This document shows, one piece after another, positions 1 through 64,000 of a DNA stretch of 64,000 nt. A model generated the notes under the pieces. The model was not told where the DNA came from. It worked only from the letters and a program-made list of their open reading frames with translations, and searched no databases. How positions within the stretch are numbered: the first letter of the stretch is position 1; the number at the start of each line of letters is the position of its first letter. The stretch lies in NCBI RefSeq assembly GCF_002101375.1, contig NZ_CP015207.1, positions 124,001 through 188,000 of the forward strand, written 5' to 3'. The translations under genes were made by a program, and so were the position numbers. This stretch comes from Sporosarcina ureae. Lineage in GTDB: Bacteria > Bacillota > Bacilli > Bacillales_A > Planococcaceae.

Positions 1-497
1 TTTGGTTAGAAAAGGTTAAATAACTTTTTAGACTATGGCTATACCAATATAAATTACTCATACTTTACCTCCTAAAGTTTATAGTATTTTGGATTTTTAT
101 TGGTGTGCCTTCTATAATACCAATATTAATTTGCTTATACTATAAGCCTTTATAGAAATAACCGCACTTAGATATTTAATGGTGAATGGCATCATAAATA
201 GGAAGAGTGATTTATTCAACAAAAGCGGGCGGTACTGGAATGAAAATTTGCACCCGTTCAACAAACGCGCCATTTTGTCGAATAGCGCAGGAGGTTTTTG
301 AGAAAACTAAAGAATAACATTATTATTTAGTAACTGATCAGTTTTTAGCTTTGAGCGTTATTCATTTATGTCTGAGTGGATACGTTCTTTGGGTTTTTAG
401 AAAAAATCTCTATTTATGGTCTGAAGTGAAATGGGATGATGTTCACACCGAAAAATTTAAAACAATACGAGAAGTATAGCGCATCTCTAAAACAGAA
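1..497. other. Non-coding stretch at the window start
   Basis: No convincing gene is seen here. Most is AT-rich. Around 205-295 lies a more GC-rich patch with two related pieces, TTCAACAAAAGCGGGC and GTTCAACAAACGCGCC, which look like a decayed repeat. The left edge may hold the tail of an upstream feature outside the window. Confidence 0.4.
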
Positions 498-526
498 TTG
501 ACAACTTTATGTATTACCCATATAAT
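498..526 (+). promoter_or_regulatory. Sigma-A promoter of the GntR/ABC operon
   Basis: TTGACA at 498-503 and TATAAT at 521-526 are separated by exactly 17 bases, a perfect vegetative promoter match. It lies about 80 bases before the GntR gene, and the dyads at 525-557 begin inside its -10 box. Confidence 0.85.
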
Positions 527-557
527 ACACTTAACGTGTATGAACCACTTGATACAC
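525..557 (+). promoter_or_regulatory. Tandem dyads, probable GntR operator
   Basis: ATACAC-TTAAC-GTGTAT (525-541) is followed by a second dyad sharing its right arm, GTGTAT-N10-ATACAC (536-557). Another half site, CATACAC, lies near 577-583. Short GTGTAT/ATACAC arms are plausible targets for a YtrA-type GntR repressor. The placement, overlapping the -10 box and the start region, fits autorepression of the operon; the link to this regulator is inference. Confidence 0.6.
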
Positions 558-608
558 ACACTAAGAAAATGATGTGCATACACCCAAGAACGTATAGGAG
601 TTGTTTCG

Positions 609-992
609 ATGAATGTAAATTTTAACAATCGCGACCCAGTCTATTTGCAGGTAGTTCGGTATTTTAAAGAAAGAATTGCAATAGGCGAATTAGTACCTGG
701 AGAAGAAATACCATCGAGACGGGAGTTGGCAAACAGGGTGAAGATAAACCCTAATACCGTACAACGAGCGTATAAGGAAATGGAGGAACAGGGTTTGATC
801 CATACCGAACGTAATCATCCGAGCAAAATAACAACCGATGAAAAGATACTAGGCAAAGTACGAGAAGAGTTGCTACTTGAGGCGGTGGAAACATTTGTAA
901 CATCCGTTCGGTCTATTAAAGTTCCAGTTGATGAATTATTGAACTTGGTAAGAACAAAGTACACAGATCATGACGATGATAAGGGGGTATAA
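609..992 (+). CDS. GntR-family (YtrA-type) transcriptional regulator
   Basis: This is a 127-residue DNA-binding regulator. Residues about 10-75 form the GntR winged helix, with the typical GELVPGEEIPSRRELA and NPNTVQRAYKEMEEQGLI blocks. The C-terminal part is only about 50 residues, too short for an effector-binding domain, which is characteristic of the YtrA subfamily that controls ABC transporter operons. The ATG has an AGGAG just upstream. The ABC ATPase begins two bases after its stop, so they are co-transcribed. Dyads over the upstream promoter suggest that it represses its own operon. In Bacillus such operons respond to cell-wall-active compounds, but the inducer here cannot be read from sequence. 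Confidence 0.9.
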   Translation: MNVNFNNRDPVYLQVVRYFKERIAIGELVPGEEIPSRRELANRVKINPNTVQRAYKEMEEQGLIHTERNHPSKITTDEKILGKVREELLLEAVETFVTSVRSIKVPVDELLNLVRTKYTDHDDDKGV

Positions 993-994
993 AA

Positions 995-1684
995 ATGATT
1001 GAAGTAAAAGAGGTTACAAAGAATTATGGTCGGAAAAAAATATTGAAAGGTGTATCTTTTACAGCCAACAAAGGTGAAATAACTTGTTTACTAGGAATTA
1101 ACGGAGTTGGTAAAACAACCATTTTAAATGCCATCATGGCACTTACCCCGATTAACAAAGGACAAATATTAATCAACGGAGAAACCATTAATAAAAACAT
1201 GTTCGAAAAAATCACCTTTATACCTGATGCCATCACAATGCTACCACAGATGAAAATCTCTGAGGCAATGGAGTTCATGAATGACTTTTATACATGTTGG
1301 AACCAGAAACGTGCAACAGAACTGCTTGGTTTTTTACGATTGAACGAACAGGATAGAATCTCTTCCTTATCAAAAGGAAATACAGCAAAGGTCAATTTAT
1401 TGCTGGGTTTAGCAATGGATGTTGACTTTGTATTAATGGATGAACCGTTTTCGGGAATTGACATGTTTAGTCGTGAAGAAATTGCCAAAGTGTTTACAAG
1501 TCATTTAATTGAAAATAGGGGCGTTATTATAACAACACATGAAATAGGCGATATCGAACATTTAATCGATAAAGTGGTGCTGTTAGACGAAGGGATTGTA
1601 ATTAGGGAGTTCAGCGCGGAAGAAGCCCGTGAAAACGAAGGGAAATCTGTGGTGGATGTTATGAGAGAGGTGTATCAGAAATGA
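995..1684 (+). CDS. ABC transporter ATP-binding protein
   Basis: A 229-residue cytoplasmic ATPase subunit that powers the membrane protein encoded next. Visible motifs are Walker A GINGVGKTT (residues 34-42), a signature region SLSKGNTAKVN (about 129-139) and Walker B VLMDEPFSGID (about 152-162), followed by a switch histidine in TTHE. The signature is a divergent form of LSGGQ, as in exporter ATPases of the YtrB/CcmA type. It follows the GntR gene after two bases and overlaps the permease start (ATGA), so translation is coupled. The substrate is unknown. Export of, or resistance to, a membrane- or wall-active compound is the family-based guess. Confidence 0.88.
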   Translation: MIEVKEVTKNYGRKKILKGVSFTANKGEITCLLGINGVGKTTILNAIMALTPINKGQILINGETINKNMFEKITFIPDAITMLPQMKISEAMEFMNDFYTCWNQKRATELLGFLRLNEQDRISSLSKGNTAKVNLLLGLAMDVDFVLMDEPFSGIDMFSREEIAKVFTSHLIENRGVIITTHEIGDIEHLIDKVVLLDEGIVIREFSAEEARENEGKSVVDVMREVYQK

Positions 1685-2514
1685 AAAACTACTTGAAGTT
1701 AGTCAATTTTGAATTCAATCGTATTGCAAAAATATTTGCAGTTCTACTAGGCATTACGCTAGTTGTACAAATTACTGGAGTCATAGTGTTGTCGAAAAAC
1801 TACTTAAACATGGCCAATGAAAAAATTTATGAAGAGTTTATGCCAAAAGCAGAATTCTTAGTAGACTATGGCCAAATGAGTTTTCTCGCTGTTACTAGAA
1901 GTATGTGGTTTTTTGGTCCAATTGCTTTATGTATCGCCGGTGTTGGGTTCTATATTTTCCTGATCTGGTATCGTGATTGGTTCGGAAAAAACACATTTAT
2001 TTATCGATTATTAATGTTACCCACAACGAGATTGAATGTTTTCTACGCAAAGATAACAAATATTCTACTAGCGACGTTTGGCTTTGTGGCATTTCAACTT
2101 ATTTTGATTCCACTAGAGACAATGGTTTTTAGATGGATGCTGCCAAAGGAATTCCGAGTGGATATGAGTATCAAAGAGATTGTTAGCAGCATGCCAGAAT
2201 TACACTTGCTTTTCCCAACTACTTTTCTTGAAATGATAGTGTTTTATGGAGCAGGGGTAATGGTGGTGTCCATTCTGTTTACTGCAATTTTATTTGAAAG
2301 AAGTTATAAGTGGAAAGGCATTTTTGTGGGGATTTTGTTCAGCTTAGTAGCGGTTGCGGTATTGATCTCACCTCTTCTTTTGCAAGAATTTGTACTGAAT
2401 GACTTTTTCTATCCATTAGAATTATTTGTATTTGAAATAATAATGGGTGTAATCGTACTTACAGGATCTATTTGGATGAGTGGATTCTTATTAAAGAACA
2501 AGATCACTGTATAA
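1681..2514 (+). CDS. ABC transporter permease, multi-pass membrane protein
   Basis: A 277-residue integral membrane protein with about six hydrophobic segments: near 17-37, 78-95, 118-140, 180-205, 220-240 and 248-270. A large polar loop between segments 1 and 2 (residues about 40-70) should face outside. It overlaps the ATPase gene by four bases, so the two products are made together and likely form the exporter. No sequence motif gives the substrate. Such permeases next to a YtrA-type regulator are often of the YtrC/YtrD or ABC-2 type. Confidence 0.8.
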   Translation: MKNYLKLVNFEFNRIAKIFAVLLGITLVVQITGVIVLSKNYLNMANEKIYEEFMPKAEFLVDYGQMSFLAVTRSMWFFGPIALCIAGVGFYIFLIWYRDWFGKNTFIYRLLMLPTTRLNVFYAKITNILLATFGFVAFQLILIPLETMVFRWMLPKEFRVDMSIKEIVSSMPELHLLFPTTFLEMIVFYGAGVMVVSILFTAILFERSYKWKGIFVGILFSLVAVAVLISPLLLQEFVLNDFFYPLELFVFEIIMGVIVLTGSIWMSGFLLKNKITV

Positions 2515-2529
2515 GGAGTGTGTGTGGAG

Positions 2530-3750
2530 ATGAAAAAGTATTGGAAGTTTACTTCAATTATTGCGGTTATTGTGCTTAGCATTGGAACGTTTTATGTTAG
2601 CTCTGCTAATTCGGCAACACAATTTCCTGAGTTTGTAATAAATAAGAAGAGCGGTAATGCTGAAGAAATAAAATCTTTGGAGTTGGAAGGATTCTATCAT
2701 AAAGGCGGATCTATGGGTTATGTAAACAATTACTTGAAGATCACTTCTGACGGTTCGGATTATAGAAACGGTAGTTCAATTATTGACTCGGTTATAGGAC
2801 ACCCCGCACCACTGATTCAGGAATTACAGGAGAATTATCGTAAATTCATGAGAGGCAAAGGCCAAAGTGTCGATTCATTTTTTGTGAACAAGAAGCTGAT
2901 AGCCTATGCAGAAGTGAAGTATAAAACAGGTTCAATTACAAATAGAGATTTCAAATTCGACCTATCTATGGTTGATAAAGACACTGGCCATATATCTTCC
3001 TTCACTATTGAAGTTCCAGACAGTTCATCAATTAAACATATGTTTGTTGAAGATGTCCAAGTGGTTGATAACGAACTACATGTGATTACCCATAATAATA
3101 CTAGAAAGAATAAGAAATATTTTAATGAAAAACATATCTACTCTTTCGATACATCTACTGGGAATATAAACAGTAATGAAACGGTTTTATCCATCCCTGA
3201 ACAACAAGACAATGACTATACTTTTGCAAACCTAATTCAAACAAACCCAGATCAAGCGAATGAAAAACTTGTATTCATAAAAACGCAAGACAACATGATA
3301 CAAGAAGAAGAAACGGATAGAGTAGAAAAAACTATTAAGCAACTAATTTATTACAATTTAAAAACGAAAGAAAAAGAGGTACTTGAATTGCCAGGCGGTT
3401 TAGAAGAGTATCAAAACAGTTTCTCTGATGGTTCAACCATATATCTTTCGAAAGTAAGCGAGGGGAATTTGGTTATAACTCCTTATAATATAGAGAATAG
3501 TCTAGTTGGTAAGGAATGGACTATACAGCTATCAAACGAAAGAAGTAATGAAGAACCACCAATTATTTTTACAAAAGACGGTAAGTTATATGTGACAACA
3601 CATATCACAAATTTTGAAACAAAGGCTAGCATCACCGTTATTGATTTGAAAACATCGGATATAATTTACCAGGGTGAAGTAATCAGAAAAGATCTCCCAA
3701 AAAGTGATGAACAATTTGAGTTCTATATTTTTAATATGATCGTAAAATAA
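2530..3750 (+). CDS. Exported or membrane-anchored protein of unknown function
   Basis: A protein of about 406 residues with one N-terminal hydrophobic segment (about residues 5-26, IIAVIVLSIGTFYVSSANS), a signal peptide or single anchor. The rest is hydrophilic and rich in beta-strand-like patterns with repeated YNLKTKEKEV-type segments, reminiscent of a beta-propeller surface domain, though no family is recognised with certainty. AAGGAG sits at 2513-2518; GTG at 2524 and ATG at 2530 are both possible starts and the ATG is used here. It follows the permease with almost no gap and ends the operon before a terminator. It may be an accessory sensor or binding component of the ABC system. Confidence 0.7.
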   Translation: MKKYWKFTSIIAVIVLSIGTFYVSSANSATQFPEFVINKKSGNAEEIKSLELEGFYHKGGSMGYVNNYLKITSDGSDYRNGSSIIDSVIGHPAPLIQELQENYRKFMRGKGQSVDSFFVNKKLIAYAEVKYKTGSITNRDFKFDLSMVDKDTGHISSFTIEVPDSSSIKHMFVEDVQVVDNELHVITHNNTRKNKKYFNEKHIYSFDTSTGNINSNETVLSIPEQQDNDYTFANLIQTNPDQANEKLVFIKTQDNMIQEEETDRVEKTIKQLIYYNLKTKEKEVLELPGGLEEYQNSFSDGSTIYLSKVSEGNLVITPYNIENSLVGKEWTIQLSNERSNEEPPIIFTKDGKLYVTTHITNFETKASITVIDLKTSDIIYQGEVIRKDLPKSDEQFEFYIFNMIVK

Positions 3751-3760
3751 GAGTTGAATG

Positions 3761-3793
3761 GGGCTTGCTTTAGTTTTAAAGCAAGCTCTTTTG
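3761..3793 (+). terminator. Rho-independent terminator of the GntR/ABC operon
   Basis: GCTTGCTTTA and TAAAGCAAGC form a ten-pair stem with a four-base loop, followed by a short T-rich run (CTCTTTTG). It lies directly after the operon's last stop codon. Confidence 0.85.
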
Positions 3794-3986
3794 TCTGGAT
3801 AAAAATATGGCCTAGACGCAAAAGATATTTGGTGAATCAGACGTATACGAAGAAAGAAGATTAAAAGGGTACAATAATAAGCCACTGACTTTTTGAATGA
3901 AGGAGTCAAACAACATGACAAAGAGATTGCACTACTAATTTAGTAACTGTAACGACTGATTAAAGAATCGAGCGCGATTGTTTACT

Positions 3987-4269
3987 ATGCGTATCTTTTG
4001 TTATATTCAATTCATTGGTATAATTGGGATGAGTATTTCTATGTTATGGATTTCTACACAAGTTAAGCCAAGTTTGATAAATGTAAAAGAAGTTACTGTA
4101 GAAGGGAAAAATAAAAGGTTTTGTTAGCCGTTCGACTGTAGACGAACGTAGAAAAGATTTAGAGAAACACGAACTACATGAGAGAGCGTTAGAAGTTTTA
4201 AATGAAATGTTTATGAAAATCGAAGAAAAAAATAGTATTTCTACGATATTCGTTATGCCTAAAGAGTAA
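3987..4269 (+). pseudogene. Frameshifted small gene (hypothetical protein)
   Basis: A frame opens at ATG 3987 with a hydrophobic start (FIGIIGMSISMLWIS) and runs to a stop near 4133. A second frame, one base off, continues smoothly through STVDERRKDLEKHELHERAL to the stop at 4267-4269. The switch falls in the A-rich stretch around 4112-4122, where a single-base change would restore one reading frame of about 93 residues with an N-terminal membrane segment and a charged helical C-terminus. It is either a recent pseudogene or a sequencing error. The function is unknown and no good ribosome site was found. Confidence 0.5.
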
Positions 4270-4340
4270 GTATCAGTTTGTTCGATAAATGGGGGCAGTT
4301 GTGGAGGATGTACTGTTACAGGTTAAATTGAAATGATAGT

Positions 4341-4385
4341 GAGCTTAATTCCTTGCTGAAATTGTAAGGAATTAAGCTCTTTTTT
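4341..4385 (+). terminator. Rho-independent terminator
   Basis: GAGCTTAATTCCTT (4341-4354) and AAGGAATTAAGCTC (4366-4379) pair perfectly over 14 bases and are followed by six T. It separates the broken gene from the sigma-factor operon. Confidence 0.9.
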
Positions 4386-4480
4386 ACTTTGCCAAAAAAG
4401 TTTATCATTTCTTGTAACGAATGTGGTTTTTATTCTATATATATATATGCCGGTTAGCATCAGAGGGAAGGAGGAATTGG

Positions 4481-4990
4481 GTGGAGGATTTAAGCGAAGT
4501 TTATAAATCCTATGCAAATGAAGTAAAAGCTTTCCTTCTTTGTTTGACATCAAATACGGATTTAGCAGAAGAATTAACACAAGAAACATTTTATCAAGCC
4601 GTAAAATCTATCGAACGTTATAATGGCGAATGCAAAATGTCAGTTTGGTTATGTCAAATTGCTAAGCATTGCTACTATGATCATTTAAAACGGGAGAAGT
4701 ATAGGAACTATTCAAGTCTTGAACAATTAGCGCAAACGGGTATAGATTTTCATTCTAATGAAGATTTACCAGATATAGCTATGATAAAACAGGATATACA
4801 ACAGACAATTAATCTGGAGATTCAAAAGCTAAAAGAACCTCATCGAGAAATTTTTTTACTTCGAACAAAGCTAGATTTAAGTTTCAAGGAAATTGGAGTT
4901 ATCTTCAATAAAAATGAAAATTGGGCAAGAGTTACATATTATCGTGCAAAATGCACTCTAGCAGAAAGGATGGATTTGAATGAAATGTAA
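4481..4990 (+). CDS. ECF-type RNA polymerase sigma factor
   Basis: An alternative sigma factor of about 169 residues. The region-2 pattern YNGECKMSVWLCQIAKHCYYDH is seen near residues 45-66 and the region-4 helix-turn-helix DLSFKEIGVIFNKNENWARV near 130-150; spacing and length fit small ECF sigmas. The frame is open further upstream, but GTG at 4481 is preceded by GGAAGGAGG at a proper distance and begins the conserved domain, so it is preferred. The stop overlaps the start of the anti-sigma gene, indicating coupling. TGTAAC at 4413-4418 resembles an ECF -35 element and may reflect self-activation, but a -10 was not identified with confidence. Confidence 0.88.
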   Translation: MEDLSEVYKSYANEVKAFLLCLTSNTDLAEELTQETFYQAVKSIERYNGECKMSVWLCQIAKHCYYDHLKREKYRNYSSLEQLAQTGIDFHSNEDLPDIAMIKQDIQQTINLEIQKLKEPHREIFLLRTKLDLSFKEIGVIFNKNENWARVTYYRAKCTLAERMDLNEM

Positions 4991-5609
4991 TATTGTACAG
5001 GATTTATTACCTTCTTATATTGATGGTATTTGCAGGGAAGAAACGGCTTCTGAGGTAAAGACTCATATTGAGAAGTGTGTCCAATGCAACAAAATGATAC
5101 AAATGATGCAACAACCGACACAACATGTTGTCGAACCAAAATTTGAAGAGGCGAAAGAACCTTTTAAACGAATTAATAAAAAGCGGCGTTTACAAGTGAT
5201 TGCTGCTTCACTATTGACATTTCTAGTTATGATAATCAGTTATCAGGTCGTTCAAAATGTGGGGGTGGTTAACCAATACTTTTTCCCAATGGCGCATGGG
5301 GTAGTAAATATAACTGACGATGATGAAGAGTGGCAAAGCCTGAATTTTAATGAAGAAAATTATCTGATATATGATCGTGTTTTCTGGAAGAAGTCTATTG
5401 TAAATACTGTTAGTAATGACATTGATAGTGGGAATGAAATTGAAGGCGATATTCTTTTAAGAGTGAAAGATGTAAATGGTAAAGTAGTGGTCGATGAAAT
5501 TCAAGTGAGTTCTGGACAAAGTGTTAAATTGGATGGTTTAAAGAAAAACAAAAAGTACTTTTTTGAAATAAAGGCATCACAAGGAAGATATTTTATTAAT
5601 GCGATATGA
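4980..5609 (+). CDS. Zinc-finger anti-sigma factor (membrane)
   Basis: A 209-residue protein that probably binds and inhibits the preceding ECF sigma factor. Residues 1-40 carry a zf-HC2 signature: an early Cys (MKCNIVQDLLPSYIDG), then H-x3-C-x2-C in HIEKCVQCNK. A single transmembrane segment follows at about 73-95 (VIAASLLTFLVMIISYQVV). The extracellular C-terminal domain of about 110 residues has no recognised family and is the likely signal-receiving part. It overlaps the sigma gene by 11 bases. Release of such sigmas usually follows proteolysis of the anti-sigma or its redox change; which applies here cannot be told. Confidence 0.85.
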   Translation: MKCNIVQDLLPSYIDGICREETASEVKTHIEKCVQCNKMIQMMQQPTQHVVEPKFEEAKEPFKRINKKRRLQVIAASLLTFLVMIISYQVVQNVGVVNQYFFPMAHGVVNITDDDEEWQSLNFNEENYLIYDRVFWKKSIVNTVSNDIDSGNEIEGDILLRVKDVNGKVVVDEIQVSSGQSVKLDGLKKNKKYFFEIKASQGRYFINAI

Positions 5610-5836
5610 TAAAATAAAGACCAAGATAGTTGTTTGAATTCTTTAGAGATATTATGTTTATTGTTCAAAAGAGTGAAGTTGCTGAAGAAGAATTGCATCC
5701 TTTTCAGTAATAGGGCCATTTTGCAGAGCAAGTAAGGGGGGCAACAAACGAATATGATTCGTGCTGCGATCTGATCGTATGCCGTAAAAGTACTGTTTTG
5801 GTGTGTTACTTATATCGAATTTGGGAGGTCACACTC

Positions 5837-6097
5837 TTGCAAAGTAGACGTAGTTTAGGAATACTTTCTTTTATTACACTGATTGTAGGATTTATTTTGG
5901 TTTGTGTGTTTATTTTCACAGGTGATTTTTTCATTGCAATGCCATTCGGATATATCCTTATAGCCCTCTCATTCGGTTTATCCTTTTTCAGTAGAAAAGA
6001 CAAATTCGGAAGAGTATCATTTTACGCACTCCCCATAATTGCAACCATTTATTTATTGTTCATAGGAGTTATGTATATATTTTGGGATACCCCCTAA
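5837..6097 (+). CDS. Small membrane protein of unknown function
   Basis: About 86 residues with three hydrophobic segments: residues about 8-28 (ILSFITLIVGFILVCVFIF), 33-48 and 60-80. It starts at TTG 5837, because GGGAGG at 5823-5828 is correctly spaced for it and not for the earlier in-frame codon at 5798. It stands alone: the gap after the anti-sigma gene is about 220 bases with nothing recognisable, and no terminator is clear behind it. No family is recognised. Confidence 0.6.
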   Translation: MQSRRSLGILSFITLIVGFILVCVFIFTGDFFIAMPFGYILIALSFGLSFFSRKDKFGRVSFYALPIIATIYLLFIGVMYIFWDTP

Positions 6098-6339
6098 TAC
6101 AATGTCGTAAATAGATGCTTTTGTTGAACATCAAAAGCTTGATTCTCCTAGTCTTTAAAAGGTGGATGAGGCTTTATTATATATTTTCGGTACAAAATAG
6201 ATGCAAATTGACTCCGAAAGTGACACGCCTCTACAAGAGCTTTTTGCTATGTGTACAATCAAGGCATGATTGAAAATGAAGAGAACAAACTAATTAGCTT
6301 ACATACTATTGCCATAAAGATAAATTATTTCGAAAAGGT
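6098..6339. other. Intergenic, one short inverted repeat
   Basis: Nothing coding is supported. GCTTTTG (6117-6123) and CAAAAGC (6132-6138) form a small hairpin without a T-run. The promoter-like motif of the next gene follows at 6340. Confidence 0.4.
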
Positions 6340-6369
6340 GTATCCTTATTCAAAAAGATCTCTATATAG
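6340..6369 (+). promoter_or_regulatory. Promoter-like motif, copy 1 (GTATCCTT-N13-TCTATATAG)
   Basis: GTATCCTT at 6340-6347 and TCTATATAG at 6361-6369. The homology to copy 2 (6861) extends from the first block past the second, including CAAAAAG between them and TAGTGAAG after. It sits about 55 bases upstream of the start codon. It does not resemble sigma-A boxes. Use of an alternative sigma factor is inference. Confidence 0.6.
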
Positions 6370-6424
6370 CTAGTGAAGAGGCAAATAGCTGCCGCTTACA
6401 ACTAGTTAGTAGGGGGATACTATC

Positions 6425-6778
6425 ATGCAAATTATTAATGAATCATTTCTACAATTTCATCCACACACAGCCGCGAAGATCGGACTTAATGAGTCGATGT
6501 TTCTGCAACAAATCCATGAGCTGTCTTTCGGTCTTCATGACACGATAGAAGGGACACAATGGGTGTGCAGGTCGTATAAAGAGTGGCATGCCGTGATGAA
6601 TTTCTGGTCAATGGCTACGATTATCCGAGCGATACGAAAATTGGAGAAATCCGGCTATATTCGTTCGAAGCGACAGAACTTCGGAGAAAAGATGTATCTC
6701 GTAGATTACGAAGTCTGTGAGTCGATCGGAGTATTTCTACTACCGCCAGCGAAGGGAGAAGTAGTGAGCATAAACTAA
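6425..6778 (+). CDS. Replication-organiser-like winged-helix protein (short paralogue)
   Basis: A 117-residue protein matching the N-terminal winged-helix part of phage replication organisers (DnaD-like or O-like). It shares the pattern GLNE-x2-FLQQ-x3-L, a W-V-x5-W segment and the helix AIRKLEKSGYI with the longer protein encoded at 6943-7812, but it lacks a C-terminal domain and ends after about 100 conserved residues. AGGGGG precedes the ATG. No other phage genes lie nearby, so this is either a domesticated phage module or part of a host system. It may bind DNA; no role in replication is shown. Both paralogues have the same upstream motif. Confidence 0.7.
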   Translation: MQIINESFLQFHPHTAAKIGLNESMFLQQIHELSFGLHDTIEGTQWVCRSYKEWHAVMNFWSMATIIRAIRKLEKSGYIRSKRQNFGEKMYLVDYEVCESIGVFLLPPAKGEVVSIN

Positions 6779-6860
6779 CGTGTAATCCGGATGAGTGGAG
6801 GCCTATGCTTCCGCTCTTTTCTCGTGCAGTTTTGTAATCAAAAAATAGTTTGAAAACAAG

Positions 6861-6890
6861 TATCCTTATGCAAAAAGCTCTCTATATAGT
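6861..6890 (+). promoter_or_regulatory. Promoter-like motif, copy 2 (GTATCCTT-N13-TCTATATAG)
   Basis: GTATCCTT at 6861-6868 and TCTATATAG at 6882-6890, with the same spacing as copies 1 and 3. The downstream sequence TTAGTGAAGTGG also matches copy 1. It precedes the longer replication-organiser-like gene by about 50 bases. Confidence 0.6.
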
Positions 6891-6942
6891 TAGTGAAGTG
6901 GTGAATGGTTATCACTTACACGCAATTTAGGAGGAATTCAGT

Positions 6943-7812
6943 ATGAAGTTATTAATCAATGAACAGCCATTACAATTACTACCGTCTCTTGTGCATGTAG
7001 TCGGATTAAACGAGGCATTATTTCTGCAACAGCTGCATTTCCGATCACTTATTTCAAAAAATGTGCGCGACGGCCATCAGTGGGTGAATAAAACGTATGA
7101 TCAATGGCTGGAGGAGTTTTCATTCTTGTCACGTATGACGATCAAACGTACGATTTATAATTTAGAAAAACAAGGATACGTTATTTCGACTTCTGAATAC
7201 AATAAGATGAAAATTGATAAGACGAAATGGTATCGAATTGATTACACCAAACTCCCTGCCTTGTCTATTCAAGATGACCCGTCGGTTGAAGAAGCGGTAC
7301 CAGCAAAAAGTGAACTGGAAATAGATCATGCGACGTTTCAATCTGATACAACGGACGTTTCACTTCGAAACGCTGTGTCGTACCAAAGTGAAACGAAGGA
7401 CTGTGCCAATGTGGGACGGCCTATAACCAAAGAACTTAAAGAACTTAAAAGAATAAAGAATAAAGATCTTGTCGAGAAGCCTCTCGACGTTACGCATTTC
7501 GTCATTGCCTATTTGAATGAGAAAACCGGTAAGCAATTTAAAGCAGCGTCTGCAGCTAATAAGAAATTTATTAATGCAAGAGTGAAAGAAGGCTATACAC
7601 AACAGGATTTTATACAAGTCATTGATCTCAAAGTGTCGCAATGGAATACTAATCCTGAATTTCGAGCATACTTACGTCCTTCCACATTATTCAACCCGAC
7701 GAACTTTGAAAACTATTTGAATGAACAGCCGGTAATACCTGTACAACATACGCCAAGGCGCGTGCCCAAATCGCCTGTATTGGATTTTAGTAGAGGGGAA
7801 GATTTAGGCTAG
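6943..7812 (+). CDS. Phage replisome-organiser-like protein
   Basis: A 289-residue protein in two parts. Residues 1-105 are a winged-helix domain (GLNEALFLQQLH, QWVNKTYDQWLEEF, TIYNLEKQGYVI) homologous to the 117-residue protein upstream. Residues about 185-265 match the conserved C-terminal domain of phage replication proteins (VIAYLNEKTGKQFK, INARVKEGYTQQDF, YLRPSTLFNPTNFENYLN). A low-complexity linker joins them. GGAGG precedes the ATG. In phages such proteins load or organise the helicase at the origin. Here the gene sits between chromosomal genes without other phage functions, so its present job is unknown. Confidence 0.8.
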   Translation: MKLLINEQPLQLLPSLVHVVGLNEALFLQQLHFRSLISKNVRDGHQWVNKTYDQWLEEFSFLSRMTIKRTIYNLEKQGYVISTSEYNKMKIDKTKWYRIDYTKLPALSIQDDPSVEEAVPAKSELEIDHATFQSDTTDVSLRNAVSYQSETKDCANVGRPITKELKELKRIKNKDLVEKPLDVTHFVIAYLNEKTGKQFKAASAANKKFINARVKEGYTQQDFIQVIDLKVSQWNTNPEFRAYLRPSTLFNPTNFENYLNEQPVIPVQHTPRRVPKSPVLDFSRGEDLG

Positions 7813-7875
7813 CTAACCCGTATAAAAGTAACAATGAATTTTTGAAAAAAGATCGCTATTTTGGATTCGGAAAGT

Positions 7876-7904
7876 TTGACACATCAACTATAAAAAAGCA
7901 TGAT
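7876..7904 (+). promoter_or_regulatory. Probable sigma-A promoter of the MFS gene
   Basis: TTGACA at 7876-7881 and CATGAT at 7899-7904 with a 17-base spacer. The -35 is perfect and the -10 moderate. It lies about 60 bases before the MFS start. Confidence 0.5.
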
Positions 7905-7965
7905 AAGAGTAAATGAACGGTAACTAAACTGCCGAATTCACGTGATCAACGAAAGAGGTTTTGAG

Positions 7966-9429
7966 ATGGAAGAACAGAAATACGAATACTTGGCGGATAA
8001 CCCGAATATTAAAGTACTGCCAATTATGTTGGCTCTCATTATCGGTGCATTTTTCGCCATTTTGAATGAAACACTATTAAACATCGCACTCATTACACTG
8101 ATGGATCAGTTTTCCATCACGTTACCGACTGTGCAATGGATGGCTACAGGCTTCATGCTGGTCATGGCCGTCGTCATCCCCATCTCGGCGTTACTTTTAC
8201 AATGGTTCACGACGCGGCAATTATTCCTCGGTACGATGACCGTCTTCACGATTGGAACAATCGTGGCTGCGAGCGCGCCGACATTTCCCATTCTATTAAC
8301 GGGTCGACTCATTCAGGCTGTCGGAACAGGATTATTGATGCCGATCATTTTCAACGTCTTCCTACTCATTTATCCACCGCATAGACGGGGTAAAATTATG
8401 GGAATCATCGGACTTGTCATTATGTTCGCTCCAGCGATTGGCCCAACGTTATCAGGTGTGATCGTGGAATATCTCGGATGGCGTTATTTATTCATCCTCG
8501 TCATTCCATTCGCATTATTTTCTATCGGGTTTGGTTATAAATACTTGATCAATGTTACGGAAGTCACAAAACCAAAAATTGATTATATTTCATTGGTCTA
8601 TTCATCAATTGGTTTTGGATCTCTCGTCTATGGATTCAGCTCCGTTGGGAATAGCGCAGAAGGTTTTGCAGATCCGCTCGTCTTGTTGTTTATCAGTATG
8701 GGCGTGATCGGTATTGTGCTGTTCGTCTTGCGTCAGTGGAAGCTAGATGAACCGATTATGAATATGCGCGTGTTCCGATACCCAATGTTCACTCACGCCG
8801 TCTTCATGTTCTTGATTATCATTATGGCGATGTTTGCTTCCGAAATTATTTTACCCATCTATATGCAAGGACCACTCGCGCTTAGCGCAGCGACTGCAGG
8901 GTTGATTCTACTGCCTGGCAGTATTTTAAATGGTATTATGTCTCCGTTCATGGGGTCACTATTCGATAAGTTTGGTCCGCGTGTGCTGATGATTCCAGCG
9001 ACGATTGTGCTCAGCGGAACGATGTTCATGATGAGTCGATTGACACTCGATACGCCCATTTGGGTGGTTGTCACGAGCTATATCTTGCTGATGCTCAGTG
9101 TATCTGCGATTATGATGCCGGCCGAGACGAATGGATTGAATCAACTACCGAAGCGATTATATCCGCACGGCACCGCAGTTATGTCGACGCTACAACCAGT
9201 TGCTGGAGCTATTGGCGTGTCGGTATTTATTAGTATTATGAATGCGAGACAACTGCACTTCCTAAATAAATCGACAACACCTGAAGACGCAGTAACTGCT
9301 GATTTGGCTCTCGTTGCTGGTGTTGAACTTGTCTACTTCATCGCATTCGCCATGTCGCTTGTGGCAGTTGCGCTGTCGTTTATTGTGTACCGTGCTACAC
9401 CGCAAGAAGATATGGAAGAAAGTAAATAA
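7966..9429 (+). CDS. MFS multidrug efflux transporter (DHA2 / EmrB-QacA type)
   Basis: An inner-membrane drug:proton antiporter of about 487 residues with some 14 hydrophobic segments, the DHA2 arrangement. Visible family features include LNIALITLMDQF with the following TVQWMATGFML in the first helices, TGRLIQAVGTGLLMP, and the motif-C-like APAIGPTLSGVIVEYLGWRYLF. It starts at ATG 7966, preceded by AAAGAGG, rather than at the earlier in-frame GTG 7942. It is monocistronic and converges with the kinase gene at 11815-10976. An insertion sequence now separates the two, placed within their shared terminator. The substrate is not predictable; LmrB- and Mdr-type exporters are the closest style. Confidence 0.9.
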   Translation: MEEQKYEYLADNPNIKVLPIMLALIIGAFFAILNETLLNIALITLMDQFSITLPTVQWMATGFMLVMAVVIPISALLLQWFTTRQLFLGTMTVFTIGTIVAASAPTFPILLTGRLIQAVGTGLLMPIIFNVFLLIYPPHRRGKIMGIIGLVIMFAPAIGPTLSGVIVEYLGWRYLFILVIPFALFSIGFGYKYLINVTEVTKPKIDYISLVYSSIGFGSLVYGFSSVGNSAEGFADPLVLLFISMGVIGIVLFVLRQWKLDEPIMNMRVFRYPMFTHAVFMFLIIIMAMFASEIILPIYMQGPLALSAATAGLILLPGSILNGIMSPFMGSLFDKFGPRVLMIPATIVLSGTMFMMSRLTLDTPIWVVVTSYILLMLSVSAIMMPAETNGLNQLPKRLYPHGTAVMSTLQPVAGAIGVSVFISIMNARQLHFLNKSTTPEDAVTADLALVAGVELVYFIAFAMSLVAVALSFIVYRATPQEDMEESK

Positions 9430-9493
9430 CAAAAAATCCCCAACCCTTCAAAAATAAAATGTACCCTTTGTAAAGGACAATTATAAAAAAAGC

Positions 9494-10339
9494 CTAAGCT
9501 GCTTGTTGAAGCTGTCGTCTGTATTCTGCAGGCGGCAGCTTTTTCAAGTTCCACTGCCCGCGATAATGGTTATAGTACGTCATATAACTCTTGATTTCCC
9601 GCCTAACTTCTTCCATTGTCTCACAATCTTTTATATTGGTTTCATCCTTGAAGTGACCGAAAAATGATTCCTGTGGAGCATTATCCCAACAGTTCCCTCT
9701 GCGTGACATCGATTGTCCTAACCCCATTTTCTTCACTGCTGCCTGATACTTTGGGTTTGTATAATGAAATCCTTGATCTGAATGTATAAAGGCATCTGTC
9801 ATTAAATGACGATGTTTCTTTAGTTTGCGAAGCGTATTCATTGCGATCTCCAAACCTAACGAAGAAGAAACTTCATAGGCTAAAATTTCATTCGTTTGGG
9901 CGTCTTTAATCGTTGACAAGTAAGCACGTTTGCCATTTCCATATGTCAAATAGGTGATGTCGGTCAATAATACCTTTCCAGCCACCCCTTGCTTAAACTC
10001 ACGTTGTAACGTGTTTTCACATGTGCGGTGCTCTTTCGTCGCCTTTGCCATACGACGTGCTGGGTTGGCTTTGCGGATGGGACAGATGATATCGAATTTT
10101 TTCATAATCCGGCGAATGCGTTTTAGGTTATATGTAATGCCGTACTGATTTTCGAGTGTCATTTTAATTTGGCGTGCTCCTTTTTTTCGTCCTCGAAAAT
10201 GATAGGCCTTTAAAATGATTTCCTTTACAACTTCGTCTGCCTGTTCGCGAGCGGCACGTTTCTGTTTAGATTTCTCTCCAAAGTGCCTATAGTAGCCCGA
10301 ACGCGATACCTCCATAAGTTCGCATAAGTAGCTCACCAA
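9494..10339 (-). CDS. IS150-type transposase, OrfB (DDE integrase domain)
   Basis: A 281-residue catalytic transposase subunit. It begins with an HTH_21-like part (SRSGYYRHF), followed by the rve integrase core with the DDE residues in LLTDITYL, IHSDQGFHYTNP and NAPQESFFGHFKDE. The C-terminus has the usual YNHYRGQWNLKKLPPAEYR. The frame stays open upstream of the listed start back to the end of orfA, where GAAAAAG (near 10410) could permit a -1 frameshift producing an OrfAB fusion. The heptamer has one A fewer than the classic A-AAA-AAG, so shifting efficiency is uncertain. Confidence 0.9.
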   Translation of the reverse strand: MVSYLCELMEVSRSGYYRHFGEKSKQKRAAREQADEVVKEIILKAYHFRGRKKGARQIKMTLENQYGITYNLKRIRRIMKKFDIICPIRKANPARRMAKATKEHRTCENTLQREFKQGVAGKVLLTDITYLTYGNGKRAYLSTIKDAQTNEILAYEVSSSLGLEIAMNTLRKLKKHRHLMTDAFIHSDQGFHYTNPKYQAAVKKMGLGQSMSRRGNCWDNAPQESFFGHFKDETNIKDCETMEEVRREIKSYMTYYNHYRGQWNLKKLPPAEYRRQLQQAA

Positions 10340-10386
10340 ACGTGCTAATTTATACTTTTGGATGGTGAAATTAATTAGTTCATATT

Positions 10387-10863
10387 TTAGCGTCGTTTGG
10401 ATTGTGATTTCTTTTTCATCATCTGCCTTTCGAGTAGATCGAGCTTTTTTAACAGTTCATTTTCCGCCTGTAATAAGCGGTTTTTCGCTTCTAGACGTTC
10501 AATCTTTTCTTCGGATGTCAAGTCGCGTTCTGATGGACGGCCTGAATTGGTTTTTCGTGTGTCTTGTAAGCCTTCCACTCCGCTTTTTCTATAGGCGGCA
10601 CGCCAACGCTTTCCTGCAGATTTAATCCGAACTGCTCCTATTAAATCGGCATTTAATCCAGCCTCTTCAAAAATGTCTCGCGGCAGTTTTCCTTTTTCAT
10701 TTTCCGAAATAAAATGACGTTTAAACTCATCTGTATAGGTGATGGATTTATCACTAACAGCTTGTACGTTAGGATTGCATTGCAAGCGTGCTTGTTCTTT
10801 TAAGGTAAACAATCGTTCAGTCACATTCATCCGCTCCCACATCTTTTTATTCATTATAAACAA
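10387..10863 (-). CDS. IS150-type transposase, OrfA (DNA-binding HTH)
   Basis: A 158-residue partner of the transposase. It has a helix-turn-helix in the middle (TDEFKRHFISENEKGKLP to AGKRWRAAYRKSG) and a leucine-zipper-like coiled coil in the C-terminal third (KIERLEAKNRLLQAENELL), the usual IS150 OrfA plan. Starts at 10863 and, in the same frame, 10854 are both possible. The C-terminus contains the lysine-rich stretch where frameshifting into orfB may occur. Confidence 0.88.
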   Translation of the reverse strand: MFIMNKKMWERMNVTERLFTLKEQARLQCNPNVQAVSDKSITYTDEFKRHFISENEKGKLPRDIFEEAGLNADLIGAVRIKSAGKRWRAAYRKSGVEGLQDTRKTNSGRPSERDLTSEEKIERLEAKNRLLQAENELLKKLDLLERQMMKKKSQSKRR

Positions 10864-10975
10864 AAGTACCCTATAGGATAGACTTTTTTCAAAGTGTCTA
10901 TCTTATAGGGTACATTTTAAAATAGGGCTGGGGATTTTTTATGTGTTCGCTCTAGTAGTGTTTTTCTAGAACTTC

Positions 10976-11815
10976 TCACAACAGCATCCGCAAATACTTT
11001 TCAAAATTCACTCCCGCTTCTAACGGTGTATCGTCTAACGCAGTATCTTCTATAGCGGCGAGCAAAAATTCTTTCGCAAGCGAAATCGACTGTTCCATGT
11101 CCATACCACGAAGTCGGCTGCCCATCAGTACTGATGCGAATAAATCACCAGTGCCTGAATAGCTTTTATTATTGTACGGCACCGTGGTGAAAAGAGTATC
11201 TGTGTCGTTAATATACATATTGCCGATCGTAAATTGTCGGCTAGGTGGTTGAATGCCTGTAATGATAATTTCAGCGCCAGTTGCTTGTTGAAGCTGCTTA
11301 CCCGCATCCTCTACAATCTTCAGGTAATCTTGTTCATCAACGCAGCGGTGCAATGCGTCATAACTATAACCGGTCAGCAAACAACATTCCGTAATGTTCG
11401 GCGTAATAATATCCGCTCGCGCAACGAGAACCTTCATTTGTTCAAGAAGTTCTTCGTCAAAATTGTCATACGCTTTTCCATTGTCACCGAGTACCGGATC
11501 CACGAGTAATAGCGTTCGATCAGTATAAAAACTCTCGAGAAATGTAAGGATATGATGAATTTGCTCTTTGCCCGTAATATAACCGGTATGAATGCCGTCA
11601 AACGTGACATGGAGCTTCTCCCACTCCTTTGTATAGAGCGGCATGGCACTCGTCAAATCATTGCAGTAATAGCTCGGATATTCTGTTTGTGCAGTCAACA
11701 TCGCAGTCGGCAGTGGACATGCCTGCACACCCATCACAGAAAGCACAGGAATCGCGGCAGTGAGTGAGCATTTACCGAATGAAGACAAATCTTGAATAAT
11801 TGCAACTTTTTTCAT
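10976..11815 (-). CDS. Pyridoxal/pyridoxamine kinase (PfkB-like, PdxK/PdxY type)
   Basis: A 279-residue ribokinase-fold enzyme that phosphorylates B6 vitamers with ATP in the salvage of pyridoxal phosphate. The N-terminus KKVAIIQDLSSFGKCSLTAAIPVL matches PdxY-type kinases, as do VDPVLGDNGK (about 105-114), TPNITECCLLTG (about 137-148) and the anion-hole motif YSGTGDLFASVLMG (about 220-233) holding the catalytic aspartate. GGAGG precedes the ATG. It is monocistronic on the minus strand. Its terminator is the one split by the insertion sequence, so read-through into the IS is possible. ThiD-like hydroxymethylpyrimidine kinase activity is a less likely alternative. Confidence 0.85.
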   Translation of the reverse strand: MKKVAIIQDLSSFGKCSLTAAIPVLSVMGVQACPLPTAMLTAQTEYPSYYCNDLTSAMPLYTKEWEKLHVTFDGIHTGYITGKEQIHHILTFLESFYTDRTLLLVDPVLGDNGKAYDNFDEELLEQMKVLVARADIITPNITECCLLTGYSYDALHRCVDEQDYLKIVEDAGKQLQQATGAEIIITGIQPPSRQFTIGNMYINDTDTLFTTVPYNNKSYSGTGDLFASVLMGSRLRGMDMEQSISLAKEFLLAAIEDTALDDTPLEAGVNFEKYLRMLL

Positions 11816-12276
11816 GGGAAATCCTCCGTAAATCGCTATGTATTATTCGTATCATAGCATAAACAATGTAGTGAATTGTTGTGTGAGAACTAGTAACGAC
11901 TAGTACATTACCTATCATTATGTTGAAAAAAGAGAACTGTTCATCACATAATTTTTTTATATTATAGGTTACAATACCCAGTATGGAGGGTATACATATG
12001 ATCAACCGAGCGTTTCGAGTCGTAGAGGTTACTAAAAATAGAAAGAATATCTTCTATGCATTGAATAAAAAGATTATGTGAATATAAAATTAAACGTTCA
12101 CTTTTTTATGGTATCATGGTTTAATAGTAAATAACTTACTAGTTAGAAAGTGAGGAGAGAGAGTCAAAGAATCAATAGGTACTTCAATTAAATGGTGAAT
12201 TCTTTATGAGATGATCTCTGATAAAAGGGGGGCGATTTAATAAAAGAATTAATCTACCGCTCCAATCAGCATAAAT
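11816..12276. other. Long intergenic and leader region before the amino-acid ABC operon
   Basis: It holds the divergent start of the kinase gene, a tiny open frame (11998-12081) and an untranslated leader of more than 250 bases. No T-box, SAM or other riboswitch signature was found. A weak promoter, TTCACT-N17-TTTAAT, ends near 12122. Confidence 0.4.
11998..12081 (+). CDS. Possible 27-residue peptide
   Basis: ATG 11998 is preceded by GGAGGG at 11986-11991 with ideal spacing, and TATTAT/TACAAT-like boxes lie upstream. The product is basic (NRAFRVVEVTKNRKN). No family is recognised. It may be a leader peptide, a remnant of a longer gene or chance. The strong ribosome site is the only support. 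Confidence 0.25.
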   Translation: MINRAFRVVEVTKNRKNIFYALNKKIM

Positions 12277-12290
12277 TGTAAGCGATTTCA
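12277..12290 (+). promoter_or_regulatory. cre site (CcpA) in the ABC operon leader
   Basis: TGTAAGCGATTTCA fits the catabolite-responsive element consensus TGWAANCGNTNWCA at every position. It lies about 110 bases before the binding-protein gene. If the promoter is upstream, CcpA bound here would act as a roadblock. Confidence 0.55.
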
Positions 12291-12400
12291 AAATTAAGGG
12301 AAACAGGAATTAGTCTCTAAACAAATCCATAAAACCACTTAAGAAACAGAAAGCACTTTTTAGTAACTGAAAATTTCATGAAAAAAGGGAGATGGGGAAT

Positions 12401-13225
12401 ATGAAAAAAATCAAAATGATGATCCTACTACTAGCTGCATCTGTGTTAGTACTTGCTGCTTGTGGTAATGAAGACGAAAAGACGTCAGAAAGTACTGGCG
12501 ATCAAGGCTATAAACTAGTCAATGAAGGAAAATTCACATTTGCTGCAAGTGGAGTGTACAAACCGTTTAGTTTTGAAGAAGACGGTAAACTTACAGGCTT
12601 TGATATAGAAATTGGAAATGCGCTTGCAGAGAAAATGGGACTTGAAGCGAATCCAGTGACCAATCCATTTGAAACGATTTTACAAGGATTAGTTGGGAAT
12701 AAGTTTGACGCAATTATTGGTTCTATGGCTTATACAAAAGAACGGGCAAAGCAAGCGGATTTCACTGAGCCTTATTATTATTCAGGAGGGATGATTTTCG
12801 TTGCCAAGGATAACGACGAAATTACATCTCCCGAAGACTTAGATGGAAAGAAAATTGGAGTAGTAGCCCAGTCCACATATGAAGAGCCAGCTAAAGAATT
12901 ATCGGATGATATCCAGTATTACAGCAGTGATGTAGTCGCATTAAAAGATTTAACAGTGAAAGGTCGCTTAGATGCAGTCATTACAGCGGACATCGTTGGG
13001 TATGAAGCGATCGACAATGGATTTGAAGTCAAAGAGGTCGACAAGCCGATGTGGGTAGAACAACCTTCCATCGCTGTGAATAAAGAAAATCCAGAATTAA
13101 CAAAAGCGCTGGATCAAGCATTACAAGAAATGATCGACGATGGGACGTATGAGAAAATCTCAGATAAATGGTTCGGTCGCAACTTACTTGATATTGATTT
13201 AGAAGGCGTGGAATTATTGGAATAA
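12401..13225 (+). CDS. Polar amino-acid ABC transporter, substrate-binding lipoprotein
   Basis: About 274 residues. The signal peptide ends in the lipobox LAAC, so the mature protein is lipid-anchored outside the membrane. The rest is a type-II periplasmic-binding fold of the SBP_bac_3 family: FAASGVYKPFSF near the start, GFDIEIGNALAEKMG, FDAIIGSMAYTKERAKQADF and FTEPYYYSGG. The start at ATG 12401 is chosen because GGGAGATGGGG is correctly placed for it and not for ATG 12392. It is the first gene of a three-gene importer operon (binding protein, permease, ATPase). The substrate is probably a polar amino acid or cystine. A cre site in the leader suggests carbon-dependent control. Confidence 0.9.
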   Translation: MKKIKMMILLLAASVLVLAACGNEDEKTSESTGDQGYKLVNEGKFTFAASGVYKPFSFEEDGKLTGFDIEIGNALAEKMGLEANPVTNPFETILQGLVGNKFDAIIGSMAYTKERAKQADFTEPYYYSGGMIFVAKDNDEITSPEDLDGKKIGVVAQSTYEEPAKELSDDIQYYSSDVVALKDLTVKGRLDAVITADIVGYEAIDNGFEVKEVDKPMWVEQPSIAVNKENPELTKALDQALQEMIDDGTYEKISDKWFGRNLLDIDLEGVELLE

Positions 13226-13258
13226 AACAAATCTCCACTTATTTTTTAGAAAGTTGGT

Positions 13259-13930
13259 GTGCCGGTGCCTGAGTTTTTACTAACATTTTATGATGTGTTC
13301 CAAAATACGTACAAAGGATTTTTACAAGCAGGTCTACTAACAATCGAAATCACGGCCATTGCAATCGTAATCGGAACGGTGTTAGGTGTCATTTTCGCAC
13401 TGATGAAGATTTCAAACTCAAAAGTATTGCAGATGATTGCCAATATTTATATTACGCTAATTCGAGGAACGCCGTTAATTGTTCAGATTATGTTTCTATA
13501 CTTCGGTATCACGTCGATCATCGTGTTAGATAACTTCTGGGCAGGTGCTATTGCATTAGGAGTCCACAACGGTGCATACATTGCGGAAATTTTCCGTGGA
13601 TCTATTCAAGGAATTGACAAAGGACAACGTGAGGCAAGTCTTGCACTGGGTATGAATAGTTCATTGACGATGAGAAGAATCGTATTCCCGCAAGCTTTAC
13701 GCCGTGCGATTCCACCGCTCGGCAATCAATTTATCATCACATTGAAAGATTCATCTTTAGTCTATGTGATTGGTGTATCTGAATTATTTGGTTTGGCCAA
13801 TCGAGTGGCTGCGTCTAATTTCAAGCAATTTGAAACGTTTCTCGTAGTCGGTCTTTATTATCTACTTCTCGTTCTGATTTTCAGCGCTCTATTAAAATGG
13901 TATGAGAACAAATTGGATGTGGATAAATAA
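13259..13930 (+). CDS. Amino-acid ABC transporter permease (HisM/GlnP type)
   Basis: A 223-residue integral membrane protein of the polar amino-acid uptake permease family. It has about five helices: near 20-45, 57-80, 85-105, 150-170 and 188-210. The family motif [18 protein letters not shown] and the ATPase-contact EAA loop [22 protein letters not shown] are clear. It starts at GTG 13259 (GTG 13265 is also possible). It is followed with a one-base overlap or small gap by the ATPase gene. It likely works as a homodimer with the other two subunits. Confidence 0.92.
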
Positions 13931-13944
13931 TGGGGGCGAATACG

Positions 13945-14670
13945 ATGATTAAAGCAGAAAATATTCATAAGTCATTTGGAGAGTTAAAAGTGTTAAAAGG
14001 GATCGATATGGAAGTGCGCCGTGGAGAAGTAGTCGTTCTCATAGGAGTCAGTGGATCAGGAAAAAGTACCTTTTTACGGTGTTTAAACTTTTTGGAATTG
14101 GCGAATGAAGGCGTAATTACAATTGATGGAAAGCAAGTTAATCAGAAGAAAGATAACTTAGCCAAGATCCGAGCGGAAGTGGGAATGGTATTTCAACACT
14201 TTAATTTATTCCCACACAAAACCGTATTGGAGAATGTAATGGAAGCGCCTTTGATGGTCAAAAAAATGGACAAAGTACAAGTGAAGAAAATGGCACATGA
14301 AATATTAAAAAAGGTAGGGCTATCCGAAAAAGCCGATGTCTATCCGAATAAATTATCTGGTGGTCAAAAACAACGTGTGGCGATCGCTCGAGCGCTTGCT
14401 ATGGAACCGAAAGTACTGTTATTCGACGAACCGACTTCTGCTTTAGACCCCGAACTTGTCGGGGAAGTGTTGCAAGTCATGCAAAACTTAGCGGAGGAAG
14501 GAATGACGATGATCGTCGTTACACACGAAATGAAGTTCGCGAAAAACGTTGCAGACCGAGTGATTATGCTAGACGAAGGAGTCATCATCGAGGATTCCGA
14601 TCCCGATACGTTTTTTAATCGCTCGACAAATGAACGGACACTGCAATTTCTAGAAATGGTAGACGTGTAA
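13945..14670 (+). CDS. Amino-acid ABC transporter ATP-binding protein (GlnQ/HisP type)
   Basis: About 241 residues. Walker A is [13 protein letters not shown], the Q-loop [11 protein letters not shown], the signature [15 protein letters not shown] and Walker [21 protein letters not shown], all typical of polar amino-acid importers. ATG 13945 has GGGGG at the right distance and is preferred to ATG 13930, which overlaps the permease stop. It is the last gene of the operon and is followed by a good terminator. The Walker A has V in place of the commoner P, a minor variation. Confidence 0.93.
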
Positions 14671-14701
14671 GAACAGTTAAAAATCTTAATTCTGAGTTCA
14701 C

Positions 14702-14760
14702 AAGAGGTACTAGGTCCCCGAACATGTTTGAAGTGTTCAACGTCCTGGTGCCTCTTTTTT
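14702..14760 (+). terminator. Terminator of the amino-acid ABC operon
   Basis: AAGAGGTACTAGG (14702-14714) pairs with CCTGGTGCCTCTT (14744-14756), with two G-U pairs, followed by T6. The remaining 210 bases before the catalase hold no gene, and no PerR-type box was recognised there. Confidence 0.8.
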
Positions 14761-14972
14761 AGATTCGATAGCTTTTCTGCTCTCGTCAAGTTTGTACGTA
14801 TGAGATTTCCCGGGAAACGTGGAAACTTTCAAAATACGTATACAACCTACTAGTCGGCTAACTGATCATAGGAAGGATACCGATTTCCAACCGAAGTATA
14901 GGTGTTTATTTTTCCTAGTTGTGGTCATACTGTCAGTAGATAATGGAAAGCACTTTGTCGAGGAGGAATTTT

Positions 14973-16619
14973 GTGGACAAGAAACAACATAAACAGAAGA
15001 AAGCTCAAATGGAAGAGCGCGAAACACTTACGACACGCCAAGGGCACCCTGTGCATGATAATCAAAATATCAAGACCATTGGCGACCGTGGCCCTGCTAC
15101 GCTTGAGAATTATCACTACATTGAAAAAATCTCTCATTTTGATCGTGAGGAAATACCTGAACGAGTGGTCCACGCACGAGGATCGGGTGCGTTTGGTTAT
15201 TTTGAAACATACGGGAAAGTTGGTAATGAGCCAGTTGAAAAGTACACGCGTGCCAAAGTCTTTTCGGGTGCTGGAAAAAGAACACCTCTTGTCGTGCGTT
15301 TTTCTACTGTAGCAGGAGGTAAAGATTCGCCTGAAACTGCACGAGATCCTAGAGGATTTGCGGTTAAGATGTATACAGAAGATGGCAACTGGGATTTAGT
15401 GGGGAATAATTTGAAAATATTTTTCATTCGAGATGCGATGAAGTTTCCAGATATGATTCATGCATTTAAAGCCGATCCTGCTTCCAATATTCCGCATCCA
15501 CAACGCATGTTTGATTTTGTCTCCCGATCGCCAGAATCCATTCATATGATTACGTTTTTGTTCTCGCCATGGGGAATTCCTGCAACGTATCGTCACATGC
15601 AAGGCTCTGGTGTGAATACATACAAGTGGGTCAACGACAAGGGAGAATCGGTTTTAGTAAAGTATCATTGGGAGCCGAAGCAAGGCATACGTAATTTAAC
15701 TCAAGAAGATGCTGATGCCATTCAGGCAAAAAATGTTGCACATGCGACGCAAGATTTATCTGAAGCTATCGAACGTAGAGAATATCCTGAGTGGGAGCTA
15801 TTTGTGCAAATTATGGAAGACGGATACCATCCAGAATTGGATTTTGATCCGCTTGATAATACAAAGCTTTGGCCGGAAGAACAGTTTCCTTGGCTAGCTG
15901 TGGGTAAGATGGTATTGGATCGTAACCCTGAGGATTTCCATATGGACATTGAACAAGCGGCTTTCGGAACTGGCGTACTCGTAGATGGAATGGATTTTTC
16001 CGATGACAAAATGCTTCAAGGCCGTACATTCTCATATTCTGATACGCAACGTTACCGTATCGGCACGAATTATCTCCAGTTACCTGTAAATGCACCAAAA
16101 AAAGAAGTGCGGACAAATCAGCAACGTGGTCAAATGGATCATCGCGATGCCTGCGAGTCAGGAGAAAATCCACATATCAATTATGAACCATCCATGCTCG
16201 GTGGATTTCAGGAAGCAAAAAGGGAAAACTGGCTTCCACATAGACCTACGTACAATGCAGCAGCGATGAGCGCGCCGATTGACCGACCGAATAATTATGG
16301 ACAGGCAGGCGAGACGTTCCGCCAGTTTGAGAAGTGGGAACGAGAGGAATTAATCAAAAACCTTTCAGAAGCGCTAGCAGTATGTGATGTACGCATACAA
16401 AAAGCAATGATCGAACACTTTACGCTAGCGGATTTTGAATACGGGCGTCTTGTACAAGCGGGTATTGAACAGAAAATGAAAGCACTAATAGGAGTGGCGG
16501 CAGAACCTAATGTCCCGGGTCGTGAAGCAGGTCAATCGAAATTCGGACAAGGTACGCCTGACTCTAAACAGGCTGTGAAAGATGCGGTGGAAAAAGGTCG
16601 TGAAGCAGAGCCTTATTGA
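14973..16619 (+). CDS. Heme catalase
   Basis: About 548 residues; converts hydrogen peroxide to water and oxygen. The active-site histidine lies in [16 protein letters not shown], the distal Asn region in [20 protein letters not shown], and the heme-ligand tyrosine in [15 protein letters not shown]. The beta-barrel signature [23 protein letters not shown] is also present. At 548 residues it is longer than the vegetative KatA (about 480) because of N- and C-terminal tails. GTG 14973 follows AGGAGG at 14961-14966. The gene is monocistronic. Catalases of this length in spore formers can be vegetative or spore-associated; the sequence does not decide. Confidence 0.95.
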
Positions 16620-16960
16620 TGAAAAGGTAAAGTCCTTTTATTCAAATCAAAATGTATTGTGAATGAAGACTGAATAGCATCTGTATAGGAAGCGAATGAG
16701 GTTATGTAAGCACCTACATTTATGTCTTATATAGATGTTTTTTCAATTTCATTTTTTATTTTGACGAGTTTATGCAGATTTCAATAAATAAAATAACAGA
16801 GTAGTTAGAAAGTTTGATAGAGAAATGATATACTTTATTTTAAGAAGTGTCTAGAAGAGATTGCGCCACATGATCAACTTGTGCAAGAGATGAAAGAGGA
16901 AGTAGGTTAGAATACTAGTTTTCATGATCAAAACATCAGTGACAACCCGCTAAAAAGATT
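16620..16960. other. Intergenic after the catalase
   Basis: A weak hairpin, AAAAGG...CCTTTT, follows the catalase stop (16622-16641) and may terminate it. The rest is AT-rich, and no gene is supported. Confidence 0.35.
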
Positions 16961-16973
16961 GGGAGGTGAAGTT

Positions 16974-17180
16974 GTGAATAAGTCCTTTTGGATTCCGTTA
17001 CTAGTTTCATTTGGAACGATGATATTCCTATATGTAATAGGCTTTATAGCGAATATAGATATTCTTAAATTCACTATTTCACTTTCGCATACTGAAATTT
17101 CACTAGTACCGATTGGCGTTGGCATAGTAATGGGGTTTGTTAGTGAACGTATTATCAAATCGAAATCACATACCAATTAG
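16974..17180 (+). CDS. Small two-helix membrane protein
   Basis: About 68 residues with two hydrophobic segments (about 5-27 and 38-58) and a basic C-terminus (ERIIKSKSH). GTG 16974 has GGGAGGTG at 16961-16968. No family is recognised. It stands alone between the catalase and a SnoaL-like gene. Confidence 0.6.
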   Translation: MNKSFWIPLLVSFGTMIFLYVIGFIANIDILKFTISLSHTEISLVPIGVGIVMGFVSERIIKSKSHTN

Positions 17181-17301
17181 TCTTATAATTTAGCCTCGAA
17201 CGTAGAGTAGTAGTTAATTATTGAAATATGTAGTGGCTACCCGTTGTACAAGAAACGAAGTAAGGGAAATAATATAATGTGTAAAAAAGGGAGCACAGTG
17301 C

Positions 17302-17751
17302 ATGAATAATTCTCACGTAGATGAAATCAATAGTCTTTACCGAAGACTAATAGACGCATGGAACAATCGTGATGCAAAAGGAATGGCTGAACTATTTACA
17401 GAACAAGGAACTCAAATTGGTTTTGATGGCAGTAAAATGGTTGGACGACAGGAAATTTTATCGCATCTCGCATCTATCTTTGAAAATCATGCCACTGCAC
17501 CTTTTGTAACTAAAGTGAAAGAAGTTCGTGCAATAGGAACTGATACCGCAATAGTACAAGCGATTGCTGGGATGATTCCACCAGGGAAAACAGATATTGA
17601 GCCCACAGTAAACGCCCTTCAAACTCTCGTCACAGTTAACAAAGACGGCAATTGGAAAGTTGAGCTTTTCCAAAATACTCCTGCTCAATTTCATGGGAGA
17701 CCGGAACTAGTTGAGCAAATGACAGATGAGTTAAGGCAATTAATTAAATAA
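17302..17751 (+). CDS. SnoaL-like / DUF4440-type (SgcJ/EcaC) protein
   Basis: A 149-residue soluble cone-shaped alpha+beta protein of the NTF2-like superfamily. The N-terminal INSLYRRLIDAWNNRDAKGMAELF and the following G-F-D-G-S and REV/RAIGTDTAIVQAIAGM strands match uncharacterised SgcJ/EcaC proteins. Family members bind small hydrophobic ligands or act as isomerases, but many have no known activity. A ribosome site, AAAGGGAG, precedes the ATG. It is monocistronic. Confidence 0.75.
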   Translation: MNNSHVDEINSLYRRLIDAWNNRDAKGMAELFTEQGTQIGFDGSKMVGRQEILSHLASIFENHATAPFVTKVKEVRAIGTDTAIVQAIAGMIPPGKTDIEPTVNALQTLVTVNKDGNWKVELFQNTPAQFHGRPELVEQMTDELRQLIK

Positions 17752-17834
17752 CGATAGTGTCATAACCGCATCATGTAATTTGGCCATGAAGTGGAGAAAC
17801 TTCACTTCGCCCTAAACATATAAAAGCTTTCTCG

Positions 17835-17880
17835 TAAAATAAAGGAACCGGAGATTTACATTTCCTATTCTCGGTTCCAC
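17835..17880 (-). terminator. Terminator of the ArsR/AHSA1 operon (minus strand)
   Basis: GGAACCG (17844-17850) and CGGTTCC (17872-17878), with more pairing inside. On the minus strand it is followed by a T-rich stretch. Confidence 0.6.
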
Positions 17881-17886
17881 TGATGG

Positions 17887-18210
17887 CTAATCATTATTTT
17901 TCTCTACATATTCTTCGAGCGCGAGCAGGTTTTTGTCCCAGTATCGTTCAAAGAAACTAAGCCAGTCCTTTAGTTCAATCAGTGGTTCGGAATCAAGCAT
18001 ATAGCGGGTTTCACGTCCGACTTTCTGACGTTTGACAAGGCCCGCATTGAAAAGAATATGAAGATGCTTATTTATTGCCGTACGGCTTATCGGGTAGAAC
18101 TCTACAATATCAGTGATGGATAATTCTTTTTCGGCAAGCAATTTTAACAGACTACGACGAGTTGGATCAGAAATCGCTTGGAATACATCTGGCTTAGATG
18201 GATTCACCAC
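17887..18210 (-). CDS. ArsR-family transcriptional regulator
   Basis: A winged-helix repressor of about 107 residues. Its core is ISDPTRRSLLKLLAEKELSITDIVEFYPISRTAINKHLHIL, the ArsR/SmtB-like fold, followed by a wing containing VGRETRYML. The frame opens upstream (to 18261), but GTG at 18210 has AAAGG at proper spacing and comes two bases after the AHSA1 stop, so it is preferred. No metal-binding cysteine motif is visible. The ArsR plus AHSA1 pairing is common and the regulator typically controls the pair itself. A strong operator lies over the upstream promoter. Confidence 0.88.
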   Translation of the reverse strand: MVNPSKPDVFQAISDPTRRSLLKLLAEKELSITDIVEFYPISRTAINKHLHILFNAGLVKRQKVGRETRYMLDSEPLIELKDWLSFFERYWDKNLLALEEYVEKNND

Positions 18211-18212
18211 AT

Positions 18213-18641
18213 TTAAGCCTTTAGAATAGCCGGAAGTTTCTCTTTTACGATACGTTCCCAACCACTCTCCATAAATCCACGAACGACTGTGTGAGGTTGT
18301 TCAAATTCAGTTACTTTATTTGCATCCCAGCCAGAATGAGTTAATGTAAGCTCTGTTTCCTCATCGCTTAATTTTTTCAATTCAATTAAAATATGCCAAT
18401 CTTTACCCCAATTAAAGCCTAAACGGATAGGTGGTTGAAGTTCAGTTACTTTACAAGGAGAGTCTCCAAATTGCTCTGTATGAAGTACAAATTCATGTCC
18501 TATAATTGGTTTAAGTGAATTGGGCATCCACCACGCTACCATGCCCTCTGATGTAGAAACAGCCTCCCATACTTTTTCTAGCGGCGCATTAAGTACAACG
18601 GTTTTACGGATTTCTTCTAATTTCTCTTGTGAATTCATCAT
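18213..18641 (-). CDS. AHSA1/START-like (SRPBCC) protein
   Basis: A protein of about 142 residues of the activator-of-Hsp90 homologue 1-like family, a hydrophobic-ligand-binding SRPBCC fold. Visible features are IRKTVVLNAPLEKVWEAVSTSEGMVAWWMP at the N-terminus, the central LGFNWGKDWHILIEL, and ETELTLTHSGW with a C-terminal helix. ATG 18641 has GGAGG five bases away; the next ATG (18638) is equally possible. It is the first gene of the two-gene operon with ArsR. The ligand and function are unknown. Confidence 0.85.
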   Translation of the reverse strand: MMNSQEKLEEIRKTVVLNAPLEKVWEAVSTSEGMVAWWMPNSLKPIIGHEFVLHTEQFGDSPCKVTELQPPIRLGFNWGKDWHILIELKKLSDEETELTLTHSGWDANKVTEFEQPHTVVRGFMESGWERIVKEKLPAILKA

Positions 18642-18660
18642 ACATACCTCCGATTCATTT

Positions 18661-18704
18661 AACACTTTAAGGTGTCATGTATTATTATAACACCTAAAAG
18701 TGTT
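18661..18704 (-). promoter_or_regulatory. Operator-promoter of the ArsR/AHSA1 operon
   Basis: AACACTTTAAGGTGT (18661-18675) and ACACCTAAAAGTGTT (18690-18704) are inverted arms that match at 14 of 15 positions and enclose a TATAAT -10 on the minus strand. A TTTACC -35 lies 16 bases further upstream. The arms flank the -10, ideal for repression, very likely by the ArsR protein of the operon. Confidence 0.8.
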
Positions 18705-18832
18705 AGGTAAACTGTTTTTCATCGAACTAAATTAGGTTTTGATTATAATTAAATAATAAGCCACCAGTAAGCGTCTACTAGAAGGTGATTGACCGAAAAA
18801 GGCGAATGAGTAAAGAAAGGAGGCGAGTAGTC

Positions 18833-19201
18833 ATGCAAAATGGACAAGCTCAACCGAACAAGAATGCTGGGAAGAAAGAGTATATTGAAACACCTGTTAA
18901 AACGATTTTTAATAAATTTGCCAACCAAAAAGACGTGTCCTTCATATACGGGGAACCGATCGAACTTGGTTTGCAAAAGGTAGTCCCTGTGGCGAAAGTT
19001 AAATATGCAGTAGGTGGGGGTGGTGACGGTAGTGGAGGGGAAGGTGGAGGCGGTGCTTTTACTATTAAACCCATTGGCGTATATGTCATCACACCAGACC
19101 ATGTGAAGTTTGAGTCTACTCTGGATAGGAAGAAATTAACCGCGTTAACTGTGGTTGTTGGTGGCGTTCTAGGATTATGGGCGCTTTGCAAGGGAAAATG
19201 A
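18833..19201 (+). CDS. GerW/YtfJ-like sporulation protein
   Basis: About 122 residues. Pattern: ETPVKTIFNKFANQKDV, then GEPIELGLQKVVPVAKVKY, a glycine-rich loop (VGGGGDGSGGEGGGG) and AFTIKPIGVYVITPDHVKF, which is the Spore_YtfJ/GerW arrangement. A C-terminal hydrophobic segment (about 100-117) is an extra possible membrane anchor. ATG 18833 is supported by AAAGGAGG at 18816-18822. GerW proteins are made in sporulation and affect L-alanine germination in B. subtilis. Here the gene is isolated and shorter than usual, so it may be a divergent relative. Confidence 0.75.
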   Translation: MQNGQAQPNKNAGKKEYIETPVKTIFNKFANQKDVSFIYGEPIELGLQKVVPVAKVKYAVGGGGDGSGGEGGGGAFTIKPIGVYVITPDHVKFESTLDRKKLTALTVVVGGVLGLWALCKGK

Positions 19202-19269
19202 ACGATGTTCGAAAAACTTAGAGCTTTTCAATTCATTACAGAAAGCTACTTTATGAAATCAGAACTTTT

Positions 19270-19318
19270 AGAGCGTATCTTCTAGGTAACTTACTAACCT
19301 AGAAGACACGCTCTTTTT
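19270..19318 (+). terminator. Strong terminator after the GerW-like gene
   Basis: AGAGCGTATCTTCTAGGT and ACCTAGAAGACACGCTCT pair over 18 bases with one mismatch, followed by T5. Confidence 0.9.
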
Positions 19319-19392
19319 ATTCCACACCATATTAACTTTGGAAAGAGGAGCTGTCTCATTTCAGGCTTGTACTTTTCCACGAACAGCAAAAT

Positions 19393-20619
19393 CTAACGCT
19401 TTTTCCACAAATTAAATCTCTTGCGCTTCTTCACTTTCCTTTTTTCAATCGGAACGCTCGGTTTAGGAGCCGGGTTGTATGATTCTACATAGAGACCTGA
19501 ATAGGATTTATACCATTTGAAAAGATGCTCGACAATTACTTTGATGACAGCATACGCCGGAATCCCTAAAATGACACCTGGCACACCGAATAATTTTCCG
19601 GCCGTCAGCAACACGATAATAATCGTCACAGGATGTATTTTCAAATTACTACCCAAAATCAATGGTTGGATCAGTCTGCCTTCAAGTGCTTGTTCCACTG
19701 CGAACACAATAATGACTTTAACTAACATGAAAGGTGAAGAAACTAACGCGATGATGACAATCGGAATAATCGCAAGGAATGACCCTAAATAAGGAACCAA
19801 GTTGAGTACACCTGCTAATATGGCGAGTAAAACGGCATATTCCAGTCCTGCAATCGCCAACCCAATCCAGAACATCAATCCTACAAAAAATGCGACTAAT
19901 AATTGTCCACGGATATATTGGCTAATTTGCATATTGATTTCTTTCAATACTTTATACGTGTTGGCGCGCATCTTCGTCGGTAGAAGTTTCATTGTATGAT
20001 ACGGTAAATCACGGCCGTCTTTCAATAAAAAGAATAAAAGAACTGGCATAGTCAGCAACGCGATGACTACATTGGTAACCGTTCCGAGTACGCTACCAAT
20101 CCCTGAGAAAGCAGAGTCTATGAAGCCATTCGTTTGCTCTGTTATCGACTTGATGATACTTTGATCCATATCGTCCAACTTTCCTTGCAGTTGAGAAAAT
20201 ATAGTACTACTCAACAAGCTATCAAATTGCGCTAATAATCTCGTCCAATATCCTGGCCAGTTTTGAATAAGGCTTGTAGCTTGTTCGCGTATAATCGGAA
20301 TCAGTATGATAATACCCCACGCGACTAAACCACTAATGACCACGAAGACGAGTGCAATCCCCCAAACACGCTTGATCTTCTTTCTTTCCATCATATCGAT
20401 TAATGGATTTAATAAGTAAAAGAGAATCCCTGCCATGATGATAGGTAAGGCCACTACGCCGAGAAACTCTTTAACGAAATGAAACATATACATAACTTTT
20501 GAAAAAACTAGGAAGTTCAATAAAATTAATAGTGAAATCAATAAGATAGCGACTACTTTATTATCCAAAAACCAGTTTCGGAACCAGGTAGTCATCGTTC
20601 GGATCTTATCATTTTCCAT
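19393..20619 (-). CDS. AI-2E-family transporter / PerM-type permease
   Basis: A membrane protein of about 408 residues with eight or so helices and the family's long amphipathic stretch in the middle. Typical pieces are FLLKDGRDLPYHTMKLLP, ISQYIRGQLLVAFFVGLMFWIGL and GVLNLVPYLGSFLAIIPIVI, then RLIQPLILGSNLKIHPV. The C-terminal tail is very basic (KRKVKKRKRFNLWKKR). ATG 20619 has AAGAGG at the right distance; an in-frame GTG lies nine bases earlier. Members export AI-2 or act as sodium/proton antiporters; which applies is unknown. It is monocistronic, with a promoter near 20802-20831. Confidence 0.85.
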   Translation of the reverse strand: MENDKIRTMTTWFRNWFLDNKVVAILLISLLILLNFLVFSKVMYMFHFVKEFLGVVALPIIMAGILFYLLNPLIDMMERKKIKRVWGIALVFVVISGLVAWGIIILIPIIREQATSLIQNWPGYWTRLLAQFDSLLSSTIFSQLQGKLDDMDQSIIKSITEQTNGFIDSAFSGIGSVLGTVTNVVIALLTMPVLLFFLLKDGRDLPYHTMKLLPTKMRANTYKVLKEINMQISQYIRGQLLVAFFVGLMFWIGLAIAGLEYAVLLAILAGVLNLVPYLGSFLAIIPIVIIALVSSPFMLVKVIIVFAVEQALEGRLIQPLILGSNLKIHPVTIIIVLLTAGKLFGVPGVILGIPAYAVIKVIVEHLFKWYKSYSGLYVESYNPAPKPSVPIEKRKVKKRKRFNLWKKR

Positions 20620-20994
20620 ATCCTGCACCTCTTCTCTAGATATAAACGATTCTTTACAGTCTCATGCAGGTGAATAAGAGAAATCAAGTCACCACGGATT
20701 TGTATCCATAGCTCATGTCTTTTGATGTTCTAATAATGAAAGAATATCAACTTTTCTCACGGTATCTACCTCCAGTAGAAGCTATCTCGTGCTGTAATGT
20801 AAGTGTATCATTATCACTAGAACTAGGTAAATTTTTTCGTAATGAAATCACAAAATTATGGATGGTATCAATTCGCTTTCTATAATTAAATCGATAGCTC
20901 TATAGTTAATAAAAATGGTAAACTAAGGAGAGTATACTGTACCTAAAATTGATAGAAAACTATACCGGAAAAATGAACTGGGAAGGTGATTCCG
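20620..20994. other. Divergent promoter region
   Basis: Holds the minus-strand promoter of the permease (20802-20831) and the upstream region of the yndG-like gene. No further gene is seen. Confidence 0.4.
20802..20831 (-). promoter_or_regulatory. Minus-strand promoter sharing a 30-base element with 26850-26879
   Basis: On the minus strand this reads TTTACC - 18 bases - TACACT. The 30-base block matches the one at 26850-26879 at 26 of 30 positions. The differences include a pair that keeps the small dyad: CTAG-AA-CTAG here, CAAG-AA-CTTG there. It lies about 185 bases upstream of the AI-2E-family gene. Confidence 0.55.
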
Positions 20995-21894
20995 ATGAAA
21001 TCAAAGCCGATTTATGTAGAGATTCCCATACATGCTCCGCTACAGCGAGTGTGGGATGCTTCCCAAGATCCAGAGTTACATGCGCAATGGGACGTGCGCT
21101 TTTCTTCTATTTACTATGTACCTAAGGAAGAAGACCAACCGCAACGGTTTACCTATACACGAACGGTGGGTCCGTTCATCACAGTAGAAGGATGGGGTGA
21201 GAGTAGTGGAACCGCTCATTTGGACAGCGGGTCGCGCAGTTCTTCGTTACACTTCGGCACGAATCAAAAAATCTCACCGATACGTGAAGGACGCGGTTAT
21301 TGGAAGTACGAGCCAATGGAAGAGGGAACGAAATTTTTGACGCAATATGATTATCAAACGAATTTTGGCAAAGTGGGACAACTAATGGATACGGTGTTTC
21401 GACCGTTAATGGGCTATGCGACTGCAGTAAGTTTTGATGTGCTGAAACGATGGCTCGAGCGGGGAGAAACTCCAATTTCGCAATATCGACGCTATTTCAC
21501 GATGCAACTTCTGACAGTATTCTTTGCTTTCCTATGGATATATCAAGGGCTTGTTCCTAAACTCCTTGCGATGCATCCGCAGGAAAAAGCGATGGTGGCG
21601 AGCGGTCTGTCGCTTTCGGATGCATTAGCTACAAATGCTGTGTATGTGATCGGCTTGGCTGAAGTAGTATTCGGTGTGGTTTGGTTGCTTTATCGCAATA
21701 AACGGCATCTTTTGTTGTTGCAGCTACTCGCTTTTCCATTATTGACTATTGCAGCCTTCATAGCTGCTCCAGAAACTGCTGTTCATCCATTTAATCCGAT
21801 TACGTTCAATGTAGCGTTAATCGTGCTGACAAGTATTGGTTTTCTTCTGAGTAAGGATGTGCCGACAGCGGCGTCTTGTAAAAGAAAGAGGTGA
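20995..21894 (+). CDS. SRPBCC domain plus four-helix membrane protein (YndG-like)
   Basis: About 299 residues in two parts. Residues 1-155 form an SRPBCC/START-like lipid-binding domain (IPIHAPLQRVWDASQDPELHAQWDVRF). Residues about 165-290 hold four membrane helices of DoxX type (FFAFLWIYQGLVPKLL, VIGLAEVVFGVVWLLY, LLALPLLTIAAFIA and a final one). ATG 20995 follows GGAAGGTG. The stop overlaps the next gene, so the three genes 20995-24066 form one operon that matches the order yndG-yndH-yndJ of B. subtilis. Function unknown; a membrane-lipid role is inference. Confidence 0.7.
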   Translation: MKSKPIYVEIPIHAPLQRVWDASQDPELHAQWDVRFSSIYYVPKEEDQPQRFTYTRTVGPFITVEGWGESSGTAHLDSGSRSSSLHFGTNQKISPIREGRGYWKYEPMEEGTKFLTQYDYQTNFGKVGQLMDTVFRPLMGYATAVSFDVLKRWLERGETPISQYRRYFTMQLLTVFFAFLWIYQGLVPKLLAMHPQEKAMVASGLSLSDALATNAVYVIGLAEVVFGVVWLLYRNKRHLLLLQLLAFPLLTIAAFIAAPETAVHPFNPITFNVALIVLTSIGFLLSKDVPTAASCKRKR

Positions 21895-22508
21895 CATGTA
21901 CCGTGTCTATTTATAAGAAAGTATTGGCAGCAGATTTTTCTCGCCTTCATCCAATGCTTCAAAAAAGATATGCCTTTGAAGAATCGGTATTTCGGGCATC
22001 AGGAACGATGAATCGCATAACAGGTGGTCCGAAATGGCTGTTCCCACTTTTCTTATGGGGCGCGAGACGAAAGTTTGTTTTTCCGGAAAGTGGCACGGCT
22101 ATTTCGTTTACGATTGTTAATTCATCGTTTGTCTCTTTAGCAGGCAATGAAGAAATTCATTGGGAACGCAAATTTAGTTTTCCTAACAAGACACGCTATT
22201 TCAATGCTTTAATGAGTTTGGATGAAAAACAAATGGTCGTGAAAGATTATCTTGGTGAACCGCCGTTATTTTATTCTGATTTAGGATTTACTGTCGAGGA
22301 TGGTGGCGCATTAAAAATTGAATCATTGGATCAACGGTTGGTACTCGGCAAGATCGAGATTTCATTGCCGAAGTTTCTGCAAGGGTTGGCGACGGTTGTA
22401 GAGTCGTATGATGAACGGAGTGAAGTTTTTCGAATTACTGTCGATGTAAAGAACCCGTTAATAGGGACAGTATGTTCATACGAAGGAGAGTTTACCGAAG
22501 ATGCGTAA
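21891..22508 (+). CDS. yndH: DUF4166-type protein (YndH-like)
   Basis: A soluble protein of about 205 residues with the start FSRLHPMLQKRYAFEES, then GTMNRITGGPKWLFPLFLWGARR and WERKFSFPNK, matching DUF4166 proteins. It is likely beta-rich. GTG 21891 overlaps the previous stop. GTG 21903, with AGAGGTG upstream, is a serious alternative. Its stop overlaps the next start by a few bases, so translation is coupled. Biochemical role unknown. Confidence 0.7.
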   Translation: MTCTVSIYKKVLAADFSRLHPMLQKRYAFEESVFRASGTMNRITGGPKWLFPLFLWGARRKFVFPESGTAISFTIVNSSFVSLAGNEEIHWERKFSFPNKTRYFNALMSLDEKQMVVKDYLGEPPLFYSDLGFTVEDGGALKIESLDQRLVLGKIEISLPKFLQGLATVVESYDERSEVFRITVDVKNPLIGTVCSYEGEFTEDA

Positions 22509-24066
22509 ATTTGTCGTGCTCCATGTGTTGTTGTTTCTACTGGCTATTGCTTTTAGTGATTCTCCGTGGCCGTATAGTATATTGATGGTTGCGCAACTTG
22601 TGTATATCCCTGTTTTGTTACGACTCCTCTGTACGGAGCGTGATTGGTTTTGGAAGTACTATCCGTATGTCGCAATACCTGCTTACACCGCAGTAGTACT
22701 TGAACAGGTAGTTTCTACTAAATGGGATGGGTGGATTGCTTCATTCTATTTATTGTTTACGTTATATGTAGCTCTCTACGGAGTGGTTCGGTTTCTGCGT
22801 CGCGGCTTTACGAATATAGAAGAGTTTGCGATGGATCTAGGACTTGTCTACTTAGCTATGGGGGGCGGCTGGTATTTCGCTTTTGTAGCAGGGCTGGATC
22901 TTGGATTTAGTCCGTTGCTTACATGGTTGACTGCTATCCATTTTCATTATTCAGCTTTCATTTTACCCGTTTTCGTCGGATGGATCGGGCGTCTACATAG
23001 TTCGCGTGTGTATCAATGGGCCATAGTTGCATTGCTTGCGGCACCGATGATCGTGGCGGTGGGTATTACATTTTCACGATGGATTGAAATATTTTCTGTC
23101 TTGCTGTATATGTATGGTTTTGCGGTGATCATTCGAATCGTTTGGCAACTTCCTTTTGCATGTCGTTTGCAGAAGTGGCTACTACGATTGGCGTTTAGTG
23201 CATTAGCTGTGACGATTTCGTTTTCCATGCTGTATGTACTGAGTACTGGTTTTGAAATCTTTTCCGTAACGATTGATTTCATGCTTCGTTTTCATGGTGT
23301 GTTAAATTGTATCATCTTTGCTTTATTCGGCATCATCGGCTGGTCACTTCACTTACCACCAGCGCGTTTTATACCGCCGACGTTTCCGGTCAGCCAAATT
23401 CGCGGAAGACAAGTTGCGGATGAAATCGGTCAGATCGGTCGGCATCGCGGGTTGTCCGATGATGTAACCGTTTACGGACTATCTCCTGCAACGGTTTCTC
23501 CAGTAATTATACGCTTCTATGAACAGACGACAGACTTCAAGCTGTATGCTTCCATTCGCTGGCATCATTGGTTTAAGCCGTTTGCCTTTATGTATTCATT
23601 CCTCAGTAAACGTATACAACAAATTAATTTGCCGCTGCATTCTGAAGAAGTCGAAATGACGGGTGCTATTTATACGGTGGACGAAAGTCTGGATGGTCGG
23701 AAGCAAGTGCGTGTATGGGAACGGAAAGTTGGTGAGCAAACGATTTTCACTGCTTTTTATTCGCAACATACAACCAATGAGCAGACGTATATGAATATTG
23801 CGCTACCATTGCCTTATTCTACAATGACGGGAATTTTAGAGTTGCATGCTGTCAATGGCGGGTTACAATTGACCAGCAAACGGAGGAAAACCGCTTCAGA
23901 CGCAGGAGTGTATTTTTCTTTTAATAGTAAAGGGTTATGTAGATTACCATTGGAAGAAACGTTCTTCATTGAGGAAATGGAAAACGGTACATTAAAAGCT
24001 ACCCATCAAATGTGGATTTTCTCACTTCCTTTTTTGACGATTGATTATTCTATTGTGGAGCAATGA
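22501..24066 (+). CDS. yndJ: YndJ-like membrane protein
   Basis: 521 residues. The first roughly 290 hold about eight to nine hydrophobic helices; the remaining 230 are a soluble domain that again resembles the DUF4166 part (KPFAFMYSFLSKRIQQINLPL, EVEMTGAIYTVDES). The long gene overlaps its predecessor by eight bases and ends the operon. Of unknown function in B. subtilis too. A lipid- or wall-related membrane role is only guesswork. Confidence 0.7.
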   Translation: MRKFVVLHVLLFLLAIAFSDSPWPYSILMVAQLVYIPVLLRLLCTERDWFWKYYPYVAIPAYTAVVLEQVVSTKWDGWIASFYLLFTLYVALYGVVRFLRRGFTNIEEFAMDLGLVYLAMGGGWYFAFVAGLDLGFSPLLTWLTAIHFHYSAFILPVFVGWIGRLHSSRVYQWAIVALLAAPMIVAVGITFSRWIEIFSVLLYMYGFAVIIRIVWQLPFACRLQKWLLRLAFSALAVTISFSMLYVLSTGFEIFSVTIDFMLRFHGVLNCIIFALFGIIGWSLHLPPARFIPPTFPVSQIRGRQVADEIGQIGRHRGLSDDVTVYGLSPATVSPVIIRFYEQTTDFKLYASIRWHHWFKPFAFMYSFLSKRIQQINLPLHSEEVEMTGAIYTVDESLDGRKQVRVWERKVGEQTIFTAFYSQHTTNEQTYMNIALPLPYSTMTGILELHAVNGGLQLTSKRRKTASDAGVYFSFNSKGLCRLPLEETFFIEEMENGTLKATHQMWIFSLPFLTIDYSIVEQ

Positions 24067-24142
24067 TTTCTCGATACTTTATGGCACGTAATGAACCTAT
24101 TTTCTTCAGGTAGGATATCCGTTGAATGCTTATGAATGACTA

Positions 24143-24367
24143 CATGAAACGATCAACTTTGCGACGCAACAACTAGAAGAGGTTACGACAACCAAAAACT
24201 TGGATGACGTGTCTTCCGTTGTGATTACGACACTCTTTTGAAGAATGATTGAATGGAATGAAGAGGTAAGCGTCTCGAGTATACATGGACTTTCGGGTCC
24301 CGCTTTGCTAAGCTTCCGCGGTCTGTTGGAAGCTTACTTGGCTTTTACTTCAATAATTCTTTTATAG
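24143..24367 (+). pseudogene. Gene remnant, DUF5677-like
   Basis: One frame from 24143 to 24365 reads a plausible protein: HETINFATQQLEEVTTTKNL, then SSVVITTLF, an in-frame TGA (24239-24241), then HGLSGPALLSFRGLLEAYLA. The pattern of a helix followed by an R-x-LLEAYL helix resembles DUF5677 proteins. There is no start codon with a ribosome site, and both ends are cut, so it is a decayed fragment. The rest of the 24067-24692 gap shows nothing. Confidence 0.4.
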
Positions 24368-24692
24368 TTTCCAATCTAAGCAATCCAGTTCCGCCCAATA
24401 CAAATCCATATTTCATCCTACCTCACTCCTCGTACATAAACCTCTTTACTTTCTACCCAGTTGTAATAAAAGAATCCTTGGTACTGAATAGGAGAAAATG
24501 AAAAAAATGTTCTCTAATTCATTCATAGTTCATATCTTCTTGATTTAATGACAAAAGCTTATATGCAATGGATCACGTTTTCGTTCACTTCACTCTTTAA
24601 AAAAGCTCATCATGCTGAAGATACAGTGATCCAAAATGAGATCGTTTGCGTTAGCTATAAAATGATAATGAACTAGATGAGGAGGGGACACA

Positions 24693-26063
24693 ATGAAAAA
24701 AGGTACATACAATCGTTTTTGGAGATGGCACTTTTTTGGTGCTTTGTTCATGGCTCCACTTCTGATTACACTCACGTTGAGCGGAATTGGGTACTTGTTT
24801 TACAATGATGTCGAAAAGGTTGCGTACAAGGATCTTTTCTTTGGGAACAGTGAAGAAACGTCCCAACTAACGATTGACGAAGGAATTTCTCTCGTGAAGC
24901 ATGAGAATGAGGGATTTGAAGTTTCGAAGATTATGATTATGGACGAGCCGTATAACACGAGACTCACTCTAAAGTCCGATTCAGGCGAAGAGAAATACGT
25001 ATTTTTAGATGAGCATAACGAAATAGTTGGCTCTCAAAATCCAAAGTATACGTACGCTAATATTATGAGAAATATTCATAGTTCGCTCTTTGTTGGCGGA
25101 ACTGTCGTCAATTACTTAGTGGAATTAGCTGCATGCTGGGCAATCTTTTTATTGTTTTCCGGACTATATATGACATTCAAAAGTCGTGCGCTAAAGAAAC
25201 CGAAGAAATCAACACGTCGACTCCAATTTAAACGGATTCATGCTTTAATTGGAACCATCATCACTATTCCCATGATCATTCTTATTTTCACGGGGCTTCC
25301 TTGGTCCGCATTCATGGGGAATTTCATCTATACTGCCTCTCAAGAACATCCTTCTATTGGAACGCCGTTGCTACAACAACAGCCACCTACTTCCGATATG
25401 AGTGAGATTCCTTGGGCAACTCGTAAAGAAGAAGCCCCTACATCCGAAAAACCAGACCCACACGCGAATCATGGTGGAAATGAGGACATGCCAGGAATGG
25501 ATATGGTCCATAATGGGATTGCTGTTGAAGAATTGATGGAAAAAGTACAAGGTGAAAAGATTTCAAAACCGTATTCGATCGTCTATCCGTTTTCTGAAGA
25601 TGGTGTGTTTACAGTATCGAAAGGAAGTAACACCGGTGTAACAGGGTTAGATGTAAATCCTGCTGAAGAAATGACTTCATATTTTGATCAATACAGCGGC
25701 AATTTGATTTCCAAAGTAGGCTACGGGGAGTACGGCATCTTAGCGAAATGGTTCACATGGGGAATTCCGTTGCACGAGGGTCATCTGTTTGGCTTACCAA
25801 ATAAAATTATTAATTTAATCGTGTGTCTGGCATTTTTATTCCTAATTTTCTACGGGTTCAGGATGTGGTTGTTACGCAAGAGAAAAGGAAATATGTCGGC
25901 ACCGCCTAAGACGACGAGTAAAATTTCGATAGGGTTTATTGTGTTGATGGTATTTTTAGGTGTCATCATGCCACTGTTCGGGATTTCATTGTTGGTCGTA
26001 CTTGCGATTGAAGGGATTTTGTATTTGGTTCGTCGTGCGAAAGATGCTACGCGGACTGAGTAA
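24693..26063 (+). CDS. PepSY-associated transmembrane protein
   Basis: 456 residues with about four or five membrane helices (residues about 12-35, 140-165, 185-215, 365-390, 410-440) and extracytoplasmic PepSY-type domains between helices 1-2 and 3-4. The N-terminal YNRFWRWHFFGALFMAPLLI and the central IHSSLFVGG and GIPLHEGHLFGLPNKIIN match the PepSY_TM family, which includes iron-uptake reductase-like proteins. A histidine- and methionine-containing stretch (PHANHGGNEDMPGMDM, about 255-270) could bind copper or another metal. GGAGGGG precedes the ATG. It is monocistronic. An iron- or copper-linked membrane role is inference. Confidence 0.8.
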   Translation: MKKGTYNRFWRWHFFGALFMAPLLITLTLSGIGYLFYNDVEKVAYKDLFFGNSEETSQLTIDEGISLVKHENEGFEVSKIMIMDEPYNTRLTLKSDSGEEKYVFLDEHNEIVGSQNPKYTYANIMRNIHSSLFVGGTVVNYLVELAACWAIFLLFSGLYMTFKSRALKKPKKSTRRLQFKRIHALIGTIITIPMIILIFTGLPWSAFMGNFIYTASQEHPSIGTPLLQQQPPTSDMSEIPWATRKEEAPTSEKPDPHANHGGNEDMPGMDMVHNGIAVEELMEKVQGEKISKPYSIVYPFSEDGVFTVSKGSNTGVTGLDVNPAEEMTSYFDQYSGNLISKVGYGEYGILAKWFTWGIPLHEGHLFGLPNKIINLIVCLAFLFLIFYGFRMWLLRKRKGNMSAPPKTTSKISIGFIVLMVFLGVIMPLFGISLLVVLAIEGILYLVRRAKDATRTE

Positions 26064-26402
26064 TAGTGAAAATAGAAGAAGCTACCTAGAAAGTCAGTGC
26101 GTTGACATTAGGTAGCTTTTTTATAAAATCTGTTTTATCACAGTCCCAGAACTGCTCATTTTTTTACCAGTCCACTAACTTTTATGAAACATGTACAATT
26201 TATTTTTACCTCCTGCCGTATGCTGATATAAATACAGCTACTAACAAAAAATGAAAAAATTTAAAAAATAATATACTCTATTCTAGGGAGTGTGAGGATA
26301 CCCATGAACAAACGGGCGATGAAACGGATCTATCTACAGAACCTGGTAGATTTGAAAATTGATTTCTTTTTATGAGTAATAGTTGCGTTCAAATCTCTTC
26401 CA
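26064..26402. other. Intergenic with terminator
   Basis: Apart from the terminator (26079-26122) there is only a 24-codon frame at 26304-26375, which was not accepted as a gene. Confidence 0.35.
26079..26122 (+). terminator. Terminator of the PepSY gene
   Basis: AAGCTACCTA and TAGGTAGCTT form a ten-pair stem; T6 follows. Confidence 0.8.
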
Positions 26403-26756
26403 TCAAGACCCAAGTCGCGCATACATCCTAGCCGAAGAAGAAGGAGAAAACCGAACTTGATACTCTTCACTCAATTCTTTCCGCACTTCTAACGTCAACC
26501 GTTCGCCCGTTTCATTATGTTCATCTTCCATTTGAATTCCATTAGGGTACAACGCGTCTTGCTCCCAATGAATCCATTTGCCGTATTCTTGCATCCAGTT
26601 ATTAAGTTTCACTTTCAATTCTTCTGAAATAGGAACGTCTTCCATATTAAAGTTACTGTAGCATTCATCACACCAGATGGCCTCTGCACCGACGTCGCCT
26701 TCTACCTTCACATTAAATGATTTGTTCTCTTCACAACAACATGACATCATCTTCAT
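26403..26756 (-). CDS. Cysteine-containing hypothetical protein
   Basis: A 117-residue soluble protein with MMSCCCEENK at the start and IWCDECYSNF near residue 33. The CCC plus CxxC arrangement suggests a zinc site. The C-terminal half is charged and helical. No family is recognised with confidence. A ribosome site, GGAGG, is seen before ATG 26756. Its promoter at 26850-26879 shares an unusual 30-base element with that of the AI-2E-family gene. Confidence 0.6.
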   Translation of the reverse strand: MKMMSCCCEENKSFNVKVEGDVGAEAIWCDECYSNFNMEDVPISEELKVKLNNWMQEYGKWIHWEQDALYPNGIQMEDEHNETGERLTLEVRKELSEEYQVRFSPSSSARMYARLGS

Positions 26757-27132
26757 AACCTCCTACATATCTCTTGGTTTTCCTCTATCATATTGAAGAA
26801 ATACCTAAGGATTTTACCCCAAGTAGAATCTCTAAATCATTTAGATATTAGTGTAGCACTATCACAAGAACTTGGTAAATATCTCTAGCTAATTAAAAAT
26901 CTAAATATATTCATGCTAGTAGACCACTCATTCATACTAATGATTCCAGTGAACTTCCCTAAGTCACTTGGAACGCAGCAAAACGGTCTAAAACCCCTTT
27001 CCATTTCATTGAGGCTATACCGGTTTTCCTCCTCGAACACCTTTCCAGTCGCACCCCCAATACAATCAATGCTATAATAAACCCATTCTATATTATCACA
27101 ACCTGTGCAAAGATTGATGGAGGGAACCTGAC
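26757..27132. other. Divergent promoter region
   Basis: Contains the minus-strand promoter (26850-26879) and the upstream region of the terpene-synthase-like gene. Nothing else is supported. Confidence 0.35.
26850..26879 (-). promoter_or_regulatory. Minus-strand promoter sharing a 30-base element with 20802-20831
   Basis: Minus-strand reading: TTTACC - 18 bases - TACACT, with the spacer dyad CAAG-AA-CTTG. It lies about 95 bases before the gene at 26756. Confidence 0.55.
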
Positions 27133-27966
27133 ATGAAAACTGAAGCGAAACTACAAAAAGAAGCAATGAAAGTCCTAAAAGAGACAAGCCGTACATTCTA
27201 CATACCAATCAAACTACTCGAACCAAACATTAGGGAAGCCGTTGCGTCTGCGTACTTGTGTATGCGTGCAATCGATGAAATTGAAGACCATGAACAACTG
27301 GACGTACAGATTGTCATCGACTTACTGAACAAAGTAAGCGATATACTAGACCGCACGATCGCAACAGGCGAATCGATGGCGTCTGCACTGGACGAGTTAT
27401 TCGCACCACACCGCGATCAGTTGCCTGAAGTGACATTGCGTTTAGCTGACTGGGTAGAGTTTTGTCCAGAAACGGCGCGTAATAAAGTGCTCGAATCGAC
27501 TGCGATTATGGGTCGTGGCATGGCAAAGTGGGCAGGTAAGGACTGGGTGATTGAGACGCGTGAAGATCTCGATGATTATACGTACTATGTCGCTGGATTA
27601 GTTGGCGTGATGCTTACAGATATTTGGCGCTGGTATGATGGCACCGAGACGGATCGTGACTTAGCTATTGGCTTTGGTCGTGGGTTGCAATCTGTTAATA
27701 TTCTTCGCAACTACAAAGAAGATGCGGTGCGTGATGTGAACTTCTTCCCGAATGACTGGAAGTTGCCGGAAATGTTTGCGTATGCTGAAGAGAATTTGGC
27801 GCTCGCTGATGCGTATATTGAAGACATCCATACAAAGACGATTTTGAACTTCTGTAATATTCCATTGGCACTTGCGCATAGTACGCTTGACGCACTGAAA
27901 GAAGGACGCGAGAAGATGTCGCGAATCGAAGTCGTAGCGGTCGTCAACAAGGCGATTCAAAAGTAA
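27133..27966 (+). CDS. Squalene/phytoene synthase-like protein
   Basis: 277 residues with the class-I isoprenoid (trans-prenyltransferase, head-to-head) fold. The first aspartate-rich region is CMRAIDEIEDHEQ (about 48-60). The second conserved region is NILRNYKEDAVRDVNFFPNDW (about 196-216), the counterpart of the DNxRDxxED block. The N-terminal TSRTFYIPIKLLEPNIREAVASAYL is typical. It would condense two prenyl diphosphates into squalene-, dehydrosqualene- or phytoene-like products. It stands alone with no desaturase, cyclase or hpn genes nearby, so the product and pathway cannot be named. GGAGG precedes ATG 27133. Confidence 0.8.
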   Translation: MKTEAKLQKEAMKVLKETSRTFYIPIKLLEPNIREAVASAYLCMRAIDEIEDHEQLDVQIVIDLLNKVSDILDRTIATGESMASALDELFAPHRDQLPEVTLRLADWVEFCPETARNKVLESTAIMGRGMAKWAGKDWVIETREDLDDYTYYVAGLVGVMLTDIWRWYDGTETDRDLAIGFGRGLQSVNILRNYKEDAVRDVNFFPNDWKLPEMFAYAEENLALADAYIEDIHTKTILNFCNIPLALAHSTLDALKEGREKMSRIEVVAVVNKAIQK

Positions 27967-27997
27967 CGTTTATTAATCGAATGAATGGAGGATTGTG

Positions 27998-29761
27998 ATG
28001 CTCGATTTACTGATCATTATGTTTGAACGGGTCGGCATGATTGTGGCGGTCGCTTTCCTTCTTACTCGTTATCGATTTTTCCAACATATGATCCATCAAG
28101 ATGTATTGGATCGTCGGCAAGAGCTGACGGCGATACTCTTTTTTGGATTGTTTGGGATTTTCGGAACGTATTTCGGCGTGGCGCTAGATATGCAGACGTT
28201 TCACTTTGAAAATATGTCTTGGCAACTCGCTACAGATGAGGCGATTGCGAATTCTCGTGTAATCGGGGTAGTCGTCGCAGGTTTGCTTGGTGGATATCGA
28301 CTTGGGATCGGTGCTGGACTCATCGCTGGGATTCACCGAATGTCTTTAGGTGGATTCACGGCTATTTCATGCGGAATATCGACTATTATTTCAGGTATTC
28401 TTGCGGGTTACTTCTATAAGAAAGGCAAGCGTATTCGTCCGCTTTTGGCATTCACGATTGGAGCAGCTGCGGAAGCGTTACAAATGTTGCTCATTGTCGT
28501 GATGGCACAGCCCTTTGAGAAAGCGTTTGCATTGGTTCAGACGATTGGCGTGCCGATGATTCTGGCGAACGGCATGGGGACTGCGTTATTTATGCTCATT
28601 GCGTATAACGTCATTAGTGATCAGGAAAAAGTGACCGCGTTGCAAGCACAGAAAACATTGCGTATCGCAGATCAGACGCTTGGCTATTTACGGACAGGTA
28701 TGCGAAAAGATACGGCCGAGGCGGTATGTAGTATTCTCCTAGATGAATTGAAGCCAGGTGCTGTCGCGATGACGAATAAAACGGATATTCTCGCGTATGT
28801 CGGATCCAAAGGTACGATTAGGCAAGGTTTGATCCAGACTGACATCACACGTCAAGTGATACGAGAAGGTCAGCTCATTGTCACTGATTCTGTCGCTCCT
28901 GATCATCCGAGTATCTCTGCATCCGAAGCCGTCGTCATTGCACCACTTAAAACACGCGGTGAAACGATTGGCACGTTGAAGTTATTTTATCCATCACGTA
29001 CGGCAATTACCGATGTCACGATTGAATTAATCGCTGGACTCGCTGCACTACTTAGCAATCAACTTGAAATCGCCGAAGCAGATGATGCCTATCAACTGGC
29101 GAAAGAAGCGGAAATTCAGGCGTTGCAAGCGCAAATTAGTCCGCATTTCTTGTTCAATTCGATGAATATTATTCTTTCTTTGATACGGACGAATCCGGAT
29201 GAAGCGCGTAAACTGCTGTCATCGCTGTCGTTTTTCTTACGTCAGAATCTTGAAGTTACCACTGCGAAGATGGTCACGTTACAGCAAGAACTGGCGCATG
29301 TTGAAGCATATTTGATGATAGAAGAAGCGCGTTTCATTGATAAATTGAAGATTTGTATCGACGTCGATCCGCATGTCATGCAGGAGAAGATTCCGCCATT
29401 GACGTTGCAACCGATCGTTGAAAATGCGATGACGCACGGTATTAAAGATTTGGACGCCAATGCGATGGTCCATATTTTGATACATGAACGAGACGATGCC
29501 ATTCATATTATGGTACAGGATAACGGTGAGGGAATCGTTCCAGCGCGTCTCGCTATGCTTGGACAGGAACCAGTTCGGTCTGAAAAAGGTACTGGGCTCG
29601 GCCTCTATAACGTCAATCGACGCCTGAAGATGACGTTCGATAAAAATTCAGGCCTCACAATAAAAAGTACACCGAATGAAGGAACAAAGATTTCATTCCA
29701 GATTCCGAAGTCGGAGGTGAACGAATATGACGGAAACGATTCGCGTATTGGTCGTAGATGA
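27998..29761 (+). CDS. LytS-type sensor histidine kinase (5TM receptor)
   Basis: About 587 residues. Residues 1-205 hold the 5TM-5TMR_LYT receptor with six or so helices and the typical NSRVIGVVVAGLLGGYRLGIG and LIAGIHRMSLGGFTA. A GAF domain follows (about 225-360), then the His_kinase domain with the phospho-accepting His383 in QISPHFLFNSMN, and an HATPase domain with QPIVENAMTHGIKD, DNGEGI and GTGLGLYNVNRRL. ATG 27998 has GGAGG six bases upstream. It overlaps the response-regulator gene. With cstA next door, it most resembles pyruvate-sensing systems (BtsS, YpdA, LytS), which is inference. Confidence 0.92.
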   Translation: MLDLLIIMFERVGMIVAVAFLLTRYRFFQHMIHQDVLDRRQELTAILFFGLFGIFGTYFGVALDMQTFHFENMSWQLATDEAIANSRVIGVVVAGLLGGYRLGIGAGLIAGIHRMSLGGFTAISCGISTIISGILAGYFYKKGKRIRPLLAFTIGAAAEALQMLLIVVMAQPFEKAFALVQTIGVPMILANGMGTALFMLIAYNVISDQEKVTALQAQKTLRIADQTLGYLRTGMRKDTAEAVCSILLDELKPGAVAMTNKTDILAYVGSKGTIRQGLIQTDITRQVIREGQLIVTDSVAPDHPSISASEAVVIAPLKTRGETIGTLKLFYPSRTAITDVTIELIAGLAALLSNQLEIAEADDAYQLAKEAEIQALQAQISPHFLFNSMNIILSLIRTNPDEARKLLSSLSFFLRQNLEVTTAKMVTLQQELAHVEAYLMIEEARFIDKLKICIDVDPHVMQEKIPPLTLQPIVENAMTHGIKDLDANAMVHILIHERDDAIHIMVQDNGEGIVPARLAMLGQEPVRSEKGTGLGLYNVNRRLKMTFDKNSGLTIKSTPNEGTKISFQIPKSEVNEYDGNDSRIGRR

Positions 29762-30458
29762 TGAAAGGTACGCGCGCGAAGAAATGATTTATTTGCTTGG
29801 ACGATTTGAACGGGTGAAGGTTGTCGGAGAAGCGGATTCTGGAGAGTCGGCGATTATCAAGGCGATGCAGCTACAGCCGGATGTCGTGTTCCTCGACATC
29901 GAGATGCCGAAAGTCGATGGAATGGAAGTGGCAAAGACGTTAGGTGCACTGAAAAAAGTGCCATTGATTGTCTTCGCGACTGCTTATCCGCAATTCGCGG
30001 CAGAAGCATTTCGTGTCCATGCGATGGATTATTTACTGAAGCCGTATGATGAAGAACAACTGCGACAGACGATTGCGCGTGTAAAAGAGTTGCTGCATCG
30101 AACACAACATGAAACATCACCGAAACCGCTGGATCGTTTGCCTGTCGAAACGGAAGGCGAAATCCACTACATCCCGATTCGCGATATTCTTTATGTGCAT
30201 CGAGAAGAGAAGTGGACGAAAATCGTTACGTCTACGCGTGATTACGAAACGCGCATGACATTGAAAGAACTCGAAAACAAATTGATGTATTCATCATTTT
30301 TCCGCATTCATAAAAGTATTCTCGTGAACCTCGTGCACGTCAGTAGTTTGACACCTTGGTTCAACGGAGCGTATCAGTTAGAAGTGGATCAGCGTCCAGA
30401 AAAATTGTCAGTTAGCCGAAATTATGTCAAAGAATTACGGCAGCGTCTCGAAGGATAA
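29727..30458 (+). CDS. LytR/AlgR-type response regulator (LytTR DNA-binding)
   Basis: 243 residues: a receiver domain (1-120) with VLVVDDERYAREEM, phospho-acceptor Asp57 in VVFLDIEMPKVDGMEV, and the Lys of LLKPYD, followed by a LytTR DNA-binding domain (140-240) with YFRIHKSILVN-type and LSVSRNYVKELR segments. It overlaps the kinase gene by 35 bases, ensuring paired synthesis. Its likely target is the cstA gene immediately downstream, behind a terminator. Confidence 0.93.
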   Translation: MTETIRVLVVDDERYAREEMIYLLGRFERVKVVGEADSGESAIIKAMQLQPDVVFLDIEMPKVDGMEVAKTLGALKKVPLIVFATAYPQFAAEAFRVHAMDYLLKPYDEEQLRQTIARVKELLHRTQHETSPKPLDRLPVETEGEIHYIPIRDILYVHREEKWTKIVTSTRDYETRMTLKELENKLMYSSFFRIHKSILVNLVHVSSLTPWFNGAYQLEVDQRPEKLSVSRNYVKELRQRLEG

Positions 30459-30528
30459 AAAATCTCGTAACATGTTAATCTCCCGGAGTGCATCTTACTT
30501 CGCGATTCTGACATGTTACGAGATTTTG
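30459..30528 (+). terminator. Terminator of the two-component operon
   Basis: AAAATCTCGTAACATGT and ACATGTTACGAGATTTT form a perfect 17-pair stem with a 35-base interior. It separates the regulators from cstA. Its end overlaps the cstA -35 box. Confidence 0.8.
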
Positions 30529-30574
30529 TCATAGATCGGACATCTTTCTATTATAGTTAATGTAAGCGTTATCA
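30526..30574 (+). promoter_or_regulatory. cstA promoter with cre site
   Basis: TTGTCA (30526-30531), a 17-base spacer and TATTAT (30549-30554) form a good sigma-A promoter. TGTAAGCGTTATCA (30561-30574) matches the cre consensus perfectly and covers the expected transcription start, so CcpA would block initiation when preferred sugars are present. Confidence 0.8.
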
Positions 30575-30596
30575 ACATGAAGGAGGGAAAGAAGTA

Positions 30597-32051
30597 ATGA
30601 TTACATTTCTATTTTCTATCGTATTATTAATAGTCGGATACTTTACGTATGGTAAGTACATCGTCAACATGTTCGGCGTCAAGGAAGAGCGAGCTACGCC
30701 AGCGTATACGAGCGCGGACGGAGTCGATTACGTGCCGATGAGCACGAACAAGAACTCATTGATTCAATTATTAAATATCGCAGGAGTTGGCCCGATTTTC
30801 GGCCCGATTATGGGCGCGTTATACGGCCCGGTCGCATTTATCTGGATTGTCGTCGGCGCGATTTTCGCAGGCGCTGTACACGATTATTTGACAGGCATGA
30901 TCTCGATCCGAAACCGCGGAGCACACTTGCCTGAACTGGCAGGAAAATTCCTTGGCAAAGCGATGAAACATATCGTCAATGCGTTTGCGTTATTATTACT
31001 CATCCTAGTCGGTACGGTATTCGTTTCGGCACCCGCAGGATTGCTATACAACCTGATGAATGGTTGGATGGCGATGGGAATCATCGTTGCACTTATTTTC
31101 CTTTATTATATTTTGGCGACATTATTACCGATCGATAAGATCATCGGTCGTTTCTATCCACTTTTCGGCGCACTACTTGTGATCAGTGCGGTCGGTATCG
31201 GCGGCATGATGATTATCAAAGGTGTTCCAATTCCTGAATTGACATTTGCGAACTTGCATCCAGATAATATTCCGATCTTCCCGTTACTATTCTTGACGAT
31301 CTCATGTGGAGCGCTTTCTGGTTTCCATGCGACACAGTCTCCGATTATTTCCCGGACAACGAAGAATGAAAGCCAAGGTCGCAAAATTTTCTACGGTATG
31401 ATGATTGCTGAAGCAATTATCGCGATGATTTGGGCAGCGGCTGGTATGGCGTTGTTCAACGGTGTGACACTAAATGAATTGCTTGCAGCTGGTGGACCAG
31501 CAGTTATTGTTAGTGAAGTATCCATCACGATGCTAGGTGCTATCGGTGGAACACTTGCCGTGATTGGCGTCATCATTTTACCGATCACATCAGGCGACAC
31601 AGCATTCCGTAGTGCACGCATGATTGTCGCGGACTATATCAAGTATCCACAAGCAAAAATCATGAGCCGTCTATGGATCGCGCTTCCGATGTTCGCTATC
31701 TCGATTGCACTAACTCAAGTAGATTTCAACATCTTATGGCGCTACTTCTCTTGGGCGAATCAGTCCACCGCCGTCATTGCGTTATTCGTAGGTGCCATGT
31801 ATCTCTTCATTGCCGGTAAGAATTACTGGGTTGCACTCATACCTGGCACGTTCATGCTGATGGCTACGACGACGTATATACTGAATGCAGCCATTGGATT
31901 CGGTTTACCGATGAATGTCTCCTTAATCGGAGCGACTGTTATCTCGATCTTCCTAGTAGCCTTGTTCTTCAACGCTGCGGTGAAAGCTCGAACCGCACAA
32001 ATCCCGCTAGAAGAAGATATTACAAACTGGGAGTCTACTCGAACGATTTAA
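30597..32051 (+). CDS. cstA: CstA-family carbon-starvation / pyruvate transporter
   Basis: 484 residues with about 13-14 hydrophobic helices. Family patterns include SLIQLLNIAGVGPIFGPIMGALYGP near residues 55-80, HDYLTGMISIRNRGAHLPELAG, and SGFHATQSPIISRTTKNESQGR. A strong ribosome site precedes ATG 30597. CstA proteins import peptides or pyruvate; those next to LytS/LytR-type regulators (as BtsT beside BtsSR) move pyruvate. Length (484) fits the shorter Firmicutes form. Regulation: cre site at the promoter and probably the adjacent LytTR regulator. Confidence 0.93.
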   Translation: MITFLFSIVLLIVGYFTYGKYIVNMFGVKEERATPAYTSADGVDYVPMSTNKNSLIQLLNIAGVGPIFGPIMGALYGPVAFIWIVVGAIFAGAVHDYLTGMISIRNRGAHLPELAGKFLGKAMKHIVNAFALLLLILVGTVFVSAPAGLLYNLMNGWMAMGIIVALIFLYYILATLLPIDKIIGRFYPLFGALLVISAVGIGGMMIIKGVPIPELTFANLHPDNIPIFPLLFLTISCGALSGFHATQSPIISRTTKNESQGRKIFYGMMIAEAIIAMIWAAAGMALFNGVTLNELLAAGGPAVIVSEVSITMLGAIGGTLAVIGVIILPITSGDTAFRSARMIVADYIKYPQAKIMSRLWIALPMFAISIALTQVDFNILWRYFSWANQSTAVIALFVGAMYLFIAGKNYWVALIPGTFMLMATTTYILNAAIGFGLPMNVSLIGATVISIFLVALFFNAAVKARTAQIPLEEDITNWESTRTI

Positions 32052-32065
32052 TACGCTATACACCA

Positions 32066-32096
32066 CCTGTTGAGCTTCGGTTCAGCAGGTTTTTTC
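32066..32096 (+). terminator. cstA terminator with UUCG tetraloop
   Basis: ACCTGTTGAGC - TTCG - GTTCAGCAGGT followed by T6. The C(UUCG)G tetraloop is a very stable cap. Confidence 0.9.
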
Positions 32097-32223
32097 TATG
32101 GAGATGTAACAAGTTATTCCAGTTGTGATACACTAGTTATAGAGATAAAGCCGATTTACACAAATGAAGAAATAGTACATAATAAGGGGTTTATACACCA
32201 TTTAAATAACTTAAGTAACTAAT

Positions 32224-32239
32224 AGTGTAAATATACACT
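32224..32239 (+). promoter_or_regulatory. Palindrome before the XRE regulator
   Basis: AGTGTAAATATACACT is a near-perfect 16-base palindrome lying 11 bases before the ribosome site of the regulator gene. Related half sites (TTATACACC, TTTACACA) lie just upstream. A plausible operator for autoregulation. Confidence 0.5.
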
Positions 32240-32264
32240 TTAGGTGCAAAGGAGGAATAAAGCG

Positions 32265-32720
32265 TTGAATAAGCAGACAGTCATGGACTTAGTGTCGCCC
32301 CGCTTGAAGTTAATTCGAACAGAAATGGATTATACGCAAGATCAAATGGCGGAGATTATAGGCATTTCAAAGAAGACGTTAGTACAGTTAGAGAAAGGTC
32401 GTCAAGAAATTGGTTGGGCTGCAGCAGTAGTAGTTTGCGCGTTATTTCGCGAAAGTGCTCTGTTGCGCTCGGTCATGGGAGACGATCCGATTGAGTTAGC
32501 TGAGATGGCTGTACATGAAGAAATTCATTCAAGAGAAACAGCAGCGAGTGCGTCTATTAATTGGTGGACGGAGATCGGACAATGGCAGCAATATAAATTG
32601 CAACAGCATACGGCGGGTGGACATTATCGTATTATAGGAGCTGATCAAAAGCGTTTATTTAGTACGGGAGACCGCGAGAAAGCTTTGGCTGAATTCAAAA
32701 AATATATGGACATATTGTAA
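32265..32720 (+). CDS. XRE-family transcriptional regulator
   Basis: About 151 residues. The N-terminal helix-turn-helix reads LKLIRTEMDYTQDQMAEIIGISKKTLVQLEKGRQ (about 9-42). The rest is a helical and aromatic-rich domain (SINWWTEIGQWQQYKLQQH) ending in RLFSTGDREKALAEF, whose ligand, if any, is unknown. TTG 32265 follows GGAGG at 32251-32255; the in-frame GTG 32244 lies before that ribosome site and is rejected. Monocistronic. The palindrome just upstream suggests autoregulation. Confidence 0.8.
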   Translation: MNKQTVMDLVSPRLKLIRTEMDYTQDQMAEIIGISKKTLVQLEKGRQEIGWAAAVVVCALFRESALLRSVMGDDPIELAEMAVHEEIHSRETAASASINWWTEIGQWQQYKLQQHTAGGHYRIIGADQKRLFSTGDREKALAEFKKYMDIL

Positions 32721-32751
32721 TCTTTATATGAAAATAATGCATGAAAAACAG

Positions 32752-32793
32752 AAAAAACCGGCTGTACTCTTTTTAGGAGTGAGCCGGTTTTTC
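32752..32793. terminator. Bidirectional terminator
   Basis: AAAAAACCGGCT and AGCCGGTTTTT surround a small loop. It serves the XRE gene and the convergent NRDE gene, whose last codons lie inside it. Confidence 0.8.
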
Positions 32794-33552
32794 GATGTGG
32801 AAAGAGAATTTTTGAGCCGTTATAAAAGCGCCTTTTTCATATGTGCGCTCTTCAAATTCCACATGATTTTCTTGATCTATTGTCAGTACAGTCGTGCAAC
32901 GTGTGCCGTAGTCTTTTGATGCGATAAATATCGAAGACAGCAAGCTCTCGAGATCTTCACCTACGCCGGTATCAGGTAGTAGTTCAGTCGGAAATCGTTC
33001 CGCTCGTTGCATCATGCCAAATAATATATCCCGATCTATCGTCTCTACTTGTTGCAAGTACTCTGCCAACAAAGCTTTTGTTTTATCCACTTTCGGCCAT
33101 GGTGTATTAAGCAAGGCGTTACTAAGTCCATGTGTGCCGTTAGGTAGTTGTTGGATGGATTGCTCGATGTTCGAGTAGTAAAACATTTCTTCAGCGGATC
33201 CTACCAGGACATTGCAACCCGCATAATCTTCTCGATGTGTATGCAGTTGTTCCATAAAATCATGTGCGGATAGATTGGATTGTAGATAGGAAGATACAAT
33301 ATGACCGCGTGAGAATTTGCCTGTTTGCGGTAGCGCGAAGTCGCGATAATTTGTTAATGCAGCGACTTTTCCTTGTGTATTGATGCCGAGCCATGTGCCC
33401 ATTTGTTCAAGATCACGTCCTGCTAAAATGTCTGGATAATCACTCCAGAAGTTTGCTGGTGCTGTTGGACGTCCATATGCTTCATCTCGGTTCGCCATCA
33501 TAACCAGTTGATACTTCGGATGGCTTTGCAATTGAAATGCCAGTAAACACAT
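32773..33552 (-). CDS. NRDE-family protein (TANGO2-like, Ntn-hydrolase fold)
   Basis: About 259 residues. The start MCLLAFQLQSHPKYQLVMMA is followed by NRDEAYGRPTAPANFW and AGRDLEQMGTWLG, the hallmarks of the NRDE/TANGO2 family. The second of two adjacent ATGs is chosen because it puts Cys at position 2, as in family members where this Cys may act as an N-terminal nucleophile. GGGGTG lies upstream. The biochemical role is unsettled in the family; lipid or heme handling is proposed. Monocistronic. Confidence 0.85.
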   Translation of the reverse strand: MCLLAFQLQSHPKYQLVMMANRDEAYGRPTAPANFWSDYPDILAGRDLEQMGTWLGINTQGKVAALTNYRDFALPQTGKFSRGHIVSSYLQSNLSAHDFMEQLHTHREDYAGCNVLVGSAEEMFYYSNIEQSIQQLPNGTHGLSNALLNTPWPKVDKTKALLAEYLQQVETIDRDILFGMMQRAERFPTELLPDTGVGEDLESLLSSIFIASKDYGTRCTTVLTIDQENHVEFEERTYEKGAFITAQKFSFHIEKPAHS

Positions 33553-33769
33553 CATGTCACCCCGTTTGTATAGGTATGAAAATAGTGTATCATGTGCGAT
33601 TTTATTTGGCGACTGGTTAAAAGGACTTTAATGACCGCGCAAACAAAGTGCTGTATTGTTTGTCTTACTATTGAACGTAGAAGGCATACAGGGTATCATA
33701 GAACATATTGAACAAACGAATGGCGGATTTGTTTGTTGTGATTAAAAATGTACTAGGAGTGTGGAATAT

Positions 33770-34522
33770 ATGGAGTTTACTGAAACGTTCTGGGATGCTT
33801 CGTTAACGGAATTAAAGCAAGGATATATAGAACAATCCACATCGTATGATTGTTTGCTGTGTGGTAAACAAATTGAAAAAGGTGTGATTTATCCGTACGA
33901 GAATGCATTGTATGAAGCGGAGCGATTTATGCATGTACATATCGAACATTCGCACCAGTCGGTGTTCGCGTATTTGCTTGAACTAGATAAGAAGTGGTCA
34001 GGGATTACCGATCATCAAGGTGATTTACTGCGCTTATTTTATCAAGGGAAAAGCGATAAGGATGTACAGGAAGAATTGGAGATTGGCAGTGCGACGACGG
34101 TGCGGCACCATCGCTTTGCGTTAAAAGAAAAAGAACGTCAGGCGAAAGTGTTTCTTGCGATGATGGAGTTATTGAAGGAACGTGAGTCGTACGCGCAGGC
34201 GTTTATTCCGCCACATAAAGCGTCTCAATTATTCCACGATGAGTATTCAATGGCTGAGGAAGAACAGCAAGCGATCCTGCGCACGTTTTTCCCTGACGGA
34301 ACCGATGGCCAGCTAAAAGAGATACCTGCGACGGAAAAACAGCGGCGAATTATTGTCCAGGAAATTAGTAAGCGCTTTGACGGAGATATTTCGTACAGTA
34401 AGCATGAGATGAATGATCGGCTTTCGGAAGTCCATGAAGATTTCATTACACTTCGAAATTATTTAACTGAATACGGCTATTTCGGTCAGACGCGCAATGG
34501 CAGTCAATATTGGCTGAAGTGA
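33770..34522 (+). CDS. DUF2087-containing probable regulator
   Basis: About 250 residues. The N-terminal part has CLLCGKQIEKG (a CxxC, maybe zinc) and a HTH-like middle (LLRLFYQGKSDKDVQEELEI, SATTVRHHRFALKEKERQAK). The C-terminal 80 residues match DUF2087 (KEIPATEKQRRIIVQEISKRF, LRNYLTEYGYFGQTRNGSQYW). AGGAG at 33755-33759 supports ATG 33770, not the nearer GTG 33761. DUF2087 proteins are usually transcriptional regulators. The next gene lies 80 bases downstream. Confidence 0.75.
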   Translation: MEFTETFWDASLTELKQGYIEQSTSYDCLLCGKQIEKGVIYPYENALYEAERFMHVHIEHSHQSVFAYLLELDKKWSGITDHQGDLLRLFYQGKSDKDVQEELEIGSATTVRHHRFALKEKERQAKVFLAMMELLKERESYAQAFIPPHKASQLFHDEYSMAEEEQQAILRTFFPDGTDGQLKEIPATEKQRRIIVQEISKRFDGDISYSKHEMNDRLSEVHEDFITLRNYLTEYGYFGQTRNGSQYWLK

Positions 34523-34602
34523 GTTGCCTACATGAATCGTTTCAGGTTTAGAAATGACGATGGTGGGAAGACTAAGAGTAATCGCGAAAGGAGCGGAAGT
34601 AA

Positions 34603-35016
34603 ATGACTGCAAAAGACACAGTACAGAAAATCTTGAATGAGAGCATGGTAGGAACGATGGCAACGGTGGACAACAATAAACCGTATAGCCGGTATATGAC
34701 GTTCATGAGTGATGGGTTGACTTTGTATACACCTACGAATAGAAAAACGGAAAAGGTAGATGAGCTCGATGACAATCCGTATACCCATATTCTTCTTGGG
34801 TATGAAGGTGAAGGTTTCGGTGACGCGTACGTAGAGTATTCTGGACGTGTGACGATTTCCGATGACGAAAGCTTGAAAGAAAAGGTTTGGAATGATCATA
34901 TGAAAGCATGGTTTACTGGTCCCGAAGATCCAAATTTAGTTATTTTAAAAATTGAGCCTGAAGCGATTCGTTTGATGAATAAATCAGGCCAACCACCCGA
35001 AGATATTTCCCTGTAA
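34603..35016 (+). CDS. Pyridoxamine 5'-phosphate oxidase-like flavin protein
   Basis: 137 residues of the split-barrel FMN-binding fold: ILNESMVGTMATVDNNKPYSRYMTF at the N-terminus, DGLTLYTPTNRKTEKVDEL, and VEYSGRVTISDD. This group is often called general stress protein 26-like. It lacks the full PdxH active site, so B6 oxidation is unlikely. A ribosome site, AAAGGAG, precedes the ATG. A strong terminator follows. Confidence 0.85.
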   Translation: MTAKDTVQKILNESMVGTMATVDNNKPYSRYMTFMSDGLTLYTPTNRKTEKVDELDDNPYTHILLGYEGEGFGDAYVEYSGRVTISDDESLKEKVWNDHMKAWFTGPEDPNLVILKIEPEAIRLMNKSGQPPEDISL

Positions 35017-35051
35017 ATAATTACTACACTATAAAAGTATACCTGAATACT

Positions 35052-35098
35052 ATATCCCGAAAGTGAGAGGTCACACTCTGATTTTCGGGATATTTTTG
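35052..35098 (+). terminator. Terminator after the PNPOx-like gene
   Basis: ATATCCCGAAA and TTTCGGGATAT form an 11-pair stem with further pairing inside; T5 follows. Confidence 0.85.
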
Positions 35099-35183
35099 TC
35101 TAGTTGGCAAGTCATCCACAAATATGCGCAAAACCCGTGAATTCCCATTGCTTGAGCGCAATAAATGAGGGTATACTACTCAT

Positions 35184-35199
35184 AAGAACACTTGTTCTT
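35184..35199 (+). promoter_or_regulatory. LexA (SOS) box
   Basis: AAGAACACTTGTTCTT is a perfect palindrome containing GAAC-N4-GTTC, the core of Gram-positive LexA boxes. It lies just after a -10 (TATACT, 35172-35177; TTGCTT 18 bases upstream) and 18 bases before the polymerase start. Confidence 0.85.
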
Positions 35200-35217
35200 T
35201 TGAGAGGTGAATGCCAG

Positions 35218-36468
35218 ATGAAACCATTACCGAATAGAAAAATTGCCTGTCTGGATATACGCAGCTTCTACGCGAGCTGTGCCGCGGCCATGGAAGGACT
35301 TGACGTAATGGAAGTGCCGATTGCGATTGTCGGCGATATGGAGAGAAAAGGCGGTGTCGTATTGGCTGCCTCACCGCCATTGAAAAAACAGTTTGGCGTT
35401 ACGACAGGTATGCGTCTGTATGAGATTCCGGACGACCCACGTATTCGTTTAATTGAACCGAAAATGCAATTTTATATCGATGTGTCGATGGAATTGACGA
35501 AGTTGTTGAATCGCTATGTGCCGAAAGAAGCGATCCATGTATATAGTATCGATGAAAGTTTTATCGACTTTACGGGCACGGAAAAACTATGGGGACCTCT
35601 TGAGGCGTTGATTTTCCGCATTCAGGATGAGTTGTACCGGCAATTCGAGTTGCGTTCGGCGTGCGGAGTCGGACCGAATATGTTGTTGTCAAAACTCGCG
35701 CTAGATCTCGAAGCGAAGAAAACGGGGATCGCGCATTGGACGTATGAAGATGTGCCGAAGAAGCTATGGCCTGTTGCTCCGCTTCGTAAAATGTGGGGAA
35801 TCGGCAAGCAAGTGGAGCGAACGCTTGAAGACATGGGCGTGTATTCAGTCGGCGATCTCGCGCATACGCCGCTTGAAAGTTTGGAGAAGAAGTTCGGTGT
35901 GATGGGCAATCAACTGTATTATCATGCACATGGCATCGATTATTCCGACCTCGGCTCCGTGTTGATCGAAGGCCAAGTGAGTTATGGCAAAGGGCAGACA
36001 TTGTTGCGCGATTATACGACGACTGACGAAATATTGGCTGTAATGCTTGAGATGTGTGAAGATACGGCAATGCGCGCGCGGCTTGCGAAAAAGAAAGGGC
36101 GTACGATCACCTTGTCGTTCGGTTATTCAAAGCACGTACTCGGTGGCGGGTTCAATCGTCAAAAAACGCTGTCGGAAGCGACGAATGAAACGATGGCGAT
36201 TTATCGTGTTTGCCTGGGGCTGTTTGAAACGTTCCATGACGGGCGTCCGGTACGCCATATGTCTGTCAACTTGTCGAATCTTGAAGAACAGGACAGCTTC
36301 CAGCTCAGCTTATTCGAACCGATGAATGGGAAGCAACAGAAAATCGGTCAGGTGATGGATGAAATTCGCATGAAGTATGGATCAGCTGCTATTCTTCGCG
36401 CGGTTTCCGTTACGCCAGGGGGTACGGCGTATAGAAGGAATCAATTGATTGGCGGACATTATAAATGA
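35218..36468 (+). CDS. Y-family DNA polymerase (UmuC / YqjW-UvrX type)
   Basis: About 416 residues; translesion DNA polymerase. Catalytic motifs are CLDIRSFYASCAAAMEGLDV (first Asp, residues about 11-30) and SIDESFIDFT (about 104-113) with the D-E pair. A helix-hairpin-helix region follows (MWGIGKQVERTLEDMGV, about 192-208), then a little-finger domain. The length and the polymerase-V-like style match Bacillus YqjW/UvrX rather than DinB. ATG 35218 follows GAGAGGTG. A LexA box in the promoter says it is induced by DNA damage. Confidence 0.93.
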   Translation: MKPLPNRKIACLDIRSFYASCAAAMEGLDVMEVPIAIVGDMERKGGVVLAASPPLKKQFGVTTGMRLYEIPDDPRIRLIEPKMQFYIDVSMELTKLLNRYVPKEAIHVYSIDESFIDFTGTEKLWGPLEALIFRIQDELYRQFELRSACGVGPNMLLSKLALDLEAKKTGIAHWTYEDVPKKLWPVAPLRKMWGIGKQVERTLEDMGVYSVGDLAHTPLESLEKKFGVMGNQLYYHAHGIDYSDLGSVLIEGQVSYGKGQTLLRDYTTTDEILAVMLEMCEDTAMRARLAKKKGRTITLSFGYSKHVLGGGFNRQKTLSEATNETMAIYRVCLGLFETFHDGRPVRHMSVNLSNLEEQDSFQLSLFEPMNGKQQKIGQVMDEIRMKYGSAAILRAVSVTPGGTAYRRNQLIGGHYK

Positions 36469-36568
36469 AAACAAGTCGAATCAAGTCGTACCATCTCGCT
36501 ATTATAGAGAGGATTTATTTCAAATACTGAAACATCCCAGTTCCGTAACTTTCGATAACCTAAAAGTT

Positions 36569-36588
36569 TTGCTAAAATCAAATAGCAA
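36569..36588 (+). promoter_or_regulatory. Small dyad before the ABC exporter genes
   Basis: TTGCTA-N8-TAGCAA, a perfect six-base inverted repeat 54 bases before the exporter start. It may be an operator. The surrounding 170-base gap otherwise shows no leader peptide or attenuator. Confidence 0.35.
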
Positions 36589-36641
36589 GCACTATAAAAA
36601 AGACTGCAAGAGAAGTGGTGCAGAACAAAGGAGGAAAGCCA

Positions 36642-38402
36642 GTGAAAGTATTACTGGATTTGCGCTGGTTTTTTTCTGAGAGAAAAAAACAATACAGCAT
36701 AGGGATCACGGCTCTGATGATTGTCGCGTTACTGCAACTGGCACCGCCGAAAATTATCGGCTATATTGTCGATGCGGTCGCAAAAGATGAATTAACCGCG
36801 GAGATGCTGACGCGCTGGATGATTATTCTGGCAGTGACGGGTGTATTGATGTATGTCTTGCGTTATATTTGGCGCGTAATGATTTTCGGCTCATCGGTAT
36901 ACCTTGCACGGGTCATGAGAGAGCGTCTGTTTAAGCACTTCACGCGCATGTCACCTTCATTTTATCAGCGACGCCGTGTCGGAGATTTAATGGCACACGC
37001 GACAAATGATATCAATGCGGTGCAACAAACGGCGGGATCAGGCATTCTGACACTCTTCGATTCGATTTCGACAGGTGGTTTCGTCATCTTGATGATGGCG
37101 TTTTCGATTAGTTGGAAGTTAACGCTGATCGCCCTCGTACCGATTCCGGTGATGATTATCTTGACAAGTTATTATGGACGGTTATTACGTAATCGATTCC
37201 GTGTGGCACAGGAAGCATTCTCTGATTTGAACGACAAAGCACAAGAGAGTATTTCAGGAATCAAAGTGCTGAAGACATTTGGTCAGCAAAAAGAAGATGT
37301 CGAGTCGTTCACGAAACGTTCGGAACAAGTCGTCAAGGAGAATATGCGCGTTGCGAAAGTGGATGCGTTGTTTGATCCGACGATTGCGGGAATTTTTGCG
37401 ATCTCTTATGTCTTATCCTTTTATTTCGGTACACGCTTTATTTTATCAGGTGAGTTGTCGATCGGGGATTTGGTCGCGTTCACTTCCTATTTAGGACTGT
37501 TAACCTGGCCGATGCTGGCCATTGGTTTCCTATTCAATATTGTCGAACGAGGGAATGCATCCTACAGCCGAATCCAAGATTTACTTTCGGTTGAGCCGGG
37601 AATTCAAGATCGTCCGAATGCGGTGAGTCAATTGCCGCACGGAGATATCGTCTTTGATATCGATACGTTCAAGTTCCCAGACGACAAGCGGGCATCACTG
37701 CGTAATTTACACTTTACGATCAAGCAAGGTGAAACACTTGGCGTGATCGGAAAGACCGGTGCAGGGAAAACAGCGATTCTCAAGCTGTTAATGCGAGAAT
37801 TCGAAGGGTATACGGGAACGATTACGTATGGCGGCATTCCAATTACGCGCTATAAGAAGGAGTGTTTGCGCCAGGCAATCGGTTATGTGCCGCAAGACCA
37901 TTTCTTGTTCTCGACGACACTCGGTGAAAATATTGCCTTTACGAACCCGAAGATCGATCCGGAGAAAATTGTGGCGGCTGCGAAATCCGCGCATATTCAC
38001 GAAGATATTCTGACGTTTGAAAAAGGCTATGAAACGCTAGTTGGAGAACGTGGCGTATCGTTATCTGGTGGACAGCGTCAGCGTGTGTCCATTGCACGTG
38101 CGTTGCTCATGGATCCGGAGCTATTGTTGTTGGATGATTCATTATCCGCAGTAGATGCCCGGACGGAAGAAGCGATTCTACGTTCATTGAAAGAAGAAAG
38201 AACGGGTAAGACGACCATTATTACGTCGCACCGCTTGAGTGCCATTCAGCACGCTCATCAGATTATCGTTCTCGATGAAGGGGAAGTCGTTGAAATTGGC
38301 GATCATGACAGTTTACTCGCACAAAACGGAATGTATAAAGAAATGTACGATCTGCAACAGCTAGAGTCGATCGTAGAGCAAGGAGGCGGCGCAGATGAAT
38401 AA
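36642..38402 (+). CDS. Multidrug ABC exporter half-transporter, degenerate-site subunit (YheI/BmrC-like)
   Basis: About 586 residues: six membrane helices (1-310) and an ATPase domain (about 335-586). Walker A is GVIGKTGAGKTAILK, the signature SLSGGQRQRVSIARAL and the Walker B end LLLLDDSLSAVDARTE. The residue after the Walker B aspartate is Asp rather than the catalytic Glu, as in the BmrC/YheI half of heterodimeric exporters. GTG 36642 follows AAAGGAGG. It overlaps the partner gene by eight bases. The pair should pump drugs out. Regulation by an upstream leader, as for B. subtilis bmrCD, is not evident here. Confidence 0.92.
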   Translation: MKVLLDLRWFFSERKKQYSIGITALMIVALLQLAPPKIIGYIVDAVAKDELTAEMLTRWMIILAVTGVLMYVLRYIWRVMIFGSSVYLARVMRERLFKHFTRMSPSFYQRRRVGDLMAHATNDINAVQQTAGSGILTLFDSISTGGFVILMMAFSISWKLTLIALVPIPVMIILTSYYGRLLRNRFRVAQEAFSDLNDKAQESISGIKVLKTFGQQKEDVESFTKRSEQVVKENMRVAKVDALFDPTIAGIFAISYVLSFYFGTRFILSGELSIGDLVAFTSYLGLLTWPMLAIGFLFNIVERGNASYSRIQDLLSVEPGIQDRPNAVSQLPHGDIVFDIDTFKFPDDKRASLRNLHFTIKQGETLGVIGKTGAGKTAILKLLMREFEGYTGTITYGGIPITRYKKECLRQAIGYVPQDHFLFSTTLGENIAFTNPKIDPEKIVAAAKSAHIHEDILTFEKGYETLVGERGVSLSGGQRQRVSIARALLMDPELLLLDDSLSAVDARTEEAILRSLKEERTGKTTIITSHRLSAIQHAHQIIVLDEGEVVEIGDHDSLLAQNGMYKEMYDLQQLESIVEQGGGADE

Positions 38403-40167
38403 CAAACAGAAGATGTCCGCCAGAGATCAGTTCAAAACGTTCATGCGGCTAGCGAAATACGTCTTGCCGATGAAGAAAAGCGCACTGATTGCGATTCTAT
38501 TATTGCTGTTGACGGTAACATCGACGATTCTTGGACCACTAGTGATCCAGCGATTCCTCGATGACTATGTCGTACCACTAAACTTCCCGGCGAAAGAAGT
38601 ATGGATCATTGCACTAATTTACATCGGACTACAACTCGTCAACATTGTCGGGTCGTATTTCCAAACATTGCGGTTCCAGGAACTTGCACTTGCAATCATC
38701 CAGCAAATTCGGATCGATGCGTTCTCGAAAGTCCAAAAACTTGGACTACGGTATTTCGATCAGACACCTGCTGGCGGAATCGTTTCACGTGTAACGAATG
38801 ATACGGAATCGATTAAAGAAATGTTCGTCAGTGTGGCGGTTACGTTCATGCAGGCGATTTTTGGAATTGTCGGCGTCTACATTGCGCTCTTCACGCTGGA
38901 CGGGAAACTCGCGCTCTATACATTGATCTTGTTGCCATTATTCCTCATTCTTGTATCGGTCTATCGCTATTACAGTGCAGACTTCTATCAAGATATACGG
39001 GAACGGCTCAGTCAGCTGAACGCGAAAATCTCCGAGTCATTATCTGGTATGGGCATGATTCAGGCTTTCCGCCAAGAGAAACGCTTGTCTGACGAGTTCA
39101 TTGAAGTCAATGAAGGGCATTACCGTGTTGGGCTACGAAATATTCGTTTCGACAGCTTGATGCTTGGGCCATTTATCGATTTGTTGTATGCCGGCTCCAT
39201 CGTCGCGGTACTTAGCTATTTCGGAACGGCATCGTTTACGTCGGTCGTGGATGTCGGGATTATTTATGCGTTCACTACGCTGCTGAGACGTCTATTCCAA
39301 CCGATCAATCAAGTGATGCAACGTTTGTCGATGTTCCAGCAAGCGATCGTCTCTGCGTCGCGAGTATTCGCGTTAATCGATAATCCAGAAATTGAACCGA
39401 AACAAAAAGCAGTTTCTACTCAGCAAATTAAAGAAGGTACGATTGAATTCCGTGATGTGACGTTTAGTTACGATGGAAAAAATGACGTACTCAAAAATAT
39501 TTCCTTTACGGCGAATGCAGGCGAAACGGTCGCACTTGTCGGTCATACGGGAAGCGGAAAGAGTTCGATCATCAATCTATTCATGCGTTTCTATGAATAC
39601 GAGCGTGGCGACATCTTCATTGATGGGGTATCGCTAAAAGAGTATCCAATAGAAGAATTGCGGAAGAAAGTAGGACTTGTCTTGCAAGATCCGTTCATGT
39701 TTTATGGAGATATCGCAAGCAACATCCGTCTGCATAACGAAGAGTTGACCGATGAAGATGTGCGAGAAGCGGCAAAGTTCGTCCAAGCCGATCAATTTAT
39801 TGAAGAGTTGCCGAACGGCTACGAGCAGAAAGTGACAGAACGCGGGTCGACATTATCCAGTGGACAGCGTCAGTTGATCGCTTTCGCACGGACCATTGCC
39901 ATGAACCCGAAAGTTCTTGTGCTCGACGAAGCAACGGCGAATATTGATACCGAAACAGAAGTTGCGATTCAGAAAAGTTTGGAGAAGATGCGCGAAGGCC
40001 GTACGACGATTGCGATCGCTCACCGTCTGAGCACGATCGCCGATGCCGAATTAATTCTCGTACTCCACCACGGCGAAATCGTCGAACGTGGGACACATGC
40101 AGAGTTGCTTGCGCAAAAGGGCTTGTACTACACGATGTATGAATTGCAGAACGGTACGCAAGGGTAA
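38395..40167 (+). CDS. Multidrug ABC exporter half-transporter, catalytic subunit (YheH/BmrD-like)
   Basis: 590 residues: six membrane helices and an ATPase domain with Walker A GHTGSGKSSIINL and Walker B VLVLDEATANIDTETE, with the catalytic Glu intact. The signature is LSSGQRQLIAFART (LSSGQ rather than LSGGQ), the YheH style. This half supplies the complete catalytic glutamate for the heterodimer. It is shorter than B. subtilis BmrD (about 673) because it lacks the N-terminal extracellular insertion. It overlaps the preceding gene by eight bases. Confidence 0.92.
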   Translation: MNNKQKMSARDQFKTFMRLAKYVLPMKKSALIAILLLLLTVTSTILGPLVIQRFLDDYVVPLNFPAKEVWIIALIYIGLQLVNIVGSYFQTLRFQELALAIIQQIRIDAFSKVQKLGLRYFDQTPAGGIVSRVTNDTESIKEMFVSVAVTFMQAIFGIVGVYIALFTLDGKLALYTLILLPLFLILVSVYRYYSADFYQDIRERLSQLNAKISESLSGMGMIQAFRQEKRLSDEFIEVNEGHYRVGLRNIRFDSLMLGPFIDLLYAGSIVAVLSYFGTASFTSVVDVGIIYAFTTLLRRLFQPINQVMQRLSMFQQAIVSASRVFALIDNPEIEPKQKAVSTQQIKEGTIEFRDVTFSYDGKNDVLKNISFTANAGETVALVGHTGSGKSSIINLFMRFYEYERGDIFIDGVSLKEYPIEELRKKVGLVLQDPFMFYGDIASNIRLHNEELTDEDVREAAKFVQADQFIEELPNGYEQKVTERGSTLSSGQRQLIAFARTIAMNPKVLVLDEATANIDTETEVAIQKSLEKMREGRTTIAIAHRLSTIADAELILVLHHGEIVERGTHAELLAQKGLYYTMYELQNGTQG

Positions 40168-40297
40168 GTTTATATGATTGTCAAAAAGATTTCACAATCA
40201 AATGAAGCGTAATCTAGCCTCTTGTTTGTTACGATAGAGTGGGAATGTTGGCGCTTGCCGACATTCTACTTGTCCTATTATTAAAGGAGGAATTTTG

Positions 40298-41008
40298 TTG
40301 GGGACGGATGTTAATATTTTCTTTGCGTTTGGAGCAGGTTTCCTGAGTTTTATTTCTCCATGCGTATTACCGCTCTACCCGGCCTTTATATCGTATATCA
40401 CCGGGATGTCATTAGATGAACTCGGAGATAAGAAAAAAGGAATGAACCGCTCAGGCATGTTGCACACGCTGTTCTTCTTACTTGGATTCTCGATTGTATT
40501 TATTATTTTAGGATTCAGTACATCGTTTATCGGATCTATCTTCTTGCAATATCAAGATTTGATACGTCAGCTAGGTGCAATATTCATCATCATCTTCGGA
40601 CTGATGACAATCGGATTATTTAAACCAGAATTTTTAATGCAAGAGAAAAAGCTGCAATTTAAAAATCGTCCCGCGGGTTACTTTGGCACGGCCTTGATCG
40701 GTCTAGCGTTTTCCGCTGGATGGCAGCCATGTATGGGCCCAATTATCGGTGCCATTATTTATCTAGCTGCGACGAATCCGGCATCGAGTATGTTGTATAT
40801 GATGCTTTATGTACTTGGTTTCGCGATTCCATTCTTCTTCTTGTCATTCTTCATCACAAGAATTGGCTGGATCCGCAAACACAGTATGAAGATTACGAAA
40901 GTAGGCGGCTACTTGATGATCGTGTTCGGTATTATTCTATTCTTTAACGGAATGGTCTATTTCACAAGTTGGCTTAGCCCGATCTTTGGCGACTTCCAAG
41001 GCTTTTAA
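40298..41008 (+). CDS. ccdA: Cytochrome c biogenesis protein CcdA
   Basis: About 236 residues with six membrane helices. The redox cysteines lie in FISPCVLPLYPAFISYITG (helix 1) and SAGWQPCMGPIIGAII (helix 4), the classic CcdA/DsbD-beta pattern. It carries electrons across the membrane to extracellular thiol proteins used in cytochrome c maturation. TTG 40298 follows AAAGGAGG at 40283-40290. The thioredoxin-like gene and ccdC come right after, so the three form a redox operon. Confidence 0.93.
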   Translation: MGTDVNIFFAFGAGFLSFISPCVLPLYPAFISYITGMSLDELGDKKKGMNRSGMLHTLFFLLGFSIVFIILGFSTSFIGSIFLQYQDLIRQLGAIFIIIFGLMTIGLFKPEFLMQEKKLQFKNRPAGYFGTALIGLAFSAGWQPCMGPIIGAIIYLAATNPASSMLYMMLYVLGFAIPFFFLSFFITRIGWIRKHSMKITKVGGYLMIVFGIILFFNGMVYFTSWLSPIFGDFQGF

Positions 41009-41039
41009 TGTAAGCTGGTAAGCAGAAAAGAGGTGTAGG

Positions 41040-41369
41040 ATGAAAGAAATTACTTCTTTTGACGAGTGGCAGCATGTATTGAATGAGACACCGCAGTTTC
41101 TGTTGTTTGTAAAGACGAATAATTGCTCCGTCTGCGAAGGACTGTATCCGCAAGTGGCGGTACTCGAAAGCGATTATCCGTTTGACTTCTACCGTGTGAA
41201 CGCAGCGGAAGTTCCGGAACTAGCTGGACAATTGTCACTCTTTACTGCACCGGTCGTCTTATTATTTAACGAACAGAAAGAATGGACGCGTTTTGCACGG
41301 ATTGTTCCAATGAATGATCTAAAGAAACGCCTCGATGAGCTAGTGCAGTGGGGGAACGTAGATGCATAA
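41040..41369 (+). CDS. Thioredoxin-like protein
   Basis: 109 residues with a thioredoxin fold: FLLFVKTNNCSVCEGLYPQV contains CSVC, followed by VNAAEVPELAGQLSLFTAPVVLLFN with the cis-proline. No signal peptide is visible, so it is cytoplasmic and probably a partner of CcdA or a thiol reductant. It overlaps the ccdC start by eight bases. In B. subtilis this place in the order is held by yneI, a CheY-like gene, so the content differs. Confidence 0.85.
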   Translation: MKEITSFDEWQHVLNETPQFLLFVKTNNCSVCEGLYPQVAVLESDYPFDFYRVNAAEVPELAGQLSLFTAPVVLLFNEQKEWTRFARIVPMNDLKKRLDELVQWGNVDA

Positions 41370-41895
41370 GATACAACAACTGATCGATTATGTCTTCACA
41401 AGTATTCCTTCCATTTACTTGATCATCGGTTCGACGGTGATCTTCGTCGTGATGACAACATTTGTCTACACGATGCGAGCGAAGGCGTCGAATAAGCCGA
41501 TTCAGGCGAAGAAGATTATCTTACCGCCATTGTTCATGTCGACAGGGATGTTGATGTTCTTGTTCGACGAGTTCCAAGTGCCTTGGATGCAAGTGGTAGA
41601 AGCCAGTTTGGTCGGCTTGATATTTTCCGTGTTTTTGATTTATACAACGAAATTCGAGATCAAGGATGACGGAATTTATTTGAAGAAGTCGAAGGCGTTT
41701 TTACTTATCTTGCTCGGGTTGCTGGTGATTCGCATGGTCGGCAAGATCGTGCTGAGTAACACAATTGACATTGGTGAGCTCGGCGGCATGTTCTTCATCC
41801 TTGCATTTTCGATGATCTTGCCGTGGCGGATTGGGATGCTGGTGAAGTATAAGATGCTTGAGAAGAGTATAGTAGGGAAGAAGTCGTCCTTGTGA
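41362..41895 (+). CDS. ccdC: CcdC-family membrane protein
   Basis: 177 residues with about five membrane helices (near 15-35, 48-66, 72-90, 108-125 and 135-152). It matches YneJ/CcdC by its place after ccdA and by FVYTMRAKASNKPIQAKKIILPPLFMS-type segments. Its role in cytochrome c biogenesis is suggested by the operon rather than proven. A terminator follows. Confidence 0.8.
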   Translation: MHKIQQLIDYVFTSIPSIYLIIGSTVIFVVMTTFVYTMRAKASNKPIQAKKIILPPLFMSTGMLMFLFDEFQVPWMQVVEASLVGLIFSVFLIYTTKFEIKDDGIYLKKSKAFLLILLGLLVIRMVGKIVLSNTIDIGELGGMFFILAFSMILPWRIGMLVKYKMLEKSIVGKKSSL

Positions 41896-41909
41896 CGGCT
41901 TCTTTTTTT
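41878..41909 (+). terminator. Terminator of the ccd operon
   Basis: AAGAAGTCGTC and GACGGCTTCTT pair with one G-U, followed by T7. It overlaps the end of ccdC. Confidence 0.85.
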
Positions 41910-42056
41910 ATGATGAGAAATGAAAGGCAAGGGACTACGTGAGGGATTTGCGCTCTAGGCGGACGCGTTCTGGAGGGGTCGCGGTGAGCCCCCTAGTCAC
42001 TGCGTTCCTTTAGTGGTCTCACCTGTCGACCTGATCCTCCCAGAGTCGCCGCTCCT

Positions 42057-42120
42057 AGTGCAAAGATGTGCTCCCAACGCTTCGCTTATGCTCGCAAAAG
42101 CCGTACTTCGCAACGGCTCT
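42057..42120. repeat. Direct repeat, copy 1
   Basis: 64 bases beginning AGTGCAAAGATGTGCTCC; matches copy 2 at 58 of 64 positions without gaps. It contains a hairpin (AGCCGTACTTCGCAACGGCT). Confidence 0.85.
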
Positions 42121-42612
42121 CGCTCCAATCCTTTGCAATGCGAGTGAGAGACATTCTTGTTGTGCATTGAAGCTATTATTGTAATCAATCTAGTAGTTAC
42201 AACTAGAATTGAACTTGAACTTCACTACGTTCAAAGATCACAATCATTCACATACTATCGCTAGTGAATGATCCACCTCATTTCACTTTCTACGTAGGAT
42301 TTCCACGAAAGCTGGGGGCGACTCTGGGAGGATCAGCGCGAGTTCGAGAACCCGGACAGATGCCTTAATTTCTGCAAAGTACACAGAAATACGGCAAAGC
42401 GAACCCTTCGCTGTTCACTTGGCTCGGGCCGCGCCCTCCAGAAAGCGTCTCCCACCTGGAGTGGAAATCTCAAGCCCTAGACCGTGATTCACTGAACTAA
42501 TGAACTTGAACTTAACAAAGTTCAATGAACACAATGGATCACTTACTCTAGCCAGTGTGTGATCTAATTTCAACCTACTTTTAAGTAAGGATGGAAGCGG
42601 AAGCTGGCGGCG

Positions 42613-42676
42613 AGTGCAAAGATGTGCTCCTAACGCTTCGCTTTTACTCGCAAAAGCCGTTCTTCGTTACGGCTCT
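42613..42676. repeat. Direct repeat, copy 2
   Basis: Same 64-base unit as 42057-42120 with six differences. Confidence 0.85.
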
Positions 42677-42752
42677 TCCTGATGGATCAGCTCGATCAGG
42701 TGAGACAACCAAAAGGAAGCAACGCGACCTGGTTGGCTCACCGCGAGCCCAT

Positions 42753-42784
42753 AGGAAAGCGTCCGCCAGCTGGAGCTTCCATCC
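42753..42784 (-). repeat. Dispersed module, copy in reverse orientation
   Basis: Reverse complement begins GGATGGAAGCTCCAG and ends GGACGCTTTCCT; almost identical to 56630-56660 apart from one base gap and one or two changes. Confidence 0.7.
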
Positions 42785-42845
42785 CATGACGTATCCCCTT
42801 AACTCACTGAACTTATGAACTTGAACGAAATACTTAAAACCACAC

Positions 42846-42885
42846 AAAAACAGGATGCCCCATCAATAGGGACATCCTGTTTCTT
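42846..42885 (-). terminator. yneK terminator (minus strand)
   Basis: AAACAGGATG and CATCCTGTTT with CCC/GGG inside; on the minus strand T5 follows. Confidence 0.75.
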
Positions 42886-42887
42886 AG

Positions 42888-43313
42888 TTACGTAAACAAA
42901 TGCTCATATGGCTGAATATCAATTTCCATTTGCTTGAGCTTCTTACGCAAGAAGTTATGGTCGCGCTTTGGCGTAGCAAGAATATATCCCTTGATAATAT
43001 GATCAAATTCAATAGTTTTGGCACGGTCTTCTAACGCAATCTCACCGATCTTGGCACCGATCTTCTGCTTCGCCACGTCGCGGAACAATTCCGGCACGGG
43101 CGTAACTAGTTCGTTGAGCATGCTTTTCGCTTCGTCATTCCATAAATGCAACGACTCGTTGACATAATGCTCTTCCCAATCCAGCGTCGATTTTCCGTCT
43201 TCTTTCGGCAATACTTTTAGGAACTTCCGGAACATGAAGAATCCACCGATAGCGAATAAGCCGATCATCACAATACCCCAAAATATAATAAACCACATAA
43301 ATAGGTCTGGCAC
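42888..43313 (-). CDS. yneK: DUF2621 protein (YneK-like)
   Basis: A 141-residue protein with an N-terminal membrane segment (about 3-27, FMWFIIFWGIVMIGLFAIGGFFM) and a soluble remainder containing LDWEEHYVNESLHLW. It matches DUF2621/YneK by composition and by its position after ccdC and before the aconitase block, as in B. subtilis. Function unknown. Here it points the other way from ccdC. A ribosome site, AGAGGTG, precedes it on the minus strand. Confidence 0.75.
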   Translation of the reverse strand: MPDLFMWFIIFWGIVMIGLFAIGGFFMFRKFLKVLPKEDGKSTLDWEEHYVNESLHLWNDEAKSMLNELVTPVPELFRDVAKQKIGAKIGEIALEDRAKTIEFDHIIKGYILATPKRDHNFLRKKLKQMEIDIQPYEHLFT

Positions 43314-43379
43314 GGTTTTTTCACCTCTTCCATTCTACCCTTCATTATAAAAGCAATTGAAAAATATTTCACTAACAAA

Positions 43380-43409
43380 GTATCCTTTTCGCTTTTTTCG
43401 TCTATATAG
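43380..43409 (+). promoter_or_regulatory. Promoter-like motif, copy 3 (GTATCCTT-N13-TCTATATAG)
   Basis: GTATCCTT at 43380-43387 and TCTATATAG at 43401-43409: the same blocks and spacing as 6340 and 6861, although the sequence between is unrelated. It is 22 bases before the start of the DUF1659 gene. Preservation of only the two blocks is what a sigma-factor promoter would show. Confidence 0.65.
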
Positions 43410-43431
43410 CGGATGAAAGGAGGTGATACAC

Positions 43432-43653
43432 ATGGCAGCAACACTAGAATTCAGTCAAGCTACGGCGAAGATCCACTTTAATGCAGGTGTTAACGAGAAA
43501 GGTCACTTGATTCGCAAGATTAAAACGTACAAATTCATCAATGACGACGCAACACCCGCAAATATGTACACGGCTTTGACACAACTTGCTTCATTATCGA
43601 GCTACCCATTAATTCAGATCGAGAAAGTCGTAACAGAAGATCTTCATAACTAA
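43432..43653 (+). CDS. DUF1659 protein
   Basis: 73 residues: ATLEFSQATAKIHFNAGVNEKG then KTYKFINDDATPANMYTALTQLASL and LIQIEKVVTEDL. It matches the small DUF1659 family found in tandem with DUF2922 and YvrJ genes in Bacillales. ATG 43432 has AAAGGAGG at proper spacing. First of a three-gene cassette. No function is known. Confidence 0.85.
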   Translation: MAATLEFSQATAKIHFNAGVNEKGHLIRKIKTYKFINDDATPANMYTALTQLASLSSYPLIQIEKVVTEDLHN

Positions 43654-43676
43654 AATCGTACAGGAGGAGAGCGCAT

Positions 43677-43895
43677 ATGGCAAAAGTATTGGAATTAACA
43701 TTTTTAACGGCGGCGAATAAGCCGGTTACATTAACGGTAGACGAACCGGATGAAGACATTACGCAAGGTCAAGTGGAAGCGGTTATGCAGCAAGTGATCG
43801 CAAGTAATATTTTCCGCATCGAAGAATCTCCACTCGCCACGATCAAAAGTGCACGAATCGTTGCGCGGGATACACGAAACATCGTCAGTCGATAA
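43677..43895 (+). CDS. DUF2922 protein
   Basis: 72 residues: AKVLELTFLTAANKPVTLTVDEPDE then VEAVMQQVIASNIFRIE. DUF2922 family; 23 bases behind the DUF1659 gene, with AGGAGGAG before the ATG. A terminator-like hairpin follows before the YvrJ gene. No function known. Confidence 0.87.
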   Translation: MAKVLELTFLTAANKPVTLTVDEPDEDITQGQVEAVMQQVIASNIFRIEESPLATIKSARIVARDTRNIVSR

Positions 43896-43900
43896 GTTGC

Positions 43901-43938
43901 AGCCGGTTTTCAGTCACGTACTGGAAGCCGGCTTTTTC
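43901..43938 (+). terminator. Internal or leaky terminator of the cassette
   Basis: AGCCGGTTTTCAG and CTGGAAGCCGGCT with two G-U pairs, a seven-base loop and T5. It sits between the DUF2922 and YvrJ genes, so part of the transcription may stop here. Confidence 0.75.
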
Positions 43939-43970
43939 ATCGAATGCTAGAGGGAGAGGAGGAGTGAACA

Positions 43971-44099
43971 ATGGAACACTGGCTACAGCTCATACAAGAT
44001 GTCGGATTTCCGATTTTCGTATCGTTTTATCTACTGCATCGTTTGGAAGTGAAGCTTGAAGCGATTCATGGCGTTCTCTCGGACATCAAAAACAGATGA
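43971..44099 (+). CDS. YvrJ-family small protein
   Basis: 42 residues: HWLQLIQDVGFPIFVSFYLL, then a charged helix LEVKLEAIHGVLSDIKNR. This is the YvrJ pattern: a short membrane segment followed by an amphipathic helix. GAGGAGG precedes ATG 43971. YvrJ genes accompany DUF1659 and DUF2922, and in B. subtilis yvrJ lies beside the sigO/rsoA regulators. Role unknown. Confidence 0.85.
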   Translation: MEHWLQLIQDVGFPIFVSFYLLHRLEVKLEAIHGVLSDIKNR

Positions 44100-44218
44100 C
44101 TTCATAGGAACTTCATGATTCCGACAAGATTTAGCCAAAATGGAGGACGCCTTCACCTTGTATGGCTTGTGAACTTTCGTTATGATAAAGTGACTAGTAA
44201 AAGGTGGAGGAATCGAAT

Positions 44219-44809
44219 ATGTATAAAAAGCTTTTGGTACCATTGACACTTCTATTCGTGCTGATGTTGAGTGCGTGTGGTGGGGAGTTTAAGCCAGATC
44301 ATAAATATAAAGTGGATTCATTTGAATTTACCAACCAGAACAATGAAACCGTAACCGATGAAGACTTGAAAGGCTCTGTATGGCTGGCACAGTTTGTATT
44401 CACGAATTGTACAACCGTTTGTCCACCAATGATGCACAATATGGTCACGTTGCAGGAAAAATTGATTGACAATAACATCGAGGATTACAATATTGTGTCA
44501 TTCAGTGTAGACCCCGACGTGGATACACCGGAAGAACTCGGGAAGTATCTCGACCTGTTCAGCGCGCCGGACGAAAGCAAATGGCAGATGCTGACAGGTT
44601 ACGATATGGAGACTATTGAAAAATTAGCCGCTTCATCATTTAAACAATTAGTGAAGCAAATCCCTAACGATGATCAAGTGCTCCATGGTGTTTCATTTGG
44701 CTTGGTGAACCAGAACAATGAAGTGGTAAAATTATACGGTGGGAACGAAGATGTGCAATATGATACAATCGTCAAAGACATGAAAGCACTCATCAAAGAA
44801 GGCAAGTAA
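44219..44809 (+). CDS. Sco1/SenC-family lipoprotein
   Basis: About 196 residues. The signal peptide ends in the lipobox LSAC, so it is anchored outside. The thioredoxin-like domain has CTTVCPPM (CxxxC, about 63-70) and the downstream His in VLHGVSFG (about 155-160), the copper ligands of Sco proteins. It delivers copper to cytochrome c oxidase subunit II. ATG 44219 follows GGTGGAGG. It probably works with the CcdA redox system located 4 kb upstream. Confidence 0.9.
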   Translation: MYKKLLVPLTLLFVLMLSACGGEFKPDHKYKVDSFEFTNQNNETVTDEDLKGSVWLAQFVFTNCTTVCPPMMHNMVTLQEKLIDNNIEDYNIVSFSVDPDVDTPEELGKYLDLFSAPDESKWQMLTGYDMETIEKLAASSFKQLVKQIPNDDQVLHGVSFGLVNQNNEVVKLYGGNEDVQYDTIVKDMKALIKEGK

Positions 44810-44829
44810 TCAACAGAAGGGGTGAGGCA

Positions 44830-45513
44830 ATGAAGAAATTAAAGAAAAAGAGGCTCAGTCGATCGGGACGAGTTATGGTCGCTTTTTTGGTTTTATTAGT
44901 ACCTGTTGCTGTCACACTCTTTACGATTTCCGCCATTCTTTGGGTGAATTTCGGAAAACACGACACGATCGCAGAAACGGCTACATCGTTATTTCATATT
45001 CAAGACCGTAAAACGGGAGAAGCCATCCCACAGGAATTTATTCCAATCTATATTGAAGCAGCAAAAGAATACAATATTCCTTGGACATTGCTTGCAGCGC
45101 ATCACCGCATTGAGACCAGGTTCTCTACAATGAAAACCGATGTTTCGCCTGTTGGAGCGGAAGGGCCGATGCAGTTCATGCCGTGCACCTTCGTTGGCTG
45201 GGATTATCCCGGTTGTAAGGAGTTAGGCAAAGGAGACATTCCTGAGCGCGACAAGATTGACCCTGCAGTGATCAAGCAATACGGTGGTTACGGTGTCGAT
45301 GCGAACGGTGACGGAATAGCGGATCCATTTGATATGGAAGACGCCATCTTCAGTGCCGCTCATTATCTGTCGGATAGTGGTGCAGCGGACGGGGATATAC
45401 AAAAGGCCGTTTTCACTTATAATCATAGCGATCAGTATGTAGAAGATGTATTGTGGTACTACAATGAGTTCGAAGAGCAACGCATAGCATCAGAGAAGCA
45501 AGTGAAGAAATAA
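44830..45513 (+). CDS. Membrane-anchored lytic transglycosylase
   Basis: 227 residues with an N-terminal membrane anchor (about 15-40) and an SLT domain. The catalytic Glu lies in AAHHRIETRFST, followed by GAEGPMQFMPCTF and an aspartate-rich VDANGDGIADPFDMEDAIF, reminiscent of a calcium-binding lysozyme-like fold. It cleaves peptidoglycan glycan strands. GGGGTGAGG precedes ATG 44830. It is 20 bases behind the Sco gene and could be co-transcribed. Confidence 0.85.
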   Translation: MKKLKKKRLSRSGRVMVAFLVLLVPVAVTLFTISAILWVNFGKHDTIAETATSLFHIQDRKTGEAIPQEFIPIYIEAAKEYNIPWTLLAAHHRIETRFSTMKTDVSPVGAEGPMQFMPCTFVGWDYPGCKELGKGDIPERDKIDPAVIKQYGGYGVDANGDGIADPFDMEDAIFSAAHYLSDSGAADGDIQKAVFTYNHSDQYVEDVLWYYNEFEEQRIASEKQVKK

Positions 45514-45553
45514 AACGTAGAGTCCACCGAGTTTGGTGGCTCTGCGTTTTTTT
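45513..45553 (+). terminator. Terminator after the transglycosylase
   Basis: AACGTAGAGTCCACC and GGTGGCTCTGCGTT with T7; strong stem. Confidence 0.85.
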
Positions 45554-45593
45554 AGTTTCTATAAGTTGGTAGGTAGTTCAAAAAGTGGGGCGA

Positions 45594-45748
45594 TAGAGCG
45601 GTTGCAAGTCGCGTTAGAGCGCTTTACGTAAAGTAATGAGCGGTTACGAACCATGATAGAGCGGTTATCAACAAGTATAGAGCGCTTCGCGACGGCCATA
45701 GAGCGGATACCGATGAACTATGAGCGCCAAGACAAATCAATGAGCGAA
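45594..45748. repeat. 21-bp-period GAGCG array, copy 1
   Basis: GAGCG starts at 45596, 45617, 45638, 45659, 45680, 45701, 45722 and 45742: seven intervals, six of 21 bases and the last of 20. Each unit begins ATAGAGCG(G/C) or AATGAGCG and has a variable tail. Segment 45677-45727 matches 49948-49998 (reversed) at 46 of 51 positions. Non-coding: one frame has a stop inside. Confidence 0.9.
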
Positions 45749-45765
45749 TTTACTTCATTTACAAA

Positions 45766-45806
45766 ATAAAAAACGTGAAGCGCCTCAAATGGGCAACTTC
45801 ACGTTT
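45766..45806 (-). terminator. Terminator of the GlsB-like gene (minus strand)
   Basis: AAACGTGAAG and CTTCACGTTT, with T-rich sequence following on the minus strand. Confidence 0.75.
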
Positions 45807-45818
45807 AGATGTTTAGTA

Positions 45819-46082
45819 TTACGCAGCTTTACGCATACTCTTCATAATCAAGCTAACAATAAATACAAGTACAACCGCACCGATTAACGCAGGTAGGAAA
45901 TAGAAACTAGAGATTTGTGGACCCCATTCTCCTAATAGTGCACCACCGATCCATGCACCTACAATACCTGCAATGATGTTACCAATAATACCGCCGGGAA
46001 TATCTTTACCTAAAATAAGTCCAGCTAGCCAACCAATGATACCTCCGATAATTAAGAACCATAAAAAGCTCATGTTGCTCAT
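45819..46082 (-). CDS. GlsB/YeaQ/YmgE-family membrane stress protein
   Basis: 87 residues, three helices with glycine-rich repeats: LIIGGIIGWLAGLILGKDIPGGIIGNIIAGIVGAWIGG, matching the transglycosylase-associated protein family. Small integral membrane protein of stress regulons; function unknown. A ribosome site, AAAGGAGATG, precedes the ATG. It lies between the 21-bp array and the hydrolase gene, and it is not part of the B. subtilis gene order here. Confidence 0.9.
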   Translation of the reverse strand: MSNMSFLWFLIIGGIIGWLAGLILGKDIPGGIIGNIIAGIVGAWIGGALLGEWGPQISSFYFLPALIGAVVLVFIVSLIMKSMRKAA

Positions 46083-46160
46083 CTCCTTTTCATTATGTTA
46101 TGTAGCTCTCGCTTAGTATTGGTATTACCATCTTTTTAATACCTCAAACATTTTTCGATA

Positions 46161-46196
46161 AAAAAAGTTCAGACAGTAATAAAACTGCTGAACTTT
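46161..46196 (-). terminator. Terminator of the isochorismatase-like gene (minus strand)
   Basis: AAAGTTCAG and CTGAACTTT with a small inner stem; T-rich tail on the minus strand. Confidence 0.75.
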
Positions 46197-46205
46197 CGAT
46201 TCGTT

Positions 46206-46754
46206 TTAGTTGGCTATAACGGTTGCGCCCAATGTGTTTTGGAAGTGGGAAAGAGCCCAGTCATGGCCTGCAGCGTTGAAACTTGCGACGCCACTTTCGT
46301 GAACGATAATGGAGTAGCCGAGGTTGTACGCGTCGACTGCAGTATGTAAAATGCAAATATCCGTACATACACCCATAAGATGGATTTCTGTAATTCCGCG
46401 TGCACGCAATTGGATATCGAGATCTGTTCCGGCGAATGCACTGTAGCGTGTTTTATCCATCCAAATAATTTGCTGTTTATGTTCGGTATAGAAATCGTGC
46501 AGTTTCCCATAAAGATTTCTGCCTTCTGTACCGCGAATATTGTGAGCAGGGAATAGCTTGCTTTCCGGATGATACGGATCATTTTTTTCATGCAGGTCGT
46601 TGATGACAAACACCGGCAATTGCTGTTTTACAAAATCTGCTGTCTGATCCACAATATACTCCTCAAGCGCGATACCCGGTTCGCCGCAAGTTAAGGCACC
46701 GTCCCTAGCTACAAAATCTACTGTATAATCTACAACGAGTAATGCTTTCTTCAT
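46206..46754 (-). CDS. Isochorismatase-like cysteine hydrolase (nicotinamidase type)
   Basis: 182 residues with the catalytic triad: Asp in LLVVDYTVDFVA (about residue 9), Lys in IIWMDKTRYSAFAGTDL (about 100) and Cys in LMGVCTDICILHTAVDAY (about 129). The metal-binding Asp-x-His of nicotinamidases is visible in NDLHEKNDPYHPES. It probably deamidates nicotinamide or a related amide. GAGAGG precedes the ATG. Monocistronic. Confidence 0.88.
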   Translation of the reverse strand: MKKALLVVDYTVDFVARDGALTCGEPGIALEEYIVDQTADFVKQQLPVFVINDLHEKNDPYHPESKLFPAHNIRGTEGRNLYGKLHDFYTEHKQQIIWMDKTRYSAFAGTDLDIQLRARGITEIHLMGVCTDICILHTAVDAYNLGYSIIVHESGVASFNAAGHDWALSHFQNTLGATVIAN

Positions 46755-47119
46755 AAAGAACCTCTCCTTTTCTTTATTTTCTCATAGTGGCGGCTTAGTG
46801 TCTAAACATATGTAAAGACATACCCGAATTCATTCCCACCATAATTTCACTATCAAATATTTTAAATAATTATGAATTTCATTTTCAAAAGATATACAGT
46901 AAATGTCATAAACGGCGTTTTCACGAGAGAAAGTGACGCTATTTGAGAATGCAAACGACTAATTGAGAATTCTTAACGATATTTCGATTAGTCATAAGCT
47001 TTTCTTATGTATACCTATAATGTATATGTATTTTACTATTGTTCTTTGCTATACTAAGATGGAGTAGAGGAAAGATGGATTCTTTTCGTCTTTCAGTACA
47101 TAAAGGGAGGAAACACAAA
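46755..47119. other. Regulatory region between the hydrolase and aconitase genes
   Basis: AT-rich; contains the CcpC dyad and the aconitase promoter. No coding frame with a ribosome site. Confidence 0.5.
46994..47021 (+). promoter_or_regulatory. acnA promoter region with CcpC-type dyad
   Basis: ATAA-GCTTTTC-TTAT (46994-47008) matches the CcpC consensus ATAA-N7-TTAT. TATAAT follows at 47016-47021 and could be the -10, so CcpC would cover the -35. In Bacillus, citrate and CcpC control aconitase in this way. Confidence 0.65.
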
Positions 47120-49834
47120 ATGGCAAAAAGCAACTTGCATAATAGCCGTCAGTCTTTCAAAGTAAACGACAAGACGTATAACTACTACCGTTTGAAAGCT
47201 TTAGAAGAAGCAGGACTAACAAAAGTATCGAAACTTCCTTATTCCGTAAGAGTATTACTAGAATCAGTACTTCGTCAACATGACGGATACGTGATCAAGG
47301 ACGACCATGTAGAAGATTTAGCTAAATGGGGCACTGTACAAAACGCAGACGCTGAAGTTCCATTCAAACCTTCACGTGTCATCCTACAAGACTTCACAGG
47401 AGTTCCTGTTGTAGTGGACTTGGCTTCATTGCGTTCTGCAATGAACGAACTAGGTGGAGATCCAAACGAGATCAACCCTGAAATTCCAGTGGATCTAGTC
47501 ATTGACCACTCGGTACAAGTAGATAGCTATGGTACGCCACAAGCGCTACAAAAAAATATGGAACTTGAATTCGAACGTAATGCTGAGCGTTACCAGTTCT
47601 TGAGCTGGGCACAAAAAGCATATGATAACTACCGTGCAGTACCACCTGCAACTGGTATCGTTCACCAAGTAAACCTTGAATATCTAGCTAACGTTGTTCA
47701 CGCGGTTGAAAACGAAGATGGATCATTCGAAACATACCCAGATACATTGGTTGGAACGGACTCCCATACAACTATGATCAACGGTATCGGCGTACTTGGA
47801 TGGGGCGTTGGTGGTATTGAAGCGGAAGCAGGAATGCTTGGACAACCGTCATACTTCCCAATTCCAGAAGTTATCGGTGTGAAATTAGTTGGAGATCTTC
47901 CAGACGGAACAACTGCAACTGACTTAGCGCTTAAAGTAACTCAAATCCTTCGCGCACAAGGTGTTGTAGGTAAATTTGTTGAGTTCTTCGGCCCTGGCGT
48001 TTCAAAATTGCCACTAGCTGACCGTGCGACAATCGCAAACATGGCGCCTGAATATGGTGCTACTTGTGGATTCTTCCCGGTTGACGAAGAGTCACTTAAC
48101 TATATGCGCTTAACAGGCCGCGACGAAGAGCACATTGCAGTAGTTAAGCAATACTTGATCGAAAACGATATGTTCTTCACTCCTGAAAAGGAAGAGCCGA
48201 CATTCACTAAAGTTGTAGAAATCAACCTTAGCGATATCGCTGCAAACCTATCAGGTCCTAAACGCCCACAAGACTTGATTCCATTGACTGAAATGCAACA
48301 GTCGTTCAAAGACGCAGTTGTAGCTCCAGAAGGAACACAAGGCTTTGGCTTAACACCAAAAGAGCTTGAGAAAAAAGGCACAATTAAGTTCGAAGACGGA
48401 CGCAAAGTGGATCTTAAAACAGGTGACGTTGCCATCGCAGCTATCACTTCTTGTACAAACACATCTAACCCTTACGTTATGTTAGCGGCTGGATTGGTTG
48501 CGAAGAAAGCTGTTGAAAAAGGACTTACACCACCTGCATACGTTAAAACTTCATTGGCACCAGGTTCAAAAGTTGTTACTGGCTACTTGAACGAATCAGG
48601 TCTATCTGCTTACATGGATCAAATTGGATTCAACACAGTAGGTTACGGATGTACGACTTGTATCGGTAACTCGGGTCCATTGCTTCCAGAAATCGAAAAA
48701 ACAATCGGTGATGAAGATCTTCTAGTTACATCTGTCCTTTCAGGTAACCGTAACTTTGAAGGCCGCGTACACCCATTCGTTAAAGCGAACTACTTGGCTT
48801 CACCTCCACTAGTTGTGGCATACGCACTAGCTGGAACAGTGAACATTGACTTTGCGAAAGATCCAATCGGAACTGACAAAGATGGTAACGACGTATTCTT
48901 CAAAGACATCTGGCCTTCTACACAAGAAGTGAACGATGTATTGAATGCGACGGTTACACCTGAATTGTTCCGTAAAGAATATGCGCGCGTATTCACTGAA
49001 AACGAAGCATGGAATGCAATTGAAACGACTGACGATTCACTATACGATTTCGATGAGTCTTCAACATATATCCAAAACCCACCGTTCTTCGAAAATCTTT
49101 CGAAAGAACCAGCGGATATCGAGCAGCTTAAAGGCTTGCGTGTAATCGGTAAGTTCGGTGATTCAATCACGACTGACCATATTTCACCTGCTGGAGCTAT
49201 CGGTTTGAACACACCTGCTGGACTCTACTTACGTGAAAATGGCGTAGAGCCACGTAACTTTAACTCGTACGGTTCACGTCGTGGTAACCACGAAGTCATG
49301 ATGCGCGGAACGTTTGCGAACATTCGTATTCGTAACCAAATCGCAGCGGGCACTGAAGGTGGATTCACTACGTACTGGCCAAACAAAGAAGTTATGCCGA
49401 TCTATGATGCAGCGATGAAGTATCAAGAAGACGGTACGGGTCTAGCTATCCTTGGTGGTAAAGACTACGGAATGGGTTCTTCACGTGACTGGGCAGCAAA
49501 AGGTACAAACTTGCTTGGCATCAAAACAGTTATCGTAGAAAGCTTCGAGCGTATTCACCGTTCTAACCTAGTGATGATGGGTGTACTTCCACTTCAATTC
49601 ATCAATGGGGAAAACGTTGAATCTCTTGGCTTAACTGGTGAAGAAGAAATTTGTGTGAATATCGCTGAAGGCGTAAAACCACGTTCAATCCTTAAAGTTA
49701 CAGCGAAAGCTCCAGACGGCAAGGAAACTGAATTTGAAGTACTAGCTCGTTTCGACTCTGAAGTTGAAGTGGACTACTACCGTCACGGCGGAATCCTTCA
49801 AATGGTTCTACGTAATAAATTAGCAACAAAGTAA
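47120..49834 (+). CDS. acnA: Aconitate hydratase AcnA
   Basis: About 904 residues; interconverts citrate and isocitrate in the TCA cycle. The three cysteines of the 4Fe-4S cluster are in [15 protein letters not shown] (first) and [13 protein letters not shown] (second and third). The swivel domain has [15 protein letters not shown] and the preceding [12 protein letters not shown] 47120 is supported by AAGGGAGG. Position (ccd - yneK - acnA - yneP) matches B. subtilis citB. The CcpC-like site upstream suggests citrate-linked repression. It may also bind RNA, as AcnA-type proteins do. Confidence 0.97.
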
Positions 49835-49849
49835 TAGGGAATAAGTAAA

Positions 49850-49878
49850 GGTGCTCGGCTTAGCCGAGCATCTTTTTT
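49850..49878 (+). terminator. acnA terminator
   Basis: GGTGCTCGGC and GCCGAGCATC around a three-base loop, then T7. The rest of the gap up to 50155 is occupied by the second 21-bp array. Confidence 0.9.
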
Positions 49879-49926
49879 TGCGTTTTACAGATTGAATAGC
49901 GAGTATATAGTGAAAACCATCGCGTG

Positions 49927-50061
49927 GACGCTCATTAATTCGAAGAAGCGCTCATAGTTCATGCGTATCCGCTCTATGGTCGCTGCGAAGCGCTCTATGA
50001 GACGAGGCGACCGCTCTATCACAGTCTGTATCCGCTCATACGCAAGCCATAACCGCTCATA
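49927..50061. repeat. 21-bp-period GAGCG array, copy 2 (reverse orientation)
   Basis: CGCTC (reverse of GAGCG) starts at 49929, 49949, 49970, 49991, 50012, 50033 and 50054; the spacings are 20, then 21 five times. On the minus strand the array reads as heptads (Y/I)-E-R plus four residues in an open frame at 50076-49885, but no ribosome site supports translation. It is the partner of the 45594-45748 array. Confidence 0.9.
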
Positions 50062-50155
50062 GCCGCGCGTCTCCACCTACATTTTCCAGCCCGTCATAAT
50101 GTCTATCACAAGCAATCCACTTTCTCGTTCGTTATACTAGACATGAGGTGATCAC

Positions 50156-50581
50156 ATGTTTACGAGTGAAAAAGAAATTGAAGTACGCTACGCAGAAACC
50201 GATCAGATGGGCGTCGTGTACCATGCCAACTACTTAATTTGGATGGAAATCGGCCGTACCGCGTTGATCAAAGACCTCGGATACGAATATGCACAACTCG
50301 AGCGCGATGGGTATCTATCGCCTGTAACCGAGCTGTCAGTGAAGTATAAGACGTCGATTACATACGGTGAGACCGTTACAGTCAAAACGTGGGTAGAGTC
50401 GCACGGCAAGCTACGTACGGTCTATGGCTATGAGATTCTGCATGCAGACGGCTCGATTGCCGCAACGGCTGTTTCCGAGCACGTAGTAGTGAAAAAAGAG
50501 AACTTCCGACCCGTGTCGATGCGCAAAATTCATCCAGAATGGGATGCGACGTACACGAAAATTCAGCGAGGCGAAGGCTGA
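50156..50581 (+). CDS. yneP: 4HBT acyl-CoA thioesterase (YneP-like)
   Basis: 141 residues of the hotdog fold: VRYAETDQMGVVYHANYLIWMEIGRT contains the catalytic Asp, as in YbgC-type 4-hydroxybenzoyl-CoA thioesterases, followed by GYLSPVTELSVKYKTSITYG. It hydrolyses acyl-CoA esters; the substrate is unknown. GAGGTG before ATG. One-base overlap with yneQ. Confidence 0.9.
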   Translation: MFTSEKEIEVRYAETDQMGVVYHANYLIWMEIGRTALIKDLGYEYAQLERDGYLSPVTELSVKYKTSITYGETVTVKTWVESHGKLRTVYGYEILHADGSIAATAVSEHVVVKKENFRPVSMRKIHPEWDATYTKIQRGEG

Positions 50582-50898
50582 TGGCATTCGGAATTGATCG
50601 ACAGCAATTAAAAGAATGGAAAAACGCGGTGCAGCGTGAGGAAATTGCATTTTTGACACATTATTGGCTAGATGACCGGTTTCCGACAGTAAATACGGTC
50701 ACAAAAGCGGGATGCAGTGATATCGAAAAGCTCATACAATGGGGAAGGAAGTACGGTTTGCAACCAGAATGGATCCACGCACGCGAAGAATACCCACATT
50801 TCGATTTGCTTGGGGAACGTCAAGTAGACATTTTGAAGCAAGAAGGGCAAATCCATCAATTAACCCGATTAAAAAATGGTAAGCATAACTCTTTATAG
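50581..50898 (+). CDS. yneQ: YneQ-like hypothetical protein
   Basis: 105 residues: GIDRQQLKEWKNAVQREEIAFLTHYWLDDRFP, then TVTKAGCSDIEKLIQWGRKYGL. Matches YneQ by place and style. ATG 50581 overlaps the yneP stop, so the two are coupled; an earlier in-frame start is not supported. Function unknown. Confidence 0.75.
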   Translation: MAFGIDRQQLKEWKNAVQREEIAFLTHYWLDDRFPTVNTVTKAGCSDIEKLIQWGRKYGLQPEWIHAREEYPHFDLLGERQVDILKQEGQIHQLTRLKNGKHNSL

Positions 50899-50920
50899 GA
50901 GTCATGCTTACCATTTTATT
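50871..50920. terminator. Bidirectional terminator between yneQ and yneR
   Basis: AAAATGGTAAGCAT (50873-50886) and ATGCTTACCATTTT (50904-50917) pair perfectly; A- and T-rich tails lie on both sides. The left arm overlaps the end of yneQ. Confidence 0.85.
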
Positions 50921-50926
50921 TGTGAT

Positions 50927-51220
50927 TTACGCTACTTCATAGTCAAAGGATAATTCTTCCGTTGACGAATCTGCATCAATATGCAAGTCATGGCCATCGA
51001 AGAACCAAAGGTCTCGTTCTTCAATGTAATAATGCACGCCGTTCACGACATGTTCGACTGCTAGTTCGTCTGGTACTTCTTTCGTAATACCTATGGAAAA
51101 GCCTTCATGTAGCGGACTGGATCCGCCATAACGCGCGAAAAATTTCACATAATCGCCTGTAGTGACTTCCATTTCTTCTTCAAACCAATGAATGGCTTGT
51201 TCGGATAGGTGAATATTCAT
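50927..51220 (-). CDS. yneR: HesB/YneR-like protein
   Basis: 97 residues: the start MNIHLSEQAIHWFEEEMEVTTGDYVKFFARYGG matches the HesB-like YneR family, which resembles A-type iron-sulfur carriers but lacks the three conserved cysteines. The role in iron-sulfur chemistry is therefore doubtful. AAAGGATG precedes the ATG on the minus strand. Position matches B. subtilis. Confidence 0.8.
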   Translation of the reverse strand: MNIHLSEQAIHWFEEEMEVTTGDYVKFFARYGGSSPLHEGFSIGITKEVPDELAVEHVVNGVHYYIEERDLWFFDGHDLHIDADSSTEELSFDYEVA

Positions 51221-51249
51221 GCTCTATACATCCTTTCCAGTGGAGAAAC

Positions 51250-51852
51250 CTATAGCCATTTTACTTTTGGTTCGGTTCCATTCTTAATTCGAGTAATATT
51301 GTCACGATGGCGATAAAAAATGAAGAAGCCCATCAGTGCGACGACTAAAAATAAATACAGATCGCCACCCATAAAGTAGTAAATGAGACAGTATAGTGGT
51401 CCCATAACGGACACGATGATCGATGTTAACGATACCATCTTCGTTAGTTTTAATGCAATTAAAAACGTAATGACGACCAATAAGAAAATGGGCCAATTAT
51501 AACCAAGTAATACTCCACCAGAAGTCGCAACGGCTTTTCCGCCTCTTAGATTGGCGAAAATAGGGAAGATGTGTCCAAGTACTGCAACGACTCCAAGAAT
51601 CAACGGATGAATCGCTGTATCGTGAAAGTACGGCAATAACGGCAAGAGAACAGCTGCTGTTCCTTTGAAGATGTCTAGCAGTGTGACGACGATGCCAGCT
51701 TTTTTTCCGAGGACCCGAAATGTATTTGTCGCGCCCATGTTTCCACTGCCATGCTGTCTGACATCGGTTCCATAAAAAAGCTTGCCGATCCAGAGTGCAG
51801 AAGGGATCGAGCCGAGCAAATAAGCTGCCAGAATGATAACGTAATTTTCCAT
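51250..51852 (-). CDS. plsY: Glycerol-3-phosphate acyltransferase PlsY
   Basis: 200 residues, five membrane helices. Motifs: GSIPSALWIGKLFYGTDVRQHGSGNMGATNTFR (motif 1, residues about 14-46), then LGHIFPIFANLRGGKAVATSGGVLLGY (motif 2) and FFIFYRHRDNITRIKNGTEPK (motif 3). It uses acyl phosphate to acylate glycerol-3-phosphate, the first step of membrane phospholipid synthesis. It is divergent from parE, with a promoter at 51891-51919. Confidence 0.95.
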   Translation of the reverse strand: MENYVIILAAYLLGSIPSALWIGKLFYGTDVRQHGSGNMGATNTFRVLGKKAGIVVTLLDIFKGTAAVLLPLLPYFHDTAIHPLILGVVAVLGHIFPIFANLRGGKAVATSGGVLLGYNWPIFLLVVITFLIALKLTKMVSLTSIIVSVMGPLYCLIYYFMGGDLYLFLVVALMGFFIFYRHRDNITRIKNGTEPKVKWL

Positions 51853-51890
51853 AGTGAACCCCTTTATGCATGATAAACTAATTTATTATT

Positions 51891-51919
51891 AGTGTAGCAG
51901 ATGCATAAGTTCTGGACAA
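51891..51919 (-). promoter_or_regulatory. plsY promoter (minus strand)
   Basis: On the minus strand TTGTCC - 17 bases - TACACT. It lies about 40 bases before the plsY start. Confidence 0.6.
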
Positions 51920-52035
51920 TAATAGAATTCTAGAGGAAGATGAAGAACAGCCGAAAAAAGGAATTTCCGCATAAAACGTTCGGTGTGTTGTCATCGTTTG
52001 CTCGTTGCATTCCGTACATTTCTTCTATACAATAG

Positions 52036-56519
<4,484 letters not shown>

Positions 56520-56531
56520 TAAGCATAATGG

Positions 56532-56573
56532 AAGCGTCCTATGAAGTGATACAACTTCATAGGACGCTTTTTT
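56532..56573 (+). terminator. Terminator of the parEC operon
   Basis: AAGCGTCCTATGAAG and CTTCATAGGACGCTT pair perfectly; T6 follows. Confidence 0.92.
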
Positions 56574-57041
56574 CTTTATTTTATAGTGTAATGTACTACA
56601 GACTGAGTGAATCAGAAGGATCTATCATAGGATGGAAGCTCCAGTTGGGGACGCTTTCCTAAGAGCCTACTCGTTCGCTCCCTGCGGGGTTTCAAAACGC
56701 ACGCTAATCCCCACCCCATCACACATTCAGCCTTACAGTTCCATTAATCTCACCATGGTCAGTGCACAATCACTTTAGAATTCCACAAAAACGCGACTAT
56801 CGCTCTCCGAAGTCGCGGTCACTCAGCACGAAAGTCGGGTTCATCATGACTAGTCAGAAAATAGTAACTAGTTAAAACACATACACAGCAAGCGCTGAGC
56901 GTCCGCTCAATTTATAATTCCACTCCTAATTACATTAAATATTTAACACAAAAAAGAAAATATAATGGAAAAGTCTCTTTGTTATGATTCTACTCAAGCA
57001 AGTATATAGAAAAGTAGAATAGAAAGCGTAGAGGTGAAGAG
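56574..57041. other. Intergenic region with a repeat module
   Basis: Contains the dispersed module at 56630-56660 and a GCGACT/AGTCGC hairpin near 56795. The last 150 bases are AT-rich and probably hold the promoter of the CoA-ester operon; its boxes are not clear. Confidence 0.4.
56630..56660 (+). repeat. Dispersed module, second copy
   Basis: GGATGGAAGCTCCAG...GGGGACGCTTTCCT; the counterpart of 42753-42784, followed by a further GC-rich part resembling the ends of the larger repeat family. Confidence 0.7.
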
Positions 57042-59195
57042 ATGATGAAAATGATGAATGAAGTACTACCGTCGAATATTGAGCTGGAACCCTTATTCAA
57101 CCCAAAAAGAGTGGCTGTACTAGGTGCTTCGGAAAACACGAACAAAATTGGTTACTTGCAATTAAAAGCACTACTAGACGCAGGCTTTGAAGGGGAGATC
57201 TACCCTATCCATCCCACAGCGAAAGAAATTGGAGAATTGCCTTGTTACACAAGCGTAGGCGATACACCCGAACAAGTCGATTTGGCCATTCTCTGTGTCG
57301 GCATGCACCAAGTAGAGAAATGTCTGATCGATTGCGGTGAAAGCGGTGTCAAGGCGGCGATCGTCTTTGCATCCGGCTACTCAGAGATTGGCGAAGAAGG
57401 AATTATTGCACAAAACCGCCTGAAAGAAATCGCTGAACAATACCAGATGCGATTGATCGGCCCAAACTGTGTAGGTCTTCTCAATACAACAAACGGCTTG
57501 ATGGGTACATTCTCTCCAGGACTTACGAATGTACCGCTTGGCAAGAAACGTGAAGTAGGATTCGTTACGCAAAGTGGCGCTTTTGGTGTGTTGACGTATA
57601 TTGCGGCAGCTCAGCATGGATTGACGTTTAATTACTTCGTCAGTGTCGGCAATGAAGTCGATGTAAGTTTCTCTGACGTCATTGAATACATGTTGCATGA
57701 CCCCAAAACAAAAGTAGCAAGCGGTTATTTGGAAGGCGAGAAAAACGCAGAGAAGTTACGGAAACTAGCGAAATTCGCCCTTCAAATCAATAAACCGATT
57801 GTTATCATGAAGTCTGGACGAAGCAGTGCAGGCAGTCGTGCAGCAGCATCACATACCGGCTCATTGGCAGGTGCTGATAAAGTATATGACGGATTCTTCA
57901 AGCAAGCCGGCATTGTGCGTGCAGACGATTACGATGATATTATTTCATTCTCTAAATTATTCTTAACCAATAAACTTCCGACAGGTAAAAATACAGTGAT
58001 CGTCACGAGTTCAGGTGGCAGGGGAATCAACGAAGCGGATCGTTGTGAATCGTACGGATTAAACATCCATGCGCTAAGCGATAAAGTGCGAAAAGAAATC
58101 GAGAAAAACATTCCCGATTTTGCAAGCGCTTCCAACCCGGTTGATTTAACCGCAGCCGCATCGATCACCAATCCGGAATTGTATCTCGCACCATTAAAAG
58201 TACTCGTCAATGATCCCGATACAGACATTATCTTATTTCCGGAGTTCCCTATTCACTGGGATGAAAACACACCACTTCTTCAGGAATTCATCGAAATTTG
58301 CAAGAACTCGGATAAGTTCGTGTTGATATCGAACTTCCCGCTTGAAGGCATGTCGATTCCAAAAGGCGTGCAGTATCTCGAAGACAACGGCATTCCATTC
58401 ATTCTCGGTAATATGAATCCGATCCGCTCGCTTGCCAAATTAGTGGATTATGCAGAAGCGTATAGAAAAGCGCACAAGATTAGCGATGAGCCTGCAAGAA
58501 AAGAACTGGACGTATCGAACATCCAGCACCTATTACCTGCAAACCAAACGTTGAGCGAATCGCAGTCGAGTGAAATCCTCTCTGCATACGGTATCCGCAC
58601 AGCGAAGCGAATCACTGCCAAGACGGCGGATGATGCAGTACAAGCTGCGAATCACATGGGCTATCCAGTCGTCATGAAAATCGATTCGCCTGATATTCCA
58701 CATAAGACGGAAGTCAACGGGATCCGGCTGAATGTCCAGAACGGCCAAGAAGTACGCCAGGCGTTCAAGGAAATCTACGACAGTGCGAAAGAACATTGCC
58801 CAACAGCGGATCTTCACGGCATATCTATTCAGGAAATGTTGCCTGAAGGCGTGGAAGTCATCGTCGGTGTAACGAGTGATCCGACATTTGGCCCTGTCAT
58901 CATGTTTGGTCTTGGCGGTGTCTTTGTAGAAGTCTTCAAAGATGTATCTTTCCGTGTCGCACCGATCACAAGACAAGATGCTATCGATAAGATGGAAAGC
59001 TTGAAAGGCTATCAAATCCTACAAGGCGTACGCAATAAAAAGCCCGTCGATCAAGAAGCCATTATCGATGTGTTACTGAAAGTTTCAAGATTAATTGAAG
59101 ACTACTCGGATGTCATCCAAGAAATAGACATTAACCCGTTGATCGTTTACGAAGACGGCATTGTAGCGGCAGATGCATTGATCATCACAAAATAA
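57042..59195 (+). CDS. Acyl-CoA synthetase, NDP-forming (acetate-CoA ligase family)
   Basis: 717 residues: a CoA-binding domain (about 17-110) with RVAVLGASENTNKIGY, succinyl-CoA-synthetase-like domains with SAGSRAAASHTGSLAGADKVY (phospho-His271), and an ATP-grasp domain (about 495-717) with GYPVVMKIDSPDIPHKTEVNG and MLPEGVEVIVGV. It makes or breaks acyl-CoA with ADP/ATP and phosphate. First gene of the operon; GAGGTG precedes the ATG. The substrate is probably an organic acid fed to the following genes. Confidence 0.9.
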   Translation: MMKMMNEVLPSNIELEPLFNPKRVAVLGASENTNKIGYLQLKALLDAGFEGEIYPIHPTAKEIGELPCYTSVGDTPEQVDLAILCVGMHQVEKCLIDCGESGVKAAIVFASGYSEIGEEGIIAQNRLKEIAEQYQMRLIGPNCVGLLNTTNGLMGTFSPGLTNVPLGKKREVGFVTQSGAFGVLTYIAAAQHGLTFNYFVSVGNEVDVSFSDVIEYMLHDPKTKVASGYLEGEKNAEKLRKLAKFALQINKPIVIMKSGRSSAGSRAAASHTGSLAGADKVYDGFFKQAGIVRADDYDDIISFSKLFLTNKLPTGKNTVIVTSSGGRGINEADRCESYGLNIHALSDKVRKEIEKNIPDFASASNPVDLTAAASITNPELYLAPLKVLVNDPDTDIILFPEFPIHWDENTPLLQEFIEICKNSDKFVLISNFPLEGMSIPKGVQYLEDNGIPFILGNMNPIRSLAKLVDYAEAYRKAHKISDEPARKELDVSNIQHLLPANQTLSESQSSEILSAYGIRTAKRITAKTADDAVQAANHMGYPVVMKIDSPDIPHKTEVNGIRLNVQNGQEVRQAFKEIYDSAKEHCPTADLHGISIQEMLPEGVEVIVGVTSDPTFGPVIMFGLGGVFVEVFKDVSFRVAPITRQDAIDKMESLKGYQILQGVRNKKPVDQEAIIDVLLKVSRLIEDYSDVIQEIDINPLIVYEDGIVAADALIITK

Positions 59196-59208
59196 GAGGA
59201 GGATGAAA

Positions 59209-59649
59209 ATGGATTTGGATAAAAGTGTTATAGGCTTAACGAGCGCCGAATACGTGTTTGAAATCGAAAGAAGGCATGTCGGCCAATTCGCCACTGCCAT
59301 CGGAGACGACAATCCACTCTATACAGACGACAGCTATGCGAAAGAGTCGGCATACGAAGGACTGATTGTCCCGCCGACATTTCCGATTGCGATGAACGAT
59401 GGCAAAGTAGAAATGCCTTTACAACTTGACCACCGCCGGATGTTGCACGGCGAGCAGGAATTCTTATACTACAAACCGATCCGCGTAGGAGATCAACTAC
59501 GTTGCCAGATGAAAGTTAGCGATCTGTATGACAAAGAAGGAAAGAGCGGAAAAATGCAATTTTTGAAACTAGATACAGAAATGAAAGACGAAGCGGGCGA
59601 ATTAGTTTGTATTAGCCGCATGAACATTGTCTATCGTTCAGCAAAATAA
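59209..59649 (+). CDS. MaoC-like hotdog protein, FAS1-type (probably non-catalytic half)
   Basis: About 146 residues. The motif is FATAIGDDNPLYTDDSYA: where active hydratases have a catalytic His after NPL (NPLH), this has Tyr. It probably pairs with the next protein to form a heteromeric enoyl-CoA hydratase, as ChsH1-ChsH2 do. ATG 59209 follows GAGGAGG at 59196-59202; ATG 59203 is too close. The stop is followed closely by the next gene. Confidence 0.83.
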   Translation: MDLDKSVIGLTSAEYVFEIERRHVGQFATAIGDDNPLYTDDSYAKESAYEGLIVPPTFPIAMNDGKVEMPLQLDHRRMLHGEQEFLYYKPIRVGDQLRCQMKVSDLYDKEGKSGKMQFLKLDTEMKDEAGELVCISRMNIVYRSAK

Positions 59650-59663
59650 TGGGAGGTCGTCAC

Positions 59664-60089
59664 ATGATCAAGGAATGGGAGTTAAAAGAACTAAAGGTAG
59701 ACCAGAAACTAGAGCCTATGGTGAAACCACCCATCACGAAAGTGCAGTTGGCTCAGTATGCAGGTGCTTCTGGGGATTTTAATCCATTGCACCTCGACGA
59801 TGACTTCGCGCAGAAAATCGGCATGGATGGTGTCGTAGCACACGGCATGCTGGTAATGGGTTTCCTTGGGGAGTATGTGATGAAAATTGCTGGCAAGGAA
59901 GCACGCGTCGCAAACTTTAAGATGCGTTTCGGCAAAATGACGGTACCGGGCGATGAAATACGTTGCTCGGGTGTAGTAGAACGAACATATGAAGAAGATG
60001 GCAAGCGATGGATCGCACTGGATCTGACGGCAGAGAAAGTATCAGGAGAAGTGGTCGGATCAGGTAGCGCCATCTTACAACTGACATAA
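59664..60089 (+). CDS. MaoC-like enoyl-CoA hydratase (catalytic half)
   Basis: About 141 residues with the intact hydratase-2 motif YAGASGDFNPLHLDDDFA (catalytic Asp and His). GGGAGG precedes ATG 59664. It is encoded directly behind the FAS1-type protein, so the two likely work together on an enoyl-CoA. It hydrates the double bond formed by the dehydrogenases of the operon. Confidence 0.87.
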   Translation: MIKEWELKELKVDQKLEPMVKPPITKVQLAQYAGASGDFNPLHLDDDFAQKIGMDGVVAHGMLVMGFLGEYVMKIAGKEARVANFKMRFGKMTVPGDEIRCSGVVERTYEEDGKRWIALDLTAEKVSGEVVGSGSAILQLT

Positions 60090-60118
60090 ACAGACGTGAA
60101 ATAGGAGGAAATCTATCT

Positions 60119-61279
60119 ATGGGAACTATTAAAGACCGCTATGCCATTGTAGGCGTAGGAGAGAGTGAACGCTCAAGAAAATCGGGAACAACGCCTTTGC
60201 ATTTGGCACTCGACGCGGCCCATGCAGCAATCAAAGATGCAGGCTTGAAACCGACAGACATCGACGGATTCATGAACTATAACGAAGGGGATTCCTGTAC
60301 GTCTCACCAACTGGCAACGTATCTTGGTGTACGACCGAAATACGTCAAAGATATTCAAGGCGGCGGAGCGAGTACAGAAATGCTGATTGCGGATGCCGTG
60401 GCGCTCATTGAAGCAGGCCAGCTAAACACCGTATTGATCTATCGTTCCATGAACGGTAGTTCGGGAACGCGCGTAGGCCGCGGATATGATCCCGATATGT
60501 TACAAGGGGCGCTCTCGGGCGGAAGCTTCGTGATTCCGTACGGATCGGCAAGCCCATCTCAATGGTTCGGCATGTATGCGACACGTCATATGCACGAAAC
60601 AGGCATTACGAAAGAACATCTTGGGCATGTGTGCTTGAGCTTCTATGAACATGCACAACGAAATCCAAAAGCATTCCTACACGGGAAGCCGTTAACGATG
60701 GAAAACTATCTCGCTACACCGGATATCAGTTCTCCATTCAATATCCATGATTCTTGCCTCGAACTCGATGAAGGAAATGCGATCATTGTCACGTCTGCTG
60801 AAAAAGCGAAAGACTGTACGTCAAAACCGGTCTATATCATGGGGATGGCGGCAAGACAATGTCATCCGCACGCTCACTACTGGAATGATATCGACCAAGT
60901 CGCATCTGATTACGTGGCGGAAGAACTCTATGAAAACGCGGGAGTGACACCGGACGATATCGATGTGGCCTCCATCTATGACTGTTTCAGTTGGGTTGTT
61001 ATGCGCCAGCTGGAAGCATACGGCTTTGCGAAACGCGGAGAAGTGGGAGATTTTGTTGCGGAAGGCAACTTGAAGATCGGTGGTAAACTACCAACCAATA
61101 CAGCGGGTGGCATGCTATCCGAAGGGTATACACACGGAATGAACAACGCCATTGAAATCGTTAGACAGCTGCGCCATGACTACGAAGGAACCGACCGCCA
61201 AGTAGAAGATTGCAAGATCGGTATTTGTACAGGCTGGGCTGGACCGGATATCGCTGGCGCTATGATCTTACGAAACTAG
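60119..61279 (+). CDS. Thiolase-fold lipid-transfer-type protein (possible retro-aldolase)
   Basis: 386 residues: YAIVGVGESERSRKSGTTPLHLALDAAHAAI at the start; the thiolase nucleophile region reads DIQGGGASTEMLIADAV, with no Cys; later ASIYDCFSWVVMRQLEAYGF and LPTNTAGGMLSEGYTHGMNNAIE. This is the SCP2-thiolase/Ltp type, which often lacks the nucleophile and works as an aldolase. AGGAGG precedes the ATG. The DUF35-type gene follows at 12 bases, its usual partner. Confidence 0.87.
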   Translation: MGTIKDRYAIVGVGESERSRKSGTTPLHLALDAAHAAIKDAGLKPTDIDGFMNYNEGDSCTSHQLATYLGVRPKYVKDIQGGGASTEMLIADAVALIEAGQLNTVLIYRSMNGSSGTRVGRGYDPDMLQGALSGGSFVIPYGSASPSQWFGMYATRHMHETGITKEHLGHVCLSFYEHAQRNPKAFLHGKPLTMENYLATPDISSPFNIHDSCLELDEGNAIIVTSAEKAKDCTSKPVYIMGMAARQCHPHAHYWNDIDQVASDYVAEELYENAGVTPDDIDVASIYDCFSWVVMRQLEAYGFAKRGEVGDFVAEGNLKIGGKLPTNTAGGMLSEGYTHGMNNAIEIVRQLRHDYEGTDRQVEDCKIGICTGWAGPDIAGAMILRN

Positions 61280-61290
61280 GAGGAATCACT

Positions 61291-61728
61291 ATGACACAAG
61301 CAACGACTGCTTACCAAAAACCTATTCCATTGAAAGATATAGATAATGCCCCGTACTGGGATGCAGCGGACCAACATCAACTGGCCCTGCAAAAATGTGA
61401 TGATTGTCATGCGTACTCACAACCGCCAGGCCCTACATGCGCAAAATGCGGAAGTGGAAATGTCAGCTGGGAACAGTTAGGCGACGATATTAAAGCTACC
61501 GTCTATTCGTATGTAGTTTCCTACCGTCCATTTTTACCAGGTTTCCAGGATGAGTTACCGACAATTATCGCTCTCGCACAGCTCGACAACGTGCCGGAAG
61601 TGAAAATTATGGGCAATATCTTGAATTGCCAGGAAAAAGATTTGGAAATCGGGATGCCGATCCAAATGACTTGGGTGGATATTACGGAAGACCGTGCATT
61701 GCTACAGTGGATTCCCGTTACGAATTGA
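61291..61728 (+). CDS. Zn-ribbon / OB-fold (DUF35) protein
   Basis: About 145 residues: a rubredoxin-like zinc ribbon CDDCHAYSQPPGPTCAKCGS (about 36-55; two CxxC) and an OB-fold with YSYVVSYRPFLPGFQDELPTIIALAQL. DUF35 proteins pair with thiolase-like Ltp proteins and are needed for their activity in steroid side-chain breakdown. AGGAGG precedes ATG 61291; the frame upstream overlaps the thiolase gene and is not used. Confidence 0.9.
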   Translation: MTQATTAYQKPIPLKDIDNAPYWDAADQHQLALQKCDDCHAYSQPPGPTCAKCGSGNVSWEQLGDDIKATVYSYVVSYRPFLPGFQDELPTIIALAQLDNVPEVKIMGNILNCQEKDLEIGMPIQMTWVDITEDRALLQWIPVTN

Positions 61729-61759
61729 TCGATAGGCGATATAGAAAGGATGAGTGAGT

Positions 61760-62956
61760 ATGGATTTCTCTTTCACGAAAAAAGAAGAAAAATTTAGAAC
61801 CGAATTACGAACATGGCTTGAAGCCAATCTTCCCGAAGGATGGCTAGAAGGCAAGCGCGATTTGCCGGAAGACTTGGATGAATACTCCCGTGTATTACGT
61901 GCTTGGCAAAGAAAATTGTATGAAGGTGGATGGGCAGCCATCGCCTGGCCGAAAGAATATGGCGGTCGCAACGCCAGCTTGATGGAGGAAATTATCTACC
62001 ATCAAGAAATGGTGCGCGTCAAAGCACCGCCACTCATCAACTATATCGGGATCCATATGGTAGGTCCTACGTTGATCGACATCGGAACGGATGAACAAAA
62101 AGAGAAATACTTGAAAAAAATCCTGACAGGTGAAGAAATATGGTGCCAAGGCTATTCTGAGCCGGGCGCAGGGTCGGATTTAACAGGCCTAAAAACACGT
62201 GCGGTAAAAGACGGCGATCGCTGGCTCATCAATGGCCAGAAAGTGTGGACAAGTTTTGGCCACGTGGCGGATAAATGCTTCTTGCTGACGAGAACGAGTA
62301 CGCACCCGGAAAAGAAGCACCGAGGAATTACGGTGTTCATGATGGATATGCATCAACCGGGAGTCGAAACGCTTCCGATCGTGCAGATGGATGGACATAA
62401 AGACTTTAACGAAGTGTATATGACAGACGCTGTCGCAACAGATGCAGATATCGTCGGAAAAGTAGACTCGGGTTGGCATGTATTGATTGCTTTGATGCTC
62501 CATGAGCGTACGGGAATCGGTGCAGAACTCTTCACACTCGAAAAGCAATTCAACGATACAGTGGAACTGGCACAGCAGTATAAAGTAAATGGCAAGCCAT
62601 TGATTGAAAATCCTCTAGTCAGACAAAAATTGGCGAATTTCTATGCCCGCGTGCGTGGATCGCTATTGAATTACTATAAAAACTTGACGACTACGATCAA
62701 GAATGGTCAACCGGGAGCGGAAACTTCGATCGATAAATTGGTGGTAACCGAATTGAACCAGGCACTCTCTGCATTTGCCGTAGAAATACAAGGACACCAA
62801 GGTGTGCTATTTGATAAGGATGCCGTAGCGGATCCGAAGTGGCAGCATTTATTCCTCGCCTCATTCGGACAGACAATCGGTGGCGGTACGAGTGAAGTCC
62901 AACGCAATACGATTGGCGAGCGCGTACTGGGATTGCCAAAAGACATGGGACGTTAA
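61760..62956 (+). CDS. Acyl-CoA dehydrogenase, subunit 1
   Basis: About 398 residues: FTKKEEKFRTELRTWLEANLPE at the start, GYSEPGAGSDLTGLKT (FAD/substrate), and SFGQTIGGGTSEVQRNTIGERVLGLPKD at the C-terminus. The usual Q-x-x-GG-x-G FAD motif is replaced by GHQGVLF, as in one half of heterotetrameric dehydrogenases such as ChsE1-ChsE2. It oxidises an acyl-CoA at the alpha-beta position. ATG 61760 follows AAAGGATG. Confidence 0.92.
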   Translation: MDFSFTKKEEKFRTELRTWLEANLPEGWLEGKRDLPEDLDEYSRVLRAWQRKLYEGGWAAIAWPKEYGGRNASLMEEIIYHQEMVRVKAPPLINYIGIHMVGPTLIDIGTDEQKEKYLKKILTGEEIWCQGYSEPGAGSDLTGLKTRAVKDGDRWLINGQKVWTSFGHVADKCFLLTRTSTHPEKKHRGITVFMMDMHQPGVETLPIVQMDGHKDFNEVYMTDAVATDADIVGKVDSGWHVLIALMLHERTGIGAELFTLEKQFNDTVELAQQYKVNGKPLIENPLVRQKLANFYARVRGSLLNYYKNLTTTIKNGQPGAETSIDKLVVTELNQALSAFAVEIQGHQGVLFDKDAVADPKWQHLFLASFGQTIGGGTSEVQRNTIGERVLGLPKDMGR

Positions 62957-62976
62957 TAGATTTGGAGGGATGAAAT

Positions 62977-64000
62977 ATGGACTTTTCACTAACAGAAGAG
63001 CAAGAAATGTTCCGTGGACATATCCGTAAAATGTTGGATAAATTCGGCGGTACACAGCTAGCTCGAGAAATGATTGACAATAATCCGGAAAACTTGAAGA
63101 AAGTGTACACGACATTAGCTGAACTTGGATGCAGCGGCATCAACATTCCTGAAGAATACGATGGTATGGATCTGGATGCACTCGATCTCGTTCCGACGTT
63201 TGAAGAAATGGGACGTTCATTAGTACCTGGCTTGTTCATGGAAACTTCCGCGTTGGTAGTACCGATCCTGAAGAAATACGGAACAGAGCAACAGAAACAA
63301 CAGTATCTGTCCGCCATCGCTTCGGGAGAAACTTGGATTTCATTTGCTGCACTTGAGCCGTTCAATGACTTCTCCCCAGCAGGTATCCAATGTACATTGG
63401 TGCAGCACGATGGACAGTACGTACTAAACGGCACGAAGACGCTTGTACCGGAAGCGGAACTTGCGGATGCATTCCTCGTATTGGTACGCACAAACCAAGA
63501 AGATCAAGAAGACGGACTATCGCTTGTGCTGATCGACAAAACGGAAGAATTGAACATCGAAAAACAATCTTCTTTTGACGAATCAACACATGTAGCGAAA
63601 ATCGAATTCAATCAGCTTGTCATCAAAGAAGATCAAATTATAGGTGAAGTAGACAAGGGATGGACGCAACTCCAAGAAGGTCTGTTGTACTTCAATGCCG
63701 CACTGAGTTCATACATCGTCGGCGCAATGGAAAGTGTTGTCAACATGGCGACCGAATATGCGAAGATTCGGGAGCAGTTCGGCCAAGCGATCGGACGTTT
63801 CCAGGCGATTAAACATAGTATCGTCAACATGAAAGTGAATTTGGAAATTGCGCGCTCACTGAGCCATTATGCCAACTGGGTAGTGGATACGGACGAATTC
63901 GATCGAGAAGCGGCCATTTACAGCGCCCGTACATATGCGACGGAGAAATTCATCGAAGTTTCGGCACATAATATTCAAATCCACGGTGGAATCGGATTCA
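62977..64000 (+). CDS. Acyl-CoA dehydrogenase, subunit 2 (cut by the window end)
   Basis: At least 341 residues; open to the end of the window. It starts MDFSLTEEQEMFRGHIRKML with GGAGGG upstream. It keeps the FAD-binding IQIHGGIGF that the first subunit lacks, while the TSE-type C-terminal motif lies beyond the window. Residues 150-230 are more diverged than usual (few conserved substrate-site residues). It probably pairs with the preceding protein. Confidence 0.9.
   Translation, partial: MDFSLTEEQEMFRGHIRKMLDKFGGTQLAREMIDNNPENLKKVYTTLAELGCSGINIPEEYDGMDLDALDLVPTFEEMGRSLVPGLFMETSALVVPILKKYGTEQQKQQYLSAIASGETWISFAALEPFNDFSPAGIQCTLVQHDGQYVLNGTKTLVPEAELADAFLVLVRTNQEDQEDGLSLVLIDKTEELNIEKQSSFDESTHVAKIEFNQLVIKEDQIIGEVDKGWTQLQEGLLYFNAALSSYIVGAMESVVNMATEYAKIREQFGQAIGRFQAIKHSIVNMKVNLEIARSLSHYANWVVDTDEFDREAAIYSARTYATEKFIEVSAHNIQIHGGIGF

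Follow-up and report, generated by a model that had tools for sequence, protein, structure and literature searches.

A conserved operon in Sporosarcina that may encode an aldolytic version of β-oxidation

In the literature that we found, retro-aldolases coupled to DUF35 proteins have been characterised in steroid pathways. The igr system (ChsE1-ChsE2, ChsH1-ChsH2 and Ltp2) serves the C3 side chain of cholesterol, and the proteobacterial Sal-Shy-Sad system the C5 side chain of bile acids. A further pair, IpfD-IpfE, takes a dioxygenated aryl-CoA as its substrate; IpfE is a DUF35 protein, and we know of no MaoC or dehydrogenase pair in the ipf system. Tyr294 and Tyr344 of TcLtp2 and Tyr302 and Cys304 of CtSal are reported to be catalytic (PMC12329534), ChsH2 to carry a His-to-Tyr change (PMC11321319) and Sad to follow Sal1 in bile-acid degradation (PMC8399759).

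Here we describe an operon of Sporosarcina ureae, a member of a genus of soil bacteria related to Bacillus. Among titles and abstract openings of the open-licence PMC literature, we found neither a report of such an operon in Firmicutes nor a measured activity for enzymes of the clade to which its Ltp protein belongs. The operon starts near the 3′ end of a 64,000-nucleotide stretch of DNA (the window), where seven genes read in the same direction. The preliminary description had named this set, and family searches back each of its assignments, including a DUF35 protein encoded by a gene of its own. As that description had proposed, the sequence was followed past 64 kb in the 3,353,765-bp genome, where the operon carries on in the same direction through five further genes.

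Features of the operon and its upstream flank (window positions; positions beyond the window are given as equivalents in the same numbering)
Feature	Position	Strand	Remarks
Intrinsic terminator-like hairpin	56530..56571	+	After parC; sets operon apart from upstream genes
NDP-forming acyl-CoA ligase, 717 aa	57042..59195	+	ATP-grasp_5, Succ_CoA_lig, CoA_binding_2
MaoC half 1, HadA-like, probably non-catalytic partner (His to Tyr)	59203..59649	+	FAS1_DH_region / HadA
MaoC half 2, HadB-like, predicted catalytic enoyl-CoA hydratase	59664..60089	+	MaoC_dehydratas / HadB
Ltp-type thiolase-fold protein, predicted retro-aldolase, 386 aa	60119..61279	+	Gly83, Tyr287-Asp288-Cys289, Tyr337
Free-standing DUF35 protein, predicted aldolase partner	61291..61728	+	zf-ChsH2 + OB_ChsH2_C
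Acyl-CoA dehydrogenase 1 (ACAD1), catalytic half	61754..62956	+	Glu in HER motif
Acyl-CoA dehydrogenase 2 (ACAD2), predicted non-catalytic half	62977..64000	+	Runs on to equivalent of 64110
Aldehyde dehydrogenase (ALDH)	64129-65616 equivalent	+	Beyond window
MFS transporter	65771-67213 equivalent	+	Beyond window
EtfB	67248-68021 equivalent	+	Beyond window
EtfA	68051-69037 equivalent	+	Beyond window
HTH protein, 663 aa	69209-71200 equivalent	+	Beyond window

The upstream hairpin, a consensus match only, has a stem of 18 pairs, a loop of 6 bases and a T-rich tail; the other 12 terminator-like stems listed in stretch L006 have at most 9 pairs each, and the number of such sites there (13) compares with 13.4 expected from shuffles. 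Promoter-like sites are likewise not enriched (29 observed versus 29.5 in shuffles), and no tandem repeats were found in L006. The DUF35 gene most likely starts at ATG 61291 rather than TTG 61210, and the second MaoC half most likely at 59664. In a fold search with the HTH protein, no match reached an E value of 0.001; those listed, 50 in all, resemble HTH or DNA-binding proteins.

Gene content, gene order, residue changes and conservation can be read directly from the DNA. Of the order's 261 genomes, 44 contributed orthologous loci, as did two Virgibacillus genomes and one Mesobacillus genome. Genes were counted at a coverage of 0.8 and within 8 or 12 kb, with 45% identity required for LIG and the two ALDHs, 40% for the AMP ligase and MFS and 25% for all others. 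Six core genes are present in all 47 loci, and the gene set is therefore not a chance arrangement. The NDP-forming ligase occurs in 34 of the 47, interrupted in one (L048), and 11 further loci carry an AMP-forming ligase whose best score, below the cut-off, is as a long-chain-fatty-acid--CoA ligase. The Sporosarcina operon has its own Etf genes, and none are shown in 36/47 loci. Neither the plasmid contexts of 12 Ltp relatives (from 229 records with a match) nor the plasmid listing for the ligase holds a pointer to the substrate; these records name the Ltp relatives 'acetyl-CoA acetyltransferase'.

Ltp very probably acts as a retro-aldolase, not as a thiolase, because the position of the thiolase nucleophilic Cys is occupied by Gly83 in 47/47 loci. 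Four paralogues within the same genome retain that Cys. Tyr287, Asp288, Cys289 and Tyr337 are all kept in 47/47 loci; Tyr287 and Tyr337 align with Tyr294 and Tyr344 of TcLtp2, and Tyr287 and Cys289 with Tyr302 and Cys304 of CtSal. As aligned, the protein has the Tyr-Asp-Cys that is catalytic in Sal and, in addition, the second Tyr that Ltp2 uses in catalysis. Its nearest folds are 4u4e and TcLtp2 (Z 40.8), with canonical thiolases near 29-30; TbSLP and thiolase-type chains from archaea, at Z 38-39, are not far behind, so fold alone barely tells aldolase from thiolase. The retro-aldol step that the preliminary description had proposed thus gains from both residues and folds, and the intact thiolase cysteine that would have spoken against it did not turn up, in that no nucleophilic Cys aligns in the sequence alignment.

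Phylogeny places the window orthologues in a separate Ltp clade (100/100), split from thiolases at 100/100. The two trees comprise 40 and 31 rows, of which 15 and 9, respectively, belong to the 47-row window clade; the smaller omits Chelat_L102, Simplici2_L098, Rhodoc2_L079 and six orthologues, and represents L075 by a different open reading frame from the one whose branch is very long in the larger tree. In clade tests on the smaller tree, picked after the topology of the larger was known, a joint clade with thiolases was rejected (AU p 0.007), union with the Ltp2 group was not formally rejected (AU p 0.051) and a clade with CtSal, a single, long-branch Sal row, was rejected (AU p 0.001). Hence the phylogeny that the preliminary description had named as contrary evidence did not materialize for Ltp. 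It is highly improbable that the operon is one of plain β-oxidation in which Ltp acts as a thiolase, whether ordinary or altered: the thiolase fold and the name given in plasmid records would fit, but besides the missing nucleophile and the rejected clade, the thiolase GHP motif has become EGY.HG, and no 3-hydroxyacyl-CoA dehydrogenase, which thiolysis requires, is among the twelve operon genes identified. A plain β-oxidation thiolase was ruled out as a candidate by the missing Cys and the clade test.

The neighbouring enzymes come as pairs in which one partner looks catalytic and the other inert, in line with the paired MaoC halves and dehydrogenases described earlier; that the partners associate physically is a prediction. 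In MaoC half 1 the catalytic His position holds Tyr in 46 loci and Phe in one, and half 2 keeps its Asp and His in 47/47. Both halves are closer to HadA/HadB, which show the same residue pattern, than to ChsH1/ChsH2. ACAD1 has its catalytic Glu, presumably at an IVD-like position, in 47/47 loci, and its best solved chains are 4x28_A and Tcur3483 (6wy8_B), which we take to be catalytic halves of steroid-type heteromeric dehydrogenases. ACAD2 lacks Glu at both catalytic positions in 47/47 loci. Among solved structures it matches ordinary acyl-CoA dehydrogenases best and shows no lean towards a steroid-type inert half, Tcur3481 being last but one of the 48 chains listed. The DUF35 protein comprises a zinc ribbon with four Cys (47/47 loci) and an OB fold; among solved structures it comes closest to ChsH2(DUF35) (6ok1_B) and to chain 9myr_B, from the complex of Sal with Shy(DUF35). 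On a Rhodococcus plasmid, too, DUF35 has a separate gene, next to those for a MaoC pair and for a protein of the Ltp2 clade, so this separation is not special.

The ALDH gene bears on what Ltp releases. An orthologous ALDH lies within 8 kb in 34 of the 47 loci and a different one in six more, giving 40/47; five of these six come from one genus and the sixth from another, and they may therefore reflect one event or an inherited neighbourhood. Neither kind is nearby in L054, L056, L059, L071 (on a 7.6-kb contig), L072, L090 and L091 (7/47), so the ALDH may be peripheral. By analogy with Sal and Sad, linkage in 40/47 loci argues for an aldehyde product and not a ketone. An aldehyde would in turn imply a secondary β-hydroxyacyl-CoA, which tells against the tertiary acyl-CoA suggested earlier. 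The ALDH scores best as a betaine-aldehyde dehydrogenase (392 bits; cut-off 668.6), with many other families close, and family scores cannot give the specificity of either the ALDH or the ligase. A betaine or carnitine route for the product was rejected, as the ALDH falls under that cut-off and no betaine-type transporter was recognised among the genes read.

On balance, we lean towards a catabolic operon in which an aldolytic version of β-oxidation would shorten the side chain, or the chain, of a hydrophobic carboxylic acid. The individual reactions, like the enzyme pairings, are our deduction from gene content. The ligase would form the acyl-CoA. ACAD1 and ACAD2, as halves of a single heteromer of which one bears the Glu, would oxidize it to the 2-enoyl-CoA and pass electrons to Etf; the MaoC pair, a catalytic half and a substrate-binding half, would then hydrate this to the 3-hydroxyacyl-CoA. 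Ltp, scaffolded by DUF35, would cleave the C2-C3 bond in a retro-aldol reaction to give acetyl- or propionyl-CoA and an aldehyde; Tyr287 would serve as the base, and Cys289, Tyr337 or both as the acid. Finally, the ALDH would convert the aldehyde to the shortened acid, open to renewed activation. The substrate is presumed hydrophobic because the alternative ligase scores best, if below the cut-off, as a long-chain-fatty-acid--CoA ligase.

The ring-bearing substrate of the preliminary description finds no backing among five Pfam ring-degradation families, one of them steroid (KshA_C), none of which was found in the genome. The KshA_C test is weak, since the 14 control genomes yielded a single match and that one fell below the cut-off; Dioxygenase_C, HgmA_C, PaaA_PaaC and LigB were positive in 4, 1, 4 and 4 of the 14 controls. 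The absence of these last four also makes it unlikely that the operon acts on an aromatic acid (hydrocinnamate or indole-propionate type), shortening its side chain to yield first an aryl aldehyde and later an aryl acid to be excreted or used elsewhere, and no aromatic-pathway genes were recognised by eye in the neighbourhoods of a subset of the 47 loci. CoA-dependent cinnamate chemistry is nonetheless known to give an aldehyde, which agrees with the predicted product, and on the Rhodococcus plasmid an Ltp2-clade relative adjoins an annotated 3-(3-hydroxyphenyl)propionate hydroxylase gene. A branched or isoprenoid aliphatic acid, shortened in repeated aldolytic rounds, is an appreciable possibility that we would not yet call probable: it agrees with the ring genes not found, the fatty-acid-type alternative ligase and the presumed IVD-like Glu position of ACAD1, but no isoprenoid or branched-acid marker gene was recognised in the loci read, and a plain secondary alcohol chemically needs no dedicated aldolase.

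A second igr-like operon lies in the same genome (L007, G000:C1, about 538-545 kb). It shares with the window operon a ligase, an acyl-CoA dehydrogenase pair, a MaoC pair, Ltp and a separate DUF35 gene, but has an AMP-forming ligase and family III CoA transferases; no ALDH was recognised by eye in its 20-kb stretch. Its Ltp groups with TcLtp2 (99/95) and passes NCBIfam PRK07855 (500 bits), whose Ltp2 membership is read from the tree, whereas the window Ltp misses that model (334 bits; cut-off 469). By these sequence comparisons L007 is closer to igr than the window operon is. The parallel with igr drawn in the preliminary description therefore holds for gene types and not for membership, given that score and the separate 100/100 clade, even though a union with the Ltp2 group escapes formal rejection (p 0.051).

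A true igr operon, removing the last C3 steroid side chain as propionyl-CoA and leaving a ring ketone, is accordingly very unlikely here. The enzyme types and paired halves are the same, TcLtp2 is among the nearest sequences and folds, Tcur3483 is near ACAD1 and union with Ltp2 escaped formal rejection, but the motif is YDC and not YDH, DUF35 is unfused, ALDH is linked in 40/47 loci, and KshA_C, in the weak test above, was not found. As a candidate, igr membership was rejected on the PRK07855 miss, the residues, the contrast with L007 and the tree. The substrate of the window operon is probably not a steroid.

Returning to the aldolytic reading, we tentatively suggest, at somewhat less than an even chance, that retro-aldolases coupled to DUF35 have a third lineage here, one that combines Tyr, Cys and Tyr in its active site and runs a full aldolytic β-oxidation in Planococcaceae on an acid other than a steroid. 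Every round would give acetyl- or propionyl-CoA and an aldehyde that a dedicated ALDH converts to the next shorter acid. If so, a complete, conserved and differently wired set in Bacillales with no sign of steroid use would make this chemistry general and add a new substrate class for CoA-ester aldolases, and the Tyr-Cys-Tyr active site would offer a test bed for Cys versus Tyr as the acid.

The operon has in common with igr a dehydrogenase pair with one catalytic Glu, a MaoC pair with a His-to-Tyr partner and a DUF35-linked aldolase that lacks the thiolase Cys, whose Tyr287 and Tyr337 match the two catalytic Tyr of Ltp2 (TcLtp2 294 and 344) in 47/47 loci. It differs in that DUF35, fused in igr to the inert MaoC half, has its own gene; in that the YDHF motif of Ltp2 is YDC, with Cys289 in 47/47; in its separate Ltp clade and in an Ltp score below the PRK07855 cut-off; and in its linked NDP-forming ligase and ALDH, with KshA_C not found. 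With Sal-Shy-Sad it shares a Tyr-Asp-Cys without thiolase nucleophile (47/47) and, in our prediction, retro-aldol cleavage to an aldehyde followed by an aldehyde dehydrogenase. In Shy, however, DUF35 is fused to MaoC and the zinc site is C3H1, whereas Sporosarcina has a free C4 DUF35 protein together with a MaoC pair; the second Tyr, Tyr337 here, is missing from Sal, and a clade with CtSal was rejected (p 0.001). In the ibuprofen-CoA system, the ipfDE thiolase is credited with propionyl-CoA release, in a non-steroid pathway (PMC9195938). SCP2-type thiolases use a nucleophilic Cys where the Sporosarcina Ltp has Gly83 in 47/47 loci.

The seven genes that a preliminary description had read as an igr-like operon were all found, on one strand and in the order NDP-forming ligase, MaoC1, MaoC2, Ltp, DUF35 protein, ACAD1 and ACAD2. 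The window covers positions 124001–188000 of a single-contig genome of 3,353,765 bp. Extension past 64 kb, as that description had advised, by using a 20-kb stretch around the window end (L006) places the end of ACAD2 at the equivalent of window position 64110, followed in the same direction by genes for an ALDH, a 480-aa MFS transporter, EtfB, EtfA and a 663-aa protein. A terminator-like hairpin of 18 pairs lies between parC (ParC named by eye) and the ligase gene. The GC content of the operon is 46.1%, versus 41.7% for window positions 1–57000, and a second EtfA is present elsewhere in the genome.

Coordinates of the operons and individual features discussed
Feature	Stretch	Positions	Strand
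Operon under study (within window)	Window	57042-64000	+
663-aa protein with C-terminal HTH, just past the window	L006	13209-15200	
Second operon of the same genome	L007	8393-15008	-
Set on a Rhodococcus rhodochrous plasmid	L101	5532-8164	

Alignment places Gly83 of the window Ltp at the position of the thiolase cysteine, which is also glycine in the reference aldolases TcLtp2 and CtSal; four paralogues of the same genome (in loci L008 and L009, and two in L010) keep the cysteine. Tyr287-Asp288-Cys289 aligns with Tyr302 and Cys304 of CtSal, and Tyr337 aligns with Tyr344 of TcLtp2, residues named as catalytic in PMC12329534. Across 47 orthologous loci, glycine occupies the cysteine position in every Ltp, and Tyr287, Asp288, Cys289 and Tyr337 are invariant. 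The same Tyr-Asp-Cys and Tyr combination occurs in proteins from Bosea, Sphingopyxis and one Rhodococcus among six plasmid proteins aligned, so this hybrid site extends beyond Sporosarcina. On the basis of these aligned residues, the window Ltp is predicted to be a retro-aldolase, in keeping with the retro-aldol step first proposed. In each of L008, L009 and L010, a DUF35 protein is paired with a thiolase-fold protein retaining the nucleophilic cysteine, and a TRAP-transporter gene (DctP or DctM) lies within about 7 kb.

The AlphaFold model of the window Ltp (mean pLDDT 73.4) most closely resembles 4u4e and 6ok1 (Z 40.8), followed at Z values of about 35–39 by DUF35-linked thiolases, TbSLP, CtSal and SCP2 thiolases, and by canonical thiolases at 29–30. 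As modelled, the margin is small and the fold reveals no function.

Placement of the Ltp among thiolases would have spoken against the operon as described. In a tree of 31 rows, nine of them from the window clade (support 100/100), thiolases instead separate at 100/100. In another clade (99/95), TcLtp2 stands with the L007 paralogue of this genome, a plasmid protein of Rhodococcus rhodochrous and a Vibrio protein near whose gene a 323-aa OB-fold protein is encoded. Forcing the window clade together with thiolases gave p 0.007, and with CtSal, which represents Sal as a single long-branch row, p 0.001, indicating that its lineage is apart from both. The equivalent test with the Ltp2 group gave p 0.051; separation from Ltp2 is therefore favoured rather than proven. 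For all of these tests, the groups had been picked once a first tree was in hand.

Ltp proteins 97–98% identical to that of the window come from Sporosarcina ureae, S. aquimarina and Sporosarcina sp., which places the organism in Sporosarcina. A search of the order's 261 genomes gave Ltp orthologues of at least 71% identity in 44, this genome among them; the sole match in a 45th is at 37%, and no further match exceeds 41%. Six other genomes from this order give Ltp matches of 37–41%. At the 71% level, a class sample (n = 398 genomes) has orthologues only in the window's own family, and a phylum sample (n = 398) only in its own genome. A named collection adds two Virgibacillus loci and one Mesobacillus locus, which with all 44 genomes make up the 47 loci; for ten of the 44, the locus was taken from a named record with matching coordinates.

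All 47 loci encode MaoC1, MaoC2, Ltp, DUF35 protein, ACAD1 and ACAD2. In 34 of them the NDP-forming ligase lies within 8 kb at no less than 45% identity; in one of these 34, L048, it is interrupted, forming two open frames, and part of the stretch reads N. A different, AMP-forming ligase (at least 40%) occurs in 11; the remaining two loci are L071, a 7.6-kb contig, and L072, where an AMP-forming ligase lies farther off. EtfBA accompanies 11 loci and the MFS transporter (at least 40%) 17. The 663-aa protein occurs in 33 loci and a GAF/PucR-type regulator in 12. Ten loci (L045, L049-L053 and L086-L089) show a module swap: in place of the NDP-forming ligase and 663-aa protein they have a divergent regulator of the GAF/PucR type together with the AMP-forming ligase; L071 has only the regulator of this swapped module, and L056 only the ligase. 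The sole Pfam match of the 663-aa protein is its C-terminal HTH. A fold search with its model (pLDDT of at least 70 at 536 of 663 residues) returned nothing at E 0.001, and the 50 matches listed look like HTH or DNA-binding proteins. It possibly represents an undescribed regulator family.

In bile-acid degradation, Sal1 yields an aldehyde that is oxidized by the aldehyde dehydrogenase Sad, whereas the C3 side chain carries a tertiary hydroxy group that is not oxidizable to a keto group ahead of cleavage, according to PMC8399759. In 34/47 loci an orthologous ALDH of at least 45% identity is linked, at a distance of up to 8 kb and with the presumed catalytic cysteine in all 34, and a different ALDH (Aldedh by Pfam; 24–25% identity to the orthologous one where aligned) is linked in six, five of one genus and one of another. 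L042 has two ALDH copies. Because of this linkage, an aldehyde product would fit, by analogy with the Sal1/Sad case rather than the C3 side-chain case, which argues against the tertiary substrate that had been suggested. Against an aldehyde product, neither ALDH is nearby in seven loci, one of them the short contig L071.

A ring-bearing substrate, also suggested, is disfavoured, with no match in the genome for the five ring-degradation families searched (KshA_C, Dioxygenase_C, HgmA_C, PaaA_PaaC and LigB). Among 14 control genomes, 0, 4, 1, 4 and 4, respectively, exceeded the cut-off, which makes the KshA_C result a weak one. The top score of the alternative ligase is to long-chain-fatty-acid--CoA ligase (413 bits, below the cut-off of 476). 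Tentatively, we propose that the substrate is an aliphatic acid, hydrophobic and probably branched.

The solved chains nearest to ACAD1 are 4x28_A, from FadE26/27, and Tcur3483, and the glutamate of its HER motif is kept in 47/47 loci. ACAD2 has glutamate at neither catalytic position in any of the 47, but among solved chains it matches ordinary acyl-CoA dehydrogenases best. MaoC1 (HadA-like) carries tyrosine at the catalytic histidine position in 46 loci and phenylalanine in one; MaoC2 (HadB-like) keeps aspartate and histidine in all. PMC11321319 describes a His-to-Tyr change for ChsH2, and HadA/HadB as a non-catalytic/catalytic pair.

A second set in the same genome (L007) comprises an AMP-forming ligase, an ACAD pair, a MaoC pair with one Tyr and one His version, Ltp and DUF35 protein; no ALDH was recognized by eye in this operon. 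Its Ltp carries the motif YDA plus SEGY. This protein scores above the cut-off for PRK07855 and falls into the clade of TcLtp2; the L007 operon, not the window operon, is the nearer igr relative. The L101 set, with a MaoC pair, a separate DUF35 protein and an Ltp2-clade protein, is an actinobacterial set with unfused DUF35; it adjoins a gene annotated 3-(3-hydroxyphenyl)propionate hydroxylase. The closest relatives of the window operon's DUF35 protein are the corresponding parts of ChsH2 and Shy, but it has four cysteines where Shy has Cys3His1. The window operon is predicted to work like igr and like Sal-Shy-Sad, and falls within the definition of neither.
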